Assembly (NCBI RefSeq): GCF_000330505.1
Contig: NW_004440445.1
Span: 577,399-641,398 of the forward strand
Direction of reading: 5' to 3'
Source of the DNA: Entamoeba invadens IP1
Taxonomy: Eukaryota; Evosea; Mastigamoebida; Endamoebidae
Length of the DNA: 64,000 bases
How positions within the stretch are numbered: position 1 is the stretch's first letter; the number at the start of each line of letters is the position of its first letter. The notes beneath the pieces are model-generated. The model saw only the letters and a program-made list of their open reading frames with translations. It made no database searches and had not been told where the DNA came from. A program made the position numbers and the translations under genes. This document shows, in pieces, positions 1-64,000 of this stretch.

Positions 1-116
1 TTATTTAATGTAATATGATTATAACATACTATATTAAATAAAATAAATACTATATAAGTATAGTATATGAGTAAATGATTAAAGATTGAGAACAAGACAG
101 CACAAGAGGCAATTAC

Positions 117-551
117 TTACTTCAATGGGACGAACTTAGAAGAGTGGGTAGCACCGACACCGGGTCTTCCGTGTGTGACTGGTTTGTAAGTGATTGAGAA
201 CTCACCGAGGTAGTGTCCGAGCATTTCTGGTTTAATTTCGACGGTGGTGAATGTCTTTCCGTTGTAGACGCCGATGACTGATCCGATCATGTTTGGCAAA
301 ATGATTTTGTTTCTGCATTGAGTCTTGACGGTCTTTGGTTTTTCGTCAGCTTTAGTGGCCTTCTTGATCTTCAACAATTTCTTAACAAGGCGTTCGTGTT
401 TCAACTTTGGGGAGCGGGCATACGATCTTCTGCATCGGGCATCTAACATTTTCACAAAGTCGGGCTCTGGCATGGCAGTGATCTCTTCGAGGGATTTGCC
501 CTGGAACTCAAACTTCTTGAAGGTACGCTTCTGTCTCTGGTTGTCAGACAT
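117..551 (-). CDS. RPS15: 40S ribosomal protein S15 (uS19 family)
   Basis: Component of the small ribosomal subunit head, near the decoding site. The 144-residue product matches the eukaryotic S15/uS19 family in length and layout: a basic N-terminal helix region rich in K/R, then the uS19 core with IGVYNGKTF and the signature GHYLGEFS followed by a [13 protein letters not shown] segment and a basic end SSKFVPLK. I start at the ATG at 551; an in-frame TTG five codons upstream is not a plausible eukaryotic start. No intron is needed. Codon use is richer in GC than the flanks, as expected for a highly expressed gene. Identification rests on family knowledge and the intact signature. Confidence 0.95.
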
Positions 552-953
552 CGCCTCTAGTGACAATCAAGTTCACTTGACCAGCTACAACCCTATCCCA
601 TCGGTTACTAGTCGGGTTTAATTATTTTACTATTTTTATAGTTCTTTCTCCTTTTTTCTTTGTTTATTTTTATCGGTATATTCATTTTTTAAAATCGTTT
701 TTTTTGGTATAATTCTCAATAATTTTCCGTTATAATGTAAATTTTTTTATGATTTTTAATTGTTCATTAGTATTAATTAATAAACTATATATGGTACTAT
801 ACTGAAAATACTCTAATTATAATTATTAATATAGATAATAATAGTACCCATTAAATAAAGCTAAATATACTATAAATTATACTATTAAAACAATAAAAAT
901 TGAATACACTTAAATAAAAAATATGGTTTTTTATAATTAAAAACTCTCTTATA

Positions 954-1079
954 CAATAAAACCTCCCAAGAGCGGGCATTTTAAGCCAATCAAACTTTAA
1001 TTACCGCTCGATAGAGAACTCTATTTTTAGTTTCAGTCCAAAAAATGCCCACTCTTGAGAGAACTCGCTGTTAAGAGAT
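954..1079 (-). mobile_element. Degenerate copy of mariner-type MITE
   Basis: This unit begins CAATAAAACCTCCCAAGAGC right after a TA and is the reverse complement of most of the element at 1386-1567, with high identity through the shared core (CGCTCGATAGAGAACTC, then the ATGCCCACTCTTGAGAGAAC block). Relative to that copy it lacks about 33 bases between two GAGCGGG repeats near its left end and has lost the last terminal repeat after CTGTTAAGAG. It looks like an older, deleted insertion of the same family, inverted with respect to its neighbour. Confidence 0.75.
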
Positions 1080-1385
1080 ATATACAATCTTTCATTTATA
1101 ATGAAAAAATAGAGAATAGTATTTTTACTATTTTTTTAGTAAAAAAATTACTTCGATATTCTATAGTAGACCCACAACACCAATTGACCAAGTAATTACC
1201 AGTGACCAAATAATTATCAAAAGGGTGTATTTCCCGTTATTTACCTTGGAAATAATGGATTAAAAAAGTGAAAAAAAAGGTACACCAAATAATGGTAAGA
1301 AACTTAAATCTATTTTTTTAATAGTTCTTAATGAAAGTTTTAAAACTATTTATTTTACTTCTTACACTTGTTTGGTCTCTGTCTA

Positions 1386-1567
1386 CAGTAAAACCTCCCA
1401 AGAGCGGTACCTCTTAACAGCGGGTTCTCTCAAGAGCGGGCATTTTTTAGACTAAAACTAAAAATAGAGTTCTCTATCGAGCGGTAATTAAAGTTTGATT
1501 CGCTAAAAATGCCCGCTCTTGAGAGAACAAAATTCCCACACCCTCCCGCTCTTGGGAGGTTTTACTG
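1386..1567 (+). mobile_element. Intact mariner/pogo-type MITE with perfect 22-bp TIRs
   Basis: A 182-bp non-coding element with perfect 22-base terminal inverted repeats starting CAGTAAAACCTCCC at 1386-1407 and 1546-1567. It is flanked on both sides by TA (1384-1385 and 1568-1569), the target-site duplication of Tc1/mariner elements. Inside, a second inverted repeat of about 26 bases (GTTCTCTCAAGAGCGG and its complement) lets most of the element fold into a hairpin. The CAGT-AACCTC terminus resembles the mariner/pogo superfamily (family knowledge). It encodes nothing and must be mobilised in trans; no matching transposase is in this window. Confidence 0.85.
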
Positions 1568-1679
1568 TATTTTTTTGTCAACTAAAAAATATTTTTTACT
1601 GTATATTTCAATCCATTTTTTTCATCACCTTTTTTCAATCGACTTTTTTGAAAAACAATAGAAGTTCACAAGTCCCGAC

Positions 1680-2420
1680 CTACAAGTCGAAAATTGAATC
1701 GTCGAAATCTTCCAAATTAGACACAGGTGCTTTAATAAACACTTCTTGTTGAGTATCATTATTAGTATTTTGTTGAATTATTTGTGGTATGACTTGAGCA
1801 CTTTGTTTTGTATTAGTATTACTATTACACACTTTGATATCTGGTTTTATAATTTTCATAGGAGTTGACGCAACAGAATTTTCACACGTCGTTTTAGTTT
1901 GTGTTGACTCTCTCACGGAGTTAAAAGTGAGTGGTTCCAAAATTGTTTGTTTGTGATTCGTATCGAGTTGCCTGACATAGTCAGTGTCATACAACGAGTT
2001 CCCAAGGTAATTCCCAAAGAGTCGAAGTGCTCTTTTCCGCGCATCCGAGACCGCCTCTTTCTTCGCTAATTCAATCGCAGCGCCTTTCCTCGGCATCTCC
2101 GCCATCCCAACTCCAACATCTTCATGATAGGACCCATTCTTTAATGTCACACGTACTACAGCTGTCACGCCGACTTTGTACTTCCCTTTCTCAGCATCAA
2201 CGTAGTCAACATTCAAATTGGTAATACAACTACTCCACCCATCAAAGCCAAATAACGCATTACTTAATTCTACAACCCGCCATGACTCAAGATATGTCAG
2301 TTTCATGTTCGAAGGGCCGGGACGAACACTCACGTAATTGACGGGAACCTTCTGTTCTAAAATTTGTTGAATTTGCTCGGGATTAGTAAAACTCTGAGTG
2401 CCAAATAAAGATCCTTCCAT
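1680..2420 (-). CDS. RAD52: RAD52-type recombination mediator
   Basis: Predicted single-strand annealing and recombination mediator that acts in homologous recombination with RAD51. The first roughly 160 of 246 residues carry the conserved RAD52 DNA-binding core: VSVRPGPSNMKLTYLESW, then LSNALFGFDGWSS, a DVGVGMAEMPRKGAAIELAKK-like stretch and the hallmark SDARKRALRLFGNYLGNSLYD. The C-terminal third is low-complexity (N/Q/T-rich) and ends acidic; RAD51/RPA-binding parts cannot be recognised by eye. Start is the ATG at 2420; an in-frame TTG six codons earlier is rejected. The gene is divergent from the WWE-BRCT gene across about 370 bp. Confidence 0.92.
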   Translation of the reverse strand: MEGSLFGTQSFTNPEQIQQILEQKVPVNYVSVRPGPSNMKLTYLESWRVVELSNALFGFDGWSSCITNLNVDYVDAEKGKYKVGVTAVVRVTLKNGSYHEDVGVGMAEMPRKGAAIELAKKEAVSDARKRALRLFGNYLGNSLYDTDYVRQLDTNHKQTILEPLTFNSVRESTQTKTTCENSVASTPMKIIKPDIKVCNSNTNTKQSAQVIPQIIQQNTNNDTQQEVFIKAPVSNLEDFDDSIFDL

Positions 2421-2791
2421 CGTTCCGTTCAAAACCAATCTTGAATAATTGAGATGGTAGTTTTAATAATTGTTTTTTGTTGAGTTTATTTTGTCAAATT
2501 AGCATTTTTTGGGGTGTTTTAAAGTTAACAAAAACCTCTTTCTTTTTTTATCTCTTTTTGAAAACTATAATTTGATTGTTATTTTATAACATTTGTATGG
2601 TTTTGTTTTGTAAACCTCAATTATTGGTAATGTTATTTGTTTTGTTATTAAATCACCAAAAGAAAAGTTTTAAAAATGTTTATTTCACATACATAACATG
2701 TAAATAATAAATATATTATTAAAAATAATATAAAAAATAGTAATTACCAATAACATTAGAAAGTACTATAAATTTAAATAACTCAATCACA
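2421..2791. other. Divergent promoter region
   Basis: AT-rich spacer between the divergently transcribed RAD52 and WWE-BRCT genes. On the plus side TATAAATTTAAATA lies about 12-25 bases before the ATG at 2792, consistent with the short leaders and TATA-like boxes of Entamoeba genes. No RNA gene or further ORF is seen. Confidence 0.5.
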
Positions 2792-4186
2792 ATGGGCAAA
2801 TGGCAATGGTGGAACGACAAAGAGTGGGTAGATTATAGTGAAAAAGTGAGCGACCTTATTACCGAAGAGAAGAAGAAAGATGCCACGCTATATCGAGCAG
2901 ACGTTGACAAAGAGCGTTATGTCTCTGTCGATACTCTTCAGAACATATATCAAACATTTCACAAAGACCTTCCCGACGATATCAAAGGGGTTTGTGCACT
3001 TCAGCATCGCAAGGATGATGCCAATAAAGTTCGTTTAGTTCGCGAGGTACAAGACTTTCCCATCTTCAAAGAGAGTATTTTCTTCTATGGTGAGAAGGAA
3101 TACAACAAGAGTATAACACGCCTTACCGCGGAGGTGAATGGGGCTCAAATAGCAGATGATTATACTTCAGCAGATTACATCGTCCTCCCGTACACTGCCA
3201 AATTTACAGAGAACATGTCGAAGATCGTCGATTATTGTAAAGCATCAAAAAAGGAGTTATATGATACCGATTGGGTTGATGAATCCGTTCAAAACGGATT
3301 CATATCCAACACTACTATTACACAGAAGTGGGTCGACTTAGTCGATGAATGGAAAAATGACCAAGCAACTTTTGTCCTTAAACATGGCTTCGATCCGCTC
3401 GAGCAAATCTCAGAGGAACCAGATTCTGAGAAGGATGAGGGATCTGGATCTGAAAATGATGAAACCTCAAACTCCGAAGGCAATGGAAATGGCTTTTTTG
3501 GGGTACCCCCATTTGTTGCTTCACCGAAACCTGATGTAAAGATTATTCCTGTGAAAAACAACATCTACGAAGGCAAATTGACATACACGACATTGAAAGA
3601 GGAATACGTCTTTCAAATGTACTTTGATGGTGATGAGAATGATAAAGTGAGTGGGATGATCACATGGATTTCATTGCACAAGTGTCAGACTCGATTTGAA
3701 GGAATAAGAAAAGACAATACATTGAATATTAAAGAAACTAAATTCTTGAGAGGATCAAGCTTTTCGGAGTTGGGAGAGTACAATTTGGTTGTTAAAAGCG
3801 CTAATATTATAGAAGGGTCATTGGCAGGCGACTTGACTGCTAAGATTAAAGTCACTAAAGTGGTACCAACTAAAAGATGCCCCGTTCTCGACTCAATGGA
3901 CTTCTTTAAAAATACTACAAAAGCAAAGTTTGAGATGCAAATGAACTTGAGTGGAGAAGTTACTAAAGATGGAAATGGGTATGTCTTTGTAGTCCAAAGA
4001 GGTGATAAAGAAGTCAGAATTCCTCTTAAAAAAGACGGAGAAGATATTGCAATTAATTTGTGTGCCGCGCATGATATTATCAAGGAATGTCCAAATTCTG
4101 AAATGTATGAAACAGAAAAGGGAATTGAAGCTTTGCTACTGGAAGAAGAGAATGTCAAGACAACCATTCAGTTCAATGAAAATTGA
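2792..4186 (+). CDS. WWE-like and BRCT domain protein
   Basis: Unnamed 464-residue protein, probably nuclear. Residues 1-75 look like a WWE domain (KWQWWNDKEWVDYSEKVSDL, with later tyrosine/valine-rich strands), a module that binds poly(ADP-ribose) or mediates protein contacts. Residues about 88-172 look like a BRCT domain (IFKESIFFYGEKEY, a middle ADDYTSADYIVLP, and the conserved Trp in YDTDWVDESVQNGF). An acidic Ser/Glu-rich linker (about 205-240) follows, then two related beta-rich segments (about 255-350 and 375-464). PARPs combine such modules with a catalytic domain, but none is present here. Function in the DNA-damage or PAR response is inference. Single exon with a clear ATG. Confidence 0.7.
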   Translation: MGKWQWWNDKEWVDYSEKVSDLITEEKKKDATLYRADVDKERYVSVDTLQNIYQTFHKDLPDDIKGVCALQHRKDDANKVRLVREVQDFPIFKESIFFYGEKEYNKSITRLTAEVNGAQIADDYTSADYIVLPYTAKFTENMSKIVDYCKASKKELYDTDWVDESVQNGFISNTTITQKWVDLVDEWKNDQATFVLKHGFDPLEQISEEPDSEKDEGSGSENDETSNSEGNGNGFFGVPPFVASPKPDVKIIPVKNNIYEGKLTYTTLKEEYVFQMYFDGDENDKVSGMITWISLHKCQTRFEGIRKDNTLNIKETKFLRGSSFSELGEYNLVVKSANIIEGSLAGDLTAKIKVTKVVPTKRCPVLDSMDFFKNTTKAKFEMQMNLSGEVTKDGNGYVFVVQRGDKEVRIPLKKDGEDIAINLCAAHDIIKECPNSEMYETEKGIEALLLEEENVKTTIQFNEN

Positions 4187-5325
4187 TTTTTTTAATATTA
4201 TTTTTGTGTACTATAACATTTGGTATTTGATTGATTTATTAATATCAATTGCTTTGTTAATTTATTAATTAATATATATTAATATTATGTAGTTTATAGT
4301 ATTAATGCTAATAGTTCTTGAATGTAATAGAATTGAGTTAATAATTTAATTATTAAAAATCATATTTTTAAATGAATTAATTATAATATTTTTATGGTTT
4401 TTTATAGTTGTATTTTACTATAACCACACAAGTTCATGTTTAATAAAAGAAATTATTTGTTTGGTTTTTTAAAACATTTGTTCTTCTCAAGAAAAATTTG
4501 TTCCAGTTCTCATAAAATATAGTACCCCTTAAAGACTTCACAAATGTGACAAACTCTTTTACCATAAACAATGATTTGTCCAAATTACTTCGCATTTTTG
4601 ATTCAACATTATTAAATTGGTTGAAGTTAAAATAGTTTCTATCTTTAACAAATAAATTCTAAAACTAATTGAACTATTTAAATATAATTAAATATACTTG
4701 ACTGATAAAATATATTTTTATTACTAGTTTTTTCTGTTTATTAGAATAATCCACTTATTACCAAAATTCTATATCCGACTGGTCACTTTTTGTTGTGTTA
4801 AATGATAATATATTAATTAATAAAACAACTATACTTAATTTTTTTTCTTTTTCTTTTTTTATTATATCTTTTAATGAGTCTTTTTTTAACTATTTTTTTA
4901 ACATTTGTGTAGTAAAAAACTACAAGAGTGACTAACTCAAACAAATCAATCAAAATAACCTTTTAACAATCTTGTTCTATAACGGCTTTTCATTTTGTAA
5001 AAAGACTTAAACAACAAACACTTAAAACCAACAACGTCAAAATCAATGAAATTCTGAATATTTTGAAAAAAAAAGAATCTATAATAAACAAACCATTTGT
5101 TAATAGTATGCAATCACAAAGAAACAATGAGAAACATGTTGAGGCCAATAAGTAAATAGCCGCAAATAAAACCAAACCACCTTTTCTTAAATTCTATATC
5201 ATGTATTATAATTATTTAATTATAAACATATAGTAAAAATCATCATGTCAATACAGAAGAAGAAGAATGCCTATAGAAGAATAAAGACCTGAAGAAAAAA
5301 GTAAAGACAAAGCAATATTGAGAAA
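4187..5325. other. AT-rich intergenic region
   Basis: More than 1.1 kb of very AT-rich sequence with poly-T/poly-A tracts. I see no tRNA, repeat or supported ORF; a 61-codon antisense frame near 4990-5175 has no recognisable product. Confidence 0.5.
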
Positions 5326-5442
5326 ATGAAAGGTGAGATCGGGGGCAGCGAAACGATGGAATTGAGGGACATTAAAGCGCAAAAAGCACTGGAAATTTTA
5401 TCAAAAAATGCTGAAAGAGCAGCACAAACAAACGGAGATTAA
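5326..5442 (+). other. 38-codon frame overlapping the AIG1-like start
   Basis: ATG at 5326 opens 38 codons (beginning MKGEIGGSETMELRDIKAQK) that overlap the AIG1-like ORF in another frame and stop at 5440-5442. The composition is that of coding DNA (GC-richer than the spacer, Lys/Glu-rich). The two frames meet at the A6 tract at 5403-5408; one base fewer there would make this the N-terminus of the downstream protein. It may therefore be a real upstream ORF or the first codons of the gene separated by an indel. Confidence 0.5.
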
Positions 5443-6172
5443 TCTTCTCCAGAACAAAACAAAGTACAGGCTTGTCTACGATGCATGCGTTATATGCTTC
5501 ATATACATTGTAACTGTACATCACATGTATGACTCGGACTACACTTTAACAAGGATGACACGTTTTTGGACTTATTTTGGAATGTGGAGCTGTGGCTTGT
5601 ATTTCGCAATCAACTTCCTCTTTGAACTTTCAAACTTTCTCTTCTACGAGACAGCTGCAAAGCCAAAATTGTACAAGAAGTTGATTTCGGTGTCACATTT
5701 TATTAAGGAGTCATTTCAGCAGGCAGCCGTGGCTATTGCTTTGAGTGTCTCGATGATGTTCTGGATTCTCTACTTCAACTCGCCTTCGGCTGTTTTTAGA
5801 ATCACTGATGAGTGGCAACCAACGTACTTTGAGGAGTTGTACTACACTCATTTCGAACACACTCTGCCATTGCTTTTCTTGATTATCGACTGTGTTGTTT
5901 TCAAACAAGGAAACACCAGAGTAAAGGACGTGTATTATATTAGTAAAATGACGCCATTCTTTGCGTTTGGGCTGTACACTTCGATTGTTGTCTATGATTA
6001 TTATTATTATGACATTAAACCGTATCCATTTATGGATTCATGGAATGCCTTTGGCATTGCCGGGTTTATCACTTCGTTTGTCATTCTAATTGGAACGGTG
6101 TTGAACCCAACGGCATATCTCCTCAGACAGAATTTGAATACTTTCTCTAAGTTCTTATTCTCTTTGTTTTAA
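5408..6172 (+). CDS. AIG1/FAR-17a-type multipass membrane protein
   Basis: Predicted integral membrane protein of the androgen-induced-1 (AIG1/ADTRP) family, Thr/His hydrolases acting on fatty-acid esters of hydroxy fatty acids. The 254 residues contain about six hydrophobic helices. Family-like landmarks are a Thr after helix 1 (RFWTYFGMW, Thr55), the His in THFEHTLPLL (His151), and the C-terminal pattern YPFMDSWNAFG...GTVLNPTAYLLRQ resembling the family's last two helices. The catalytic assignment is from family knowledge and position only. The start is uncertain: an upstream frame at 5326 could supply about 27 extra residues if the A-tract at 5403-5408 has an indel. Confidence 0.6.
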   Translation: MLKEQHKQTEINLLQNKTKYRLVYDACVICFIYIVTVHHMYDSDYTLTRMTRFWTYFGMWSCGLYFAINFLFELSNFLFYETAAKPKLYKKLISVSHFIKESFQQAAVAIALSVSMMFWILYFNSPSAVFRITDEWQPTYFEELYYTHFEHTLPLLFLIIDCVVFKQGNTRVKDVYYISKMTPFFAFGLYTSIVVYDYYYYDIKPYPFMDSWNAFGIAGFITSFVILIGTVLNPTAYLLRQNLNTFSKFLFSLF

Positions 6173-6261
6173 TTTTAATTTACCGATTCTGTGATTTATT
6201 AATTTAACTGTATTATTATATACTATCGAATATAGTATAGGTGTATCTGATATATCATTCG

Positions 6262-6444
6262 ATGGATTCAATTGAAGAGAATTTACAATTAGTCATTCCG
6301 CTTCCCAAAGACACGCCAAAGGACATTGCCGAGGAAGTTGCGAAGCGAGTTATTGCGGACATATACACCAATTCGCCTCGTTACACGTGTTATGTCGAGG
6401 GTTCGACGTGTCGAGTGAAGTGTGAATTTATTGAAAAAGAGTGA
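6262..6444 (+). CDS. Small hypothetical protein (60 aa)
   Basis: Short ORF starting at ATG 6262 (an upstream in-frame GTG at 6241 is disregarded). The product begins MDSIEENLQLVIPLPKDTP and ends VKCEFIEKE; a beta-alpha-beta-beta pattern is suggested. The layout faintly recalls the N-terminal part of the KEOPS subunit Pcc1, which is normally 80-100 residues, but I would not name it so. It sits between the AIG1-like gene and convergent VPS35. Coding status is supported by GC-rich codons against AT-rich flanks. Confidence 0.5.
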   Translation: MDSIEENLQLVIPLPKDTPKDIAEEVAKRVIADIYTNSPRYTCYVEGSTCRVKCEFIEKE

Positions 6445-6502
6445 CCTTTTCCTTTGAAATATATTTAAATAACAAACGCAAAGAAGAAAATGACTTAACG
6501 TC

Positions 6503-8746
6503 TTAAAGTTTCAGTAGTTTGATCTTCTCTTCCTTTCGTTCCGCGACGTTCTTGACTGTCTGTTGGTAGTAAGCCTGTAGATTTGGAAGGTCTGTCTGTG
6601 AGATATTTTCCTTAATAACGCCCGCAAAGTTATTTATGAACTCAGCGTCGACCTCAGGATTTTCTCTGACATAGTGAACGATGTAGACGTTAAGGATATC
6701 GATCAGAAGTTCAATGTTTTGCTCCGGGACCATACAGATGCCTGCTTCTTTAACTGCTTTATGTAACGCGACCACCGCCAATTTCGCCTGTTTAGCTTTT
6801 TCATTGAAGAGTGCGCTTGAGACTTTCACAAAGAGTTTACCTCTCAAGTAAGGGTCTGAGACTTGTGAGACGAACTTGAGGCACCCCGCGACATAAATTT
6901 CATTTCCGTTCTTGTCGACGTGACACGACGCAAGTGCCTGTACAATTTCGTTCAACGCGACGTTCTTGTCCAACTCCTTTTCATCTTCAAACACAATAAG
7001 TGCGTATTCGAAGAAGTAACTGGTGTTCTCATATCCCTTCAACGATCCAACTCCAGCAGCTTCTAAACTGCACTTAATAGCAATCAATGGAGAAAGTGCT
7101 TTAATTTTCTTAATGATGACTAAGACCTCGCGGAACATTTTATTATCGTTTTCAACGACATTAATAGCTCGTAAATACATCGAGACAATAGTCGGCAAGA
7201 TCATTAACGCGCGAGTATTTCCAGAGTACTGTGCTGCAAATTTGGCTTCTTTAATAATCTCAAAGAAGCTCCCCTTTTCGACAACTGACGTCAAAATCAC
7301 TGTTTTGAACAAATTGGCATCTACAGTCAGTTCCTCTTGACTCAATGGCACCATATCTTGGGAATCCTTATATAACGTTTCAACACATCGAATGGCCAAA
7401 ACCATCTCTTCCCCACTCTTAAACTTCTCGTCTTGTTTCCCAATGACGTCGCCAATAAATCGATGCGCTTCATGGCGCAAGGTATATGGCAAAATGTTCA
7501 ATAACTCGGGATAGACCTTCAACTGCATCGCTTCAAGCACTTTGTACTTCTGCATTTCAAGCTTCAAGACGTCATTCAAGCACTTTGCTGTGTTAATGTC
7601 GATGGTCTGGATATTCGTCAAGTAGTTGTAAATGATCGAGTTGATGATGTTCATGTTCTTGTAGCTTTCTTCCTCAGTATGCCAAACCATGACCAACCGA
7701 CTGAGAGACAGATAAATGTTTAAGAAGTCTTCCGAGCTCAAGTTCTGCGTTTTAACGATCTGTGTGATGTGTGTCGAGAAGATCTGGAAGATGTCCAATT
7801 TCCTTTCCGTTTGTGGATTTAACTTCAAGTGCGTCATTATTCGGTCCATTAAACTACATAAGACTCTACGAATACCAACATTGGCAACAACTCCACCAAG
7901 GGAATGTAATAACAAGTGTAATGTTTCCAATTGATATTCAGCAGGGAACGCTTGAATTAAAGCGTCGTATAAATAGTCTTGTGTGACTTTATCGCGAGAC
8001 AACAAGACTTGTTCCAAAAATCGGGGAAGAATATTAGTCGAATACAACTCTATGGAAACCCCTTCTAAATTCGACAAATAAGTCAAGTTCTTCCCAACAA
8101 ACTGACACAATTGCATTTGTTCGTCAATTTGTTCTTCACTCGTTCGTGGGCCTTGTGTCAGTCTCACTAACAATCTGCACATCTCCGAGAAATTATTCAG
8201 TAGAAATTCAATTGAATTCGTCAAATTTCCATCGGCCGGGTTTTCCGTAGTGAAGTCGGGGAGGACCGTTTTGATACAGTCGAGAATATACCCTCTGAAA
8301 AAGATCCCTTTAATCGGGTGTTGGATTCCTCTCGACATCTCTATCATGTCTTTCATAAACACAACAACGGATATCTTCTTTGTTTTGACGGCTGAAGAGC
8401 CTACAATGCACATCAGATACAATCGAGACACTACCGTAGGGAACCCTTGGACTTCCTCATATAAGTCTAAAAGATCATTTCCGGAAGCGACATAGTCTGA
8501 CCGGAGATACATATCCAATACACTCAAACATTGTTGGAGAAGTAAATACAAGTCATAATACAGTCGTGGTGACAAATTCGACGTGTTCATTTGCTCACAG
8601 ATTTTAAAGGCATTTTCTACAGCACTCGTGTAATTCTTGTGATCCATATCTCGCCTTAATAAATCTGTGTGTAGATTCATCGTCGTCTGACGTTGACTTA
8701 ATTCAGCCTTTGGTTCGATAACGCCTTTTTTACCTTTTGCTTGCAT
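6503..8746 (-). CDS. VPS35: Retromer subunit VPS35
   Basis: Cargo-recognition subunit of retromer, which retrieves receptors from endosomes and binds VPS26, VPS29 and Rab7. The 747-residue alpha-solenoid shows the family hallmark near residues 80-160: PRLYYDLYLLLQQCLSVLDM-type helices, then VVSRLYLMCIVGSSAV and DMIEMSRGIQHPIKGIFFR, equivalent to the VPS26-binding region. The remainder is helical repeats with no frameshift. Length fits VPS35 (about 750-800). I use the ATG at 8746; an in-frame TTG 18 codons upstream would add a basic tail. Convergent with the small gene at 6262. Confidence 0.93.
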   Translation of the reverse strand: MQAKGKKGVIEPKAELSQRQTTMNLHTDLLRRDMDHKNYTSAVENAFKICEQMNTSNLSPRLYYDLYLLLQQCLSVLDMYLRSDYVASGNDLLDLYEEVQGFPTVVSRLYLMCIVGSSAVKTKKISVVVFMKDMIEMSRGIQHPIKGIFFRGYILDCIKTVLPDFTTENPADGNLTNSIEFLLNNFSEMCRLLVRLTQGPRTSEEQIDEQMQLCQFVGKNLTYLSNLEGVSIELYSTNILPRFLEQVLLSRDKVTQDYLYDALIQAFPAEYQLETLHLLLHSLGGVVANVGIRRVLCSLMDRIMTHLKLNPQTERKLDIFQIFSTHITQIVKTQNLSSEDFLNIYLSLSRLVMVWHTEEESYKNMNIINSIIYNYLTNIQTIDINTAKCLNDVLKLEMQKYKVLEAMQLKVYPELLNILPYTLRHEAHRFIGDVIGKQDEKFKSGEEMVLAIRCVETLYKDSQDMVPLSQEELTVDANLFKTVILTSVVEKGSFFEIIKEAKFAAQYSGNTRALMILPTIVSMYLRAINVVENDNKMFREVLVIIKKIKALSPLIAIKCSLEAAGVGSLKGYENTSYFFEYALIVFEDEKELDKNVALNEIVQALASCHVDKNGNEIYVAGCLKFVSQVSDPYLRGKLFVKVSSALFNEKAKQAKLAVVALHKAVKEAGICMVPEQNIELLIDILNVYIVHYVRENPEVDAEFINNFAGVIKENISQTDLPNLQAYYQQTVKNVAERKEEKIKLLKL

Positions 8747-9037
8747 TTTGTTCTTTTTGAAGTTCCTTTCTAAGTTCTTTCTAAAGAATTTTCTTTGCAA
8801 AACATTTTTAAGTTGTGAAGTGATTTCTCTCGGTTCTGATTGGATGAAATTTCTATTGTTTTTTTAATTAGTTAGTATAGAACTTAAATCTATTTTTTTA
8901 ATACTTTTTTATTTTTTTTTCGAGATATTTTGTTATTCTTTTTGGTATTGTTATAAACTACTAATTTAATTTTTTTATTAATAAGAAACCAAAAACAAAA
9001 TTTTAGTTCTTTATAAAAAAAAGTTCTTTATTTTTTG

Positions 9038-9043
9038 AAAAAA
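9038..9043 (-). terminator. RNA polymerase III T-run after tRNA-Gly
   Basis: On the minus strand the tRNA-Gly 3' end is followed, one base later, by six T residues, a standard RNA polymerase III termination signal. Confidence 0.7.
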
Positions 9044-9044
9044 T

Positions 9045-9114
9045 GCATTTGCCGGGACTCGAACCCGGATCTCCACCTTGGAAGGGTGGAATTCTGCCCT
9101 TAGACCACAAATGC
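9045..9114 (-). tRNA. tRNA-Gly (anticodon UCC)
   Basis: A complete 70-nt cloverleaf can be drawn on the minus strand. Acceptor arms GCATTTG and CAAATGC pair perfectly; the anticodon stem CCACC/GGTGG encloses loop CTTCCAA with anticodon TCC; the T arm is CCGGGTTCGAGTCCCGG, containing the B box GGTTCGAGTCC. There is no intron and CCA is not encoded. A T-run terminator follows. It stands alone between protein genes, with no second tRNA nearby, unlike the tandem tRNA arrays known in E. histolytica. Confidence 0.95.
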
Positions 9115-9215
9115 TTCTTATAAACATATAAAAATTGTTATTACTAATTCAAAAAATTCGTTATTTTGTGTTTTGAGTGTTTCAACCTATTTATACACAA
9201 AATACGAGAATAAAA

Positions 9216-10172
9216 CTATTGGAAACAGTAATTTAGCATCACTCTAAAATTTTGATCCTCCGAAAATTGTCCTTTGTGTGTGAGGAGATCAAACTCCTTA
9301 TTCACCGCATTAGCTCTCAAGTGTGTTGCTTTGTTTTTCTTGTATGGATATACCACAAATATTTTGCACGACGGGAAGAGTGACTTGATCAACTGCACAT
9401 CCTTTGAAATTGAGTCTGTAGTTCCTTCGACAACCATTATGACCACTTTTGGTGTTATACTCATTCCATAGCCTTCCCAAAACTCGTAGACTTCTAATGG
9501 TTCCAAGCACCTTTTAATTTGTTCGACTTTCTTGTCTGTTTTATCTGCTCCTGTTTGGAAGACAAAAACGTTACTGTTGCTCTCTTCTGTTTGTTTAACA
9601 TTTTTTTGTTCATCTCCGCTTTCGGTATCATTTGTTGTCACATTTTTTGAACTATTCACTTTTTGAAGTATTTTCGCATCTCCTTCGAACGGAGCAGTTG
9701 AGTTGGTATATCTCACGCTCATCTGTGTTTTAATCACTTCTTGTTTCATGATACTCATCCCCTTTTGGATGTTTGTTATCCGCTTCTTTTGCGTTTCCAA
9801 CTCCGTTTCGATCTTCTCGTGTTTACAAATATTTTCTATCGCGTCGCTGTTTTTAAAGCGCGACACGTTACTCATCACGTTCCTCCTCATCAGCCCTTCG
9901 TCCGCTTTTAATAACTCGAGAAACAAGTTTTGTGAGTCTTCACAGAGAAATTGGAGCTCTGCAGGTGACGTTTGTGTGAATGCCTTTAGTGCTCTGTCTA
10001 TTTCTCTCTGTGGGACTTCATAGTATTGCTGAACAAAGCCCAAAAAGTGTTTGACGGACTCATTCGTTAGTGCCGCATTTTTTGCGCAAAAGACGGTGGC
10101 CTGTGTTTTCGACGAAATTTTGAAGACAAGGTGGATTAAAAGGGTGTTTATATACTCCGCTGTATTATTCAT
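9216..10172 (-). CDS. Hypothetical protein with central coiled coil
   Basis: 318-residue protein of unknown function from a clear ATG. The N-terminal 110 residues are helical and mildly hydrophobic; residues about 115-145 (KIETELETQKKRITNIQKGM) form a short coiled coil; 165-205 are Asn/Ser/Thr/Glu-rich and probably disordered. The C-terminal 90 residues alternate hydrophobic strands (TPKVVIMVVEGTTD, CKIFVVYPYKKNK), suggesting a small alpha/beta domain. No domain is recognised; likely lineage-specific. It lies just upstream, on its own strand, of the tRNA-Gly. Confidence 0.7.
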   Translation of the reverse strand: MNNTAEYINTLLIHLVFKISSKTQATVFCAKNAALTNESVKHFLGFVQQYYEVPQREIDRALKAFTQTSPAELQFLCEDSQNLFLELLKADEGLMRRNVMSNVSRFKNSDAIENICKHEKIETELETQKKRITNIQKGMSIMKQEVIKTQMSVRYTNSTAPFEGDAKILQKVNSSKNVTTNDTESGDEQKNVKQTEESNSNVFVFQTGADKTDKKVEQIKRCLEPLEVYEFWEGYGMSITPKVVIMVVEGTTDSISKDVQLIKSLFPSCKIFVVYPYKKNKATHLRANAVNKEFDLLTHKGQFSEDQNFRVMLNYCFQ

Positions 10173-10288
10173 TTACTTATCAATTTTGAAGTTAAAAACG
10201 AAGAAAAAGTAAAAATAAGTCACATCAAAAGTAAAAAAAATTCTTTTGATTATCAAACTCTCAAAAACACTTCATTTGAATTTTTTTC

Positions 10289-10810
10289 TCATTTCGCGGT
10301 CTGACAAATTGTCACACCCACAAGAACTAAAATAACACCACACAGACACTCTTTTTGTCATTCACTTTTTACTATACTTTTATTAATTTATTACTATAAT
10401 CGTTACTATAACAAACTGATGGAAAGCTTACTCTCCCCAAGTAAATACGCTGTTAAGAACGTAAATATGAAAGTCAGGGCGTTCGACAGGGGCACGATAA
10501 GTGAGAAGTCGTTACTTCCCAAAAGCACAGAAAAAAGTATAGAGCCGCTTTGATTGATCAAAAATGGGATGACAAATCCATAGCTCAAAACTAGAGTTTT
10601 AATATCGGTTACTATATTTTGAACTAGAGTTGCTCCTTCTGGATGCTCGAAGTGAATCCCCTGTTTCATCAAAGGGTTCGTACATCCCCAAAGCATTCCG
10701 ACCAAAACGATACCAACGATCTCTTTGTGCCCTTGAAGAAACATCACACAAGTCAAAAGCAAAACAATTGCACCACATCCAAAACACACAAAAAGTCGTT
10801 CTTTCTCCAT
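10289..10810 (-). CDS. TMEM234-like membrane protein, two exons
   Basis: Small four-helix membrane protein of the TMEM234/UPF0546 family, drug/metabolite-transporter-like, function poorly known. Exon 1 is 10417-10810 and exon 2 is 10289-10326. The 90-base intron (10327-10416) starts GTTTGT and ends TTTTAG; reading through it would stop after SKLSISLL. Splicing gives 143 residues ending ILVGVTICQTAK, which restores the family's final helix. Landmarks are GMLWGCTNPLMKQG (about 38-51), FLINQSGSILFSVLLGS and PLSNALTFIFTFLTAYLLGE. Family name is from recognition of these motifs; the splice model is inferred. Confidence 0.8.
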
Positions 10811-10881
10811 TGAAACGCTCTCTTATTTATTAGTTACTTTATAGATTTATTTACTATTTAAAAACTATTAATAATAATATT

Positions 10882-12597
10882 TCATTTCTTTGGTTTTGGT
10901 GCTTTTTTCACTGCTTTCTTCTTCTTTTTTGGTTCACTCTCGGAGTCTTCTGAAGATTCTTCGCTTGAGTCGATATGGTCTATACCTTTAATCAAATCAT
11001 CTTGGTCATCCTGTTCACTTTCCGTGTCGTTTTTGTCTTCATTTTCCCACTTGAAATTGTCACAAACAAGACCATTTTTGAAAACATTTTTTGCACTGTG
11101 GATTACTACTTCTTCAATTCGATTATTTATTTGTGGTTGCCGCAAACAAATAATTGCTTGTTTTAAATCTTTGAATGTCACGCTTTTTGAAACTTCCCCA
11201 AGTTTGAATGATTTAAAATTACAACTTTCAAGTTCGACAGTAGTGAAGTTGAAACACGAGAAATCAAGTTCAAGACCCATGTTATTGATGTATTTCAATA
11301 TCAGTTTTCCCCCACGGTCAATTAACATTTCAAATGTGATATTCACAGTCACACTTTCATTAATCTTTAAGCCAATAACATTATAAAAAGTACTTGAAAA
11401 ATACGATAGAAACTCGATTCTATTCAGTTCAAAGTAATTTTGTTCTTGCCTGTTATTTAATAACTTCCCATTATAACTCGATTTTCTCATATCAAATACA
11501 GACATTTCATCAATATTCAAATCTCCTTGAATAAAACTGTCATGAATGATCAAAGTTTTCAAGTTCACTTTATCGCCAAACACTTTTATTCGACACTTTT
11601 GAAGACAAAGCCGTTTTGTGTACTTTGGGATGGAAAAGTCGTTGACAACAAGTTTTAAAGTGATGTCAGTGACCCACTTAAGTACCCCAAGACTTAATTC
11701 TTTCTTTGTTTGTCGTGTTCCTTTGAAACTTACTTTATGCACTTCATTGTTAATAATATAATCAATCATTTCTTGTAATGTGAGTGGTTCTTTCGCTCCA
11801 ACATTATTATTAAGTTTTGTGAATGTCGGTAAACGCTTTTTGAAGGAAACATTATAGTCTTCTTTTTGGACGTTCAAGTAATAATCCTTTCCAGCGTCAA
11901 GTGTCCCCAAATATACATGAACGTTTCTTTGTAAGTGTTCTAATATTGAATAGTCCATAGTTTGCATATAATGAAATGCATACTTATCATATATATTTCG
12001 TGATACTATAGTGTATTGGCACGTAGGGTTGTTATGTGTTTTTAAAAGGTTTAAACACCCTGCCACATCATAAAAATTGGATATATATATTGTCATCTTT
12101 TCAATTGTTTTCATCGACATCAAAACAGAGACAACTGGAGGAAGTTGAACTACCAGAAACGATTTGGAGATTCGGGCAATATCTATTGACACTATTTTTA
12201 GATTGGTGTATAACAAGTAATTCTTTGTGACTCGGGTGTAAAGGGTCTTTGTCACTCGCATTTTCCGCACTTTCCCAGCAAACCAATTTGTTGAAAAGAT
12301 TCCGAAGTTACAGCATTCGTCCAACTCCCCAATTTCCATCAACGGAATTTCATTTGCGAATTGTTTTTTTGGGGGGTTGTAGAGTTTGGAGCAGTAATAC
12401 GTCTGCAGTTTTGGGAAGATTTTGATAATCTTATTGAAGCTATAAAATTGTGTTAATTTGAAAGGGTTGATAAAGACTGTAGCAATTGCCATTGAACACT
12501 TTTTACAGACTTCCTCGAAGCATGAGATGTCCACTAGTGTTGGCAAATAGAACAAAACGTTTTTAAGAAAGACGCACTCGAGTTGTACTTTGCTCAT
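10882..12597 (-). CDS. Entamoeba leucine-rich-repeat-like family protein
   Basis: 571-residue protein with an N-terminal F-box-like helical segment (VLFYLPTLVDISCFEEVCKK, about 14-33), then a long body rich in Leu/Ile/Phe/Asn resembling irregular leucine-rich repeats (for example TLIIHDSFIQGDLNIDEM). The tail is acidic (DDLIKGIDHIDSSEESSEDS) and ends in Lys-rich KKKKKAVKKAPKPKK, possibly a nuclear-localisation signal. Similar in architecture to the gene at 35847-37763, so probably a member of an expanded Entamoeba family. Function unknown; protein-protein interaction is the reasonable guess. Confidence 0.65.
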   Translation of the reverse strand: MSKVQLECVFLKNVLFYLPTLVDISCFEEVCKKCSMAIATVFINPFKLTQFYSFNKIIKIFPKLQTYYCSKLYNPPKKQFANEIPLMEIGELDECCNFGIFSTNWFAGKVRKMRVTKTLYTRVTKNYLLYTNLKIVSIDIARISKSFLVVQLPPVVSVLMSMKTIEKMTIYISNFYDVAGCLNLLKTHNNPTCQYTIVSRNIYDKYAFHYMQTMDYSILEHLQRNVHVYLGTLDAGKDYYLNVQKEDYNVSFKKRLPTFTKLNNNVGAKEPLTLQEMIDYIINNEVHKVSFKGTRQTKKELSLGVLKWVTDITLKLVVNDFSIPKYTKRLCLQKCRIKVFGDKVNLKTLIIHDSFIQGDLNIDEMSVFDMRKSSYNGKLLNNRQEQNYFELNRIEFLSYFSSTFYNVIGLKINESVTVNITFEMLIDRGGKLILKYINNMGLELDFSCFNFTTVELESCNFKSFKLGEVSKSVTFKDLKQAIICLRQPQINNRIEEVVIHSAKNVFKNGLVCDNFKWENEDKNDTESEQDDQDDLIKGIDHIDSSEESSEDSESEPKKKKKAVKKAPKPKK

Positions 12598-12790
12598 GGT
12601 ATTACAATGATCTTAAATATTTTCAATTTATTTATTAATTCATTATTAGTGATATTCCTCAATGTTTTTTTATAAATAATAATATTAATAATATTAAAAA
12701 ACACTTTTTATTAATTAAAACGAACTTCAAACGAATTTTTTATAAAAATTTTTTAATGAATTTTTTAATTCAATTAAAAAGATTTAAAAG

Positions 12791-13814
12791 ATGTTTTATC
12801 CGTCGACAACACAAAACGTCTTTCCAATCCCACAAACATCGATTGGCGCACTAGTTGTCTACTGCGCCATATTTGTCGTGCTTGTCCTTCAATTTATATA
12901 TACTTTAATTAAGTCCACACAACGATATGGGTATATTAGACTGACAATAACACGGGCTACATACTTTGCACTTTCTATGATATACATCGTTGGTTTGTTT
13001 CAAAGAGTTTAAATGGACTAAGAAGTAATGGTAAGGTATCATCTTCGCGTTTTCATTGGAATGGAACACTCCACGACAATCGTGTTTTCTATATGTCATT
13101 GAACGAATAAATGAATCCATGGGGTGTTACTTGTTTATATCTGGATTCACTGTTTGGTTACTTGACTATTACGACTTTCGATCGGGAGGGTATGGAGCTG
13201 TTATGCGTCATAGATTTCTCATTCCAGTAGTGATGTATTCGATAAACACTGTTCTGTTAATTTCCGTGTTTATTCAAGTCTTGTATTATATCACCCTTCC
13301 TGGAGAGTGTGATCCAACAATACCAAGTCGAAGTGCTGTTTATCTATCAATTCCATTGTGTATTACTGCTCGTTTGTTGTGTAATTAGTTCTATTATATT
13401 AATTGTTTATAATATATTATAATATAAAATATAATAAAAGTTAAGTCACAACTAGAGGAAATGGCTTTATTAATTGGGTTCAGTGGAGTCGGAGTCTGGG
13501 TGATATACTCCAACAGAAATTTGAAAGTGAGTTTTAAGAATGATACCCTATACTTCGTGTATTTCATTCGATTTGGAATTGCACTTGTGTTACATTTCAT
13601 TGTGATGCTCATCAAATTCATATTCTCATTTTTGCTCCTGTCTGGGTATAACGGGACGATTTTCTTCATTTTTAACTACGTTGTGAGTGACGCTCTCAAC
13701 TTCTTTGCTCTTTGTTTGTTCTTTAAAGAGATAGTAATTATATTAAATAGAAATAAACTAATGACTAGTCTTACTCACTACTTACACACTCTCTTCAGAG
13801 TATTTTGGTACTAA
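12791..13814 (+). CDS. Seven-helix membrane protein (receptor-like), three exons
   Basis: Three adjacent ORFs join into one 298-residue protein by splicing. Exons are 12791-12992, 13036-13371 and 13456-13814. Intron 1 (43 b) is GTTTGT...GGTAAG; intron 2 (84 b) is GTTTGT...CTAG. Both joins keep frame (codons GGT and CAG are rebuilt). The product has seven hydrophobic segments: about 17-40, 55-76, 87-110, 126-152, 180-198, 210-240 and 247-272, separated by short charged loops. This is the layout of GPCR-like or plant TOM1/THH1-like proteins, but no diagnostic motif was found, so the family is unassigned. Short leader with TTTAAA just before the ATG. Confidence 0.65.
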
Positions 13815-14619
13815 AAGAATCAAATCAGACTCAGAAGAACTCCTCACACATGAAAGATAAATTGTTTTAGAAAATGTTATTAATATAACATATCAATAAC
13901 ATTTTATTTATTTATTGTTTTATTAGTTATTGTTTTTTCTTGGTCTAAAATTACCAATGGGTGTAAAAACTTATACAATAACTATTAAATTATTAATTAT
14001 AAACAATTTATAATGAAAAACATTGTAATAAATATTTTTTTTTTTGATCGAATACTTCCAAAATATTTTTCGGTTTTTAATTTACCCATAAATTATAATT
14101 TAATAATAAATTTTCAAAATTGAAAATTTCAAAATCATCTGAAAATAATTAATTGGATTTTATTAATAAACAAATAGTTTTTTACACATTATTATTCTTT
14201 AATCATAAAAACAAATTATTTTTTTTATTTTTAATGAATATAGTTATTAAAACTACAAATTAATTAATAAAAAACGAGACAAAGCACTTTTGAGATGTTG
14301 TTTTTGAAATATTCGACATACAAATCTTGATAAATAGAGTTAAAAATAAATATATTGAGATCTTTTCAATTTCGCATAATTCTATTTACTTAACCACACA
14401 AATATCAAATTAAAGTTTAATACATTATTTATTATAATTTTACTATTATTAATAACAAATTAACCATCTATCAATAGTGCTCTTTATAATTATAAAACAA
14501 TACTAAAAATGTTAATAATTAGTTATTATATGCCTAACAATTATAAATTTTTCTATTATTGCAGAAAATACACACTCTTTTGAATTGGTATATTTTGAGA
14601 TGAGTCAACTTAAAATATA
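13815..14619. other. AT-rich intergenic region
   Basis: About 800 bp of extreme AT-rich sequence with T and A runs (for example near 14036-14046). No ORF, RNA gene or repeat recognised. Confidence 0.5.
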
Positions 14620-15039
14620 ATGTTTGCCCTCTTCTTGGTTATAGTCCTCACTTCCGCAGAACGAATTGATATTGCCTATACAATGGAAACGCATGCAAAT
14701 AATTTCAAGTCTACTGGGTGTGGTAATGTTCCAGAACAGGTCTGCAGAGCTTTTAAAATGCAGAAATTGTTCCGTCCAGTTGGATTGGTTGGTGGTGGAG
14801 CGACTTGCCGCCTTTGTGAGAACTTTGTTGACAAAGCTTTAGAGTATGTGACCAATGGTGACAACGTCCAACAAGTTAATGAAAAGATTTTGACCTTCTG
14901 TGGTGACAAGTTGAATAGAGAATTACCTCAGCATTATTGCTTTGTAATAGCTCAAGAGATATACATTAAAGTGCTCAACGCTTATTCAAATGGTCAACCA
15001 ATTGACAAGACTCTTTGCACTAAGATGAATCTTTGTTAA
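14620..15039 (+). CDS. Secreted saposin-B-type protein (SAPLIP/amoebapore-like)
   Basis: 139-residue precursor with an N-terminal signal peptide (hydrophobic residues 1-12) and a C-terminal saposin-B domain. The six domain cysteines (63, 66, 94, 107, 133, 139) have the family spacing C-x2-C, C, C, C, C that forms three disulfides around a helical bundle. The family includes amoebapores and many lipid-binding SAPLIPs; nothing here proves pore formation. A propeptide of about 45 residues with two extra Cys precedes the domain, and the chain ends at the last Cys, as in several processed amoebic members. ATG at 14620 follows TTAAAATATA. Confidence 0.85.
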   Translation: MFALFLVIVLTSAERIDIAYTMETHANNFKSTGCGNVPEQVCRAFKMQKLFRPVGLVGGGATCRLCENFVDKALEYVTNGDNVQQVNEKILTFCGDKLNRELPQHYCFVIAQEIYIKVLNAYSNGQPIDKTLCTKMNLC

Positions 15040-15221
15040 ATGTTATAGTTAGTTATAATATATATTATAGTATTTATTATAGTTTAAATAGTATACTTTA
15101 TATGGTAGAATATAGTTTTATTTTATATATAAAAATAAACTATATAATTAATATATTATATTATATATATTAATCTATACCAATACCTCAAAAAACACCA
15201 GTAACTAAAATATCCGACAAG

Positions 15222-17576
15222 TTAGTTCATATTTTCATACATTCCAGTGAGCTTAGCAACACCGCCACGTTTAGGTTGAGGCGATGAAACCTTCTTTTCT
15301 GTTGTTGATTTCTTCTCTTGTCCATTCCACTGTGATATTTTTGAAGTTGTATTTCCACGCTTTGGTGCCTCTGCTTTCACCACTTTCTCTGACGCACTTT
15401 TCTTCTCCTTTTTTACTTCGCCACTTCCTCCAAAAACACTGAGAGACTCTGTTGCGACATGAGAAATTGACTTTTTAGGAAGAGTGGGTTTTTCTTTCTT
15501 CACTTTAGGTGGTGAAGATGTTGCAGTGACTGTTTTTGCTTTCTCCTTTTTTGGCTCATCTGCTCGTTCGACTTTCACTTTTTTGACTTCCGTCTTTTCT
15601 TTGGGCTTTTCTTTTTCAGTTTCAGGTAGTTTCCCGTGTTTAGTTGTTGGGACTGAAGGCGCCGTTTTTGTAGTTGGGACGGCTGGTGCTGGTTTCGTTG
15701 TATCGAAGTTGATATCGACTTTGACTGATTGGAAATTTGTTGGTTCCGAAATGACGAATTCCTCCGAGTTAACATCCGAGTCGCACTTTTTCATATAATT
15801 TTCGACGCCGACCGTTTGTTTAATTTCTCTCTTCCATTTTTTCAGTAACAGTGACTTTTGGAGTGTTTTACTATTGAACTGGGCTTGATAGTCTTTGTCT
15901 GTTCTTTGCACGCAGGGGATGTTCTTAGTTTTACAGTAGAAGCATCTATGGTCTGGACTTTCCTTATCACCAACAATCATTTTAAAGCAGGCCAAGCATC
16001 TATAACACTTCGAGTGTATTGGTTTTGAGTCATAAATAGAACAGGGCATATTAGCTAATATGTCTTGACCACATAAAAAGCAGATCTTTTGTTCTTGTGT
16101 AGGTGATGGACATAAATCAGTTAATACTTTCCAATGACAAGTTGCTGTAGAAGCGTCTGGTGTAGTTGCTAGACTATTCAGTAATAATGGACACTTTGTT
16201 ATTAAAGACTGACTGTTAATTAACATGTCTTCTCTGTCTTCTATGAACATATTCAGCATCTGTGACTGCTGGAACTCCGCCATAAACGTCTCATTGTCTG
16301 CGTCGAGCTTCTTCATGAACTTAGTCCAATTGAATTTGATTCTTTTAAAGCGTGGATTGTCTTTGTCTTTCTCTTCCATTTTAACATCTTTAAAATACTT
16401 CTGATAATTCAAAAAGAGCCGTTGGTAAAATTTCAAGACTTGTGCGCGGACTAAAGCGTCGTCCCCAGACTTCTCTTCTACACTAATAAGACTTGCCAAG
16501 ATATTTCTAAGCCCAACAGAAGTGTCAGATATCAACACTATAGGGAAGTCGGGTTTATTCAAATACGTTCCTTTGTCAATGTCTATCACATACACATCTG
16601 AAATGTCTCCACACTCTTTCTGGACATTTGGGTACAAATTCTTGAGACATCCAATGATGAATGGCCTGTTTTGTTATTTGTTGTACACACTTACAATGTA
16701 AAGTCACATTCAAAAGAGTAGAAAACAAACATAGGAGCGGCACAATATGTCACCAAACTTTTTGGTAACAAAGGAATCAGTACATGTTGCCACACAAATG
16801 GGAACATTAAAGTCATGAATGCCGAAATCGTATTAGAAAGTGTCATCAAATACTCAGACACAAATAGAAATTTCCTTTCTAATAACATTTGACTTAAAAT
16901 ATCAATAACTTCTGAGGCACCAAATTTCTCAAGAAGTGTACGCGTCGAAACTGCTTTAGTATTTGCAAAGGTGTCTGAAATAGGTCTTGTCAATGAGTAA
17001 TTAATCAGTCGTTTCCCTGGGTCCATATTATGGATCGTTTCATTTGGAAATGGAAATGGCGTTTCAAGCATGGACTGTGCAAATTGTTCGACGGCCGTAG
17101 GGTTCGGCAAATACTTTTCGAACAATTTAATAACGTTTTCATAGAATTCGAAGGACCCACTTCTCATAAGTTTTTATTACTATACAATTATAATATAATT
17201 ATTATAAGTAATATTTTGAATGAAATTGAAACAAACTTTTGAGCGACTAAACATAAGCAGTCGGATTTATTCGATACGACATGTCTTCGACAATAACAAT
17301 ACTTTCTTAACCCATCCATCCCAGTTAAAATAAACCCAAATATTTCATATCGTTCTTTTTGTGTTCCTACAAGAGCTTCTGGATAACAAAATTCAAAAAT
17401 GACATTGTCTTGGTCGGAAACGTCTCGTGGGGCTTTAAAGTCCACAACATTTTTTGCTTTCTCTGCTGGTGGTGAGTGGAGTGAAACATAAATTCTTTCA
17501 ACACGACTAACAACTAAAACAAACTATTTGATCGAGAAAAGTGGATGACATAATCTAACACCTTACTCGTGTTCAT
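15222..17576 (-). CDS. DENN domain protein with C-terminal LIM-like finger, four exons
   Basis: Predicted Rab-activating (DENN-type GEF) protein of 718 residues, rebuilt from exons 17525-17576, 17237-17465, 16731-17162 and 15222-16665. Introns are 59, 74 and 65 bases; all start GTTTGT and end AG. The joins restore family motifs: uDENN (VIFEFCYPEAL, YCYCRRH), cDENN (RKFLFVSEYLMTLSN, then TYCAAP plus MPFIIG across the third intron) and dDENN (DVYVIDIDKG). A Zn-binding segment follows near residues 440-490 (CFLC, then HSKC, YRC and FYC), a LIM-like finger, then a long Lys/Pro-rich disordered tail. The first acceptor is ambiguous (CAG|CAG); the first exon is the least certain. Confidence 0.75.
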
Positions 17577-18859
17577 TGCAAAATTTATCAGTTCACATCT
17601 TCAAATTGAACGCCTCACTCTAGAGTTTTGGCTTTCAATCTTTTGATTAGCGTTGGGTTCTATTTCTGTACTTGAATTCCATCATCGACTTCCAAAAAAG
17701 GGTTTGACTTCTATTGTTTATCCCAAGTTGACTTCTTTTTTATTGCTTTGCTCATCACCTCCCAAATGTACTTCCTTTCGTAAAAAAATGGATTTATAGT
17801 ATTTAATATTTATTTACTGTATTATAGTATTTGATACATAATTTGTGTACTTCTTTTTATGTAAAAGCTTGTTTGGATTTGCTAGAAGAAGTGGTGACTA
17901 GTTTTGAGAGGAAAAATTAATAATATTTTGAATAATAAAGATTGTAAAAAGTCTTTTTCTTTTGACTCGCTTTTGCGACGCATTGATTGATTCATTCGAT
18001 TGAATTATATCATTTTATTAATTAAGTATTGTTTTATCATAGTTTCATCTAAATCAGTAGAATTGTTTCTTAAATATGGAAAGTGTAAAACAAATTCAAA
18101 ACAAACTAAGAAAATTCACTTTTTTTATTGGTTGTTTTAACTATAAATAACTATAAACAACAGTTTTTTGGTTTTTTTTAACATTTTTTTTATTCAATAG
18201 TTCAAAAATATAGTCTTATTATTGTTATTTTATAGTTTCCATTTATTACATTTTTTGTTGTTATATTTTTATATTTATTTGATTGATCGAAAAAAAAACA
18301 TATGTAATAGTTTATATTATTATACTAAAAGATAAAAAACCACAAAAAAATTACATAAATGATTTGATTTTTCTCGTTTTACAACAAGGCTTTTTTCGAA
18401 ACTAGAAAATAGTTAATTTATTATATAATAAAAATAAACTATTAAATATAAATTGGTTTTAAGTGATTTTTTATTTAACTATATTAGTTTGATAAAAAAG
18501 CAATTTAAAATTAGTATGAAATAACTAAATTATAATACATTTTTTTAGAATGAAATAACAACAAAAATACAAAACAAATGTTTAATATTTCAATTAAAAA
18601 AAATGGTTTATAATTTTTAAAAATAATTAAATTCAATTTATTAAATAAGTGTTAAACAAAATACAAGTGGTCTAAAAATTAGATTATCTTGAGTTTATTA
18701 AAAATATTTTGTGTTTTAACTTTATTATGTGAATAAAATAATATCATAAGCCAAAAAGGAAAAATTATAAAAAAATTTTATATATTTCTGTAAATTGTTT
18801 TTCAAATGAATTGAAAAACAATTGAATTATTTTAAAAGTTAACAAGAACCTTAAATGTG
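17577..18859. other. AT-rich intergenic region
   Basis: About 1.3 kb. The part next to the DENN gene (17577-17780) is less AT-rich but has no open frame worth calling; the remainder is A/T-rich filler. No RNA gene or repeat seen. Confidence 0.5.
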
Positions 18860-19381
18860 TTAAATTAATAAAACGAAGAAAAGGAAACTCAGCAAAAACA
18901 ACGAACTTTTTGCTGAAGAGGTGTACATCTCAGATTGTGTTTGGATAAGGTGGATACACTTATTCATTTCATTCTTGTCTGATATTTTTTGTTTTTCACA
19001 GTCACCAAAATAAACCATGTTGTCTTCTACCCAATACTTTCTACCTTCTTTACACTCTGACAATAACAAAACTTCAGTTGGTTTTCCCTCAACCAAATCA
19101 CATTTATTCCTTTCGTAATAGTACAAGACAGCAGCATATTCTGGCAAAGAAGTTAATGTGTATGTGGGGTTCGACTGTTCGCTTTCCCTCAATATTCTGC
19201 ACCCTCCAGTACTTCCATAATACTTTCCATTTTCATACTTATCAAAGTAGAACGTGTTCGTAAGGTAACATGCCCCTTCCTCATAAATCTTTAACTTGTT
19301 TGGGTTGTGATCTGGTGTGTACGCTTGCCACTTTTTAGAAGCGGAGAGTACTGCAAATATAATGACTAGTAATTCCAACAT
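18860..19381 (-). CDS. Predicted surface protein with signal peptide and C-terminal hydrophobic tail
   Basis: 173-residue protein with a signal peptide (MLELLVIIFAVLSAS), an ectodomain with about seven cysteines (for example GACYLT, GGCRIL, NKCDLV, SECKEG, GDCEKQ, NKCIHL) and a hydrophobic C-terminus (SSLFLLSFLFFVLLI). That end, preceded by small residues, is what a GPI-anchor signal looks like; a simple membrane anchor is the alternative. No known domain recognised; probably a lineage-specific cell-surface protein. Isolated between long AT-rich spacers. Confidence 0.7.
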   Translation of the reverse strand: MLELLVIIFAVLSASKKWQAYTPDHNPNKLKIYEEGACYLTNTFYFDKYENGKYYGSTGGCRILRESEQSNPTYTLTSLPEYAAVLYYYERNKCDLVEGKPTEVLLLSECKEGRKYWVEDNMVYFGDCEKQKISDKNEMNKCIHLIQTQSEMYTSSAKSSLFLLSFLFFVLLI

Positions 19382-19832
19382 TTTGCAATTTGTAATTCTT
19401 CTTTGTATTTTTTCATGTTATGTTCGATATAATTTTTTTCTAATAAATAAAGCTAAAGTAATTAGCAAAAATAAATACTATTCAAAATCCTAAAAATATA
19501 TTTTCAAAACTTTTCAAAGAGGAATCAATTTATATTTTTAAATAAATAAATAAAAGTTGATAATAAAAATATTAACTAATAATATATAGTTTCTAAAGTT
19601 AAATAAAACAAAAAATAGTTGATTTTGTTTTTTTTATTATTAATAACAAAATATGATAATAATATAACTATTGTACACTAAATCCATTTCGTCAATTTTA
19701 ATGGAAGACTTTATTATATTATAATTCGAATGTTTCCTCTATAATAACATTTAAACAAATAAAAAAAAGTTAAACTATTATGTTCAAATCAATAGTATTC
19801 AAAACTATACTTAAACTAAACATAAAATTCAA
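19382..19832. other. AT-rich intergenic region
   Basis: About 450 bp of A/T-rich spacer. A plus-strand open frame beginning at 19780 is the antisense of the repetitive RS-like tail of the next gene and is not supported. Confidence 0.5.
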
Positions 19833-21260
19833 TCAATATTTCCTATTCAAGTCGATATCAGCCCACTCTCTATCTCTTGACGAATACCTTGTATCATATC
19901 TGTCATCCCTTCTGTCCCTGTCCCAACTTCTATCTCTATCTCTTTCCCTTGATCTGCTCCTATCTCTCACTCTTATATCAAGTGAATAGACTTCTTCCTT
20001 CTTTTCTTTTTGCTCTCCTAAAGGCATTAAAGCGGGTTTTGGGACGTATTGACTTGCAGCACTGATGGGGGCACTCGGTGCTTGCAGCGTCGAGTTCCCC
20101 GGAGCCGCCGCGATGTTACTCATTGGGTTTTCCTTGACCTCATCTTTGTAGTTCCGTTGTTCTTGTTCGTTAAACAGCTGTCCGATGCTTTTGATGATCA
20201 TCTTGTCGATGTCCACGTTCGAGACGACAAGCTCACACTTCCCCTTCACTGCATTGAAAACTGCAGGCATGCTGTTAAACACAACTTCAATCGGCTCGTA
20301 TGACGCAATGATGATACAAACGGGGTTAATCATCACAGGCCATATCCTTCCCGGTACCTTCATCGAGTATTTCCCCATCCACGACGGCAGTTCTGCAAGT
20401 CGACTTGCGTTACTCCTTGAAATCCCGTTAAACACGACAACGGCTTCATTTGAATAATCGTCCCAATACATCGACGAGTCCTTGACATAGTAGTCTTCAT
20501 CGATCTTCTCCGCAATCCTCAGCGCAGTCTCATCCGCGTTTTCTCCATAGACAAAGTAGTGTTTCTTTGTTAATACAATCTGCGCAGGCTCTTCCGACAT
20601 TCGTGTCTCGTAGACCTTTTGCATAAATGACATTTCGTGCGTTGGTGCGTTTAGTGTTGTTTGTGTGAGTGGCCCTGGTTGAGTGCTAGTAGTTTGTTGC
20701 ACAGGCGTACTCACTGCATTTAAAGTCGTTGAAAGGAGTGGTCGACTTACTGAAGTGCTTTGAGCATTAGGTGATGGTGTTTGTTCCAGAGGAGTTGAGT
20801 AGGTGTTTGTTGAATGGGGATTGAAATGACCAGGTCGACCTCTTCCTTTAGGTATTGGTGTTGTAGTCTTCGATTGATACTTGTCTTTCTTTTTTAATGG
20901 TTTGTTGACGCCTTTCTTACATACAATTTTGTGGCCCACTTCAGCCCATCGCATCATCCCTGATGCATTTAGTAAAGGAAGCCCCCATGTCCCTCTCATC
21001 TCCAATTCGCGTTGTAACAACGAGAGCATCTTAGGCGTTTGAAATAAGAAAAATGCTCGGATCTTTGGTATCCCCGTTCGCGTCGTTTTCTCAAAGACTA
21101 CAGCAGTCACTGCTTCCTGTGATATTCGATCAATCGACGCGATATCTTGTTTCACTGCGTTGTATAATGTCAACGCCCATTCCCCGTTAAATTTGTTCGA
21201 CGGACATGAAAAGTCAAAATACTTCGAGCGACGGCTCGTTATGCGTTTGGTCTCGCTCAT
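19833..21260 (-). CDS. Rep-derived host protein (CRESS-DNA virus origin) with RS-like tail
   Basis: 475-residue uninterrupted ORF. Residues 27-118 follow the order of a viral rolling-circle Rep endonuclease domain (WALTLYN, GIPKIRAFF, GTWGLP, VGHKIVCKKG), and 233-330 follow its superfamily-3 helicase part (YFVYGENADETALRIAE, MYWDDYSNEAVVVF, INPVCIIIAS). The active-site features are decayed: no His pair at GIPKIRAFF, no Tyr before CKKG, no GK[ST] in the P-loop position, no acidic Walker B pair. Between them lies a 100-residue Thr/Ser/Pro linker with an AT-hook-like KGRGRPG; the end (about 428-475) is Arg/Ser/Asp repetitive. I infer a domesticated, catalytically dead Rep with a nucleic-acid-binding role. 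Endogenous Rep-like genes are known in Entamoeba. TATTTAAATAG precedes the ATG. Confidence 0.6.
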   Translation of the reverse strand: MSETKRITSRRSKYFDFSCPSNKFNGEWALTLYNAVKQDIASIDRISQEAVTAVVFEKTTRTGIPKIRAFFLFQTPKMLSLLQRELEMRGTWGLPLLNASGMMRWAEVGHKIVCKKGVNKPLKKKDKYQSKTTTPIPKGRGRPGHFNPHSTNTYSTPLEQTPSPNAQSTSVSRPLLSTTLNAVSTPVQQTTSTQPGPLTQTTLNAPTHEMSFMQKVYETRMSEEPAQIVLTKKHYFVYGENADETALRIAEKIDEDYYVKDSSMYWDDYSNEAVVVFNGISRSNASRLAELPSWMGKYSMKVPGRIWPVMINPVCIIIASYEPIEVVFNSMPAVFNAVKGKCELVVSNVDIDKMIIKSIGQLFNEQEQRNYKDEVKENPMSNIAAAPGNSTLQAPSAPISAASQYVPKPALMPLGEQKEKKEEVYSLDIRVRDRSRSRERDRDRSWDRDRRDDRYDTRYSSRDREWADIDLNRKY

Positions 21261-21645
21261 CTTCTATTTAAATACTTCTAAGATTTTGTTAGGGTTTCTT
21301 TTCTTTCTTTTCTCTCTTTTTCTTCTATATCTCAGTTCGTTTAAATGACTTTTGTTCGGTTCTTCGTGGGAAATGAAAGATTTTTTCTCAATAGTTTAAT
21401 TAATCATTATTATTCTTTTAATTTTTATTTAATATTTTTATAATTTAACTATTAATAATGTAATTAAAAAAATGTATTATTATAAAATTAAATACAAAGT
21501 ATTCAATATAATAAATTTATTAAACTAATAAATAATTATAATATACTAATGAATATAGTATAATGTACATGAAGATATGAATAACCTCAAAATAAAAAAG
21601 TGCTTATTGAACTTGAATAAACTATAAATATACTTTTTTAATATA
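21261..21645. other. Divergent intergenic region
   Basis: Spacer between the divergently transcribed Rep-derived and phospholipase B-like genes; promoter-like boxes occur at both ends. No ORF seen. Confidence 0.5.
21609..21630 (+). promoter_or_regulatory. GAAC and TATA-like boxes upstream of PLBD-like gene
   Basis: GAACTT at 21609-21614 and TATAAATA at 21623-21630, 16 bases before the ATG at 21646. Entamoeba core promoters carry a GAAC element and a TATA-like box close to the start; assignment here is by resemblance only. Confidence 0.4.
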
Positions 21646-23247
21646 ATGAGGATGATTTCATTGTTCATTCAATTTTATTTGATCACTCTTTCAGTAGCAA
21701 AAACAGCGAGTGTAGTTAAAGGCGAGAAAGGTTTTGAAGTCTTAAAGAGTCGTTTGCGTGGTTCAGTAGCTTGGGGGTCCTATGAAAATACCGTGAATAA
21801 AACTGGATGGGGTGTGTTAGACATCCACACCAACCCCAAATACACAGCGACGGACCAAGCGTATGCTGCCGGGTATATAGAATCGTATATGACCCATCAT
21901 TTGATATATTTATATTGGAAGAATTTCCTCGCCAATGAATACAACGGCAAAGTGCCCCATCGAGTTCGTGAGTTCTTTTCCATGCAATTTCGATTTTGGA
22001 AGAAAAACATATTTAGAAAGCCGGACGACTTCGACGATGAAAATTATGATGAGAAGTATTGGTCACAACAACGTCTTATTTATGAACAACTGAAAGGGTT
22101 ATATGTGGGATACAAACATTTCTCCTCTGCATGTGAGAAGCTCAAATTAGAGGACATTTACTTACTTAATTCTGTTGGTGACTTACCAACAGTCAGTTCA
22201 AAGTATTCCCATGGCTATGGAGATAACTCGATGTTAGATTTACAAGAGAAACATCCCGATGAGATCTACCACGAGTGCACCGCATACATCAAATTTAACA
22301 ATAAAACTAATGATGTGATCTACTCTCATAACACATGGCGGCCGTACTATGCAATGTTACGTATTTATAAGAATTATTACTTCCCGTACACTCAAAATGC
22401 ATTCCCAATGAGCTTTGCAAGTAGTCCCGGCTTGATCCACTCAAAGGACGACTTCTACCAACTTCAAAGTAAAAACGACCACCGCCGCTTTGGGGTGATG
22501 GAGACAACCAACTCGTTTTATATCAAAAAGTTATATAAAAAGATCGACCCCTTCACTCTCTTATCTTGGCAGCGTGTTTTAGTCGCCATGTACTTCCAAA
22601 AGACTTGTAAAAAAGTCGTAGAGACAATAGGTAAATACAACTCGGGGACTTACAACAATCAGTGGATGGTCCTAGACTTAAAGAATGTCACAGAACATGC
22701 CAAAGACAACGCAAACTTATTATTTATAGGAGAGCAGATGCCTGGAAGATATGAAGTTTTAGACGTGACGCCCACTCTTGTGAAAACCACCTTTTGGGCG
22801 TCATACAACACGCCCTATATCAAATCTATTTATATCAACTCGGGCTACTTGAAAAAGGTCAAATTGGGGAAGAAGGAGTATAGCTACACCAAGTGCACTC
22901 GTGCGCGTTTGTTTAAGAGGGATGGGGCCAGAATGCATACAATCGACGACGTCAAGAAGCTGATGACTATGAATCACTACAAAACAGATAAACTCGCAAA
23001 GAAGCCGCGCAACCAAATTGCGTCGAGGTACGACCTTGAGAAGTACGACATGCGTGCACCATTTGGCGCTGTTGATTGTAAGATAGGAGCAGCGTCTTTA
23101 GGCAAAACCACGTTAGCGTATTGTGGACCAACTAAAGAAGGTGGACTTCCTCCTTTCGACTGGAAAAGGTTTCCTAAAGTGCAGCATGATGGGACTCCCG
23201 CTGTGTTTAATTTCGATTGGGTTGAAATGACGCCGATGAGTGATTAA
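21646..23247 (+). CDS. Phospholipase B-like (PLBD/laminin-ancestor-type) lysosomal hydrolase
   Basis: Predicted secreted or lysosomal N-terminal-nucleophile hydrolase of the PLBD family. The 533 residues begin with a signal peptide (MISLFIQFYLITLSVAK), then the family body: TDQAYAAGYIESYMTHHLIY, CTAYIKF with Cys211 as the likely autocleavage nucleophile, VIYSHNTWRPYYAMLRIYK, the central GEQMPGRYEVLDVT and a C-terminal YDLEKYDMRAPFGAVDCKI. Length fits the family (about 550). Activation by cleavage before the Cys is family knowledge. The first ATG (21646) or the second (21652) would both give a good signal peptide. Confidence 0.88.
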   Translation: MRMISLFIQFYLITLSVAKTASVVKGEKGFEVLKSRLRGSVAWGSYENTVNKTGWGVLDIHTNPKYTATDQAYAAGYIESYMTHHLIYLYWKNFLANEYNGKVPHRVREFFSMQFRFWKKNIFRKPDDFDDENYDEKYWSQQRLIYEQLKGLYVGYKHFSSACEKLKLEDIYLLNSVGDLPTVSSKYSHGYGDNSMLDLQEKHPDEIYHECTAYIKFNNKTNDVIYSHNTWRPYYAMLRIYKNYYFPYTQNAFPMSFASSPGLIHSKDDFYQLQSKNDHRRFGVMETTNSFYIKKLYKKIDPFTLLSWQRVLVAMYFQKTCKKVVETIGKYNSGTYNNQWMVLDLKNVTEHAKDNANLLFIGEQMPGRYEVLDVTPTLVKTTFWASYNTPYIKSIYINSGYLKKVKLGKKEYSYTKCTRARLFKRDGARMHTIDDVKKLMTMNHYKTDKLAKKPRNQIASRYDLEKYDMRAPFGAVDCKIGAASLGKTTLAYCGPTKEGGLPPFDWKRFPKVQHDGTPAVFNFDWVEMTPMSD

Positions 23248-23309
23248 TTCAGTGTGTATTGTGTTTACTATTGATAAATAGTACATTATAAAACACAAAT
23301 AGTACTTTT

Positions 23310-24254
23310 TTAAATCAGTTGAAACACTCGGACACGTGTCTGGTTGAAATCTTTGGTATCGGAGAAATCAGTGTATGTGATTGGATAAGTGTTTGGAATG
23401 AAGTGACTCCCTGAACTATTCTTTTTGTGCACGTGAATGTCATGCCCATTGCCAAAGCCTATTAAACAATCCTCTTTTTTGGCCCCAAGGTAATAGGAAT
23501 ACTCTGCATCACTCTTCTTCTCATACTTATTTGCAGTCACAACACCGTTTCTAGTCAATGAATAGATATAAGAACTTTGTCCAACAATTATCCCCATCCG
23601 TTGTGGAATCTTGTCAATTATAACACCTCCAAATTTATTGTCTTTGTCATCCTCAACAAGAAAACATAAATTCTCTTTGTTGGATATTTTGTCAAGAAAG
23701 ACAGACGTGTCTTGGCCCCAGTCATCTACATTGCTGTCAAATACAATTTCATTTATTTGCATTGAGGTGATATTTTCTAGACCAATTAATTCATTCACAG
23801 AAAGGTCAGTGGCAACTCTCTCTTTTAGTTTATCTGATAAAGTGTTGAGACTTTGCATTTTTCTGTTTTTTGCATCTTCAAGCTTCTTGATCTCGAGATC
23901 AAATGGTGCTCTTAGTAATTTAAATTCTTCGTCATAAAGTGCAACAAGAGTCTCTCTTATTAAAGTCGTTGTTTTGTTTGTTTCATTTGATAAGAGTCCC
24001 ATCTCCTTTTTAAGTGCTTTTATAAACACATCCATTTGCTGTTGAAGTGGTTGTAAAGTTTGTTCCATTTCTTTCTTTCTTTTATACATTTCTTCAACTT
24101 GGTCATAGTACTTCTCTGCGTTCTTTATTCTTTCTGATATGTTTAATGTCTTGTTATCTTTAAATTGAGTCACTATTTTATTAGTCTCAAACTCGTCCAA
24201 TACTCTCTGTGATTGTTGACAATACGTGCTGATTTCATTTAATATGTTCTTCAT
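23310..24254 (-). CDS. Coiled-coil TLDc domain protein
   Basis: 314-residue protein. The first 160 residues are a helical coiled coil (KYYDQVEEMYKRKKEMEQTL and following heptads). From about 175 the chain resembles the TLDc domain, whose members (OXR1, TLDC-type) contact the V-ATPase or protect against oxidation: KFGGVIIDKI, YSYYLGAKKEDCLIGFGNGH, SHFIPNTYPI and the terminal RVRVFQL. Coiled-coil plus TLDc is a recurring Entamoeba architecture. Start is ATG 24254; the preceding TTG is ignored. Convergent with the PLBD-like gene, 62 bp apart. Confidence 0.65.
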   Translation of the reverse strand: MKNILNEISTYCQQSQRVLDEFETNKIVTQFKDNKTLNISERIKNAEKYYDQVEEMYKRKKEMEQTLQPLQQQMDVFIKALKKEMGLLSNETNKTTTLIRETLVALYDEEFKLLRAPFDLEIKKLEDAKNRKMQSLNTLSDKLKERVATDLSVNELIGLENITSMQINEIVFDSNVDDWGQDTSVFLDKISNKENLCFLVEDDKDNKFGGVIIDKIPQRMGIIVGQSSYIYSLTRNGVVTANKYEKKSDAEYSYYLGAKKEDCLIGFGNGHDIHVHKKNSSGSHFIPNTYPITYTDFSDTKDFNQTRVRVFQLI

Positions 24255-24518
24255 CAATTCTTATTCTCCTTTTTAATAAGTTCATGCAATTCTTCACTCT
24301 TTTGGAATTTATATGAATTCTTTCCTTCAAATACTCGTCATTTGAAAATGTTGTTCAAAAGAAGTTGAAAATGTTATCAATTGTTTCATTCTTAATAATA
24401 AGGTGAATACCCCGATATTCACTGAATTTTTATTACTAACAAAAGCAAAACTATTCGTTCTTTTTTGAATTGAAAATTCGAATAAAAGTTCGCTGTGAAA
24501 AATCTAATTAAGCAGTAG

Positions 24519-25609
24519 ATGTCCTCTTCCAAAGTCTCTCTTCCAAACTCCCGCCGCGATGCAATTTTCAAGCAAATTAAATGCAAGAACGGCAACAACG
24601 TTTGTTGTCACACAGTGACCTTTGTTTATTCGTTTTATATTCAAAAAATTGTATTCGTTTCCTTAAAAAAGGCAAAACCCTTGTTATGAATATAGAACAA
24701 CGTGGTATAATTTTGTTTTCTTTTAATACTAAATTGCTGTAAATTCCAATATGAATTGGTTATTTACTTCATTTAACATTTGATTGATTACTCTAATTAA
24801 TATTTATACCACACAATCATTCTATTAATAAATAGGTGTGTTTTGAATGTGGAACACCAAATCCGTCATGGGCATCAGTTCCATATGGCATTTTCATCTG
24901 TATTCAATGCAGTGGAAAACATCGTGGATTGGGTGTTCATCTTTCTTTTGTCCGTTCGATAGATATGGACACATGGACAACAAAACAAATGAGTAACATG
25001 ATCAACGGGGGCAATGACAAATTTCGCACCTATTTAAAGGAGCACAAAGTCAACATGTCAGCCCCATGGGAAATGCGATATTCCCTTCCTCTCTGTGAAA
25101 AGTATAAACAAATGTTGACCGACATCGCTGACGGGAAATTGGCACCCGACGCTATTCAAGTCACTGCAACCGCTCCTATCACACCAACTCGGTCATCGCC
25201 AGCTCCAAATACTCGTGACCACATACAACTTGAAATTCCGTCAAAACCGATTGTACAACGCGTGAAAAAGGTGAAGGCTTCATCGACAGGACCAAGTGGG
25301 TCGAAGAAGGAACAAGTGCTTCCTGTGGTTGGTGAGCCGAAATTAGAAGAGAAGGGCGAAAGTGTCAAACAGAGCGAGAATGTGACGAAGGTGGTGTCGA
25401 AAACCAAAATTGAAATGAAAGAGCAAAAAGGAGGGAAAGTGGAGAAGATTGAAAAGGCAAAGACCCCATTTATTAACTCGAATGATGAGTGGAAAGTCAC
25501 ATCAAATGATGGTAAAGGTAATGAACAAGAAGATGAAGATGACGGGTGGGACACTTGGCAAACCCGACAGAAGAAGGCGAAAACTCCAGTACTCTCGGCA
25601 GACTATTAA
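24519..25609 (+). CDS. ArfGAP domain protein, two exons
   Basis: GTPase-activating protein for Arf, controlling coat and endosomal traffic. Exon 1 (24519-24599, 27 codons, starting [15 protein letters not shown]) joins exon 2 (24836-25609) across a 236-base intron, GTTTGT...AATAG. Splicing completes the ArfGAP N-terminus, NGNN|VCFECG, giving the finger C-x2-C-x16-C-x2-C (Cys29, 32, 49, 52) and the arginine finger in [16 protein letters not shown] (Arg57). The finger is followed by a helical segment to about residue 125, then a long Lys/Glu/Pro-rich disordered tail ending DDGWDTWQ. Without exon 1 the ORF would start at a GTG, which argues for the join. 284 residues. Confidence 0.88.
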
Positions 25610-27860
25610 ATGTATTGCTTCATTTGTCATTGAATAGCTTTTAAATGTATAATCGGTAGAACTAAAACAGATAATGAAGATGCTTTTTAAAGCAAGGAAG
25701 GAGAATTTAAATATTTGATTAATTTATTTAGAATGGGGTTTGTTTGTCAATATTTGATGAAGACGAAGTGATATGGACACCAAATTTGTAAGCTTCAAAA
25801 ATGCTAAAAAGGGAATGGAAAAAACAAGCAAGTCGATTAAATTTGGGTGCAAAATATATTATTTGGATAGCAAATGACAAAGCACACGAGTGACAAGCGT
25901 GGAACAGCGTGGTACAATAAAGAAATTGTATTTGTCTTGTTATTAAATGGAAGAAGACTTTTTATTGTCAAAGAATTGTCGAAAAGCAAAATTCGTTTTC
26001 ATTGCGAAATAAATAAAAAAATACAAAAAATCGAATAACTTGTTTTTAGTTCAATAAAAAGATGACATTATTTTTATTATTTCAGTGTTGTAATGGAATT
26101 CATTTTTTGAAAACCATTAAATTATATTTTAAACACAAGTGATACAACTTTTATAAAAGTATTTGTATTTCGTTATCTGTAAAAAGGAAGTCAGTTAATA
26201 ACAAGAAAGAGTCAAAAAAACTATTTTTTGAGCGCTTCTCTGTTGTTCTCAGTTTTCATTTAAAAAGTTGTTCATAAGCTTAAAATATTGTGGCTCTTCT
26301 TTTTTCACATCATCTTGATATGTTGTTTATAAATAATAATCACAAAGTAAATAAATATGTTTTTAATAAGATGCACCAATTGAATTAAATGACAAGGTTT
26401 GAATGCCTACAAAAATAAATGTACTGATACATCAAGATATTTTCCCAATTCTTCAGTTAATATTACATTTAATATTAGATAGTACAATAAATAATTTAAT
26501 ATCGTTTTTATTTAATATTTAAATATGGATAATAAAAAGGTATAAAAATATTGCACTTTTGGGACTTCGATCAAACCCTTGAAAACTAAATTGATATTAA
26601 TCAAAAGTCTGAGATCAAAAGGCTTGATTTTAAAATTCGATCATTTTAAGAAAATCAAGACACACTTTTTCTTTATAATACCGATTATTTCTTGCGAACT
26701 ATGCGACCGCACACAACACCAATTACAAATGGATTTCGAAAAATAAGTTATGTGAAACAAAAATAGACCTAAATCAAAATGTTCTATTTCCAAAAAACTT
26801 AAAATAAGATCACAAATATCACTATTTTTAATAAATTTTTGGTAAGAAATTTTGAGATTACATAAATGTTATTCTATGTATAGAATTATAACAACTCAAC
26901 ACCCAAATTCAAACCTAAAAAGCAAAATTGTCTCTCACTTACCAATTCAACAATTTTTAAAGCTCAGTTACAAATTTTAATAGAAATTTTGTGGGAGCAG
27001 AACAATTTAATCAATTTGCCATTAACAAGAGAATTATTTCAAAACACCAAATTATAAAAATGGTCATATTCCCGTATTATGACATATTTTGATAGAATCA
27101 TATTTTCAAATGGCCTTCGAGTACTTCGTTGCGCCAAAATAAAAACTTCATTTCTCATTTGCATGTTTGAGTTCATTTTAGTAATTTTGGCTCAATTGAG
27201 AAAAAATAAGAGAAAAAAGTTCAAAGTGTGGAATTTGATTTGACAATTATAACTAGAGTGCAGGTTTTCAATCAAACATGTATCAAAAATAACATGAATT
27301 CTAAAGAATCCCCAAAAATATTCACACATAAAAGTCTACAGACTGCAAATTTGTTTAAATGGTGCAACATGCATTTTTTAACAAATAAAAACTTCTATTT
27401 ATATTTTAAAATCGCTAAACATCTTTTTTGTTATCATTATGAGCATATCATGCCGAACTGTTTCTCTTTGAATTTTAATTTTTTTTGAATAAAATCTTAG
27501 TCAAAATCCTTTGATTTGGAATGTAAAAATCACCTAAACATTTGAAATTATTTCTATTAATTTTCTTTTCACATTTTTCCCATCAAAAAACTGTCTGTCT
27601 GTTTTTATATAATTTTTAACTACATTTTAAAGGTATATTAAATTATACACAAACCATATATTAATGCATTATTATAACAAAACAAGAATTATAAAAAAAG
27701 AATCAAGACGAAAAGTTGTTTCATTTTCAACAAAATGAAAACAAACGACTTGAATCAATACAGAACCGAGTTTGAGTCTATTCCTTTTTAGAAAAACTGT
27801 CTACCCCGTTTTGAATAAAAAAAGTGTTCAACTAAAAATGTTCAAACACAAGAAATAATC
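25610..27860. other. Long AT-rich intergenic region
   Basis: About 2.25 kb between two plus-strand genes. The sequence is less monotonous than other spacers around 26560-27150, yet no frame, RNA fold or repeat could be supported. An 86-codon frame at 27228-27488 has spacer-like composition and was not called. Confidence 0.45.
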
Positions 27861-28667
27861 ATGGTTAATGTAAAGATCACATTCTTTGGTTCAAGCACTG
27901 TGGGGAAAACATCACTTATACGACGATATCTCAAGAAGTCTCTTGAAGAAGAATACTTCCCAACGATCCAAGACATCTTCATAACTAAAATAGAGTCTGA
28001 GGGGTTTGCTGTGGATGCCAATATCGTCGACACGTCAGGAGATTCGACACTGTCAAAGATGCGCGACGAACAAATTATAGACAGTGACTATATAGTCTTC
28101 GTCTATTCTATTAATGACAAAGAGACGTTCGAGAGCGCACACAAAGACATCGGACTCTGCTTAACAGAAGTCTCTGCGTCATACAAAAAACACTTGCCTT
28201 CGGTCATCATAGTTGGCAACAAATGCGACTTAAAGAAAGAGCGTGAAGTCTCTTGTATAGCCGGAGAGGAGCTGGCGGTTAAAATACGAAGAGTCTGCCC
28301 GTGTGCATTCTTAGAAACCTCGGCCAAAGAAAACACACAAGTGGATGTACTCTTCACAACACTGGCAACTGGAATTCCAGAGATCGAATTGACGCCACTC
28401 AGCAAATCATACAGCCGCCCATACCTCTCTCCAAGATCAAAGTTCTCAAGAACAAAAAAAATCCTCCACATCGAAAAGGTGAAAGAAGAAGAAAAAGAAC
28501 ATGAGGTTCAGTCTCTGACTTCCTCCCCAACTACTTCAAGCATTACCACTTTGAGGCTCACTGTCTCTGTAAAGGAGGAACATAAACACAATACGCAAAA
28601 ACTCGACGGCAGAAAAAAATTCCTCGCAGAATTCATCGGCTTCTTGACACCAAGAAAAACTCTCTAA
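27861..28667 (+). CDS. Atypical Ras-superfamily GTPase with long tail
   Basis: 268-residue small GTPase of Ras type. G1 is GSSTVGKTS (residues 10-18), the effector threonine is in FPTIQD, G3 is DTSGD (57-61), G4 NKCD (120-123), G5 ETSAK (152-156). Residues equivalent to Ras Gly12/Gly13 are Ser/Thr and that of Gln61 is Asp, substitutions expected to lower GTP hydrolysis (inference from Ras). The roughly 100-residue C-terminal extension is Ser/Thr/Lys/Glu-rich and ends RKTL with no CAAX or Cys-rich lipidation motif, so membrane attachment is unclear. Single exon, clear ATG. Confidence 0.85.
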   Translation: MVNVKITFFGSSTVGKTSLIRRYLKKSLEEEYFPTIQDIFITKIESEGFAVDANIVDTSGDSTLSKMRDEQIIDSDYIVFVYSINDKETFESAHKDIGLCLTEVSASYKKHLPSVIIVGNKCDLKKEREVSCIAGEELAVKIRRVCPCAFLETSAKENTQVDVLFTTLATGIPEIELTPLSKSYSRPYLSPRSKFSRTKKILHIEKVKEEEKEHEVQSLTSSPTTSSITTLRLTVSVKEEHKHNTQKLDGRKKFLAEFIGFLTPRKTL

Positions 28668-28761
28668 TGTTGTAATTGTATGTTTTATTGATTAAATTGG
28701 TAAAATTATGGTTTTTAAATAATAAATAACATCTCAAAAAGAGCAAATTCTAAATAGGTGA

Positions 28762-30807
28762 TCAGTGAGCTCCTAAATAATCAAGTTGTTCCTTGGACAG
28801 CAAGTAGGTGGTTTTCTCTAAACGGCCAGATGCTATTAATTCTATTTCTATTCTATTTCTCTCCAATACACTGACAAACTCGTCGTATTTGTATGTTTTG
28901 TTGTTGAGCTGCATTTGCTCAATGTAATTCCTTGCAATTTTTGCCCTCTTCTCTATTTCCATTCCGCCACGTATCTCATTTAATCGCATTTCAAGAATCT
29001 CGTCACTCAAAATCTCGTCTTTCACCGTTCTGCTTTTTGAAAGAACCAATCTCAATCTTTCAATAATATCATTTTTGAGTTTTTGAAATGTTTTGTTCTC
29101 ACTGTAGAGATTGAACCACCTCCCTTCCAACACCCATTGTTTCAGTTCCTCACTGCCATATCCCAAAACTACTTTTCCACACAACTCAATTCTATTTTGA
29201 TTGATCAACTCAAAACAGACAATCCGAGGAATGTCGGAACGAACGGACATAAGTTGGATGAATTTTACTGGTGTTACTTCGACCAAAAGCAGTTCGTTAA
29301 CAAGACGGCAGACACACATTTCTTCGTCGAAGAATTCACCACACTGTGAGAATGGACAGATCAAGTCATATATACCAGATTGTTCGACTATCGATAGATT
29401 CGTCTGAGCAACAAGTTCCCTTGTTTGTTGGTTAACAAGAAGCTGGCCAACAGTCAAGTTCAAAATGTCAAGGGGTATAACAAAGATATCAGAGAGCGCC
29501 GAATAGACTTGAACGGTGTGAAGCAACGCGACTACAATATCGGCCTTACTTGTGATGTCCCTCTTCGTTCGCTCGAATATCGCGACCACATCCTCGTTGT
29601 AACTTGGTGAAAAAATCTTCTCGACGGCATTACCCAAACATCCAATCACACGAATCTTTTGGGAAATGTGTTGTGGCGATTTCTTAAGAAGATCACCAAG
29701 CTTGGTTTGATCATCTGGCGATTCATAGTCAACGAATAAGGAGGCAACTTGGCACGGATACAAGTCGTCATTCATTATGTTGAAAATCTCACTCTCGACC
29801 GGCTCGACTTTACTCTGAACCTTTCGCAGTACTCGGATTGGGAAAAAGAGAGGTTCCGCATCCCAACCAAATTCAACCAACTCACTCTGTGTGACTATTT
29901 GAAGCGAAACTTTTTCGTTCAAGAAAGAGTTCGTCTTTTCACAGATCACGCCCCAAGGTTGATCCATTGTGTATGTATCAAACTGCTCCACGAAGCGTTC
30001 TTCTTTTTTTATTAACCGCGAAACAGTCACGTTGTATTTCTTCTGTGTCGAAGTGTAGTCGCTGGAAAGAGTATTGTAATTACACGAAACAGTGCAGTCG
30101 CCAAAACACCAGCTACTGACAACATTATCAAAGAGAGGATTTAAATAGATTGTTGTTTCACCAGAAAACACAAGTCGCGCTCCACTTTTGAGACTGACTG
30201 CAAAGTCAAATGGTTTGTTGGCCTTATCAAACGAAATAGCATGTTCAGGAAGGGTGATAACTCTTTTATACGCGAATGAATCCAAATTGAATATATCAAC
30301 ACGATCTTTGCGAAGACCATATATGAGTTTGTTTTGTCTGTCGACGAAGGACGAAATGAAATTTCCAGAACACCTGAGTGTCAGTGTGAAAGTTGTTTGA
30401 TCTAACACGAAAAAGCCTTTTGGTGTTGTGACGTACACTTTTTCGCCATCAGTCGAAATCGAAGTCCCAAATATTTCAATTTTAGAATAAATAGGATAAA
30501 CCATCTCGAAGCTTGCACCAAGTACAAAGACAGAATTATCATCTGTGATGATGCATTGCCTCACAGAACCTTCTGTTTGATATTCAAAAACCGATGTTTG
30601 CTGAGTGAATGAAAGTGAATCAGAACGCCCAAAAAATAGGGTTTTCGCGTCCACAAATCCGTACGAATCACACGATACATCTACCATTGGTGCTCGTATC
30701 ACGGAACAAAATATTGTCTTTGCAATGGGAGCGCCAATTGTCTTGAGTGATGCTATGTCCTTTTTTAGCATAGTGTTGTAGTCGGTCATCTCGTCCATTC
30801 CGTTCAT
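28762..30807 (-). CDS. Nup155/Nup170-like nucleoporin (probable)
   Basis: 681-residue protein from a clear ATG. The first about 330 residues alternate short beta strands in a propeller-like way (GSVRQCIITDDNSVFVLG, STDGEKVYVTTPKGFFVLD, NKLIYGLRKDRVDIFNLD, VSLKSGARLVFSGETTIYL); the remainder is alpha-helical. Strand order, the sequence of small blocks and the propeller-to-helix switch match inner-ring nucleoporins of the Nup155/Nup170 family, though it is shorter than animal homologues. The alternative is another propeller-solenoid coat protein (for example a Vps-C or HOPS subunit). Name is tentative. Confidence 0.45.
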   Translation of the reverse strand: MNGMDEMTDYNTMLKKDIASLKTIGAPIAKTIFCSVIRAPMVDVSCDSYGFVDAKTLFFGRSDSLSFTQQTSVFEYQTEGSVRQCIITDDNSVFVLGASFEMVYPIYSKIEIFGTSISTDGEKVYVTTPKGFFVLDQTTFTLTLRCSGNFISSFVDRQNKLIYGLRKDRVDIFNLDSFAYKRVITLPEHAISFDKANKPFDFAVSLKSGARLVFSGETTIYLNPLFDNVVSSWCFGDCTVSCNYNTLSSDYTSTQKKYNVTVSRLIKKEERFVEQFDTYTMDQPWGVICEKTNSFLNEKVSLQIVTQSELVEFGWDAEPLFFPIRVLRKVQSKVEPVESEIFNIMNDDLYPCQVASLFVDYESPDDQTKLGDLLKKSPQHISQKIRVIGCLGNAVEKIFSPSYNEDVVAIFERTKRDITSKADIVVALLHTVQVYSALSDIFVIPLDILNLTVGQLLVNQQTRELVAQTNLSIVEQSGIYDLICPFSQCGEFFDEEMCVCRLVNELLLVEVTPVKFIQLMSVRSDIPRIVCFELINQNRIELCGKVVLGYGSEELKQWVLEGRWFNLYSENKTFQKLKNDIIERLRLVLSKSRTVKDEILSDEILEMRLNEIRGGMEIEKRAKIARNYIEQMQLNNKTYKYDEFVSVLERNRIEIELIASGRLEKTTYLLSKEQLDYLGAH

Positions 30808-31138
30808 TGTGATTTTGCTTTTTGAGTCCTTTTCTACATTACCATAACTTATTAACTGTTATTCTCATTTTTCAAATAATCAAAATAAAATGTTAATTAA
30901 TATTTCAAATATATTTAACGTTTTTTTTATTTCCATGTATAAATTTTTTTACAATTTATAAAACTTCATTAGAATAATTTAATAACCTTTTAAGTTTTAT
31001 TATTTTAGTTAATTTAATCAATAAAAATAAACTGTATTATCCTATTATTACAAAAATAATTATATTATAATAATCAATTATTTTTTTTGTTTTTAATTAA
31101 TTAAAAACAATAGTGATAGAAAGAACTAGAAATAGTAA
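30808..31138. other. Divergent AT-rich spacer
   Basis: Between the Nup155-like and coiled-coil genes. A GAAC (31123-31126) lies about 13 bases upstream of the ATG at 31139. Nothing else recognised. Confidence 0.45.
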
Positions 31139-31971
31139 ATGTCAACGAGTGGTGATAAGAAAAAAGCCTCAGGTATTTCAATAAATATGGCCACCGCGAA
31201 GCGCGAAGAATTGATAGATTTTATACACGCGTGTTCGGAGCGTATTCGTATATTAAAGCAGAAGAACTCTGAACTCCAAGTTGATGCCAAAACACAAACA
31301 GAGGAGCGTGAGTTATCTGAGATTCGCGCAAACGTTTGTGTTATCATATTATTAAGTGTTAAATTTGAATTAAGAAAAAGGATTTAGAACGTAAAATTGA
31401 AGCGATTAAAAAGGTTCACGACGACAAAGTATCTGAGATGTCTGACAAACTCGAGCAAGTGAAAGAACAACTTAGTATGGCAACCCCCGACATCCCTTCG
31501 ATATTAAAATTATTAGACGACACTTTGGATTGTGCTGATGGCGAAGACTCCTCCGATAAAGAGGACGAAGTGGTCAAAACTATTCGAAGTGAAGAGACAA
31601 AACGCGTGTTAGAAGCAAATGATATGAAATGGAAGACTGAGATGTTGGACCAAAAAGAAACGCAAGAGACTGAATTTAAGAAACAAAAGGAATCATTAGT
31701 CTCTAAATATGAAGAAGAGAAAAAAGAACTCACTTCAAAGATCGACGAAAAGACTAAACAACTTCTTAAAGCAGATGAAGATCTTAAAGCGGCAAATCAA
31801 ATATTTTCTGAATATAAAGCTCGAACATGCAAAACATTCGAGTCGGGAAAGGATTTCAGAAAGGAACACGAAAAGTGTGACGAAGTCATTTTTAAACTGA
31901 AAGCTGAAGTCGAAAAGCTGAAATATGAAAATGAAAGACTTCTTGAAGAACTTAAACTAAAGAAAAACTAA
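31139..31971 (+). CDS. Coiled-coil protein of unknown function, two exons
   Basis: Two adjacent frames join by a GTTTGT intron. Exon 1 is 31139-31333 (ending RAN). Exon 2 runs from 31375 (after TTAAG, intron 41 b) or from 31381 (after AAAAAG, intron 47 b) to 31971; both keep frame and differ by two Lys codons. The 261-263 residue product is almost entirely charged helix with heptad Leu/Ile spacing (FIHACSERIRILKQKNSELQ; FKLKAEVEKLKYENERLLEE). An acidic stretch (CADGEDSSDKEDE) interrupts it. No domain recognised; structural or scaffold role is a guess. Confidence 0.65.
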
Positions 31972-32896
31972 TTCATTACCGTAGTGTGTTATTGTACTAT
32001 AGTTTATTTGTAACGTATAGTTATATGGTATTGTACTTGAAATTATAATTTGTTAATAATTAAATTAAACATTGGTTTAATCGTTTGTTATTTAAAGATA
32101 AATGTCTGTAAAAAAAATTAAAATACTTATTAATTTAAATATAAATTTATTTACTATTTTATATTTTTAACAAGTTTTTATAATTAATAAATAATTTTTA
32201 ATTAAAATTAAAAATATAAATAAAATTTTTCAAACATATTTGTATTTTTTTTGTTGTTGTAAATATAGTAGTTGTTATTAATAATTATTAATATTTTTAT
32301 TAATTTTTTATTTTTTATAAAAAATAAAAATAGTAAAAGTAATAATATTTTTATTAAAAAAAAGTTTGAGAATTAATGTACGTTTAAATTTAATTATTAA
32401 AAATATAATTAAATAATTCTATAATAATGATTTATTTTTTTAATCAAATAAATAGTAGCCAAATAACATTTAAATTAAAAGGAGGTATTCTAATTAAAAA
32501 AACAGCACATTTATGGTGTTGAATATGTTCAGTTCTAAAATTACAAATCACCGAAAAACAAAAAGTCCAGATAAGGGATTTGTTTAAAAACAGCCGTTTT
32601 AACAACAATACTTCGGGATTTTGTAACAAACAATGGGGGTTAATTCCAGCTTAAAATAGATAAATCCAATTCCATTTATTAGATACTAGTTTAAATATAA
32701 TATATTTATAGTAATTCTGTAATTACCAGATTAGATAGCGAAAATTAAAAGTGACAATTCTCTCACTTATTAATGTGATAAGAAATAATATAGTAAAATG
32801 AATTTATACTAATTAGTAAAAAAAGTGAATTATTACCTTTCAAATTAGCACAAAAAGGCAAACGAAGAATAAAAATAAATTACAAGAGATAAATTC
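31972..32896. other. AT-rich intergenic region
   Basis: About 925 bp of A/T-rich spacer between convergent genes. No supported ORF, RNA gene or repeat. Confidence 0.5.
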
Positions 32897-33487
32897 CTAG
32901 ATACGAAGGAATTTTGCAATAATATCAGAGCCTTTACCGAGTGTAATTGACTCATTTTGGGTGAGCATATTTGCAATGAAAGAGTTCAATTGGCTTCCTA
33001 TCTCAGTAATATCGTCATACGAGATCCACTCGTTATTTGGTAACAAAGCTGCTGTGACTGTGTCGAGGCGGTTAGCTCCGTTTTTGCCATTAGTAGTCTT
33101 AATGACAAAGAGATTGTCGAACTCGAAGAGTAAGTCGAGGACCATATGTAAGTTCTCAGCCACTCGATTTGTTTTATACCTTCTCATAGCAGTCTTAGAA
33201 CTAATTCCACGAGCCACGTCCATTTCCATTTGTTGTTTACATCTCTTCTCGACAATGTAAGTCAAATCGACTCGATCAGTGGGGGAGAAGACAACGGATT
33301 TAATAGTGAAGAAGGGGAGTGTAACGTTGGACTTTTTCTTCTGAGGAGTGATAATGATGTCTGCGTGTTGGTTTAAGAGTGCGATAAGAACTGCTTGTTG
33401 ATAGACCTGATAGTTTCTTAAGTCTTTGTAAAGTTTTGGAGCCTTCTTTGTAATAGTGTTGATGGTGTTGTAGACTTCGACTTGCAT
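32897..33487 (-). CDS. Hypothetical protein (196 aa)
   Basis: Helical protein of unknown function, ATG at 33487 (MQVEVYNTINTITKKAPKLY). An in-frame GTG lies 19 codons upstream, but that leader reads poorly and has no ATG. The chain has a basic middle (KQQMEMDVARGISSKTAMRR) followed by a hydrophobic helix (LHMVLDLLFEFDNLFVIKT) and NEWISYDDITEIG. GC-rich codon use and a clean stop support coding; no family recognised. Confidence 0.6.
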   Translation of the reverse strand: MQVEVYNTINTITKKAPKLYKDLRNYQVYQQAVLIALLNQHADIIITPQKKKSNVTLPFFTIKSVVFSPTDRVDLTYIVEKRCKQQMEMDVARGISSKTAMRRYKTNRVAENLHMVLDLLFEFDNLFVIKTTNGKNGANRLDTVTAALLPNNEWISYDDITEIGSQLNSFIANMLTQNESITLGKGSDIIAKFLRI

Positions 33488-35846
33488 TGTGTGATGTAAT
33501 TTCGAGGTGGGCAAATTGATATAGTAAAGGGGTTGATTTTTCACAAGAAAAACAAAAATGAAAATAGAGGTTTTTCTTACCTCTTACAGTTACCTTCCTA
33601 AATCTGTCTATGTATGCGGTTTATCCTTATTCGGATTTTTTTGTCACTTTTTCTATATGTTTTTATCCATTTTTAATTCGTTCGGTCGAGGAGTGACGCT
33701 TTGGGATATTTGAACTTGCCGTTCTATTTTAATAGCATTACTGTTTAAACAGCGAAAACAGGGTTCACTCGCTAACACTTTCCATTCCTTCATTTTTGGT
33801 TGGTCCTAACATTGGCTATTTATCCCGAAACATTACACTTATTCTGTTTAATATAACTGGGCTTAATCTAAAAAGCCAGCTCGTTTATTTTGGTTATTGT
33901 GCTCTATTTTCTTTGCAGTCAAATTTTGAACTGTTTTCAAGCACTCCCCAATTTTCCAGTTCAAAATAAACTGTGTAATAAAGGTCCACTCTATATTTAT
34001 ATAAACGTTGAAAAAAGGTGCACTTCTTTTTTTCTTTTTTGTTTCGGCATTATCATTTTTTTATTTGGAAAAAACGAAGATTTTAAGATAAAATGCCGTG
34101 TTTTTTGCACAATTTGGATTTTTTAATTATTTTTTTCAAAAACGCAATTGTTTCTTTATGGTAAAACAATTTTTATATTACTAGTTTTTTAATAATATAT
34201 TAAAATGAATTGTGTACAAAACGATCCCATTATAAGAGATAAAAAAGCTTTAAAAAAAAATATACAAAAAAAGATATGATCCAAAATTTTTAAAATGTTT
34301 TCGAAAAGAAAAATACAAAATTGAATGCAAATTGTGAAAAGTTGTTTTTGTGCTATTTATTTGGTTCATTTCCCGAATTTTCACGGAAATCAACTCGATT
34401 TATAAAAGTTTTTAATTAACTAAGTTTTACAAGTGACAATTAGCGGAATATGTCAAGTGCTATATATATTCCATCGAAAAACGGCGAGTAGAGTTTGGGT
34501 TTTAATAATAAAAAGAATAATAACTTATAATAATGTGTTAATAAACATTACACAACAATTATATTTTTATAATAAATTAAACTAGAAAAATACTTTGTAA
34601 CCCCATTTTTTTAGTTCGAATTAACCGTTTCTTCCCAAAAGTGCAACATATCAATAAGATAAACAAATCCCGTTTATTTAACAAGTTTTCAACGTATCAA
34701 TTGATGAAACGCCAATTTTTTAACAGTTAACACCAATATTAGATTGACTAGAATAATTTGGGAAATTAAAAACAACTAAACAAACTAAAATTGTTTGTTT
34801 AGTTGTTTATAACAGAGATATAACTATTAATACAAAAATAAGAAATGTTGAGCTTTTAAATTGGGTAAGACAATCAAGCAACACTTTGACCAACTCGTTC
34901 GTCAAACTATATATTTAAATTGTTGTAACTATAAAAATAATTATCGTTTAATGCTTTTAACCACTTATCCAATTGTATTATTTGTTTTCCAAATCTTAAT
35001 TATCTTATTTTACTGGGCAAGTATAAAAATACTTTTTGATCATTCAAACAAACCGTTTCCAATTCGATACAATCAGTTAATATTTTGAATTGCTGTTTTA
35101 TTTCAAAAACATCAGTACTGGCTTTCATTCGGAGTTTTTTATTAATTTGCTTTTGCTGATATCAGTCTTGTCATCAATAGTAAAAATATGAAACAACAAA
35201 CTTTCAAGTTTATCTGTTGTTTAATTCATTATTGTGCAATTACAAAAGATCATTACAGTTCCATCTTATAAGATATCGTTCAATTTAATTAATGAATTTT
35301 TTGTGTTTTTAATAAAACTACAGTTTTCATTTTTGCCGTTATTTTTATATTAATTAGACAATTTCTAATAAAATTATTGCTTAAATGATTACCACGTGAA
35401 CATACTGTTCTTGGTAAAATCTTTCCTATTGGAATGGTGTTACTGTGCTCAATAACACACATACAAACGTCATTCTTACAACCAAAAATGCTTATAAAAC
35501 AACCTTCACATTCCTTTCGATTCTTTGGTGTTCACTAATACTCAAGAAAACGTTCTTTTCATATTTTGTTCACTAACAATTTCATTCAGTCTTTGTTCTT
35601 GTTTTTGATTACTAAACACGAAAATATTTAACTTAAGAAACATTTTACCAGTCAAAAAAAGACCAGCCCCGAATTAAATAAAACTCCAATAAAGTTCGAA
35701 CAGTTTTATTTTCCGTGTAATTTTATTCAACTTACCCCCGAAAATAAGTTAATTTGGCGCTTTTGAACCACCCCAAAATTAATTTCTCATCGTCAAAACA
35801 CTGAAAAATATACTGGACCATCGTAAAAACAACATAATAAATTACA
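33488..35846. other. Long intergenic region, possibly with a gene remnant
   Basis: About 2.35 kb. Mostly AT-rich spacer. On the minus strand around 35535-35290 a frame of about 70 codons without an ATG reads ECEGCFISIFGCKNDVCMC and following, unusually Cys-rich for random spacer DNA; it may be a gene relic or chance. A 75-codon frame at 34861-35088 begins at TTG and is not called. Confidence 0.35.
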
Positions 35847-37763
35847 TCAGAAGAACCTCAACAAGGCCTCCCACATTGATGGTCTAAAAAATTTGAACAA
35901 CCGCGCGTTTGTTATTTTGAACTTTGGACATTCTATCACTGTAAGATCTTGTAACCCAAATGGCAATGCGACCGGACCCAAATTTGAACAATCTTTCAGG
36001 ACAATAGACTTTGTCAACGGTGCGTTCATATCCTGAGAATAAAATACAAACACCTTGAAACTTGGCACATTACACACCGAAAAAAAGTTGACATGGTGAA
36101 ACAGCGTGACAACCTCCACGCCAAGACAATTTTTCAGTTCAAAAACTTTCACTCTTTCTGGTATTTCAAAACGGACTTGTAACACGCAGCCAGTCAGTTT
36201 TAATGTCTCCACACTCCGACTTATTTCTGGAAATCCATTTGTAAAAATTAAATATGAAAATGAGACTTTTGCCAGTCCGTCCCAACACAATTTAAACGGC
36301 ACTTCCTCTTCTATTGTTTGTCCAATTTTTTCGCGAGTTGTTTTCATTATTAAGAATTCACTCTTCTTTGTTTTATCTTTGGAATAAAAAGAGACTGACT
36401 GTGGTAGTATGCCATCTGTGAGTTCTTTGACGAAAGTGTTGTCATCGAGCATGTCTTGGTGTGTGTGAAAAACTTCGGTTTGACCATTCAAACCAACCCA
36501 GAGGCAGTTTTTGCCATGTGTATTTTCAGTATTTCCAACGCCCAAGTGTACGTCTCTTTCTGGCAAAACCCAAGATTTGATGGAATGACAACTTTTGTGA
36601 TTTTCTAATTTCTTGTTCCACATTTTGATGATTGCGAAAATTTCCTTCACAACATAATTATCTCTTACAATCAGTCTGATATTTTCAGCATTTTCCCGAA
36701 ATGTTTCGTCGAATTTCACTAATAACAGACCATCAACCTCACTTGCACAAACTATAAATAAAATGTCTTTTTTAAGTAAAATTTTAGTAAATTTACTATT
36801 GATTATAGATAGTGGCGCCTTAATAAATACTTTCGTCAAAGTTTTCAAGTTTGAGATTTCAGAATTTAAGTTCTCGAATACTTCATCATTTGTTTCGACG
36901 TTCCATTCGATTTTCAAAATTTGGAGTGTTGACATTTTATCAAATAAATTTTTAAAATAATAATGGAGTGGTAATATTAACTCGTTAATTTTTGGGCGAG
37001 TGATTTTCGACAGTATTTCGTTTTTGTTTGAAATTATGAGTTTCATCGTTTGTATCTTGTTGAGTTCGTTAATAGCCACCGAAACGTATTTGTCGTTTTC
37101 GTACCGTGTTGCCGATATTTGACACAAAAAAGTTGTGTTGCACAAAAACGATTCCGCACGTTGGAAATATTTTAACTCTCGAAAAAGGTTCTTTCCAATT
37201 AGTGAACATAAAATGCACTTTCTGGCTGTAAAGACGCCGATTTGAACTTTTTTTGAAACAGCGACAAAATTAAATAAATCTTCTGGCCGCACAAACATTG
37301 CAATTAAAGAGATGAAACTTGCGTCAAACCCACTTTTTTGAGTTGGTGAATTTTTATTCATGATTTTGTTTTTTAATTTGTTGATAAAAATTTGATGATT
37401 TGCTAAAAGTACTGCCTGTTCGTCGTATCTCATCATCATGACTTTATATTCACGTTTCTGCATTTCCGTTTTTTCAAACGAAGAATTCATGTCATCTTGA
37501 AATTGTTCGTACAGTTCATCAGCATTTTTATAACTTTCCATCGCCTCTTTGTATATTTCTTCGAAATCGTTTTGGTCTATTTCTTTTGTAAAATCCTCAT
37601 CAAAATTTTTCACAAATTCGTTTTGGCGCATTTTCATGATTTTCTCTTTGATGTTTTGTAATTCTGTGGTGACTTCTTTCGTTTTGTTTAATAATTCCTC
37701 ATATTGTTGGTGAAGTTTTTGGACGTTCGTAAAATCTTGCATTTTTTCAGAAACAACTTCCAT
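35847..37763 (-). CDS. Entamoeba leucine-rich-repeat-like family protein with coiled coil
   Basis: 638-residue protein. Residues 1-135 form a coiled coil (VQKLHQQYEELLNKTKEVTT and later heptads). Residues about 145-175 form an F-box-like helix pair (SLIAMFVRPEDLFNFVAVSK). The rest is a Leu/Ile/Val/Phe-rich irregular repeat array (KLTGCVLQVRFEIPERVKVF, SIVLKDCSNLGPVALPFG). Architecture parallels the gene at 10882-12597, suggesting paralogy. Function unknown; likely protein binding. Confidence 0.65.
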   Translation of the reverse strand: MEVVSEKMQDFTNVQKLHQQYEELLNKTKEVTTELQNIKEKIMKMRQNEFVKNFDEDFTKEIDQNDFEEIYKEAMESYKNADELYEQFQDDMNSSFEKTEMQKREYKVMMMRYDEQAVLLANHQIFINKLKNKIMNKNSPTQKSGFDASFISLIAMFVRPEDLFNFVAVSKKVQIGVFTARKCILCSLIGKNLFRELKYFQRAESFLCNTTFLCQISATRYENDKYVSVAINELNKIQTMKLIISNKNEILSKITRPKINELILPLHYYFKNLFDKMSTLQILKIEWNVETNDEVFENLNSEISNLKTLTKVFIKAPLSIINSKFTKILLKKDILFIVCASEVDGLLLVKFDETFRENAENIRLIVRDNYVVKEIFAIIKMWNKKLENHKSCHSIKSWVLPERDVHLGVGNTENTHGKNCLWVGLNGQTEVFHTHQDMLDDNTFVKELTDGILPQSVSFYSKDKTKKSEFLIMKTTREKIGQTIEEEVPFKLCWDGLAKVSFSYLIFTNGFPEISRSVETLKLTGCVLQVRFEIPERVKVFELKNCLGVEVVTLFHHVNFFSVCNVPSFKVFVFYSQDMNAPLTKSIVLKDCSNLGPVALPFGLQDLTVIECPKFKITNARLFKFFRPSMWEALLRFF

Positions 37764-38030
37764 TCTAAAAAAATGATTTTACCTATTTTCAAGTTCTTAT
37801 AGTTCAAAAAGGTTTTTCACTTTAGTATCCCATTAATATCAAATTTATAATAAACTGAATAATATTTTATGGTACATTGATTTACTTTTTGATAATAAAA
37901 TGTATTATATAAATATAGTAAAATAAACCATACAAATTTACTAGATGCTATCAACAATAAAGAAGTGATTAGAAACACACAAGAGAAGAAATATCAATCA
38001 AATTACTTAAGAAGTTGTCCATCAAGTTGT

Positions 38031-38580
38031 TTATTCGATCTCGTCGAAGTGATATGACTTCAGTTGTTTGTATTGTTTTGGAGTCATATGTCTGATCTTG
38101 TTTTTGTTAGTGACTTGTTGAACAACAGTGTTCTTCAAGATGTTTTGCTTCTTTCTAATTATACTCTCCTTTCGTGCTTCTTTACGTTTGGCTTCTTCCT
38201 CTTCCTTTCTCGCCATGATCTCGGCATCAACCTTTTGCATGATTTTACGACGCGCTTTGATCGCCATTTTCTCGTCCCAGCTCATCCCAGCACCATTCAC
38301 ATTGAAATTGACGGACCGTCTAGAAATAAATATTGTACTGTTTTAATCCAAATGTCGTTATAACAAACTTCTGATGAGTCTGCTTCCAAGGACGCCCAGA
38401 AACATTTTTCGATTGAATCGGTTTTGAAATGACTTCTTTTTGTGAACACGAAAGCTCGGACTCCTCTTTAAGAGACGCGTCAAGCAAATCATCGGCTTGC
38501 TTTGTCTTTTCGGCAGGTTTTGATTGTTCACTCGAGGTGGTTTCTTTAGGAACTTCTGTAACTACTTTCGCTTCAGCCAT
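38031..38580 (-). CDS. Cgr1/CCDC86-type rRNA-processing protein, two exons
   Basis: Small basic nucleolar protein family needed for 60S pre-rRNA processing. Exon 1 is 38369-38580 (acidic N-terminus then NVSGRPWKQTHQK), exon 2 is 38031-38319. The 49-base intron (38320-38368) is GTTTGT...TTTCTAG and its removal rebuilds Lys (AA|A) to give QKRSVNFNVNGAG. The 166-residue product ends with the family core: SWDEKMAIKARRK, a long Lys/Arg/Glu helix, then VVQQVTNKNKIRHMTPKQ. Start ATG at 38580. The name rests on the shared GR.WK / SW..KM / VVQ...N..KI pattern. Confidence 0.8.
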
Positions 38581-38786
38581 TTTCGAAAATAAAAAGTTCT
38601 TAGGGTTTTCATTAAAAAAACACAAAAACGTCAAAATTTTATATTTAATAATATTAAAAAAAATTACCATTTGATATTTCATAAAAATTCAAAAAATAAA
38701 TTTTGTGTAAAAAAACACAAAATACTCAATCTAGTTTTATTCAATCATATTCCTACTACATGGTCAATTCTTTGTTTCATTTTTGA

Positions 38787-41700
38787 TTATAATTGAAATA
38801 AATACGTGAAATTCTTTGTAAATCCAAAAACAAACAATCTATTGCCAACTTTCCATGTGTTTTGGTCTTTGTTAAACCTGTCATGGAGTGGCTTTATTTT
38901 TTCTTTTCTCATTCTTTCGTTCAGGTGCTTCCCATCAGCCACTTGGTAAAACGCGGGGGCAAGTTCAATCAACCACTTGGGGTCAATGGAGATTGTCTCT
39001 CTCATGTACTCTTTGCTTGTCAAGACCAGTTCATGGTAGACAACCCACTCAGGGTTTCGACCAAACAAAGCCGAGGTTGGGTGTAAAAACACTTGCTGTC
39101 CATCAACAACGGTTCGGTAACCTTCTTGTGCATCTCTCTTTGCCGCATGGACAAAGAACCCAGCAACAATGCACTTCAAAACCGGTGTTGTGTCTCCACC
39201 ACAACTCACCATTTCTATGTTGTACTTTTTCATAATTTTAACAATTTGGTTTCGAACTTCTTCACACCTCAAAAGCGACCGCAAGTTAATGTAATGGCTC
39301 TTGCACCAACTGCCAGTTTTCCCATTTTTAATCCACTGGTTGTATACGTGTAATAATGTTATCTGATCGCCAGCAACATTTTCAAAATCCTTTTTCCTCC
39401 TCTCCGCCTCTTCGGCTTTTTCTTTTGGTCGGTAGAAAAAGTTCCCAACAGAAAGCGCCGCAACAACGGTGGCAGCTTCTTCCGAACACTTGAACTCCTC
39501 GGAGGAAATGAGCATTTTTGCCAATGGAGGTTCAAGTGGAAATTCAGACATTTTGGTCCCAACACGTGTCAGCTCACCGTTATCGTCCAACGCCCCAATT
39601 GAAAATAAGTGGTGCATTGCGCTGTACAACGCTGTTTCGACTGGTGGATCCATGAAATCGAATTTCTGTACATTTTGTATTCCCATTGCCTTTAACAACA
39701 AGACAGTTGTCTCCAAGTTTGCTCTTTGTATTTCAGGAACCGTCATTTGCGTCATTTCATGGTCGAACGCAGCCTCGGTGTACAACCTGAAACACTTTCC
39801 AGGACCAGTTCTTCCTGCTCTACCAGAACGCTGTGAGGCGCACGCTTGGCTTATTGGCGTGATCAACAACTGGTCCATCCCAAGTTTGGGGTTGTAGACA
39901 TTCTGTTTGACAAACCCCGAGTCGACGACGTATTTGATCCCGTCAATGGTGATGGATGTCTCTGCAATGTTTGTTGCAACAACACACTTTCTGCAAAATT
40001 TTTCCGCTGGCTCGAATATCTGTTTTTGTTGATCTGTTGGCAGTGCGGCGTATATTGGAAGTGCTTTTAATTTGGGGCAGTTTTTAGAAAAGGTTTTCGA
40101 CTTTGCGTTGATCGCATTGCATACATTATCAATCTCCTCTTGCCCTGTCAAAAAGAATAAAATGTCTCCCGGATCTTCGTTCATGTGAATTTGTAAAATT
40201 ATTTCTATTCCAGCATAAACATAATCCATCTCAGGTTCTCTCAAATACTCAATCGTCACAGGGTACGTTCTTCCGGGGATTCTTACTATTGGCGCCTTCA
40301 GGAAATATTCAGAAAACTTCTCCGCTTCAAGTGTTGCGGAAGTTACAATTAATTTGAAGTTCTTTCTCCTCAAACACGTCTGTTTCAACAACCCAAACAA
40401 AATATCAGTTCCCACAGTTCTTTCGTGGGCTTCATCCAAAATTATAACGGAGTATTGTTTCATATCAGGATCTGTCAAGTACTCTCTCAACAACATACCA
40501 TCAGTCATATACTTAATTCGCGTCTTTCGGGACGTCCTGTCATCAAATCGAATATAATACCCGACCTCTTCGCTCACTTTGCACCCCATTTCCTCCGACA
40601 CTCTTTGTGACACGCTTATGGTTGCTACTCGACGCGGTTGTGTGCACCCTATTCTCCCACCTTTCGAGTACCCCTCCTCGTCCAAATATTGTGTAATTTG
40701 TGTTGTCTTTCCACACCCAGTTTCCCCAATGATAATCAATATTTGGTTGTTCTTGATTTTTTCCATCAGTTCTCCTCTCATGGAAAATATTGGGAGTTCC
40801 TTTCTCTTTTCTTGAATACTCTTGTGGAAAGTATTTTCTGCGCTCTTTTCGTTTTCTTCCCACTTCCTTATCTCGTCGGCTCCGATGACGACCTCTTTGA
40901 ATGGCGAGTTTTCACTCTGTATTTTTTCACTTTTTTTGCATTCTCCCTCTTTTTTTCTCCTCTCAAGCGTCGTGTCATTCCTCCAACTGTCAATCTCGCT
41001 TCTTTGTTTTTGTGATTTGTCAGTTCCACTTTCCAGTTTCTCTTCTTTCGTTTTTGTGTCCCTTCTCTTTTTCGCAAGGGTTAGTGACATCTGTGCGCTT
41101 CTCTGTAAATGTCCCTCTGGTTGTCTGTTGACTTCCAATAAATTAGTTTCGAAAATTTGTTTGACTTTCCCTTTCAAAAAATCTGGCTCGTCAATATTTA
41201 ATTCCACGTCACCAACAGTCATCTCTTCTATTTTGAGATCCAACGCGGGGAGATCAGATTGCTTCATTACACCAGCAGCAACCAATTTTTCCATCTCGGC
41301 TCGTTCTTCTGAAGTGTCTCTCCTCCTTTCGGCAACTCGTTCTGTCTCTCTTCCTCGTCGTTTGTGGACAGGAATCTCTGGGCCTCGTCGTCTGTCTGTC
41401 AAAACTATTTATATAGTATTTAATTATAAAGTATAGTTTCGGTTTAAAATAATAATATTTTTTATTAAATATAATAAAAATGAGTATAGTAAAGTTTATG
41501 ATAGTATTATTAATAAAGTATAATTTATACTACAAATACCAAAAAGAACTATAATTTTATTAACAAACCTGGTATTCATTTTTTGAAAGTGTTGATTTGA
41601 ATCGTAAATGTCGAAAAACTTTCCCAGTTTTTCAGGATCATCGACAGTCAAAATTTTCTCAAATTTTGTGATGAACTCTCCACGTGAGTTACACTTCTTA

Positions 41701-41807
41701 ACGACAGCTAATATGTTTTCCGCAATGTCAAGATTAGCCGTTCCATATAACTCCTCGAGGTATTTGCAATAAGCGTTTAACACAGACATCTCCTTTAAAA
41801 CATCCAT
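38787..41807 (-). CDS. PRP22: Prp22/DHX8-type DEAH-box splicing helicase, two exons
   Basis: ATP-dependent RNA helicase that releases mRNA from the spliceosome. Exon 1 is 41569-41807 (MDVLKEMSVLNAYCKYLEEL, the N-terminal helical domain of DHX8). Exon 2 is 38787-41391. The 177-base intron begins GTTTGT and ends GACAGACAG. The 947-residue protein has GETGCGKT (Walker A), TQPRRVA, DEAHER, SAT, TNIAETSIT and QRSGRAGRTGPG, then the helicase-associated and OB-fold domains with WVVYHELVLTSKEYMRE. The S1 RNA-binding domain usually found between the N-terminus and the helicase is not visible. Exon 2 alone would begin at TTG, supporting the split. Confidence 0.88.
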
Positions 41808-42114
41808 CAAACTTTTAATGAGTTCTAAAAATTAAATCAAGAATAATGTTGTACTATACTTATAATTATTTTATTAATATAAATAACCATATTTTTATAG
41901 TTAAATTATATAACAAATTAATTATAAATTTCAAATTTACTGGACCTACTTATTTTATAGTTTATAATAACAAAAGTAAAAATACAATACAATATAGTAA
42001 AATAAGTTATAAACAACTAGTAAACAGAAGTAAGTTGAGAAAACAAAAGAAGTCCAATACTTTTCGAAAGAGCCCGAAAAAGGACCATCAAGTAGAACTT
42101 AAAATTCCGAAGAA
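41808..42114. other. Divergent spacer
   Basis: AT-rich spacer of about 300 bp between Prp22 and the secreted Cys-rich gene. A 90-codon frame running through it (41846-42118) starts at TTG and has spacer composition. Confidence 0.5.
42095..42108 (+). promoter_or_regulatory. GAAC box and Inr-like sequence before secreted Cys-rich gene
   Basis: GAACTT at 42095-42100 runs into AAAATTCC at 42101-42108, seven bases before the ATG at 42115. It resembles the Entamoeba GAAC element and initiator; by resemblance only. Confidence 0.4.
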
Positions 42115-42369
42115 ATGATTGCACTTGTCTTGTTGTTTGTATGCATTTCTATGACGGAGGGGTCTTGTGCCAGTTGGGCTCTCCGCAAATTTTCGGACGA
42201 CTATAAAAATTGTTTTGGCAACTCAACCACAACGGCCGAAAAACACAGTTGTCTCCGAAGCTGGAAATTTTCTTTGAACGACACGGATTGCCTTGACATC
42301 AAATACCAGCAACTCTTCCAACAATTTTGTTTTGGTCACAACGCTGGATCGTTCGTCTGCAACTTCTAA
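42115..42369 (+). CDS. Small secreted cysteine-rich protein (84 aa)
   Basis: Signal peptide (MIALVLLFVCISMTEGS) followed by a 66-residue mature part with six cysteines (CASW, KNCFG, HSCLR, TDCLD, FCFG, VCNF). The even number and regular spacing suggest three disulfides. No known toxin, protease-inhibitor or saposin signature is recognised. The Lys/Asp/Ser-rich, aromatic-rich sequence and clear GAAC-type promoter box support a real gene. Role unknown. Confidence 0.65.
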   Translation: MIALVLLFVCISMTEGSCASWALRKFSDDYKNCFGNSTTTAEKHSCLRSWKFSLNDTDCLDIKYQQLFQQFCFGHNAGSFVCNF

Positions 42370-42757
42370 TTTTTCTTTGATTCTTTTGTTGTTTTACTGT
42401 ATCATTAATTTATAATTGTTTTGTTACTACTTCTAATACATTTCTTTTTGAAACACAATATTTGTATCATAAATATTTTATTATTTTATTATTTCTTTAT
42501 AATACATTTTTTATCAATCAAACATGTATTATATTCAAATTGTAATTTTATATTAAAATAATCGTACAAAAACACAGTTACAAATTTTCTTTTTAACAAA
42601 ATAAAAAAATAATTGTACTAATAATATTAAATTGTTTTATTATTCACTTATAATACATTTTTAAAGAACCAAATACATGTATTATAAATATATAGTTTTT
42701 TTAATTAGAATACTAGTACAAAAAATAAAACTGACTTTATAAGATTTGCTAACATCG
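42370..42757. other. AT-rich intergenic region
   Basis: About 390 bp of A/T-rich spacer between convergent genes; contains two loosely similar stretches (around 42480-42530 and 42620-42680, both with ATAATACATTTTT) that may be an imperfect duplication. Confidence 0.45.
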
Positions 42758-44421
42758 TCATTTTTTCTTTTCCTTTTTTTCCTTTTTCTTCTCGTCTTTT
42801 TCCTTCTTCTTTTCGTCCTTTTCTTTTTCCTTTTCCTTTTTGTCTTTGTCGCCCTTATGAAACTTTGAGAACAACTTACTTTGCTTTGGAGAGTTTTTCT
42901 GTGAGGAGGACATCTTTGGAGTTAAAGAAGGCGAAGTGTCTTGGAACACGCCGATGGGGCGCATTCCACTCTTTTTGGAAGAAGGAAGAGAGTCTCTTGA
43001 ACCGATAGATCCATTTCTTTCAGTTTCTCGTGTTGGGTAATCGTCGGATAACATCAACTCGTCGTCGATACACGAGCTGAGCTTTTCGAGTTCATCAGGT
43101 CCCAATTTACGTTCTAACGTGTCCAGTTGTTGAATTAATTCTTGTTGCTCTTTGAAGAGTCTGTCATATTCTCCTTTCAAAGCCATATTTTCCGCGTCGA
43201 GTTTATTGATTTTAGCGTTGTAAGCTTGTGTGAATGTATTGATAGTGTCCAGTGTAGCGTGATAGATTTGATAATCATCATAGACGTACTTCTCCAACTT
43301 GATAGCGTCAAGGAGTTGATTCGACAAGTTCCCCGGCAAGAGGTCTAATATTCCTTGGATGTTATTTTTGATGGCATCAAGTAACTTCTCAAAGGCTTTA
43401 TTCATCTCTTCTTCACTCTCCGGCTCTTCTTTATATTCCACGGGATGCGCGTCAACGTATTTGAACATCTTCTCTCCCACACAATTGCCATTCATCTTCT
43501 TAATCGTTTGTTGTAAGTCGATGAGAAACCCTTCGCACATCGAAGTGTTAGTATAAATGTTCTGAATGATTAATGAGACAAATTCAAGCTTATATAACAC
43601 AGGGACTAATTGCGGTCGGCGATCATCATCAAACATTAACATGAACGGGTCGTTGACATTCTGACAGATCGTATATGTGAAAAAAAGCTCATTAAAGATC
43701 TTTTCAATCACCACCGTCTCAACTTCCCCTTCCCGCATGATCTTAAAAAATTTCGTGAAGAACATCCGCACAAAGTCCGGCAAATACTCCGCGTTCTTAA
43801 TAAAGTCCTCATTCAATGCACAAAAGATCTGTGCGATCTTGTCTAAGGACGCTTGATAACTCGCTATGTCTTCCGCTGTGGTTATTTCCTTCGACTGGAA
43901 GTTCATCGCTATTTTAAACTCCTCCGAGTAATCCCCACCAGACGACAATCCAAAGATAATCGGCTCAAAGATGTCCAACAAATAATTCTTGAAATGGTAA
44001 TGGACAAATTGATTGTAAAACGGAATGAAAAACGTCGAGTGCTGGAAGGATGAGGAATCTATGGTAAGTGTGTCCGTCGTCAAGAAGTCTATATCAATCG
44101 CCCACATTAATAACTCCATAAACCTCCCATGGACTTTAAAGTAATCACTAATCAATCGCGCATACTCGACACTCCGGTTTTGTCGTTGCTGAGTCACTAA
44201 CTGCTTGTTACACATGATACTATTCATATATTATAATGTACTAGTAATTTTACTAGAGTAAAACTGAACTTGAAATACTACGTCACGGAGAACGCGACAT
44301 AATATAAAGAAAAAGAACAAACAGTCCGCACTACGGCTTCAAGAAGATTGTGTCGACGTGAAAAGAGAAGTTTGTCGAAGTCGGATTTGGACGGGTTTCT
44401 GTCGTCACTCACGTCGCTCAT
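42758..44421 (-). CDS. RasGAP domain protein, two exons
   Basis: Predicted GTPase-activating protein for Ras. Exon 1 is 44323-44421 (33 codons, starting MSDVSDDRNPSKSDF). Exon 2 runs from 44200 (after AAGCAG; 44188 after ACTCAG is the alternative) to 42758; the intron starts GTTTGT. The 513-residue product has a RasGAP-like helical domain in its N-terminal half (RQNRSVEYARLISDYFKVHG; LPDFVRMFFTKFFKIMRE; IFNELFFTYTICQNVNDPF). The arginine finger cannot be fixed by eye. A coiled coil follows (KINKLDAENMALKGEYDRL), then a Ser-rich linker and a Lys/Glu repeat tail (EKEKDEKKKEK). The ATG at 44227 lies inside the intron in this model. Confidence 0.65.
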
Positions 44422-46186
44422 TTCTTTGATAAATAGTTTGTTTGTAAATGAGAAAATGTTTTTCGATTGTGCTATTTCTTCACTTTCTTGGTATTTCTTT
44501 TTCTAAACAATTTGGTATTAATATTATAGTTTGTATATGGTTTGTATATGGTTTTAATTCGATTGTTCGTCTTTTAGAAATAGTGAAATTACAAGGAGGT
44601 GGAGACTAAAAATATGGGATTAAAAAACGCTCAAATTGACTGGGGTTTTAATTGAATTATTTACTTTCAACTATATTAGTTTAATTATAGTTGTTTTACT
44701 ATATGGAATAGAAAATCAATTTTGAATTTGGGATCGAAACTGAGTTTTTCAATTTAATTTAATTCAGTTAAATTAGATTTTTAATATTTATATTATAAAA
44801 ATAAGCTTTGAAAAAAATACAAGTTTTAAACTGTTTTTATTAGACAACAAAAATATAAGTCAAGTTGATTGTTTTTTAAGAACAATTCTTATTATTATTA
44901 TAGTTATAAATTATATTAAATCTAGAATATTAAAAATGTTTCAAAATTTTGCTGTTTGGTATAATGCTAATTAAGACCAACTTTTAATTTTAATTTTTAT
45001 TTATAAAGTATAACAAATTAGATCAAATGAGGGGTTAAGCATTATCTTACTCTTATTCACCAGTCGACTTTTTTAATTAATTGTCAACTTATTTTTAAAA
45101 ATAGAATTATTCAACTATTTTAAACAAGTAGACAAACCATTAGTTATTATTACTGTTTTTATTTTAAGGAAATAAAATAGTTGAAATATTAGAGTATTTT
45201 TATTTGATGATTAATAAATAATAACTTTACAAAAAAACTTTTAAAATAATAATGTTTTGAGTCTCGAATAAAGTAACAAGTTGATAAAATCCAAATAACA
45301 TAATAAATATAATCTAAGGTTAAGTATTCAACACAATTAACAGTTATTTAACTGTTTTTTTTGGTAAGTTGAAAATGGTTAGATAAAGAATTTCAATTAA
45401 AATGATATAAAGACATTGTCATTCAAAGAACGCACAGATCAGGACCAAGTATTCAATTTTTTCTTTATCTTGTTTTTATTTTTTTGATTATTTAAAACTA
45501 ATTCAATTTTGATTTGCGAAGGTTATTCAAATATTCTATTGTTATTGCTGAGTTGAAAGATGTTTTATTTCAATTTTATTGTTACTTGTCTGTTTTTTAA
45601 TATAAAACTCTATAATGGTTCAGGTAACAATTATGTTATCGAATTCTTCCATTATAATGTAGTGCTTGATGTCATTTTGTATAAAATACTTGATTACTAT
45701 TTGACATCAATTGTTTCTTTACCAATGATCAAAACTATCTCACTGTTTTCTCAATTTTATTTTACTATTGGATCAATCAATGTCTTTGGTACCATTAACA
45801 ACTCTAAATGATTGTATATTCTATTATAATCTATTTTATTTTTAGAATAATTAATATTACACTTTCTAAATAACATAATAATTATATTAAATTTTTAAAA
45901 TAAAAAAAAAAGCAGATGTTTAATAAATATATTATTTTATTTTATTAGTTTTCAATTATCAACATCTTATATTTTATTAATTGTTATATTATAAAATGCT
46001 ACTTTTTTATTTTAATTAATTAATTAAAATAAATTATTTATAAATTATAAATCAATTCCAAAACCATTCAAATACTATTATTAATAGCATAATGTAAGTA
46101 ACCTTGTAAAAACGACTATATATAGTAAAAATACCATAACAATAGTTTATCTTGGACTTGAACTTATAAATACAACCAAGAGCTGT
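44422..46186. other. Long AT-rich intergenic region
   Basis: About 1.76 kb between divergent genes. No supported feature apart from the promoter-like boxes at its right end. An 83-codon frame at 45560-45811 (MFYFNFIVTCLFFNIKLYNG) is hydrophobic and spacer-like in composition; not called. Confidence 0.45.
46160..46172 (+). promoter_or_regulatory. GAAC plus TATA-like box upstream of QNG1-like gene
   Basis: GAACTTATAAATA at 46160-46172 combines a GAAC element and a TATA-like box 15-27 bases before the ATG at 46187. By resemblance to known Entamoeba core promoters. Confidence 0.4.
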
Positions 46187-47107
46187 ATGTGTGACTATGT
46201 TCGCTCAAGTATGTCATTCATTGAATCGAATGCCAGTCATGTCAAAGTGAATTCCCAAAAATTGCGTGAGAAAGTTCTTCCTCATCTCGACGAGATCATA
46301 TCGTATAAATTTGACACTTCGATTCATGTTGCGCCACAAGACGTTGAGTCTCGTTTGCGATATATCTTGTTAGTCGATGCTCTCAATTTTTGCTTTTGGC
46401 CAACAGCGAATTTTGAATATGACAATTTGACTGTTGGTCTTACAAAGCTTGAGAAAGACCACCCCGAGTACTTTGAACCGGAACACATGACGGAAATAAC
46501 ACCGGAGATTTTGGCGCACTATTTAGTCTTTCAAAACTCCCCAATCCCAAACATCTCGGAACGGACAAGGCTCTTCAAAGAAGTTGGGGAAGTCCTTGTA
46601 AAGCGTTTCAATAGCAAGGCGGAGAATTTGATAGTCGAGACACAAGGATGTGCAAGTGCTTTAGTAACCCTAATAGCTAAGGAGTTTCCTGGGTTCCGCG
46701 ACTCCACTGTATACAAAGGGCGCCAAGTCTTCTTTTACAAACGCGCGCAAATAGTCGTCGGAGACATTTCTGGTATGTGCGACAACATCAAGCATCTTGA
46801 GGAATTAACAGGGTTTGCGGATTATCGAATACCTCAATTATTGCTGGGATGGGATTGCCTTGATTTTTTAGATCAATCGTTAAAGGAAAAAATTATTAAT
46901 AAAATAGAAATAAGTGCGGGGAGTGAAGAAGAGTGCGAATTGAGATGTACCGTACTTTCTGCTATAAAAATAATACAGAAATCTATTGAGGAAATTAAAC
47001 ACGAAAAAGTTAATGGAAACGTTATCGACTGGTTCTTATGGTCGACGGGAGAAAAAAATAAGGACAATCTCCCACCACATCATAGAACTAATACTATTTT
47101 CTATTAA
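46187..47107 (+). CDS. Queuosine 5'-phosphate N-glycosylase/hydrolase (QNG1, DUF2419)
   Basis: Predicted queuosine salvage enzyme that releases queuine from queuosine 5'-monophosphate for reuse in tRNA. The 306-residue chain shows the family pattern: SYKFDTSIHVAPQD, then LLVDALNFCFWPTANFEYD, the helical middle, FPGFRDSTVYKGRQVFFYKRAQIVVGD, and TGFADYRIPQLLLGW (the family's substrate-pocket region). Length fits. Function is from family knowledge; eukaryotes lacking queuosine synthesis salvage it from food bacteria. Single exon, ATG at 46187; 79 bp from the convergent gene. Confidence 0.88.
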   Translation: MCDYVRSSMSFIESNASHVKVNSQKLREKVLPHLDEIISYKFDTSIHVAPQDVESRLRYILLVDALNFCFWPTANFEYDNLTVGLTKLEKDHPEYFEPEHMTEITPEILAHYLVFQNSPIPNISERTRLFKEVGEVLVKRFNSKAENLIVETQGCASALVTLIAKEFPGFRDSTVYKGRQVFFYKRAQIVVGDISGMCDNIKHLEELTGFADYRIPQLLLGWDCLDFLDQSLKEKIINKIEISAGSEEECELRCTVLSAIKIIQKSIEEIKHEKVNGNVIDWFLWSTGEKNKDNLPPHHRTNTIFY

Positions 47108-47186
47108 TCTTCGGGTTGGATACTGTATTATATTTATTAGATTGAATATGGTTTTTTATTGATACTAAAGTGAAAAAGTGAATCAA

Positions 47187-50100
47187 TTAGATAAATTGGG
47201 TCAGATCTAAGAACGCATTAAACCCTTCTGCATTTTCCTCGTTCTGCTCTTCGTTTTCTCCACTCTCTGTTTTCTCACTTTTTTGCTCAATTTTTTCGAC
47301 TTTTTGAGCTGTGTCGTTTTGGTCATTACTTTCGTTTTCTAGTAACTTTACTATAACGTCAGGATTGTCCATCTTCTCTTTACTCTTTTTGTTCTCTCTT
47401 TCCACCATTCTCTCATATTCTTCCTGATATCCAACGTACGTTTTGTCTTTACATAAAGTATCCATTTTAACCATAAATTCTCTATCAAAACACTTTCCCA
47501 TCACAATTTGTTCCGACCAATTCTCCGAGATTTCGTTATCAATTTTTTCATTCATCAAAACGTCGTCACTTTTCAAAGACAGAAAGACGCCCGGTGCGTT
47601 TCGTGCCATCAATCTTATCATTTCACTTTCGACGACGGAACGAACGGCGTTATATCTTCTGAAATTTTCGTGTTCTTTTTTGTTGTTACTGATAATTTGA
47701 ATTTTCCGCGTCTCCCAGTCGACGCTTTTGATCACGGCGATGTACTCCTCCTTCTGTTTTTCCTTTGGTAGGTCGCATTCAATAAATATAACGCCTTGAC
47801 TTTCTGGCTTTGGTTCTCCGGTGTAATACACAAATTCGCAAACGTCTCTTCTGTGTCTTCCCACAAAGGCATTTCCTTCTTTCTTGAATACCACATTCAG
47901 TGTTTTCTCATAAACACCATCGCCTCTTAAATTGCTTTCATTGAGCTCATCCTCGACGACTCGGATATAAATCCGACGCTTCACTTTACTCGCGACGTTC
48001 TGACTTAACGTATTGATGAAGGAAGAGTCCTTCATGACGAAGAGTTGTGGGGCTTTTAAAAACTGAGAACTGAACAGAGTTGTCTTCCAGTCGTTTTTAT
48101 AATTCAAGTCTTTGGTGTTCTTTTGTTTCTCTAAGAGTTTTGTATGGAGTTCCGTGATTCTTTGAGTCATATTAAGTTGCAACAGATTGGTATTTTCTGC
48201 AGTCTCATTTTGTTCATTTTGTGTAATAAAAGTAGTCACGGATTGCGGGTCTTTCACTGTGTTTTGTAAATATGTAATTTGTGGCACGGAAAATTCCAAA
48301 TCAGTGATGTGCGTGCTCTATTCTTGATTCAAAAAAATACACATCTTTCCCATCTCATGCGAGAGATCACTACTAACTCCTTGGATTACTTGAGTCATTA
48401 AACGACTCGGTCTTTTCCCTCCAAACCGTCGTTTTGTTGAGTTCATTTGCTTCAAATTCATTTCCACTCAATTTATTAAGCCCATTGTATTTATCATTGA
48501 ATTGAATATCAGTGTTTGTTTTGCTTGCCAAAAGCATATCCTTTTCATCAAGTAAATTGTAGTACATTCCTTTTTGTGGATGGGAGAAGAAAAAGTAGTA
48601 AAACGACGTGATAAACTTCAAATTGTTTTTGACAAGAGCGGTGTCGTTATTTGAAAGATACATCAATAGGTCGATAATTTCTGGGAACAATTCGTCGGTG
48701 ATATTTTTGTCAAAGACCGAAAACTCAACAAGTTTTTCTATAAAGCAATGAATGACTTCGCTACTAGAACATCGAATCATTCCTTTAATAATCTTTATTA
48801 ACGTTTCTACTATACTTTTGATATGCTTTTCTGGGTGTGAAAATCTATGGAGTATTTGATAAAACTCTTCAAAAACACGATATAACCCCACAAATTCTTC
48901 GGAGTTGTATTTTTGGAACATCCACTTTGCAGATTTCTTGACAGTTCCTTCAAAGCTAATCAAATAACTTTCCAACAACGTTGGGTCTGGCCACGTCTTT
49001 CCAAAGACTCCAATAAAGTCGGCGACTGTTTCAAAATAGATCGCGCAGTTATTTTTCCCGAAGAATCCCAGTTGTTCTATCGTAGTAAAAATAGCCAAAT
49101 GCAAATAGAGCAACTCCTCCAAATTGAATAACTTCTCGACTCTCCCAAAACACGCAAACAAAATTGGGAAATAGTACCTTAAACTATTCATTGTTGATAT
49201 AATAACCATAAGTGGTATTTTGTCCTTAGCGGTATCAAAGACGGAAGTCAATTGGAACATTGTGTATACCAATTCCTTATACACCAAAATCAATTCAGTT
49301 ATATGTGTTTGGAGCAGTCTGTCCAAGGACCCCATAGTGCAGACCAAAATATCAACGCATTCCGATTTAAAGCAATGTTTAAAAAATAGAATCATTCGAC
49401 TTAAAAGAAAGTCATCACCTGCAATTTCCCCACTTCGTTTTTCAAAGTAATTGGTGACATTAATAATAGTAAAGTTTATAGAATCTTGATGCTTCTTATG
49501 GTTATATAACTTGATGATATTAAAGAAAGTATTGATATAGAGTTTATAGATAAGTCGAGAACTCATTTCCCTTTCTAACGCTTGTGCCATATTCTCTCCA
49601 AATACTTTGACCAATTCCAAGAGCCCATCGACTTCCAAATTTGTCACGTCAAAGAGCTGCAAATTCATCACCCAAAGTCTTCGAACGTGTTTCTCGTCGA
49701 GCATTAACCCACCCATTGAGCAATCATCAGAGAATGGGACGATGAATGGGATCTTATCAAATTTCTTATAGACCTTCAGATATTCATTTTGCAGTTTTGT
49801 GTGATACGCCAAAAATGCAGTTCGAAATTCGGAGAGGGCAATCCACTTCCCTGCAATGCGAGTGAACAGCCCCAGTGTTCTTTGATATTCTTCTGTTTGC
49901 TTGCATGACACCATTACCGTTAAAAACGTCTCAGACAAGATTTTGAGGCATTGATGATCGACGGGGTATGTCATTCTGACGATCGCGTGGATGATCATCA
50001 TGTGGAGCTTAAACATGTGATACAGAAACATTTCGGAGTCTTCTTGTAAGCTTTTTGTTTTATATTCCGTCGTCGTAATTTTTCTTAAAAGTAATGAAAT

Positions 50101-50511
50101 TCGATTTAAAATAGAACATCGCGTGTTTTGATCGTAAATGTCGGTCGCTCGTGCAAAAGGCATTGATAATTGGTTCGTCATAGTTATCAAAAATTCCGCT
50201 GTTAAAAAACTCGGACGTGGACTTTGAGTTAACCACTTTTCATAGATCTCAACACAGGCCATTACCCGCCTTTCGCTCGCTGTTGAAATACCATCATGTA
50301 AACACGCTCCTATGATTGACAACGTGAAATTAAATCGGTCTCGAAATGGTGTTAAAATGCGGCTTTGTTCCATGAAGAAATTTGGATTCGCTTGAAGGGA
50401 AAAGAGAATTTCTGTAATAATTTTGTTCCGTGTTTCCTTTGGATATTGTAACAACCCATCGTCCTCAAAATTGTTCGGAACTACTTTAATATCAACACAA
50501 TCAATTATCAT
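47187..50511 (-). CDS. Large helical protein, possible Rap/Ran-GAP type, two exons
   Basis: Exon 1 (48427-50511, ATG at 50511) is a helical HEAT-like array typical of the N-terminal part of tuberin/RalGAP-type proteins in Entamoeba (RLWVMNLQLFDVTNLEVDGL). Exon 2 (47187-48317) contains a strand-rich segment (KTLNVVFKKEGNAF, CEFVYYTGE, IAVIKSVDWETRKI, then a helix RLMARNAP) that could be a divergent Rap/Ran-GAP domain, and an acidic tail. The 109-base intron would start GTTTGG, one base off the usual GTTTGT, and end AATAG; it is phase 0 and removes the stop. Exon 2 has no ATG at its head, favouring one 1071-residue gene. If separate, they would be 712-residue and about 327-residue genes. Confidence 0.5.
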
Positions 50512-50914
50512 TACTATCTTTTGTGGTTTTTAAATCAAGTTCTTATACCTGACTAAAATCATTTATTTTTCAGTTCTTTTTCGATTTCGTCTTTTAAAGG
50601 AATTTTCCGTATTGTATTATATATTTATTATAAATATATCATATTTTATGATACATTTTTGTATAAAAATCAAAAATAATTCTAATTGAATTATTTATTG
50701 AAAATTCAAAACATATTTTTAATCAATAATTAATTAATTAATTAATTATAATTATTATTAGTGATATATTCATATTTAATAAATTATAATTATTTCAAAC
50801 TAAAATTTATTAATAAATAATATAGTTTTATTTATAAATGGATATTTTCATTCACATAAATAAAATAAAGTGGATGAAAACGTCAAAGTAGAACTAAAAA
50901 AAATAAAAAGTGAT
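50512..50914. other. AT-rich intergenic region with (TAAT)n
   Basis: About 400 bp spacer; near 50728-50748 TAAT is repeated in tandem about five times. Nothing else seen. Confidence 0.5.
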
Positions 50915-51472
50915 TTAATACGGTACAATAAAGAATCCGCAATAAATCGAGCTTTCCTTTACATTTGGTCGTAAAGTGATTTGCAAGACTTTACCTTTTC
51001 TTGCGACAAGTACTTCAATTCCTCCTCCTAAATATGATTGTGTTATTTGTCCTATTTTATTCAATGGCTTTTCATCTTCGACGTATTTATATCCGCCATA
51101 TTGTATTATCACATCACCCTCTTCGAATCCACACTTTTCTGCTGGTGAATTTGGATCGATCTTTTGTACTATAGCGAGTGGAGTCATTTCAATGTTTCTA
51201 TTTTCTCTCTCTTTATTCTTAGATGCCTCATGCATTCCAAAAAGTGTGCTTTCCATTCTTTGCATGAGTTCCTTGTAATCCGTTTCAAGGCAGTTGTATT
51301 CGTGTCGTATCTTTCTTAACGCCATGATCATGTCTGAATTAGGATTTGGATATCCTTCCTCGTCCACCTCTTTGAAATTTTTGATTGCTGGGGTGTTTAA
51401 ATATCGGGTTAATTCATCAAGCCGTTTTTCCATCCTCTGCTGCTCTTTTTGCATCTCAAGTAATGACTCCAT
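50915..51472 (-). CDS. PSMD9: Proteasome assembly chaperone PSMD9/Nas2 (p27)
   Basis: Chaperone of 19S proteasome base assembly, binding the C-terminus of Rpt5 through a PDZ domain. The 185 residues show the family N-terminal coiled-coil (EKRLDELTRYL ... MALRKIRHEYNCLETDYKEL) and a PDZ-like C-terminal half: PLAIVQKIDPNSPAEKCGFE, EGDVIIQYGGYKY, then GIEVLVARKGKVLQITLRP. The family usually ends in a GLLGC-type strand; here CGFFIVPY occupies the place. Length fits (about 190-220). ATG at 51472. Confidence 0.88.
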   Translation of the reverse strand: MESLLEMQKEQQRMEKRLDELTRYLNTPAIKNFKEVDEEGYPNPNSDMIMALRKIRHEYNCLETDYKELMQRMESTLFGMHEASKNKERENRNIEMTPLAIVQKIDPNSPAEKCGFEEGDVIIQYGGYKYVEDEKPLNKIGQITQSYLGGGIEVLVARKGKVLQITLRPNVKESSIYCGFFIVPY

Positions 51473-51533
51473 CTCTGAGTTTTCTAGTTTCTTGAATTTA
51501 AACTATTAATTTATAATAAACATCTTATTTACA

Positions 51534-52613
51534 TCACTTCACATTCTTCACTAGAAATGCATGCTTCAAACAATTCTCCAAGCTCATCCGCATCGACGGC
51601 TCTTTCACTATCAACTTTCTGATAAAGTCTTTGGCGATATAAGACACATACACGGGGAAACTGATTAACATGGGATTGACTTGTTGTTTGTTGACAAAGT
51701 CTATTGAACCAAAGGGAGTGTACCCAGTCAACAGTTCAAACGTAAGAACCCCTAAACTCCATAAATCAACGGCCTTATCGTACGTCTTGTTCTCAATTAA
51801 TTCCGGACTTAAATAGTCGGGTGTACCGCAACACGTCTTCCTCTTACAATCACTCCGCACAGACCATCCAAAGTCAGATAACTTCACGTCTCCATTCATG
51901 TCAAGTAAAATATTCTCCGGCTTGAGGTCTCGGTGAATGCACTTTCTCTGGTGAATGTGAATCAGAGCATCCGTCGTTTGTTTCACGTATTTCGCCGCTT
52001 CTGGTTCGGAAAACCGAATCTGTTTTTGCAGTAATTTGTATAACTCCCCTCCCTTACAAAATTCCATCACTAAAAAATACCGCGTTTCGTCGTCGAAAAA
52101 AGCAAATAACTTCACTACATTGTGATGATTAAAATGTGACATCAACTCAACCTCGCGCTTTAACTGAATCGTCATGTTGTAACGCTCAATTTTCCTCTTG
52201 TGGAGGACTTTAATTGCACACACATAGTTGCTTGTTCTTAATTCTTTTGTCATCAACTTTATAACAAAATTTGGTAAACACTTTAATAAGTGAAGGCATT
52301 TACTTAATAAACAAGTCATAATGTGTAAAGTTAATAATAAAATAAAGAAGTAAAGAATAAACTTTAGTTTGTACTTGGCAAGATATACTGTGCCAAACCT
52401 CCCTTCACCTAGAGGTTGACCGATCGAAAACATTTTCAAGTTGTATTTGGAACAAACGGTCGGCCTGAATGGTTGATATAACAGGTCGGAGCTGAACACA
52501 TGTAACAGAGAAAATCTGATGACACGGAATGGAAGTTTTGGCTTCATATCTGCGTCGTACTGTTTTATCGTCTGTAACATTGTGTGGTGAATTTGATTTG
52601 GCTTAATGCTCAT
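51534..52613 (-). CDS. Aurora-type Ser/Thr kinase with in-frame intron
   Basis: Mitotic kinase of the Aurora family. The open frame is 359 codons, but 52237-52362 (126 b, AT-rich, GTTTAT...TTAAG, divisible by three) splits the N-lobe between FGTVYLAKYKL and TSNYVCAIKVLHKRK and would encode a spurious hydrophobic segment; I treat it as an intron, giving 317 residues. Kinase landmarks: GEGRFGTVY, AIKVL (catalytic Lys), HRDLKPENILL, DFGWSV, KRKTCCGTPDYLSPEL (activation Thr), DLWSLGVLTFELLTGYTPF. The DFGWSV plus CGT-DYL pattern is characteristic of Aurora. No TPX2/INCENP-binding region could be judged. Confidence 0.82.
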   Translation of the reverse strand: MSIKPNQIHHTMLQTIKQYDADMKPKLPFRVIRFSLLHVFSSDLLYQPFRPTVCSKYNLKMFSIGQPLGEGRFGTVYLAKYKLKFILYFFILLLTLHIMTCLLSKCLHLLKCLPNFVIKLMTKELRTSNYVCAIKVLHKRKIERYNMTIQLKREVELMSHFNHHNVVKLFAFFDDETRYFLVMEFCKGGELYKLLQKQIRFSEPEAAKYVKQTTDALIHIHQRKCIHRDLKPENILLDMNGDVKLSDFGWSVRSDCKRKTCCGTPDYLSPELIENKTYDKAVDLWSLGVLTFELLTGYTPFGSIDFVNKQQVNPMLISFPVYVSYIAKDFIRKLIVKEPSMRMSLENCLKHAFLVKNVK

Positions 52614-52822
52614 TTAACTGTAATTAAAAGTTTTTTAATAATAAATATATTATATCCAATAAAAATGAATTAAAAACAATGTTAATATTTCATGTAAGTT
52701 AACACACTTTTATTTCACTTTTTAATAATAACTTTTTTGTTACAATTTCATGACATGGACAGATATTAATAAACGTTTTTTTCAATAAAACAAGAACTTT
52801 AAAAATTCGAAAGGAAAAAGAG

Positions 52823-54898
52823 ATGGAGGGTATAATGAAGAAAAAAATCAACGATTTGGGTATAACAAACGAGCTTGAGGATATTAAAATCACCGAAGAT
52901 ACTGTCCACATTTTAAAGGACATCTACGACTATGTCATTCAGTCTGACACTGAAGCATCAGTGTTCCGATTTTTTTTGCTGAACAACACTTTCAACAAAG
53001 CATTTATTCCTCTTCTCAAGACGTTGACATCCAAATCACTGATTAATACATCTAAAGAATCAGTGAAATTGATTCTTAAAATGATGCTCAGGTATTTGGA
53101 GGCGTGTGGGGTTCTTACTGCGTCCTCACAAACGATATATTCCTCTGGAAAGCCCATCCTTAACTATGACCTCTTTCCGCTCTTCTCAATCATTTTATCA
53201 TCTGAGATCGGGAAAGTCGGAACGGAAAATCCAACTCGAAATTCAGAGCTTTCTCTTCAGATCTGCGAATTAATCATCACCAAAACAACCCCGAAAATTG
53301 CTGATGTGTTGATTCCGTCCAACATTTTTGAGATTTGCGGGATTGTATTTGGCGGAATGGAAAATCTGAGTGAAAATTTGGTGACATCAGCAATTTCCCT
53401 TGTCATCTCTTCGTGTTACCTTTGTTTTGATTCATTTGAGACGTTCCAGATGCAATCTCGCACGGAAGAAAAAGCTTCGAAACTTCAAAATCTTCTCGCA
53501 GCCGAAACGAAAAGAGAGAAGATGAGAGATTCTCGTCGTTCAAAGCGTTCCGTCGTGTTCTCAGTTGGTGGAACGGGGACGAACAAAGTGCCCAATGTTT
53601 CCGTTTCTGTCTTTCGGCTCAGTATTGGGGAGAAAGTGTACTTTGCAAAGACTCTTCGCCCGGGGCGGTGTGACGGGTGTGACAAAGTAGCTGAAGTGAT
53701 CTCTAAAATCGTAACTTCAAACTATCAGACGCTAGTGACGTACATCAAACGCACCACCGACACCGAGATGCGTCAGAAGTGTTTTGTGGTAGTTGGACTT
53801 CTGTTAAAAGCAGTAGACTTTGATTTTTCGGAGATCGTTGCTGTTGACTTCTTGATGAATTTAATTGACACCGGACTGTTTTGGTACACGAAGACGGAGA
53901 AGAAGATTGTCGATTACTTAACGACGCGGATAGTTGTGTGGACTATCAATCAGGTATTAGACAAGATAGGGAAGATAGAGGAGACGTCCGCCTTACAACT
54001 TGAGACGTCGTCGATTGATCCGAATGAGTTTTTTGAAGACTTCATTAAATGCGGGCTGCTCGACTTTTACGTGAAAATTGTCCAAAATTTTATTCCCGAC
54101 CGCATGCCGAATGACTTGCTATTACAAGTGCTCATTGGGATGTACAAGTGTGGAGTTCTGTGTGAGAAGATGAAATTGATGAACGAGAATGGGCAACGGG
54201 TGTATGACGAATTTCTGAAGACGTTTTGTACGGAAAGGAGTTGTACAGTAGTGATCTATATCGTTGGATGTCTTTACGTTGACAAATTTGGGGAGGGGAG
54301 TGCGGTGAAGACGGTGCTAGACATTCTCACGAGAATGGAAGGAGAGAGTGCGGCCGGATTTCTCTATCGTGTGCCGTTGCTCTTAGAACTTGTCAAAATC
54401 GTGAGAGAGAAGAACGTGATGGATCAAAATGAACATGCGCAAGCGTTCTATATGTTTAGTGAGAGGATGATTAAGAAGTTCAATGACGACATTGTGATCG
54501 ACAAAACACTGCTGATCAATTCCATCTTCCCGTCGTACAGAGATTTGATGAATGTCGCACATCTCCCACGACCAAAACGAACGAGAAAAGGGAAGACGGA
54601 AGATGAACCGAGTCAAAAAGTGTCTGAAGAATATAATGAAAGTACACAGAGAGAAGGAGAGATTCAAACTGATATGGAGAATATCGTGAAAACAAAGGGG
54701 GAAGAGAAAGTGACGAAAAAGAAAAGAAAATTGGTTGAAATAGTCGAGGAAGAGCCGGAGAATTTGGAGGACATTTTTAACGACGATTTTGATTTGGATG
54801 TCCCGACGTTTCAACGTGAAGAGAAAGAACATCGGAAAGAAGAAGAAGACAAAGAAGGTGAAGACAACGAATTTGTTGAGAAAAGACCAGTGGAGTGA
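52823..54898 (+). CDS. Timeless/Tof1-like replication-fork protection protein
   Basis: 691-residue protein with a helical N-terminus (VHILKDIYDYVIQSDTEASV, FIPLLKTLTSK) and the family-like block EKASKLQNLLAAETKREKMR, SRRSKRSVVFSVGGTGTNKV followed by a helical array with EMRQKCFVVVGLLLKAVDF. These match the order of Timeless/Tof1 N-terminal features, including the Arg-rich helix just before a FGG-like turn. The C-terminal 110 residues are Lys/Glu-rich and disordered, with a basic cluster TKKKRKLVEIV (NLS-like). Shorter than animal Timeless. The name is by motif order; TIPIN partner is not in the window. Confidence 0.6.
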   Translation: MEGIMKKKINDLGITNELEDIKITEDTVHILKDIYDYVIQSDTEASVFRFFLLNNTFNKAFIPLLKTLTSKSLINTSKESVKLILKMMLRYLEACGVLTASSQTIYSSGKPILNYDLFPLFSIILSSEIGKVGTENPTRNSELSLQICELIITKTTPKIADVLIPSNIFEICGIVFGGMENLSENLVTSAISLVISSCYLCFDSFETFQMQSRTEEKASKLQNLLAAETKREKMRDSRRSKRSVVFSVGGTGTNKVPNVSVSVFRLSIGEKVYFAKTLRPGRCDGCDKVAEVISKIVTSNYQTLVTYIKRTTDTEMRQKCFVVVGLLLKAVDFDFSEIVAVDFLMNLIDTGLFWYTKTEKKIVDYLTTRIVVWTINQVLDKIGKIEETSALQLETSSIDPNEFFEDFIKCGLLDFYVKIVQNFIPDRMPNDLLLQVLIGMYKCGVLCEKMKLMNENGQRVYDEFLKTFCTERSCTVVIYIVGCLYVDKFGEGSAVKTVLDILTRMEGESAAGFLYRVPLLLELVKIVREKNVMDQNEHAQAFYMFSERMIKKFNDDIVIDKTLLINSIFPSYRDLMNVAHLPRPKRTRKGKTEDEPSQKVSEEYNESTQREGEIQTDMENIVKTKGEEKVTKKKRKLVEIVEEEPENLEDIFNDDFDLDVPTFQREEKEHRKEEEDKEGEDNEFVEKRPVE

Positions 54899-54993
54899 TT
54901 GATTGTTTGAAGGGATCACCATGTTTGTTAGTTCAAAATTCAAAGAGTATTACTGTGATTTTCTTATTGAAAGTGAAGAGCAAGAAGGTCATG

Positions 54994-55368
54994 TTAGTGG
55001 TCTTTACAGAGACTTAAAAACTCTGTTTCAAGTCTGTTCACATCAAGATGACGGAGAAGTTCATTGACAGCTTCTGTAATTTCAGTGCTGAGTTGGTTGC
55101 GCCGTTCGGTATATCTGTCATGAGACAAAAGCTGTTTGATGATTTCGGATTTGCCACGTTTCTGTTGCTCGATGTGACGCTGAATGAGCCATTTGAGTAA
55201 TGAGATCATCTCCTTCGTTTTGGTCTCTTGTAATGTCTTTTTAGCCGTCTTTTCAAGGTCTTTGTCTCCAAGGCGCTTCTCTAGTGTTTTTCGGCGTCGT
55301 CTTAATGTCTCGTTCTCTTTTGCAGCCTCTGCCTCACTCGAGTCTTCGTCGTTTTCTTTCTCATTCAT
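54994..55368 (-). CDS. Small helical, highly charged hypothetical protein
   Basis: 124 residues with an acidic N-terminus (EKENDEDSSEAEAAKENE), a basic/Leu-rich helix region (RRRRKTLEKRLGDKDLEKTA; MISLLKWLIQRHIEQQKRGK) and a C-terminal helix (ITEAVNELLRHLDVNRLETE). Possible coiled coil. Convergent with the Timeless-like gene, 95 bp apart. No family recognised. Confidence 0.55.
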   Translation of the reverse strand: MNEKENDEDSSEAEAAKENETLRRRRKTLEKRLGDKDLEKTAKKTLQETKTKEMISLLKWLIQRHIEQQKRGKSEIIKQLLSHDRYTERRNQLSTEITEAVNELLRHLDVNRLETEFLSLCKDH

Positions 55369-55612
55369 TGTGAATTAACTAGTTGAAGCAAAACATACCA
55401 TTGTAAGAACTATTATTATCAACTGGTATAGTATTTGGAATTATTAATCTTAATAATGAATTAGTATATTTTTATTATATATATCATTTCGTCATTCATT
55501 GTTGAACAAACAGTTGTCTACAAATATTGATTCACAGTTCATTGAAAACCAAAACATGTTAAAACCACTTTAAAAATTAAACCAAAAGCACTTGACTGAA
55601 TACAAGAAACAA

Positions 55613-56935
55613 TCAATAATAAGGCGAGGAAAAACCCATTTGGTTGGGTACGTATGGGAACCTCGGTCTGTATGACCCAGGCATGTACATGGTTTCGGTC
55701 TCATACGCCGAGAATATCCGACTTCGTTCTGGTTGATAATTTGGTATTTGACGCGGCATGATGACCTCAGGCCGTACGTATACCCTCCCACCCATTTGGT
55801 TTGGACTGTTGTAGTTATTTGGCTTAGGGTTGATGTTTGGAACATTACCCATGGGATTGGGGTAAGTCCTCCACTCGGTGTTTTGGGCCACGTCGCACAT
55901 TTTTAAATCAGGGATAGGTTTAATTTTGAGTAGCATCATCATATCCTGAATTGTATCGCCATTTAACGCAATGGAATCGCACAACTCGAATCCATTTTGT
56001 TGATCCAAACAATTTTTCGCTGTGGTCTCCGTACTTTCCGTCTTACCTTTGTTTCGGTCTTCAAATAGGGTTTTGAGCATCGAATACTTACTGATCGTTT
56101 TGATTGGCACATAGCCCCTTTCAAACCTCTTTGGTATAACATACTCGCACTCTGCGACCAACTTTTTCTTCTGTTCTGCAAGTTCCTGTATCCAATTTTC
56201 AGCGATGTTTTGTTTTTGATAGTCCTTTGCTGCACCGACATACGTTGCCTCGACCTTCGATCTATTCAAGGGAATTACAAGATTATTTTCTTCGCATATC
56301 TTGACGTGCATTACGATCCCGTCGCTTTCTCCAATCATTTTCTTCAATGCAAGGTTTTTCATCTCGTCGACGCTGCTTGGGAGGAAGTTGATTAGCTTTG
56401 TTGACACGGGAAGGATGTCATCTTCCTCCACTACTCCACTTTTGTTGATTCTTTCTGGTATTATTTCCACATTTACGTTCTTTTGTTCCGGCGTTATCTC
56501 AATCTCATCTCCTTTAATCACGTTGTCAATCTCATTCGTGATTTTTTCAGTCTTTTCCAGTGGTTCAATTTTCTCTTTTTTCTTCTGTAATTTGACTTTC
56601 CTCTCAGGTTTTTCCTTTTTTGGCTTCTTTTTTTCTTTTTCAATCGAAACGCTTTTTTTCGTTTTGCTGATGTCACCAAACCTCAGAGGAAACTCTGGCT
56701 TTGTCGGCGGGTTGAACAAAGGTGCACCGTTTTCAAGTGAGACCTCCGCGCTTGTACGTTTGCGTGAAATGTCGGTGTGGTCTATGAGGGATGGAAGGCC
56801 GCCCCTGACGGGTGATTTTTTTATAGGGTCTAAACTAATAGGGGGTAAAATGTCCTCAGTTTTGGTCGATGCCTCGGTCGGTTTTGGGTGAAAATTAAAA
56901 GTCGGAAAAACAGAATTTATATTTTCACTGGTCAT
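55613..56935 (-). CDS. Hypothetical protein with basic and Pro/Asn-rich regions
   Basis: 440 residues from ATG at 56935 (an in-frame TTG 12 codons upstream is ignored). N-terminal 90 residues are Pro/Lys/Ser-rich (FHPKPTEASTKTEDILPPIS), 95-145 are strongly basic (EKEKKKPKKEKPERKVKLQK), 200-320 are mixed helical (IAENWIQELAEQKKKLVAEC), and the C-terminus is Pro/Asn/Tyr/Gly-rich (NPMGNVPNINPKPNNYNSPN). No catalytic or known domain recognised; RNA-binding or scaffold role is conjecture. Confidence 0.6.
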   Translation of the reverse strand: MTSENINSVFPTFNFHPKPTEASTKTEDILPPISLDPIKKSPVRGGLPSLIDHTDISRKRTSAEVSLENGAPLFNPPTKPEFPLRFGDISKTKKSVSIEKEKKKPKKEKPERKVKLQKKKEKIEPLEKTEKITNEIDNVIKGDEIEITPEQKNVNVEIIPERINKSGVVEEDDILPVSTKLINFLPSSVDEMKNLALKKMIGESDGIVMHVKICEENNLVIPLNRSKVEATYVGAAKDYQKQNIAENWIQELAEQKKKLVAECEYVIPKRFERGYVPIKTISKYSMLKTLFEDRNKGKTESTETTAKNCLDQQNGFELCDSIALNGDTIQDMMMLLKIKPIPDLKMCDVAQNTEWRTYPNPMGNVPNINPKPNNYNSPNQMGGRVYVRPEVIMPRQIPNYQPERSRIFSAYETETMYMPGSYRPRFPYVPNQMGFSSPYY

Positions 56936-57503
56936 TTTGTCGTTGTGGTGTTCTGAGTTTTTACAGTTCAATATTACTTCGAATTTTTCACTTTTTATTA
57001 GGGATATTATTTTGCTCGATTTTAATGTAAAATTGCGGGAGATTAGGAGGTTTATTCATCGTTGGATTTGTTTTTTTACAATTCGGGTTTATGGGAATTA
57101 TAATATAGTTTTTTTAACTATGCAAATAAAATACAGGTAAAAAACAATACCATATTTTTATAATTAAATTTACTATATATACCATGTTATTTGTTTTAAT
57201 TCATTATTAGTTAAATGAAAAACTATACAACCCTAATTATTTGAACACTTTTCAATATTAAATTACAATTAATATAACTAATAAAAGAATGAATTATTTT
57301 TTATTTTTAGAATAAAAATTGTATAGTTTAAGAAGATGTAATTATTTTATTAAATGTTTAGTATACCAACTATTTAATAAAAAAACTATTAAACTTTATA
57401 CTATACTAAATTTCATAAACTATATATTAATAGCAATTTATAGTAAAAAATAATTAAAAGTGTCGACTTATTGTTAATCTATTGTGAAACCATTCAAATT
57501 GAA
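56936..57503. other. AT-rich intergenic region
   Basis: About 570 bp of A/T-rich spacer between two minus-strand genes. No supported features. Confidence 0.5.
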
Positions 57504-58286
57504 TCACATATTCTGTTTGGGATAATTTGTGTTTACCCATTCAATTGCTTTTGCGACGCCCCCGTGGTCCACGTCATCAGTGACATAGTCAGCTTTCTTT
57601 TTGACTTCTTCGAACGCGTTTCCCATAGCCACTGCGACCCCCTTTTTCTTTTGAACGAAGTCGAATGCTTGCAAATCGTTTTCGGAGTCTCCGATGTAGA
57701 CCAAGAAGTCTCCGAGGAGTTTTTTGTCGTCGAGTTCTTTGAGTGAATTTCCTTTGTTGACGTTTTTGCTTACAATTTCGATGATTGTTTCCCCGCTATT
57801 TTTCACAACGAGTTTGTCTCCGACGTTTTTTTTGAGGATTTCTATCCAGCCGTCTTTTTGTTCTTTTGTTTTTGCATAGACTGTGAGTTCCACAAATTCG
57901 CTGTTTTTGCGTCGTTGAAATGTTTTCGCATCGTCGAAATATTCTGTGAATTTTCCATTGGAAACTTCAGACGAAATGACATAGCCATTCATCTTCTCAG
58001 TGTTGACCACTTGAAGGATGGCTGCTGACTGCTCGGAATCCATATATTTGTGTGCATACAAGACATCCCCTTTTACACTCAGTCCACCATTCGTTGAAAC
58101 TAATATATCGTCGTGGTTGATAGATTCTAAAATATGTCGTGTTTCATATATAGAACGACCAGTACATATTATTACGCGGTTCCCTTTCTTCTTCTCTTCT
58201 TGTATGGCTGCTAAGTCAATGGGAGCTACGGCGTCACGACTTTGTGAGGCCAAAGTGCCATCGACGTCGATGATGAATGTTTTCAT
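57504..58286 (-). CDS. HAD-superfamily Cof-type phosphatase
   Basis: 260-residue haloacid-dehalogenase-fold phosphatase of the Cof/type IIB subfamily, probably acting on sugar or nucleotide phosphates. Motif I is IIDVDGTLAS (residues 5-14), motif II STNGG, the Lys of motif III lies in VSKNVNKGNSLKEL, and motif IV is YIGDSENDLQAF; a cap domain sits between. I choose ATG 58286 (MKTFIIDVDGTL); an ATG seven codons upstream and an in-frame GTG at 58334 exist. The substrate cannot be predicted from sequence alone. Confidence 0.85.
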   Translation of the reverse strand: MKTFIIDVDGTLASQSRDAVAPIDLAAIQEEKKKGNRVIICTGRSIYETRHILESINHDDILVSTNGGLSVKGDVLYAHKYMDSEQSAAILQVVNTEKMNGYVISSEVSNGKFTEYFDDAKTFQRRKNSEFVELTVYAKTKEQKDGWIEILKKNVGDKLVVKNSGETIIEIVSKNVNKGNSLKELDDKKLLGDFLVYIGDSENDLQAFDFVQKKKGVAVAMGNAFEEVKKKADYVTDDVDHGGVAKAIEWVNTNYPKQNM

Positions 58287-58691
58287 CAAGAATAATTCCA
58301 AGTTCATACTATTCCAGTCATTAAATCGTAACACGAATGCGTTGTATTTATATTCAATTCAATCATTACAATTACTATATTATTATTATATTTTTATTAT
58401 TATAATACTATATCTTTTTTTTTCTTATTTAATTGTTTTTTTGTTTTACCAGTCTTCTGTTCTTATTTTGTTCATATTAAGTTGGGTTAGTTTTTTAAGA
58501 TGAAATGAATATGTTTTTTAATGACTTGTTGTTAGATGGTGAGAAGAATAAGTATTTTTTTTACTAATTTGTATGCAATAATAATTCTTTTAACAGTCTG
58601 TTGTTGAAACAAATTGTTACTTTAAACATGTCCAATTTAATTAAATCTAGTTAATTGATAATATTTATACTATTTTTAATACTTGATAAAG
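58287..58691. other. Intergenic region up to hAT insertion
   Basis: About 400 bp of AT-rich spacer; its last seven bases (GATAAAG, 58685-58691) are the left target duplication of the hAT element. Confidence 0.5.
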
Positions 58692-58727
58692 CAGGGCTAT
58701 CAAGGAATTTTTAATCTGGAAGTTAAG
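58692..58727 (+). repeat. hAT left terminal inverted repeat
   Basis: 36 bases starting CAGGGCTATCAAGG and ending GGAAGTTAAG; inverted copy at 61620-61658. Confidence 0.85.
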
Positions 58728-58873
58728 AATCAAGAAAAAAATCGGCATTTGAATAACATTTTTTTTAGAAAAATGTTTATTAAAAAAAGGAAAAACATTT
58801 TAAAGGAAATTAATTTAAAAATAATTAAATTAATAGTAAATTAATAGTATTAAATCATTGTTTGGTTGGCTCT

Positions 58874-61305
58874 TCAATGGTCTGAAACAAGTTCCATTCG
58901 AGACACACTGTTTGTCGCCAACTTCAGAATTAACCTTGTGTTAACCGTGTCCACCTTCATATTGGATTTTCTTGAATATTTGAAATGAGAAAATACAGAT
59001 TCGACGCAGGAAGATGTGGGGATGAGACATAACATAATTTTGACCAATTGGGATATAATAGGAAAATCGACTTTGTCAAATATCTGTATGGCTTCCAATA
59101 ACGTGAAATTTTTCTTCTCCTGTTTAGTGAACGCCTCTTTCAATGTTTTTTGATTTTCCCAAACCAGATTTTGGAGTACACAAAGCTCTTCATTCAACTG
59201 GTCAAATGAGGTCTTGGGAAGCAGTATGTTGTCATAAAGGAATTTCCCTGGAAATAGAAAGGATTCCAAAAGCGGTTCGATATTTTGAAATTCATCCAAT
59301 TCTTCTTTGACTTCTTCCAACTCTTCGATTTTTGATCCAGGCTTTACAGTGGTCCAATTGCAGAACCGGAGCTCCAATGCTCTTAGATAACTTCCCAAGA
59401 CACGTTCACAACTATTTATAATAATTGGGGAATCAAAATAAAGATATTTGCAAGCCGATTTGAATGGTAAAATATCCCCCCTTTCGCACAATTCCTTCTT
59501 TTTTCTCAGGTCATCTAAGTATGTATCAATTTTATTTACTTCATCAACAAATAAGCCAAACTTCTCTTGAAGAGCATCAAAAGGGCACTTAGCCTCAGTG
59601 AGTAAGTCGAAGAAAAAACCCAGGAATGCCAGGAAGGCCGGATCTCTTATTTTAAAAGATTTCCTTTCCTTATTCATGAAGAAGTAGAAGTCGTATGTAG
59701 TTGTGTCCTGTGAGTGGTTCATTTTTTCCTTTCTCCTCTTATTTTCTTGTTGTTTCTTCTTCTCTTTACTTTCATTGTGGTGCTTGACAAGGGTTGCGAC
59801 AATTTCATTTTCAAGTTCCAGTTCCTTCACAAAAATTTCGATCTTTTCAAGATTTTCAAAGCAAAATTTTACCAAAAGTTGATAATAAAACCACCTGGTG
59901 TTTGAAAGTGTTGGAATCGCCGCGACATCCATTTTCTTTCTTCCCCAAAATGCCTTCCAAGCAGTTATTATGATATCAGAGCAAAGCCACTTTAAAAAAC
60001 ACAGAAAAACTTCGGCGTCATCTGTTGCCCACATAAATCCTTCCGCGACATTCAATCGATGACACATACAATACACAGTGAAAAACGGGAATGTGACTAA
60101 ATCAAATGGAAGATGATAATCACTATTCTTTTGTTTTTATCCCTTTCTCTTTGAATGATGTTCAAAAGCTTTGCGTCACACACCAACTTTGAAAAGCCTC
60201 CCTCTTTCCCAATCATTGAACTGGCCCCATCTGTTGTTGAAAAAACCAGTTTGAGCAATGGAGCATTGAAAGACTTAAGAACTTCAAGTAGCCATTTTTC
60301 ATGTTTACTGCAGAGCACTTCTCAAAAAATTCAGCCACAATCAGAGTCTTTTGGACTATTGAGTTGTCTGAGAACGCAAGTCTACAAACAAGAGCCAAAA
60401 TTTCACTACCATTTTTTTGCCGTATCAAAGGCAACACCAAAGCAGACACACTCATCAAATTGGCGTTTTGTTATTTCAGTTTCATTGCTACTCAACCGTT
60501 GAAGAATATTGAGACAATGAGAATGACTTATATGGATGCTTTTCCAAATATTATCAAACTCGTCGCAGAATAATGTCCCAAATGAACCCACAAGCTGTTC
60601 CACCAGTTTACATTGTGATTGACTAAAAACACCTTTATTTTCCGCAATAGCAGCAATTGAAGAAAAAATGTAACTCTTTTCGGCTAAGTTATCATTTTTT
60701 TTCCAGTTGTTCCAGTCTTCGAGCATATTTCTGATTTCATTTCCTTTGCTATTACTATGTAATCCCCATTTGGGGCTTTAGACTTCTCATAAACTTCCTT
60801 TTCAATCGTTTGTCTTATATTGTCCGAGCACTCCATCATTATTTCTCCTTCTATTTTTTCATCTTCCATTTCACTACAATTATTGTGTTCACTGTTCGTT
60901 GTCATGTCTTCATCCACAGGTGTTTCACGGTTCATTTCCCCAATCACTGTATTGTCATCTTCCATTTCATTTTCAACGTCAAAATCAAGTTGCTTCTTGC
61001 TTCCTTTCTTTGGTCTTTGATGGCGAGGTTCTTCTATATACTTTTCTGCAGCACTTTGAGCCTCTTTTATATATTGAGTCTTTCTTCTTTTCAAATCCTC
61101 CTGCATTAAATTAAATTTTTGTACTGAGTATTTAGGACATTTTAAATAATGAGTTGTATTACATTGATCCAAAAAACACCTGGAACAAAACGGCCAATAG
61201 TAAATCGTTTTCCTCGACTTGAAGTACACTGGGATTGTTGCATGTTTATTGATGTTCTTTGTTATATTTTTTTCTCGTCTTTTCATTACATCTCTTGTTT
61301 TCTTG
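58874..61305 (-). pseudogene. hAT transposase, frameshifted (N-terminus in gap)
   Basis: The coding sequence runs on the minus strand in at least five pieces: about 61305-60684 (Cys/His-containing FCSRCFLDQCNTTHYLKC, possible Zn finger), 60726-60406, 60458-60213, 60318-60097, 60076-58874. Each junction shifts frame. Family landmarks are STTDGASSMIGKEGGF, CHRLNVAEGF and the C-terminal dimerisation motif FPIISQLVKIMLCLIPTSSC...SVFSHFKYSRKSN. The far N-terminus is hidden in the assembly gap. Some shifts could be sequencing errors, but their number argues for a pseudogene. Confidence 0.85.
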
Positions 61306-61405
61306 NNNNNNNNNNNNNNNNNNNNNNNNNNNNNNNNNNNNNNNNNNNNNNNNNNNNNNNNNNNNNNNNNNNNNNNNNNNNNNNNNNNNNNNNNNNNNNN
61401 NNNNN
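61306..61405. other. Assembly gap (100 N)
   Basis: One hundred undetermined bases inside the hAT element, next to the transposase N-terminus; the round length suggests a placeholder, so the true distance is unknown. Confidence 0.99.
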
Positions 61406-61619
61406 AATTATTTAACTGCAATAGAAAGCCAAAAACCCATTATCCAACCATTTAATTAGTAGAACAAAAAACGATAAATTTTTCTTTTTTTTGAATTTGC
61501 CTTTATGTGGTTCATTTTTTTCGGAAAAAAATGGGATTATTTATTTCAATAAAACAGCGATTTTTTTCTGAACAAATCAATCAAAACTTGAAAAAAAAGA
61601 GTTTTTTCCCTCTTTTTTT

Positions 61620-61658
61620 CTTAACTTCCAGATTAGGTCCAATTCCTTGATAGCCCTG
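61620..61658 (-). repeat. hAT right terminal inverted repeat
   Basis: 39 bases ending TTCCTTGATAGCCCTG; complement of the left repeat, with three or four extra bases in its middle. Confidence 0.85.
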
Positions 61659-62753
61659 GATAAAGCTACAAATTTTCAGTAATAAAAGTTATATAAATAT
61701 TGATATAATTTACTATATACAAATTAATATTATTACTATCAAAAAACTATACAGTAAAAAGTGTTGATAACGAACTTTTTAAATTTTTTATTTATTTCAT
61801 TTTAACTTGATTGATGAAATTAATACTTTCAACTAATTATAGTAAAATTATTATAAAATATAGCTTATTACAGTAAGGTACTATCAAGTGTAATTATTAT
61901 TATTTTGGCAATAATGATACATTATTTGTATTATTTCATCTATCTGTAAACAATCCTGACAACCGTTCTTTACGCTCAATTATAAATTTGTATCGATTGA
62001 ATTAACACGTATTAAACTAATACAGATACTAATAAGTTTATTATTATTTTTACCATGAAATAGTGTCTTTTATTACATTAATATTATTTTAAAAAAAGAA
62101 AAGTACTTTACTTGTAATGTGAATAAACCACCTCCTTTCTTGCACTTTGGTGCTGTGCAGAGTCTGTTTAAGTTGAAATAAAAACAAATAATAATAATAA
62201 TAAAATAATAAGTCTAATTGATATTTCAAAATAATTGAGTTGTTTTTTAAATTTTCATATCAATTGACTGGCACTAACATAGCGTCTTATAATCGGTTAT
62301 TATTGTTTGTGTAACAATTGATTTATTTCGTTTATATGGTGTATTGACAATGTATTGTGTCTTTTTTAATAAATCAAAATAAATAAACCGTAGTTCAAAA
62401 GATTATTTGTGATGGATCTTAGGCAAAGAGTATTCAGGTGTATATTATTTTAATACTTAATGACTAAAAAATGATATGATTAAAAAGTATTTTTCTATGT
62501 TTTTCTAATACTGAAGAATAATAATTACACAATTGAATGAAAGTAAATAGTTCAAAAAAGATAATTAAATATTCTTCTTATTAACTTTTAATTTAATTAA
62601 TAAAATAAAGATGGTTTATTTAAATAATGGATTAATAACGAATGTACCACAGTTTTAAATTACACAATTAATAATATTTATTACATTTTTTTCTTTTTTT
62701 AAAGTGGTTCGAAATATTTTAAAAAAGGTCGATCTCAATATTCTATCTTGTTC
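61659..62753. other. AT-rich intergenic region
   Basis: Starts with the right hAT target duplication (GATAAAG). About 1.1 kb of A/T-rich spacer, including a short (AAT)n tract near 62190-62206. No supported ORF or RNA gene. Confidence 0.5.
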
Positions 62754-64000
62754 ATGGATACCACAACAAAAAACCTGGTTTTAATCCTTATCCTCCAGGT
62801 GTTTACCATGCTTGGCTTTTATGTGGCAACACAAACAACGTTTTTAACCCCATTACAAACTCCAGAGACCGTCATGGATGTTTCTGACACTTTTCTGAAA
62901 TACATTGACTACTCTCCGGAAGTTGAGAAAGCTTTAAAAACACACCAACCGATTGTCGCACTCGAAACAACAATCATCACACATGGTCTTCCATACCCCG
63001 ACAACCTTAAGGTCGCGAATGAGTTAGAAGACATCATCCGGCAAAATGGGGCTATTCCAGCAACAATTGGAATTGTTGCTGGTCGTATACAAGTGGGGTT
63101 TACCAAAGAACTTCTTTCTCAGATCAGTACACGAAAAGGTGTGTTAAAGGTGGGTATTCGCGACATTCCCCAAGTCGTTTCGGAGAAGAAGTGGGGTGGA
63201 ACAACAGTTGCTGCTACTTCCCGTATCGCTTCCTTAGTTGGTATAAAGGTGTTTGTGACTGGTGGTTTGGGTGGTGTTCACCGAGGCGCAGAGGAGACGT
63301 TTGACGTTTCCAACGACCTCAACGAGCTTTCTATCAACCCCATATGTTTGGTTTGTGCTGGCGCTAAGATCATATTAGACCTTCCCAAAACACTTGAGTA
63401 TTTAGAGACATCTGGTGTTTCCGTCCTTGGCTATCAAACGGAAAACTTGCCTCAATTTTACGTTCGTTCCTCCAACCTATCAATCTCGGCTGTCAATTCC
63501 ACGATCTCGATCTCTCATCTTCTCAAAGTCAAAGATGATTTGAATATCGAAAAGGGGACGATAGTGGCCGTACCCATTCCGGAGAAAGATGCGTTAAATG
63601 AGACTGAAATTTCGGGATTATTGGCTGAAGCCTTAGAACAAGCAAAAATCCGGGAGATTAGGGGGAAAGCGGTCACCCCTTTCATTTTGGGATATTTAAA
63701 CTCGAATTCTCAGGGGAAGACAATACAAGCCAATGTAGCGTTGATCAAGCACAACGCCGAGATTGGTTCCAAAATTGCTTTTTACTACAACGAACTTAAA
63801 TTGGGCAAAGAGTTTGGCGATGAGAAAGAGTCACAGAAGGTTGTAAAGCATTCGAAGATAGTAGTTGTTGGGGCGTCTGTCATGGACTTTATATCTCGGG
63901 GAGAGATCTTACCGGAGGTCAGTGTAGAGGGTGTCGTACAGCAAAACCGCGGTGGTGTAGGGCACAACATGGCTGAGAATATTCACTTGATTGGGAACCA
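62754..64000 (+). CDS. Pseudouridine-5'-phosphate glycosidase fused to PfkB kinase (partial)
   Basis: Runs off the window (415 complete codons seen). Residues about 55-350 are the glycosidase (IndA/PsuG family), which splits pseudouridine 5'-phosphate to uracil and ribose 5-phosphate: VALETTIITHGLPYPDN, PATIGIVAGRIQVG, KWGGTTVAATSRIASLVG, FVTGGLGGVHRGAEETFDVS and TPFILGYLNSNSQGKT. After a helical linker, IVVVGASVMDFISRGE then QNRGGVGHNMAENI start a PfkB-type kinase (pseudouridine kinase). Such fusions are known in eukaryotes. Unusual is a hydrophobic N-terminal segment (NLVLILILQVFTMLGFYV, residues 7-24), possibly a membrane anchor. ATG 62754 is the first in frame; a later Met would drop the segment. 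Confidence 0.9.
   Translation, partial: MDTTTKNLVLILILQVFTMLGFYVATQTTFLTPLQTPETVMDVSDTFLKYIDYSPEVEKALKTHQPIVALETTIITHGLPYPDNLKVANELEDIIRQNGAIPATIGIVAGRIQVGFTKELLSQISTRKGVLKVGIRDIPQVVSEKKWGGTTVAATSRIASLVGIKVFVTGGLGGVHRGAEETFDVSNDLNELSINPICLVCAGAKIILDLPKTLEYLETSGVSVLGYQTENLPQFYVRSSNLSISAVNSTISISHLLKVKDDLNIEKGTIVAVPIPEKDALNETEISGLLAEALEQAKIREIRGKAVTPFILGYLNSNSQGKTIQANVALIKHNAEIGSKIAFYYNELKLGKEFGDEKESQKVVKHSKIVVVGASVMDFISRGEILPEVSVEGVVQQNRGGVGHNMAENIHLIGN

What the first reader, a model, noticed from the sequence alone, without database searches (positions are those of the whole stretch)
19833..21260. Host gene derived from a CRESS-DNA virus Rep, with all catalytic motifs decayed and an RS-like tail
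The single open frame keeps the order of both Rep domains (residues about 27-118 nuclease-like, 233-330 helicase-like), yet the metal-binding His pair, nuclease Tyr, P-loop Lys/Ser and Walker B acids are all missing. A host-style AT-hook-like segment, a Thr/Pro linker and an Arg/Ser/Asp tail have been added, and there is a TATA-like box upstream. An uninterrupted 475-codon frame with every active site lost suggests retention for a non-catalytic job (DNA or RNA binding, or interference with related replicons) rather than a fresh relic.
Basis: partly seen in the sequence, partly recalled or inferred. Interest (0 to 1): 0.82.

Follow-up and report, generated by a model that had tools for sequence, protein, structure and literature searches.

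The report
Dead viral replication gene kept by amoebae
Several Entamoeba amoebae keep a single gene that descends from the replication protein of a small circular-DNA virus or plasmid; it has lost every catalytic motif and gained an arginine-rich tail, so it probably does a new, non-enzymatic job for the amoeba.

Summary
An uninterrupted 475-codon ORF (19833-21260, minus strand), matched once in its own genome, has relatives only in E. histolytica, E. dispar and E. marina in a search of 5.8 billion proteins. Residues about 21-119 fold most like CRESS Rep nuclease domains (first 8 structural matches). An orthologue-only profile of the C-domain scores Rep helicases above other ORFs (best E 1.8e-5; first 14 rows all Reps) and ranks a Rep of an Entamoeba gingivalis virus first in PDB, though at E 0.35. 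His/Gln metal site, nuclease Tyr, Walker A Lys, Walker B acids and motif C Asn are missing in all four species, with shared replacements, so the decay precedes their split. Both domains are better conserved than the linker, which fits selection; dN/dS could not be run. An Arg-rich tail is shared (RS-like in E. marina, RD/RE-like here). The AT-hook-like segment is not shared, and the TATA-like box lies unusually close to the ATG. Most likely an exapted, non-catalytic, probably nuclear nucleic-acid-binding adaptor; interference with CRESS viruses is not excluded. Donor (virus or plasmid-type Rep) unresolved; no expression data.

The parts
19833..21260 (-). 475-codon ORF, no intron needed; catalytically dead Rep-derived gene
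20904..21200 (-). residues 21-119: HUH/Rep nuclease-like domain (beta-alpha-beta-beta-alpha)
   Evidence: Foldseek and VIA-align best matches are CRESS Rep nuclease domains; model pLDDT 55-71 at residues 31-80 only
21159..21179 (-). residues 28-34 WALTLYN, site of Rep motif I; W, A, T, N invariant in 4 orthologues
21048..21065 (-). residues 66-71 KIRAFF, site of motif II; no His, invariant Arg68
20910..20933 (-). residues 110-117 HKIVCKKG, site of motif III; catalytic Tyr replaced by invariant Ile112 (site placed by my reading of the alignment, not by a tool)
20571..20903 (-). residues 120-230: Ser/Thr/Pro-rich variable linker in the place of the Rep oligomerization subdomain
   Evidence: 20-27% identity between lineages, 61-112 aa in the four species, S+T+P 37-41%
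20829..20849 (-). residues 138-144 KGRGRPG, AT-hook-like; present in this species only of four
20271..20570 (-). residues 231-330: SF3 helicase-like core without ATPase motifs
20523..20546 (-). residues 239-246 GENADETA, site of Walker A; no Lys in the loop in any of four orthologues, Asp-Glu invariant
20448..20468 (-). residues 265-271 YWDDYSN, counterpart of the Rep (D)GY segment; YWDDY invariant
20421..20444 (-). residues 273-280 AVVVFNGI, Walker B strand with both acids gone; Gly279 invariant
20340..20360 (-). residues 301-307 KVPGRIW, counterpart of LP[CS]R in plasmid-type Reps and of KGG in redondovirus Rep
20295..20315 (-). residues 316-322 IIIASYE, motif C strand with the Asn gone
19836..20000 (-). 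residues 421-475: Arg-rich tail, RD/RE type here, RS type in E. marina
21267..21275 (-). GTATTTAAA, the only exact Entamoeba TATA consensus in the window, 7-15 bases before the ATG
21335..21345 (-). second TATA-like TTTAAA followed by GAAC, 75-85 bases before the ATG
   Evidence: not tested further

Best explanation
A two-domain Rep gene of a CRESS-DNA virus, or of a related plasmid-type replicon, entered the genome of an ancestor of at least the lineages of this species, E. histolytica/E. dispar and E. marina. Its nicking and ATPase sites were lost before those lineages split. Since then it has been kept as one host gene (inferred from orthology and domain-biased conservation). The protein most likely works as a passive, probably nuclear, nucleic-acid-binding adaptor. 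The nuclease-fold domain, which keeps motif I and a net positive charge, would bind single-stranded DNA or RNA without cutting. The ATP-free SF3-like domain would be a partner surface. The flexible linker replaces the oligomerization subdomain. The Arg/Ser/Asp tail would give phospho-regulated protein or RNA contacts of the kind RS/RD tails give in mRNA-processing factors. Shown by calls: both domains (the second by sequence profile only), their order, the lost motifs, the orthologues and the tail. Inferred: binding, nuclear location, role of the tail.
Against: No Pfam, PHROG or NCBIfam family reaches a cut-off (PF00910 at E 0.11 in 1 of 4 members). A plasmid-type Rep HMM gives this protein only 5.8 bits, not significant and below an unrelated window ORF. 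hhalign probabilities are 3-7%. The nuclease domain is not recognised by sequence alone (AUC 0.70; PDB hits are guanylate kinases at 0.05). Up to 8 Reps stood in the top ten of a shuffled profile, so ranking alone is weak. The helicase model (pLDDT 51) matches no Rep in the rows shown. The two pieces of the Rep relic elsewhere in this genome give no significant match. No expression, binding or localisation data exist here. The tail is poorly conserved (24-51% between lineages) and weakly RS in E. histolytica.
Confidence: 0.5

Rival explanations
1. Antiviral decoy: the dead Rep is kept because it interferes with replication of CRESS viruses that infect Entamoeba, by sitting on viral origins or on viral Rep.
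For: Entamoeba are implicated as hosts of CRESS viruses and carry their relics (PMC7493932, passages). The best PDB match is a Rep of a virus replicating in E. gingivalis (PMC12981564, abstract and passages). Motif I is kept while catalysis is lost. A broken canonical Rep relic exists in the same genome (L002).
Against: The segment that holds the oligomerization subdomain in Reps is replaced by a variable linker, so mixed hexamers are unlikely. One match in its genome, old, and best conserved in the domains rather than fast-changing there. Origin recognition by one old Rep would not follow changing viruses (inference). The Arg-rich tail is not needed for it.
Confidence: 0.2
2. Relic without a function: an old insertion whose frame happens to be open.
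For: The catalytic motifs are gone; no expression data; the tail and linker diverge fast; E. histolytica and E. dispar proteins are 74-95% identical by segment.
Against: A 415-475-codon frame is open in four species whose proteins share 35-41% with this one, and the two domains change significantly more slowly than the linker in all four comparisons made. A neutral relic would be expected to lose the frame and change evenly.
Confidence: 0.1
3. Not Rep at all: an unrelated host protein whose N-domain is an RRM- or ferredoxin-like fold and whose C-domain resembles SF3 by chance.
Confidence: 0.07
4. The donor was not a eukaryotic virus but a bacterial plasmid or inovirus Rep of the gut flora, taken up by phagotrophic amoebae; the rest as in the best explanation.
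For: The helicase profile scores higher on a plasmid-type Rep of a gut bacterium (19.7 bits, L064) than on redondovirus Rep (13.5 bits). The family shares P-[GCS]-R with plasmid-type Reps where redondovirus Rep and the relic in this genome have KGG.
Against: 85 plasmid-type Reps but only the few eukaryotic-virus Reps in PDB could be compared, so the best score is biased. Fold matches of the N-domain are to circovirus Reps, which are well represented in PDB. The Pro before the motif C strand is like redondovirus Rep. No tree was made, the domains being too divergent.
Confidence: 0.3

Closest known systems
CRESS-DNA virus Rep (circovirus, redondovirus; HUH endonuclease plus SF3 helicase)
   Same: Two domains in the same order; N-domain fold; helicase core by profile; motif I kept
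   Different: Motif II, motif III Tyr, Walker A, Walker B and motif C lost; oligomerization subdomain not recognisable; Arg-rich tail added; shared host gene
Plasmid- and inovirus-encoded Rep of the p4M / bajarodino type (85 used)
   Same: Best sequence scores for the helicase core; shared P-x-R in the B' position
   Different: All 85 have a P-loop (they were chosen by it) and 79 of 85 an HxH in the first 160 residues; none has more than 5 RS/RD/RE dipeptides in the last 55 residues
Endogenous Rep-like elements of Entamoeba (Liu 2011 PMC3198968; Kinsella 2020 PMC7493932)
   Same: CRESS Rep sequences in Entamoeba genomes, some expressed (passages of both, section 9 of PMC3198968)
   Different: Those keep conserved motifs that are easily found, and most are truncated and degraded (PMC3198968). 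Here the frame is intact, motifs are gone, and the gene is shared by distant species
SR / RS-tail mRNA-processing proteins
   Same: Possible analogy only: a beta-sheet nucleic-acid-binding fold and a low-complexity Arg-rich tail
   Different: No RRM family match; tail is RD/RE rather than RS in this species

Membership tests
CRESS Rep (functional) | N-terminal HUH nuclease fold | tested here: met
   N-domain pLDDT only 55-71 at residues 31-80
CRESS Rep (functional) | SF3 helicase domain by sequence | tested here: met
   orthologue-only profile scores Reps highest; curated Pfam cut-off not reached
CRESS Rep (functional) | SF3 helicase domain by predicted fold | tested here: inconclusive
   pLDDT 51, no Rep in the Foldseek or VIA rows shown
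CRESS Rep (functional) | motif II HxH/HxQ | tested here: not met
   KIRA/KVRG/KIRG/SIRG in the four species
CRESS Rep (functional) | motif III catalytic Tyr | tested here: not met
   Ile in all four; site placed by my reading of the alignment
CRESS Rep (functional) | Walker A GxxGxGK[ST] | tested here: not met
   GENADETA/GSCSDEIA/GSSSDEIA/GENSDEVA; Lys absent in both registers seen
CRESS Rep (functional) | Walker B acids and motif C Asn | tested here: not met
   NG/LG/LG/PG and Y/Y/Y/C
CRESS Rep (functional) | oligomerization subdomain and hexamer | tested here: inconclusive
   segment replaced by variable linker; no experiment
Exapted (domesticated) viral gene | intact orthologues in several species with shared derived state | tested here: met
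Exapted (domesticated) viral gene | purifying selection | tested here: inconclusive
   domain-biased conservation; dN/dS not possible without orthologue DNA
Exapted (domesticated) viral gene | same insertion site in relatives | not testable with these tools
   no Entamoeba genome other than the window's own is held
Exapted (domesticated) viral gene | expressed as mRNA or protein | not testable with these tools
   no reads held; no paper of the library holds the three orthologue locus tags
SR protein | RRM domain | tested here: not met
   no RRM family in Pfam scans at E up to 10
SR protein | RS domain rich in RS/SR dipeptides | tested here: inconclusive
   24 RS/SR in the last 70 residues in E. 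marina, 6 here, 5 in E. histolytica and in E. dispar
AT-hook protein | conserved RGRP core | tested here: not met
   present in 1 of 4 orthologues

The most novel reading that the evidence does not exclude
A viral or plasmid replication initiator was turned into an RNA-processing factor. Its nuclease domain was stripped of catalysis and used as an RNA/ssDNA-binding module, its helicase became an ATP-free scaffold, and an RS-type tail was added. The result is an SR-protein-like factor of independent, mobile-element origin that is old and shared across distant lineages of the genus Entamoeba.
Probability: 0.25. Interest if true: 0.9.

Novelty: new variant of a known kind. Interest (0 to 1): 0.7.

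Why it matters
Rep relics are known from many eukaryotic genomes, but an old, intact Rep gene shared across a genus with every active site gone would be a clear case of co-option of a replication initiator for a non-enzymatic job. It stays below the cut-offs of curated family searches, so similar genes may sit unannotated in other genomes. It gives a testable system: a host that still meets CRESS viruses and also keeps a dead Rep of its own. The listings of my paper searches show no description of this family; they cover only an open-licence library, and of the listed papers I opened only passages.

Tried and rejected
Curated families: Pfam, PHROGs and NCBIfam give nothing at a cut-off. PDB by sequence with the whole protein gives guanylate kinase at 0.03-0.5, and again with the nuclease part (0.05-0.06). 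I judged this chance, since the fold search points elsewhere; it was not tested further.

Viral contigs: no relative of the protein or of the Rep relic's helicase piece. A generic Rep-like DNA pattern gave 14 loci, none with a P-loop in the ORF hit. The relic's helicase piece found no protein in the large database. So eukaryotic-virus Reps could be compared only through PDB. The Viral_Rep family search of the own genome found nothing and rang in no control, so it shows no absence.

Plasmid-type Rep HMM against this protein: 5.8 bits, below an unrelated DEAH helicase in the window (9.4 bits), not significant. Helicase fold: uninformative. Direct comparison with the two relic pieces: P 0.13 and 0.31, no match.

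Rejected as shared features: AT-hook (one species of four) and the TATA box as proof of expression (place unusual). An RRM origin of the N-domain was rejected because Reps rank clearly first. dN/dS: not possible, since no orthologue DNA is held. Rows dropped before counts: L070 gave no usable Rep ORF, so 79 of the 80 loci plus 6 named records make the 85 Reps; they were chosen by having a P-loop. In one search, 8 of the 646 decoys turned out to be longer forms or pieces of Reps in the set or of L070; one search sets them aside (638 left) and moves the helicase AUC from 0.975 to 0.980 and the nuclease AUC from 0.703 to 0.705.

Full report
What is there. The ORF at 19833-21260 (minus strand) is 475 codons from ATG to TGA without a stop. 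A six-frame search of the 35-Mb assembly to which the window belongs finds it once at E 1e-3. Its GC content is 0.45, against 0.17 and 0.15 in the 300 bases on either side, as expected of a coding gene in this genome. No Pfam, PHROGs or NCBIfam family reaches a cut-off.

Relatives. A search of about 5.8 billion proteins (4,110 candidates sharing short words) finds three besides itself: E. histolytica P0002 (436 aa), E. dispar P0003 (437 aa) and E. marina P0004 (415 aa). A second search with the profile of all four, at E up to 10 (4,961 candidates), finds no more. Local identity to the window's protein is 35-39%; over the alignment it is 38-41%. By segment, the nuclease-like part is 47-57% identical between this species and the others, the helicase-like part 45-48%, the linker 20-27%. 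The window's species is therefore most likely an Entamoeba; which one I did not determine.

The C-terminal domain is an SF3 helicase core by sequence. A profile of the four orthologues' residues 205-375 (numbering of this species), with no Rep in it, ranks a redondovirus Rep first of 177,635 distinct PDB sequences; E is only 0.35, but 3 of the 9 listed sequences are Reps. Tested against 85 plasmid- and inovirus-type Reps and 646 other ORFs from the fetched loci, it gives 19.7 bits and E 1.8e-5 to the best Rep. With 8 mislabelled decoys set aside, the first 14 rows are all Reps, the best true decoy has 8.7 bits, and the AUC is 0.980. The 85 Reps are related to each other, so they are not 85 independent tests. 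Sixty column-shuffled profiles reach at most 10.4 bits, although up to 8 Reps appeared in the top ten of a shuffled profile, so the score rather than the ranking carries the weight. hhalign aligns the same core (P 0.006, 1 of 300 shuffles). One of four orthologues (E. marina) matches Pfam RNA_helicase PF00910 at E 0.11, below cut-off, over residues 198-256. Against: in the other direction, a plasmid-type Rep HMM gives this protein 5.8 bits, not significant; hhalign probabilities are 3-7%; the domain model (pLDDT 51) matches no helicase in the rows shown.

The catalytic sites are gone in all four species. Motif I is kept (W-A-x-T-[LI]-x-N). Motif II His/Gln is [KS]-[IV]-R. The motif III Tyr is Ile (site placed by my reading). 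Walker A reads GENADETA, GSCSDEIA, GSSSDEIA and GENSDEVA. In the hhalign register the Lys is Thr/Ile/Val; in the HMMER alignment to redondovirus Rep, which is shifted by three, it is Ala/Ser; no Lys lies in the loop either way. Walker B acids are NG, LG, LG and PG; the motif C Asn is Tyr/Tyr/Tyr/Cys. For the redondovirus Rep the functional residues were read from passages of PMC12981564; the names of the other motifs are recalled. Arg68, Ile112, Asp243, Glu244 and Gly279 are invariant, so the loss is most simply one event, older than the split of the three lineages.

Constraint. Identity in the two domains against linker plus residues 341-420 is 103/206 vs 35/146 (this species and E. histolytica, p 9e-7), 98/206 vs 32/123 (this species and E. 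marina, p 1e-4), 186/206 vs 123/153 (E. histolytica and E. dispar, p 0.009) and 87/206 vs 21/101 (E. histolytica and E. marina, p 2e-4) (these four of six possible pairs were tested). Gapped, hard-to-align linker may inflate this. dN/dS was not possible.

Additions. The region between the domains, where Reps have an oligomerization subdomain (PMC12981564, passages), is a Ser/Thr/Pro-rich linker of 61-112 residues. The tail has 22 RS/SR/RD/DR/RE/ER dipeptides in its last 55 residues; none of the other 34 ORFs in the window has more than 3. It is RS type in E. marina (24 RS/SR in 70), RD/RE type here, mixed in E. histolytica. The AT-hook-like KGRGRPG is in this species only. GTATTTAAA occurs once in the window (2.8 expected by chance), just before this ATG; the place is closer than the -50 to -30 peak given for E. 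histolytica (PMC6416950, passages), so it is no proof of expression.

Donor. The best PDB hit, 9pqj, is the Rep of Vientovirus FB, a redondovirus said to replicate in Entamoeba gingivalis (PMC12981564, abstract and passages), and Entamoeba carry Rep relics that cluster with two newly named virus families (PMC7493932, passages). But the family's VP[GC]R sits where redondovirus Rep and the canonical relic examined in this genome (L002, contig C2) have KGG, and resembles the LP[CS]R of plasmid-type Reps. The donor is unresolved. The gene differs from the Rep-like elements of Liu 2011, whose conserved motifs were easily found and most of which were degraded (PMC3198968, passages and section 9).

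How it works. Catalysis is excluded by sequence in four species. A passive nucleic-acid-binding adaptor is the reading that uses all retained and added parts: motif I and positive charge of the nuclease fold, a domain core kept without ATP, a flexible linker, an Arg-rich tail. An antiviral decoy is possible but has to explain the missing oligomerization segment and the slow change of the domains. No experiment or expression result bears on the choice.

Noticed in passing
L002 (G000 contig C2, about 9543-10466, minus strand): A broken canonical CRESS Rep relic in the same genome, as two separate open pieces: a helicase piece with Walker A, Walker B and KGG readable, and a nuclease piece. Three more places over the PF00910 cut-off (L003-L005) were not examined. 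Liu 2011 lists 10 Rep-like sequences in E. invadens IP1.
   Followed up: partly
window 21646-23247 (+): Head-to-head neighbour is a phospholipase B-like gene (PF04916, E 1e-131), useful as a synteny marker.
   Followed up: no
window 58874-60067 (-): ORF of 397 aa whose C-terminus looks like a hAT transposase dimerization region (recalled); no Pfam match at 1e-3.
   Followed up: no
window 51534-52613 (-): Protein kinase gene (PF00069) whose frame seems to read through an unspliced AT-rich intron in the kinase N-lobe (my reading).
   Followed up: no
window 1680-2420 (-): Clear Rad52/Rad22 gene (PF04098, E 2.5e-49).
   Followed up: no
L026, L028-L031 (bajarodino viruses, annotated as Inoviridae): Records annotated as inoviruses encode a Rep of the HUH-SF3 type related to that of Bifidobacterium plasmid p4M (29.5% identity), a link between filamentous phages and plasmid-type CRESS Reps.
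   Followed up: no
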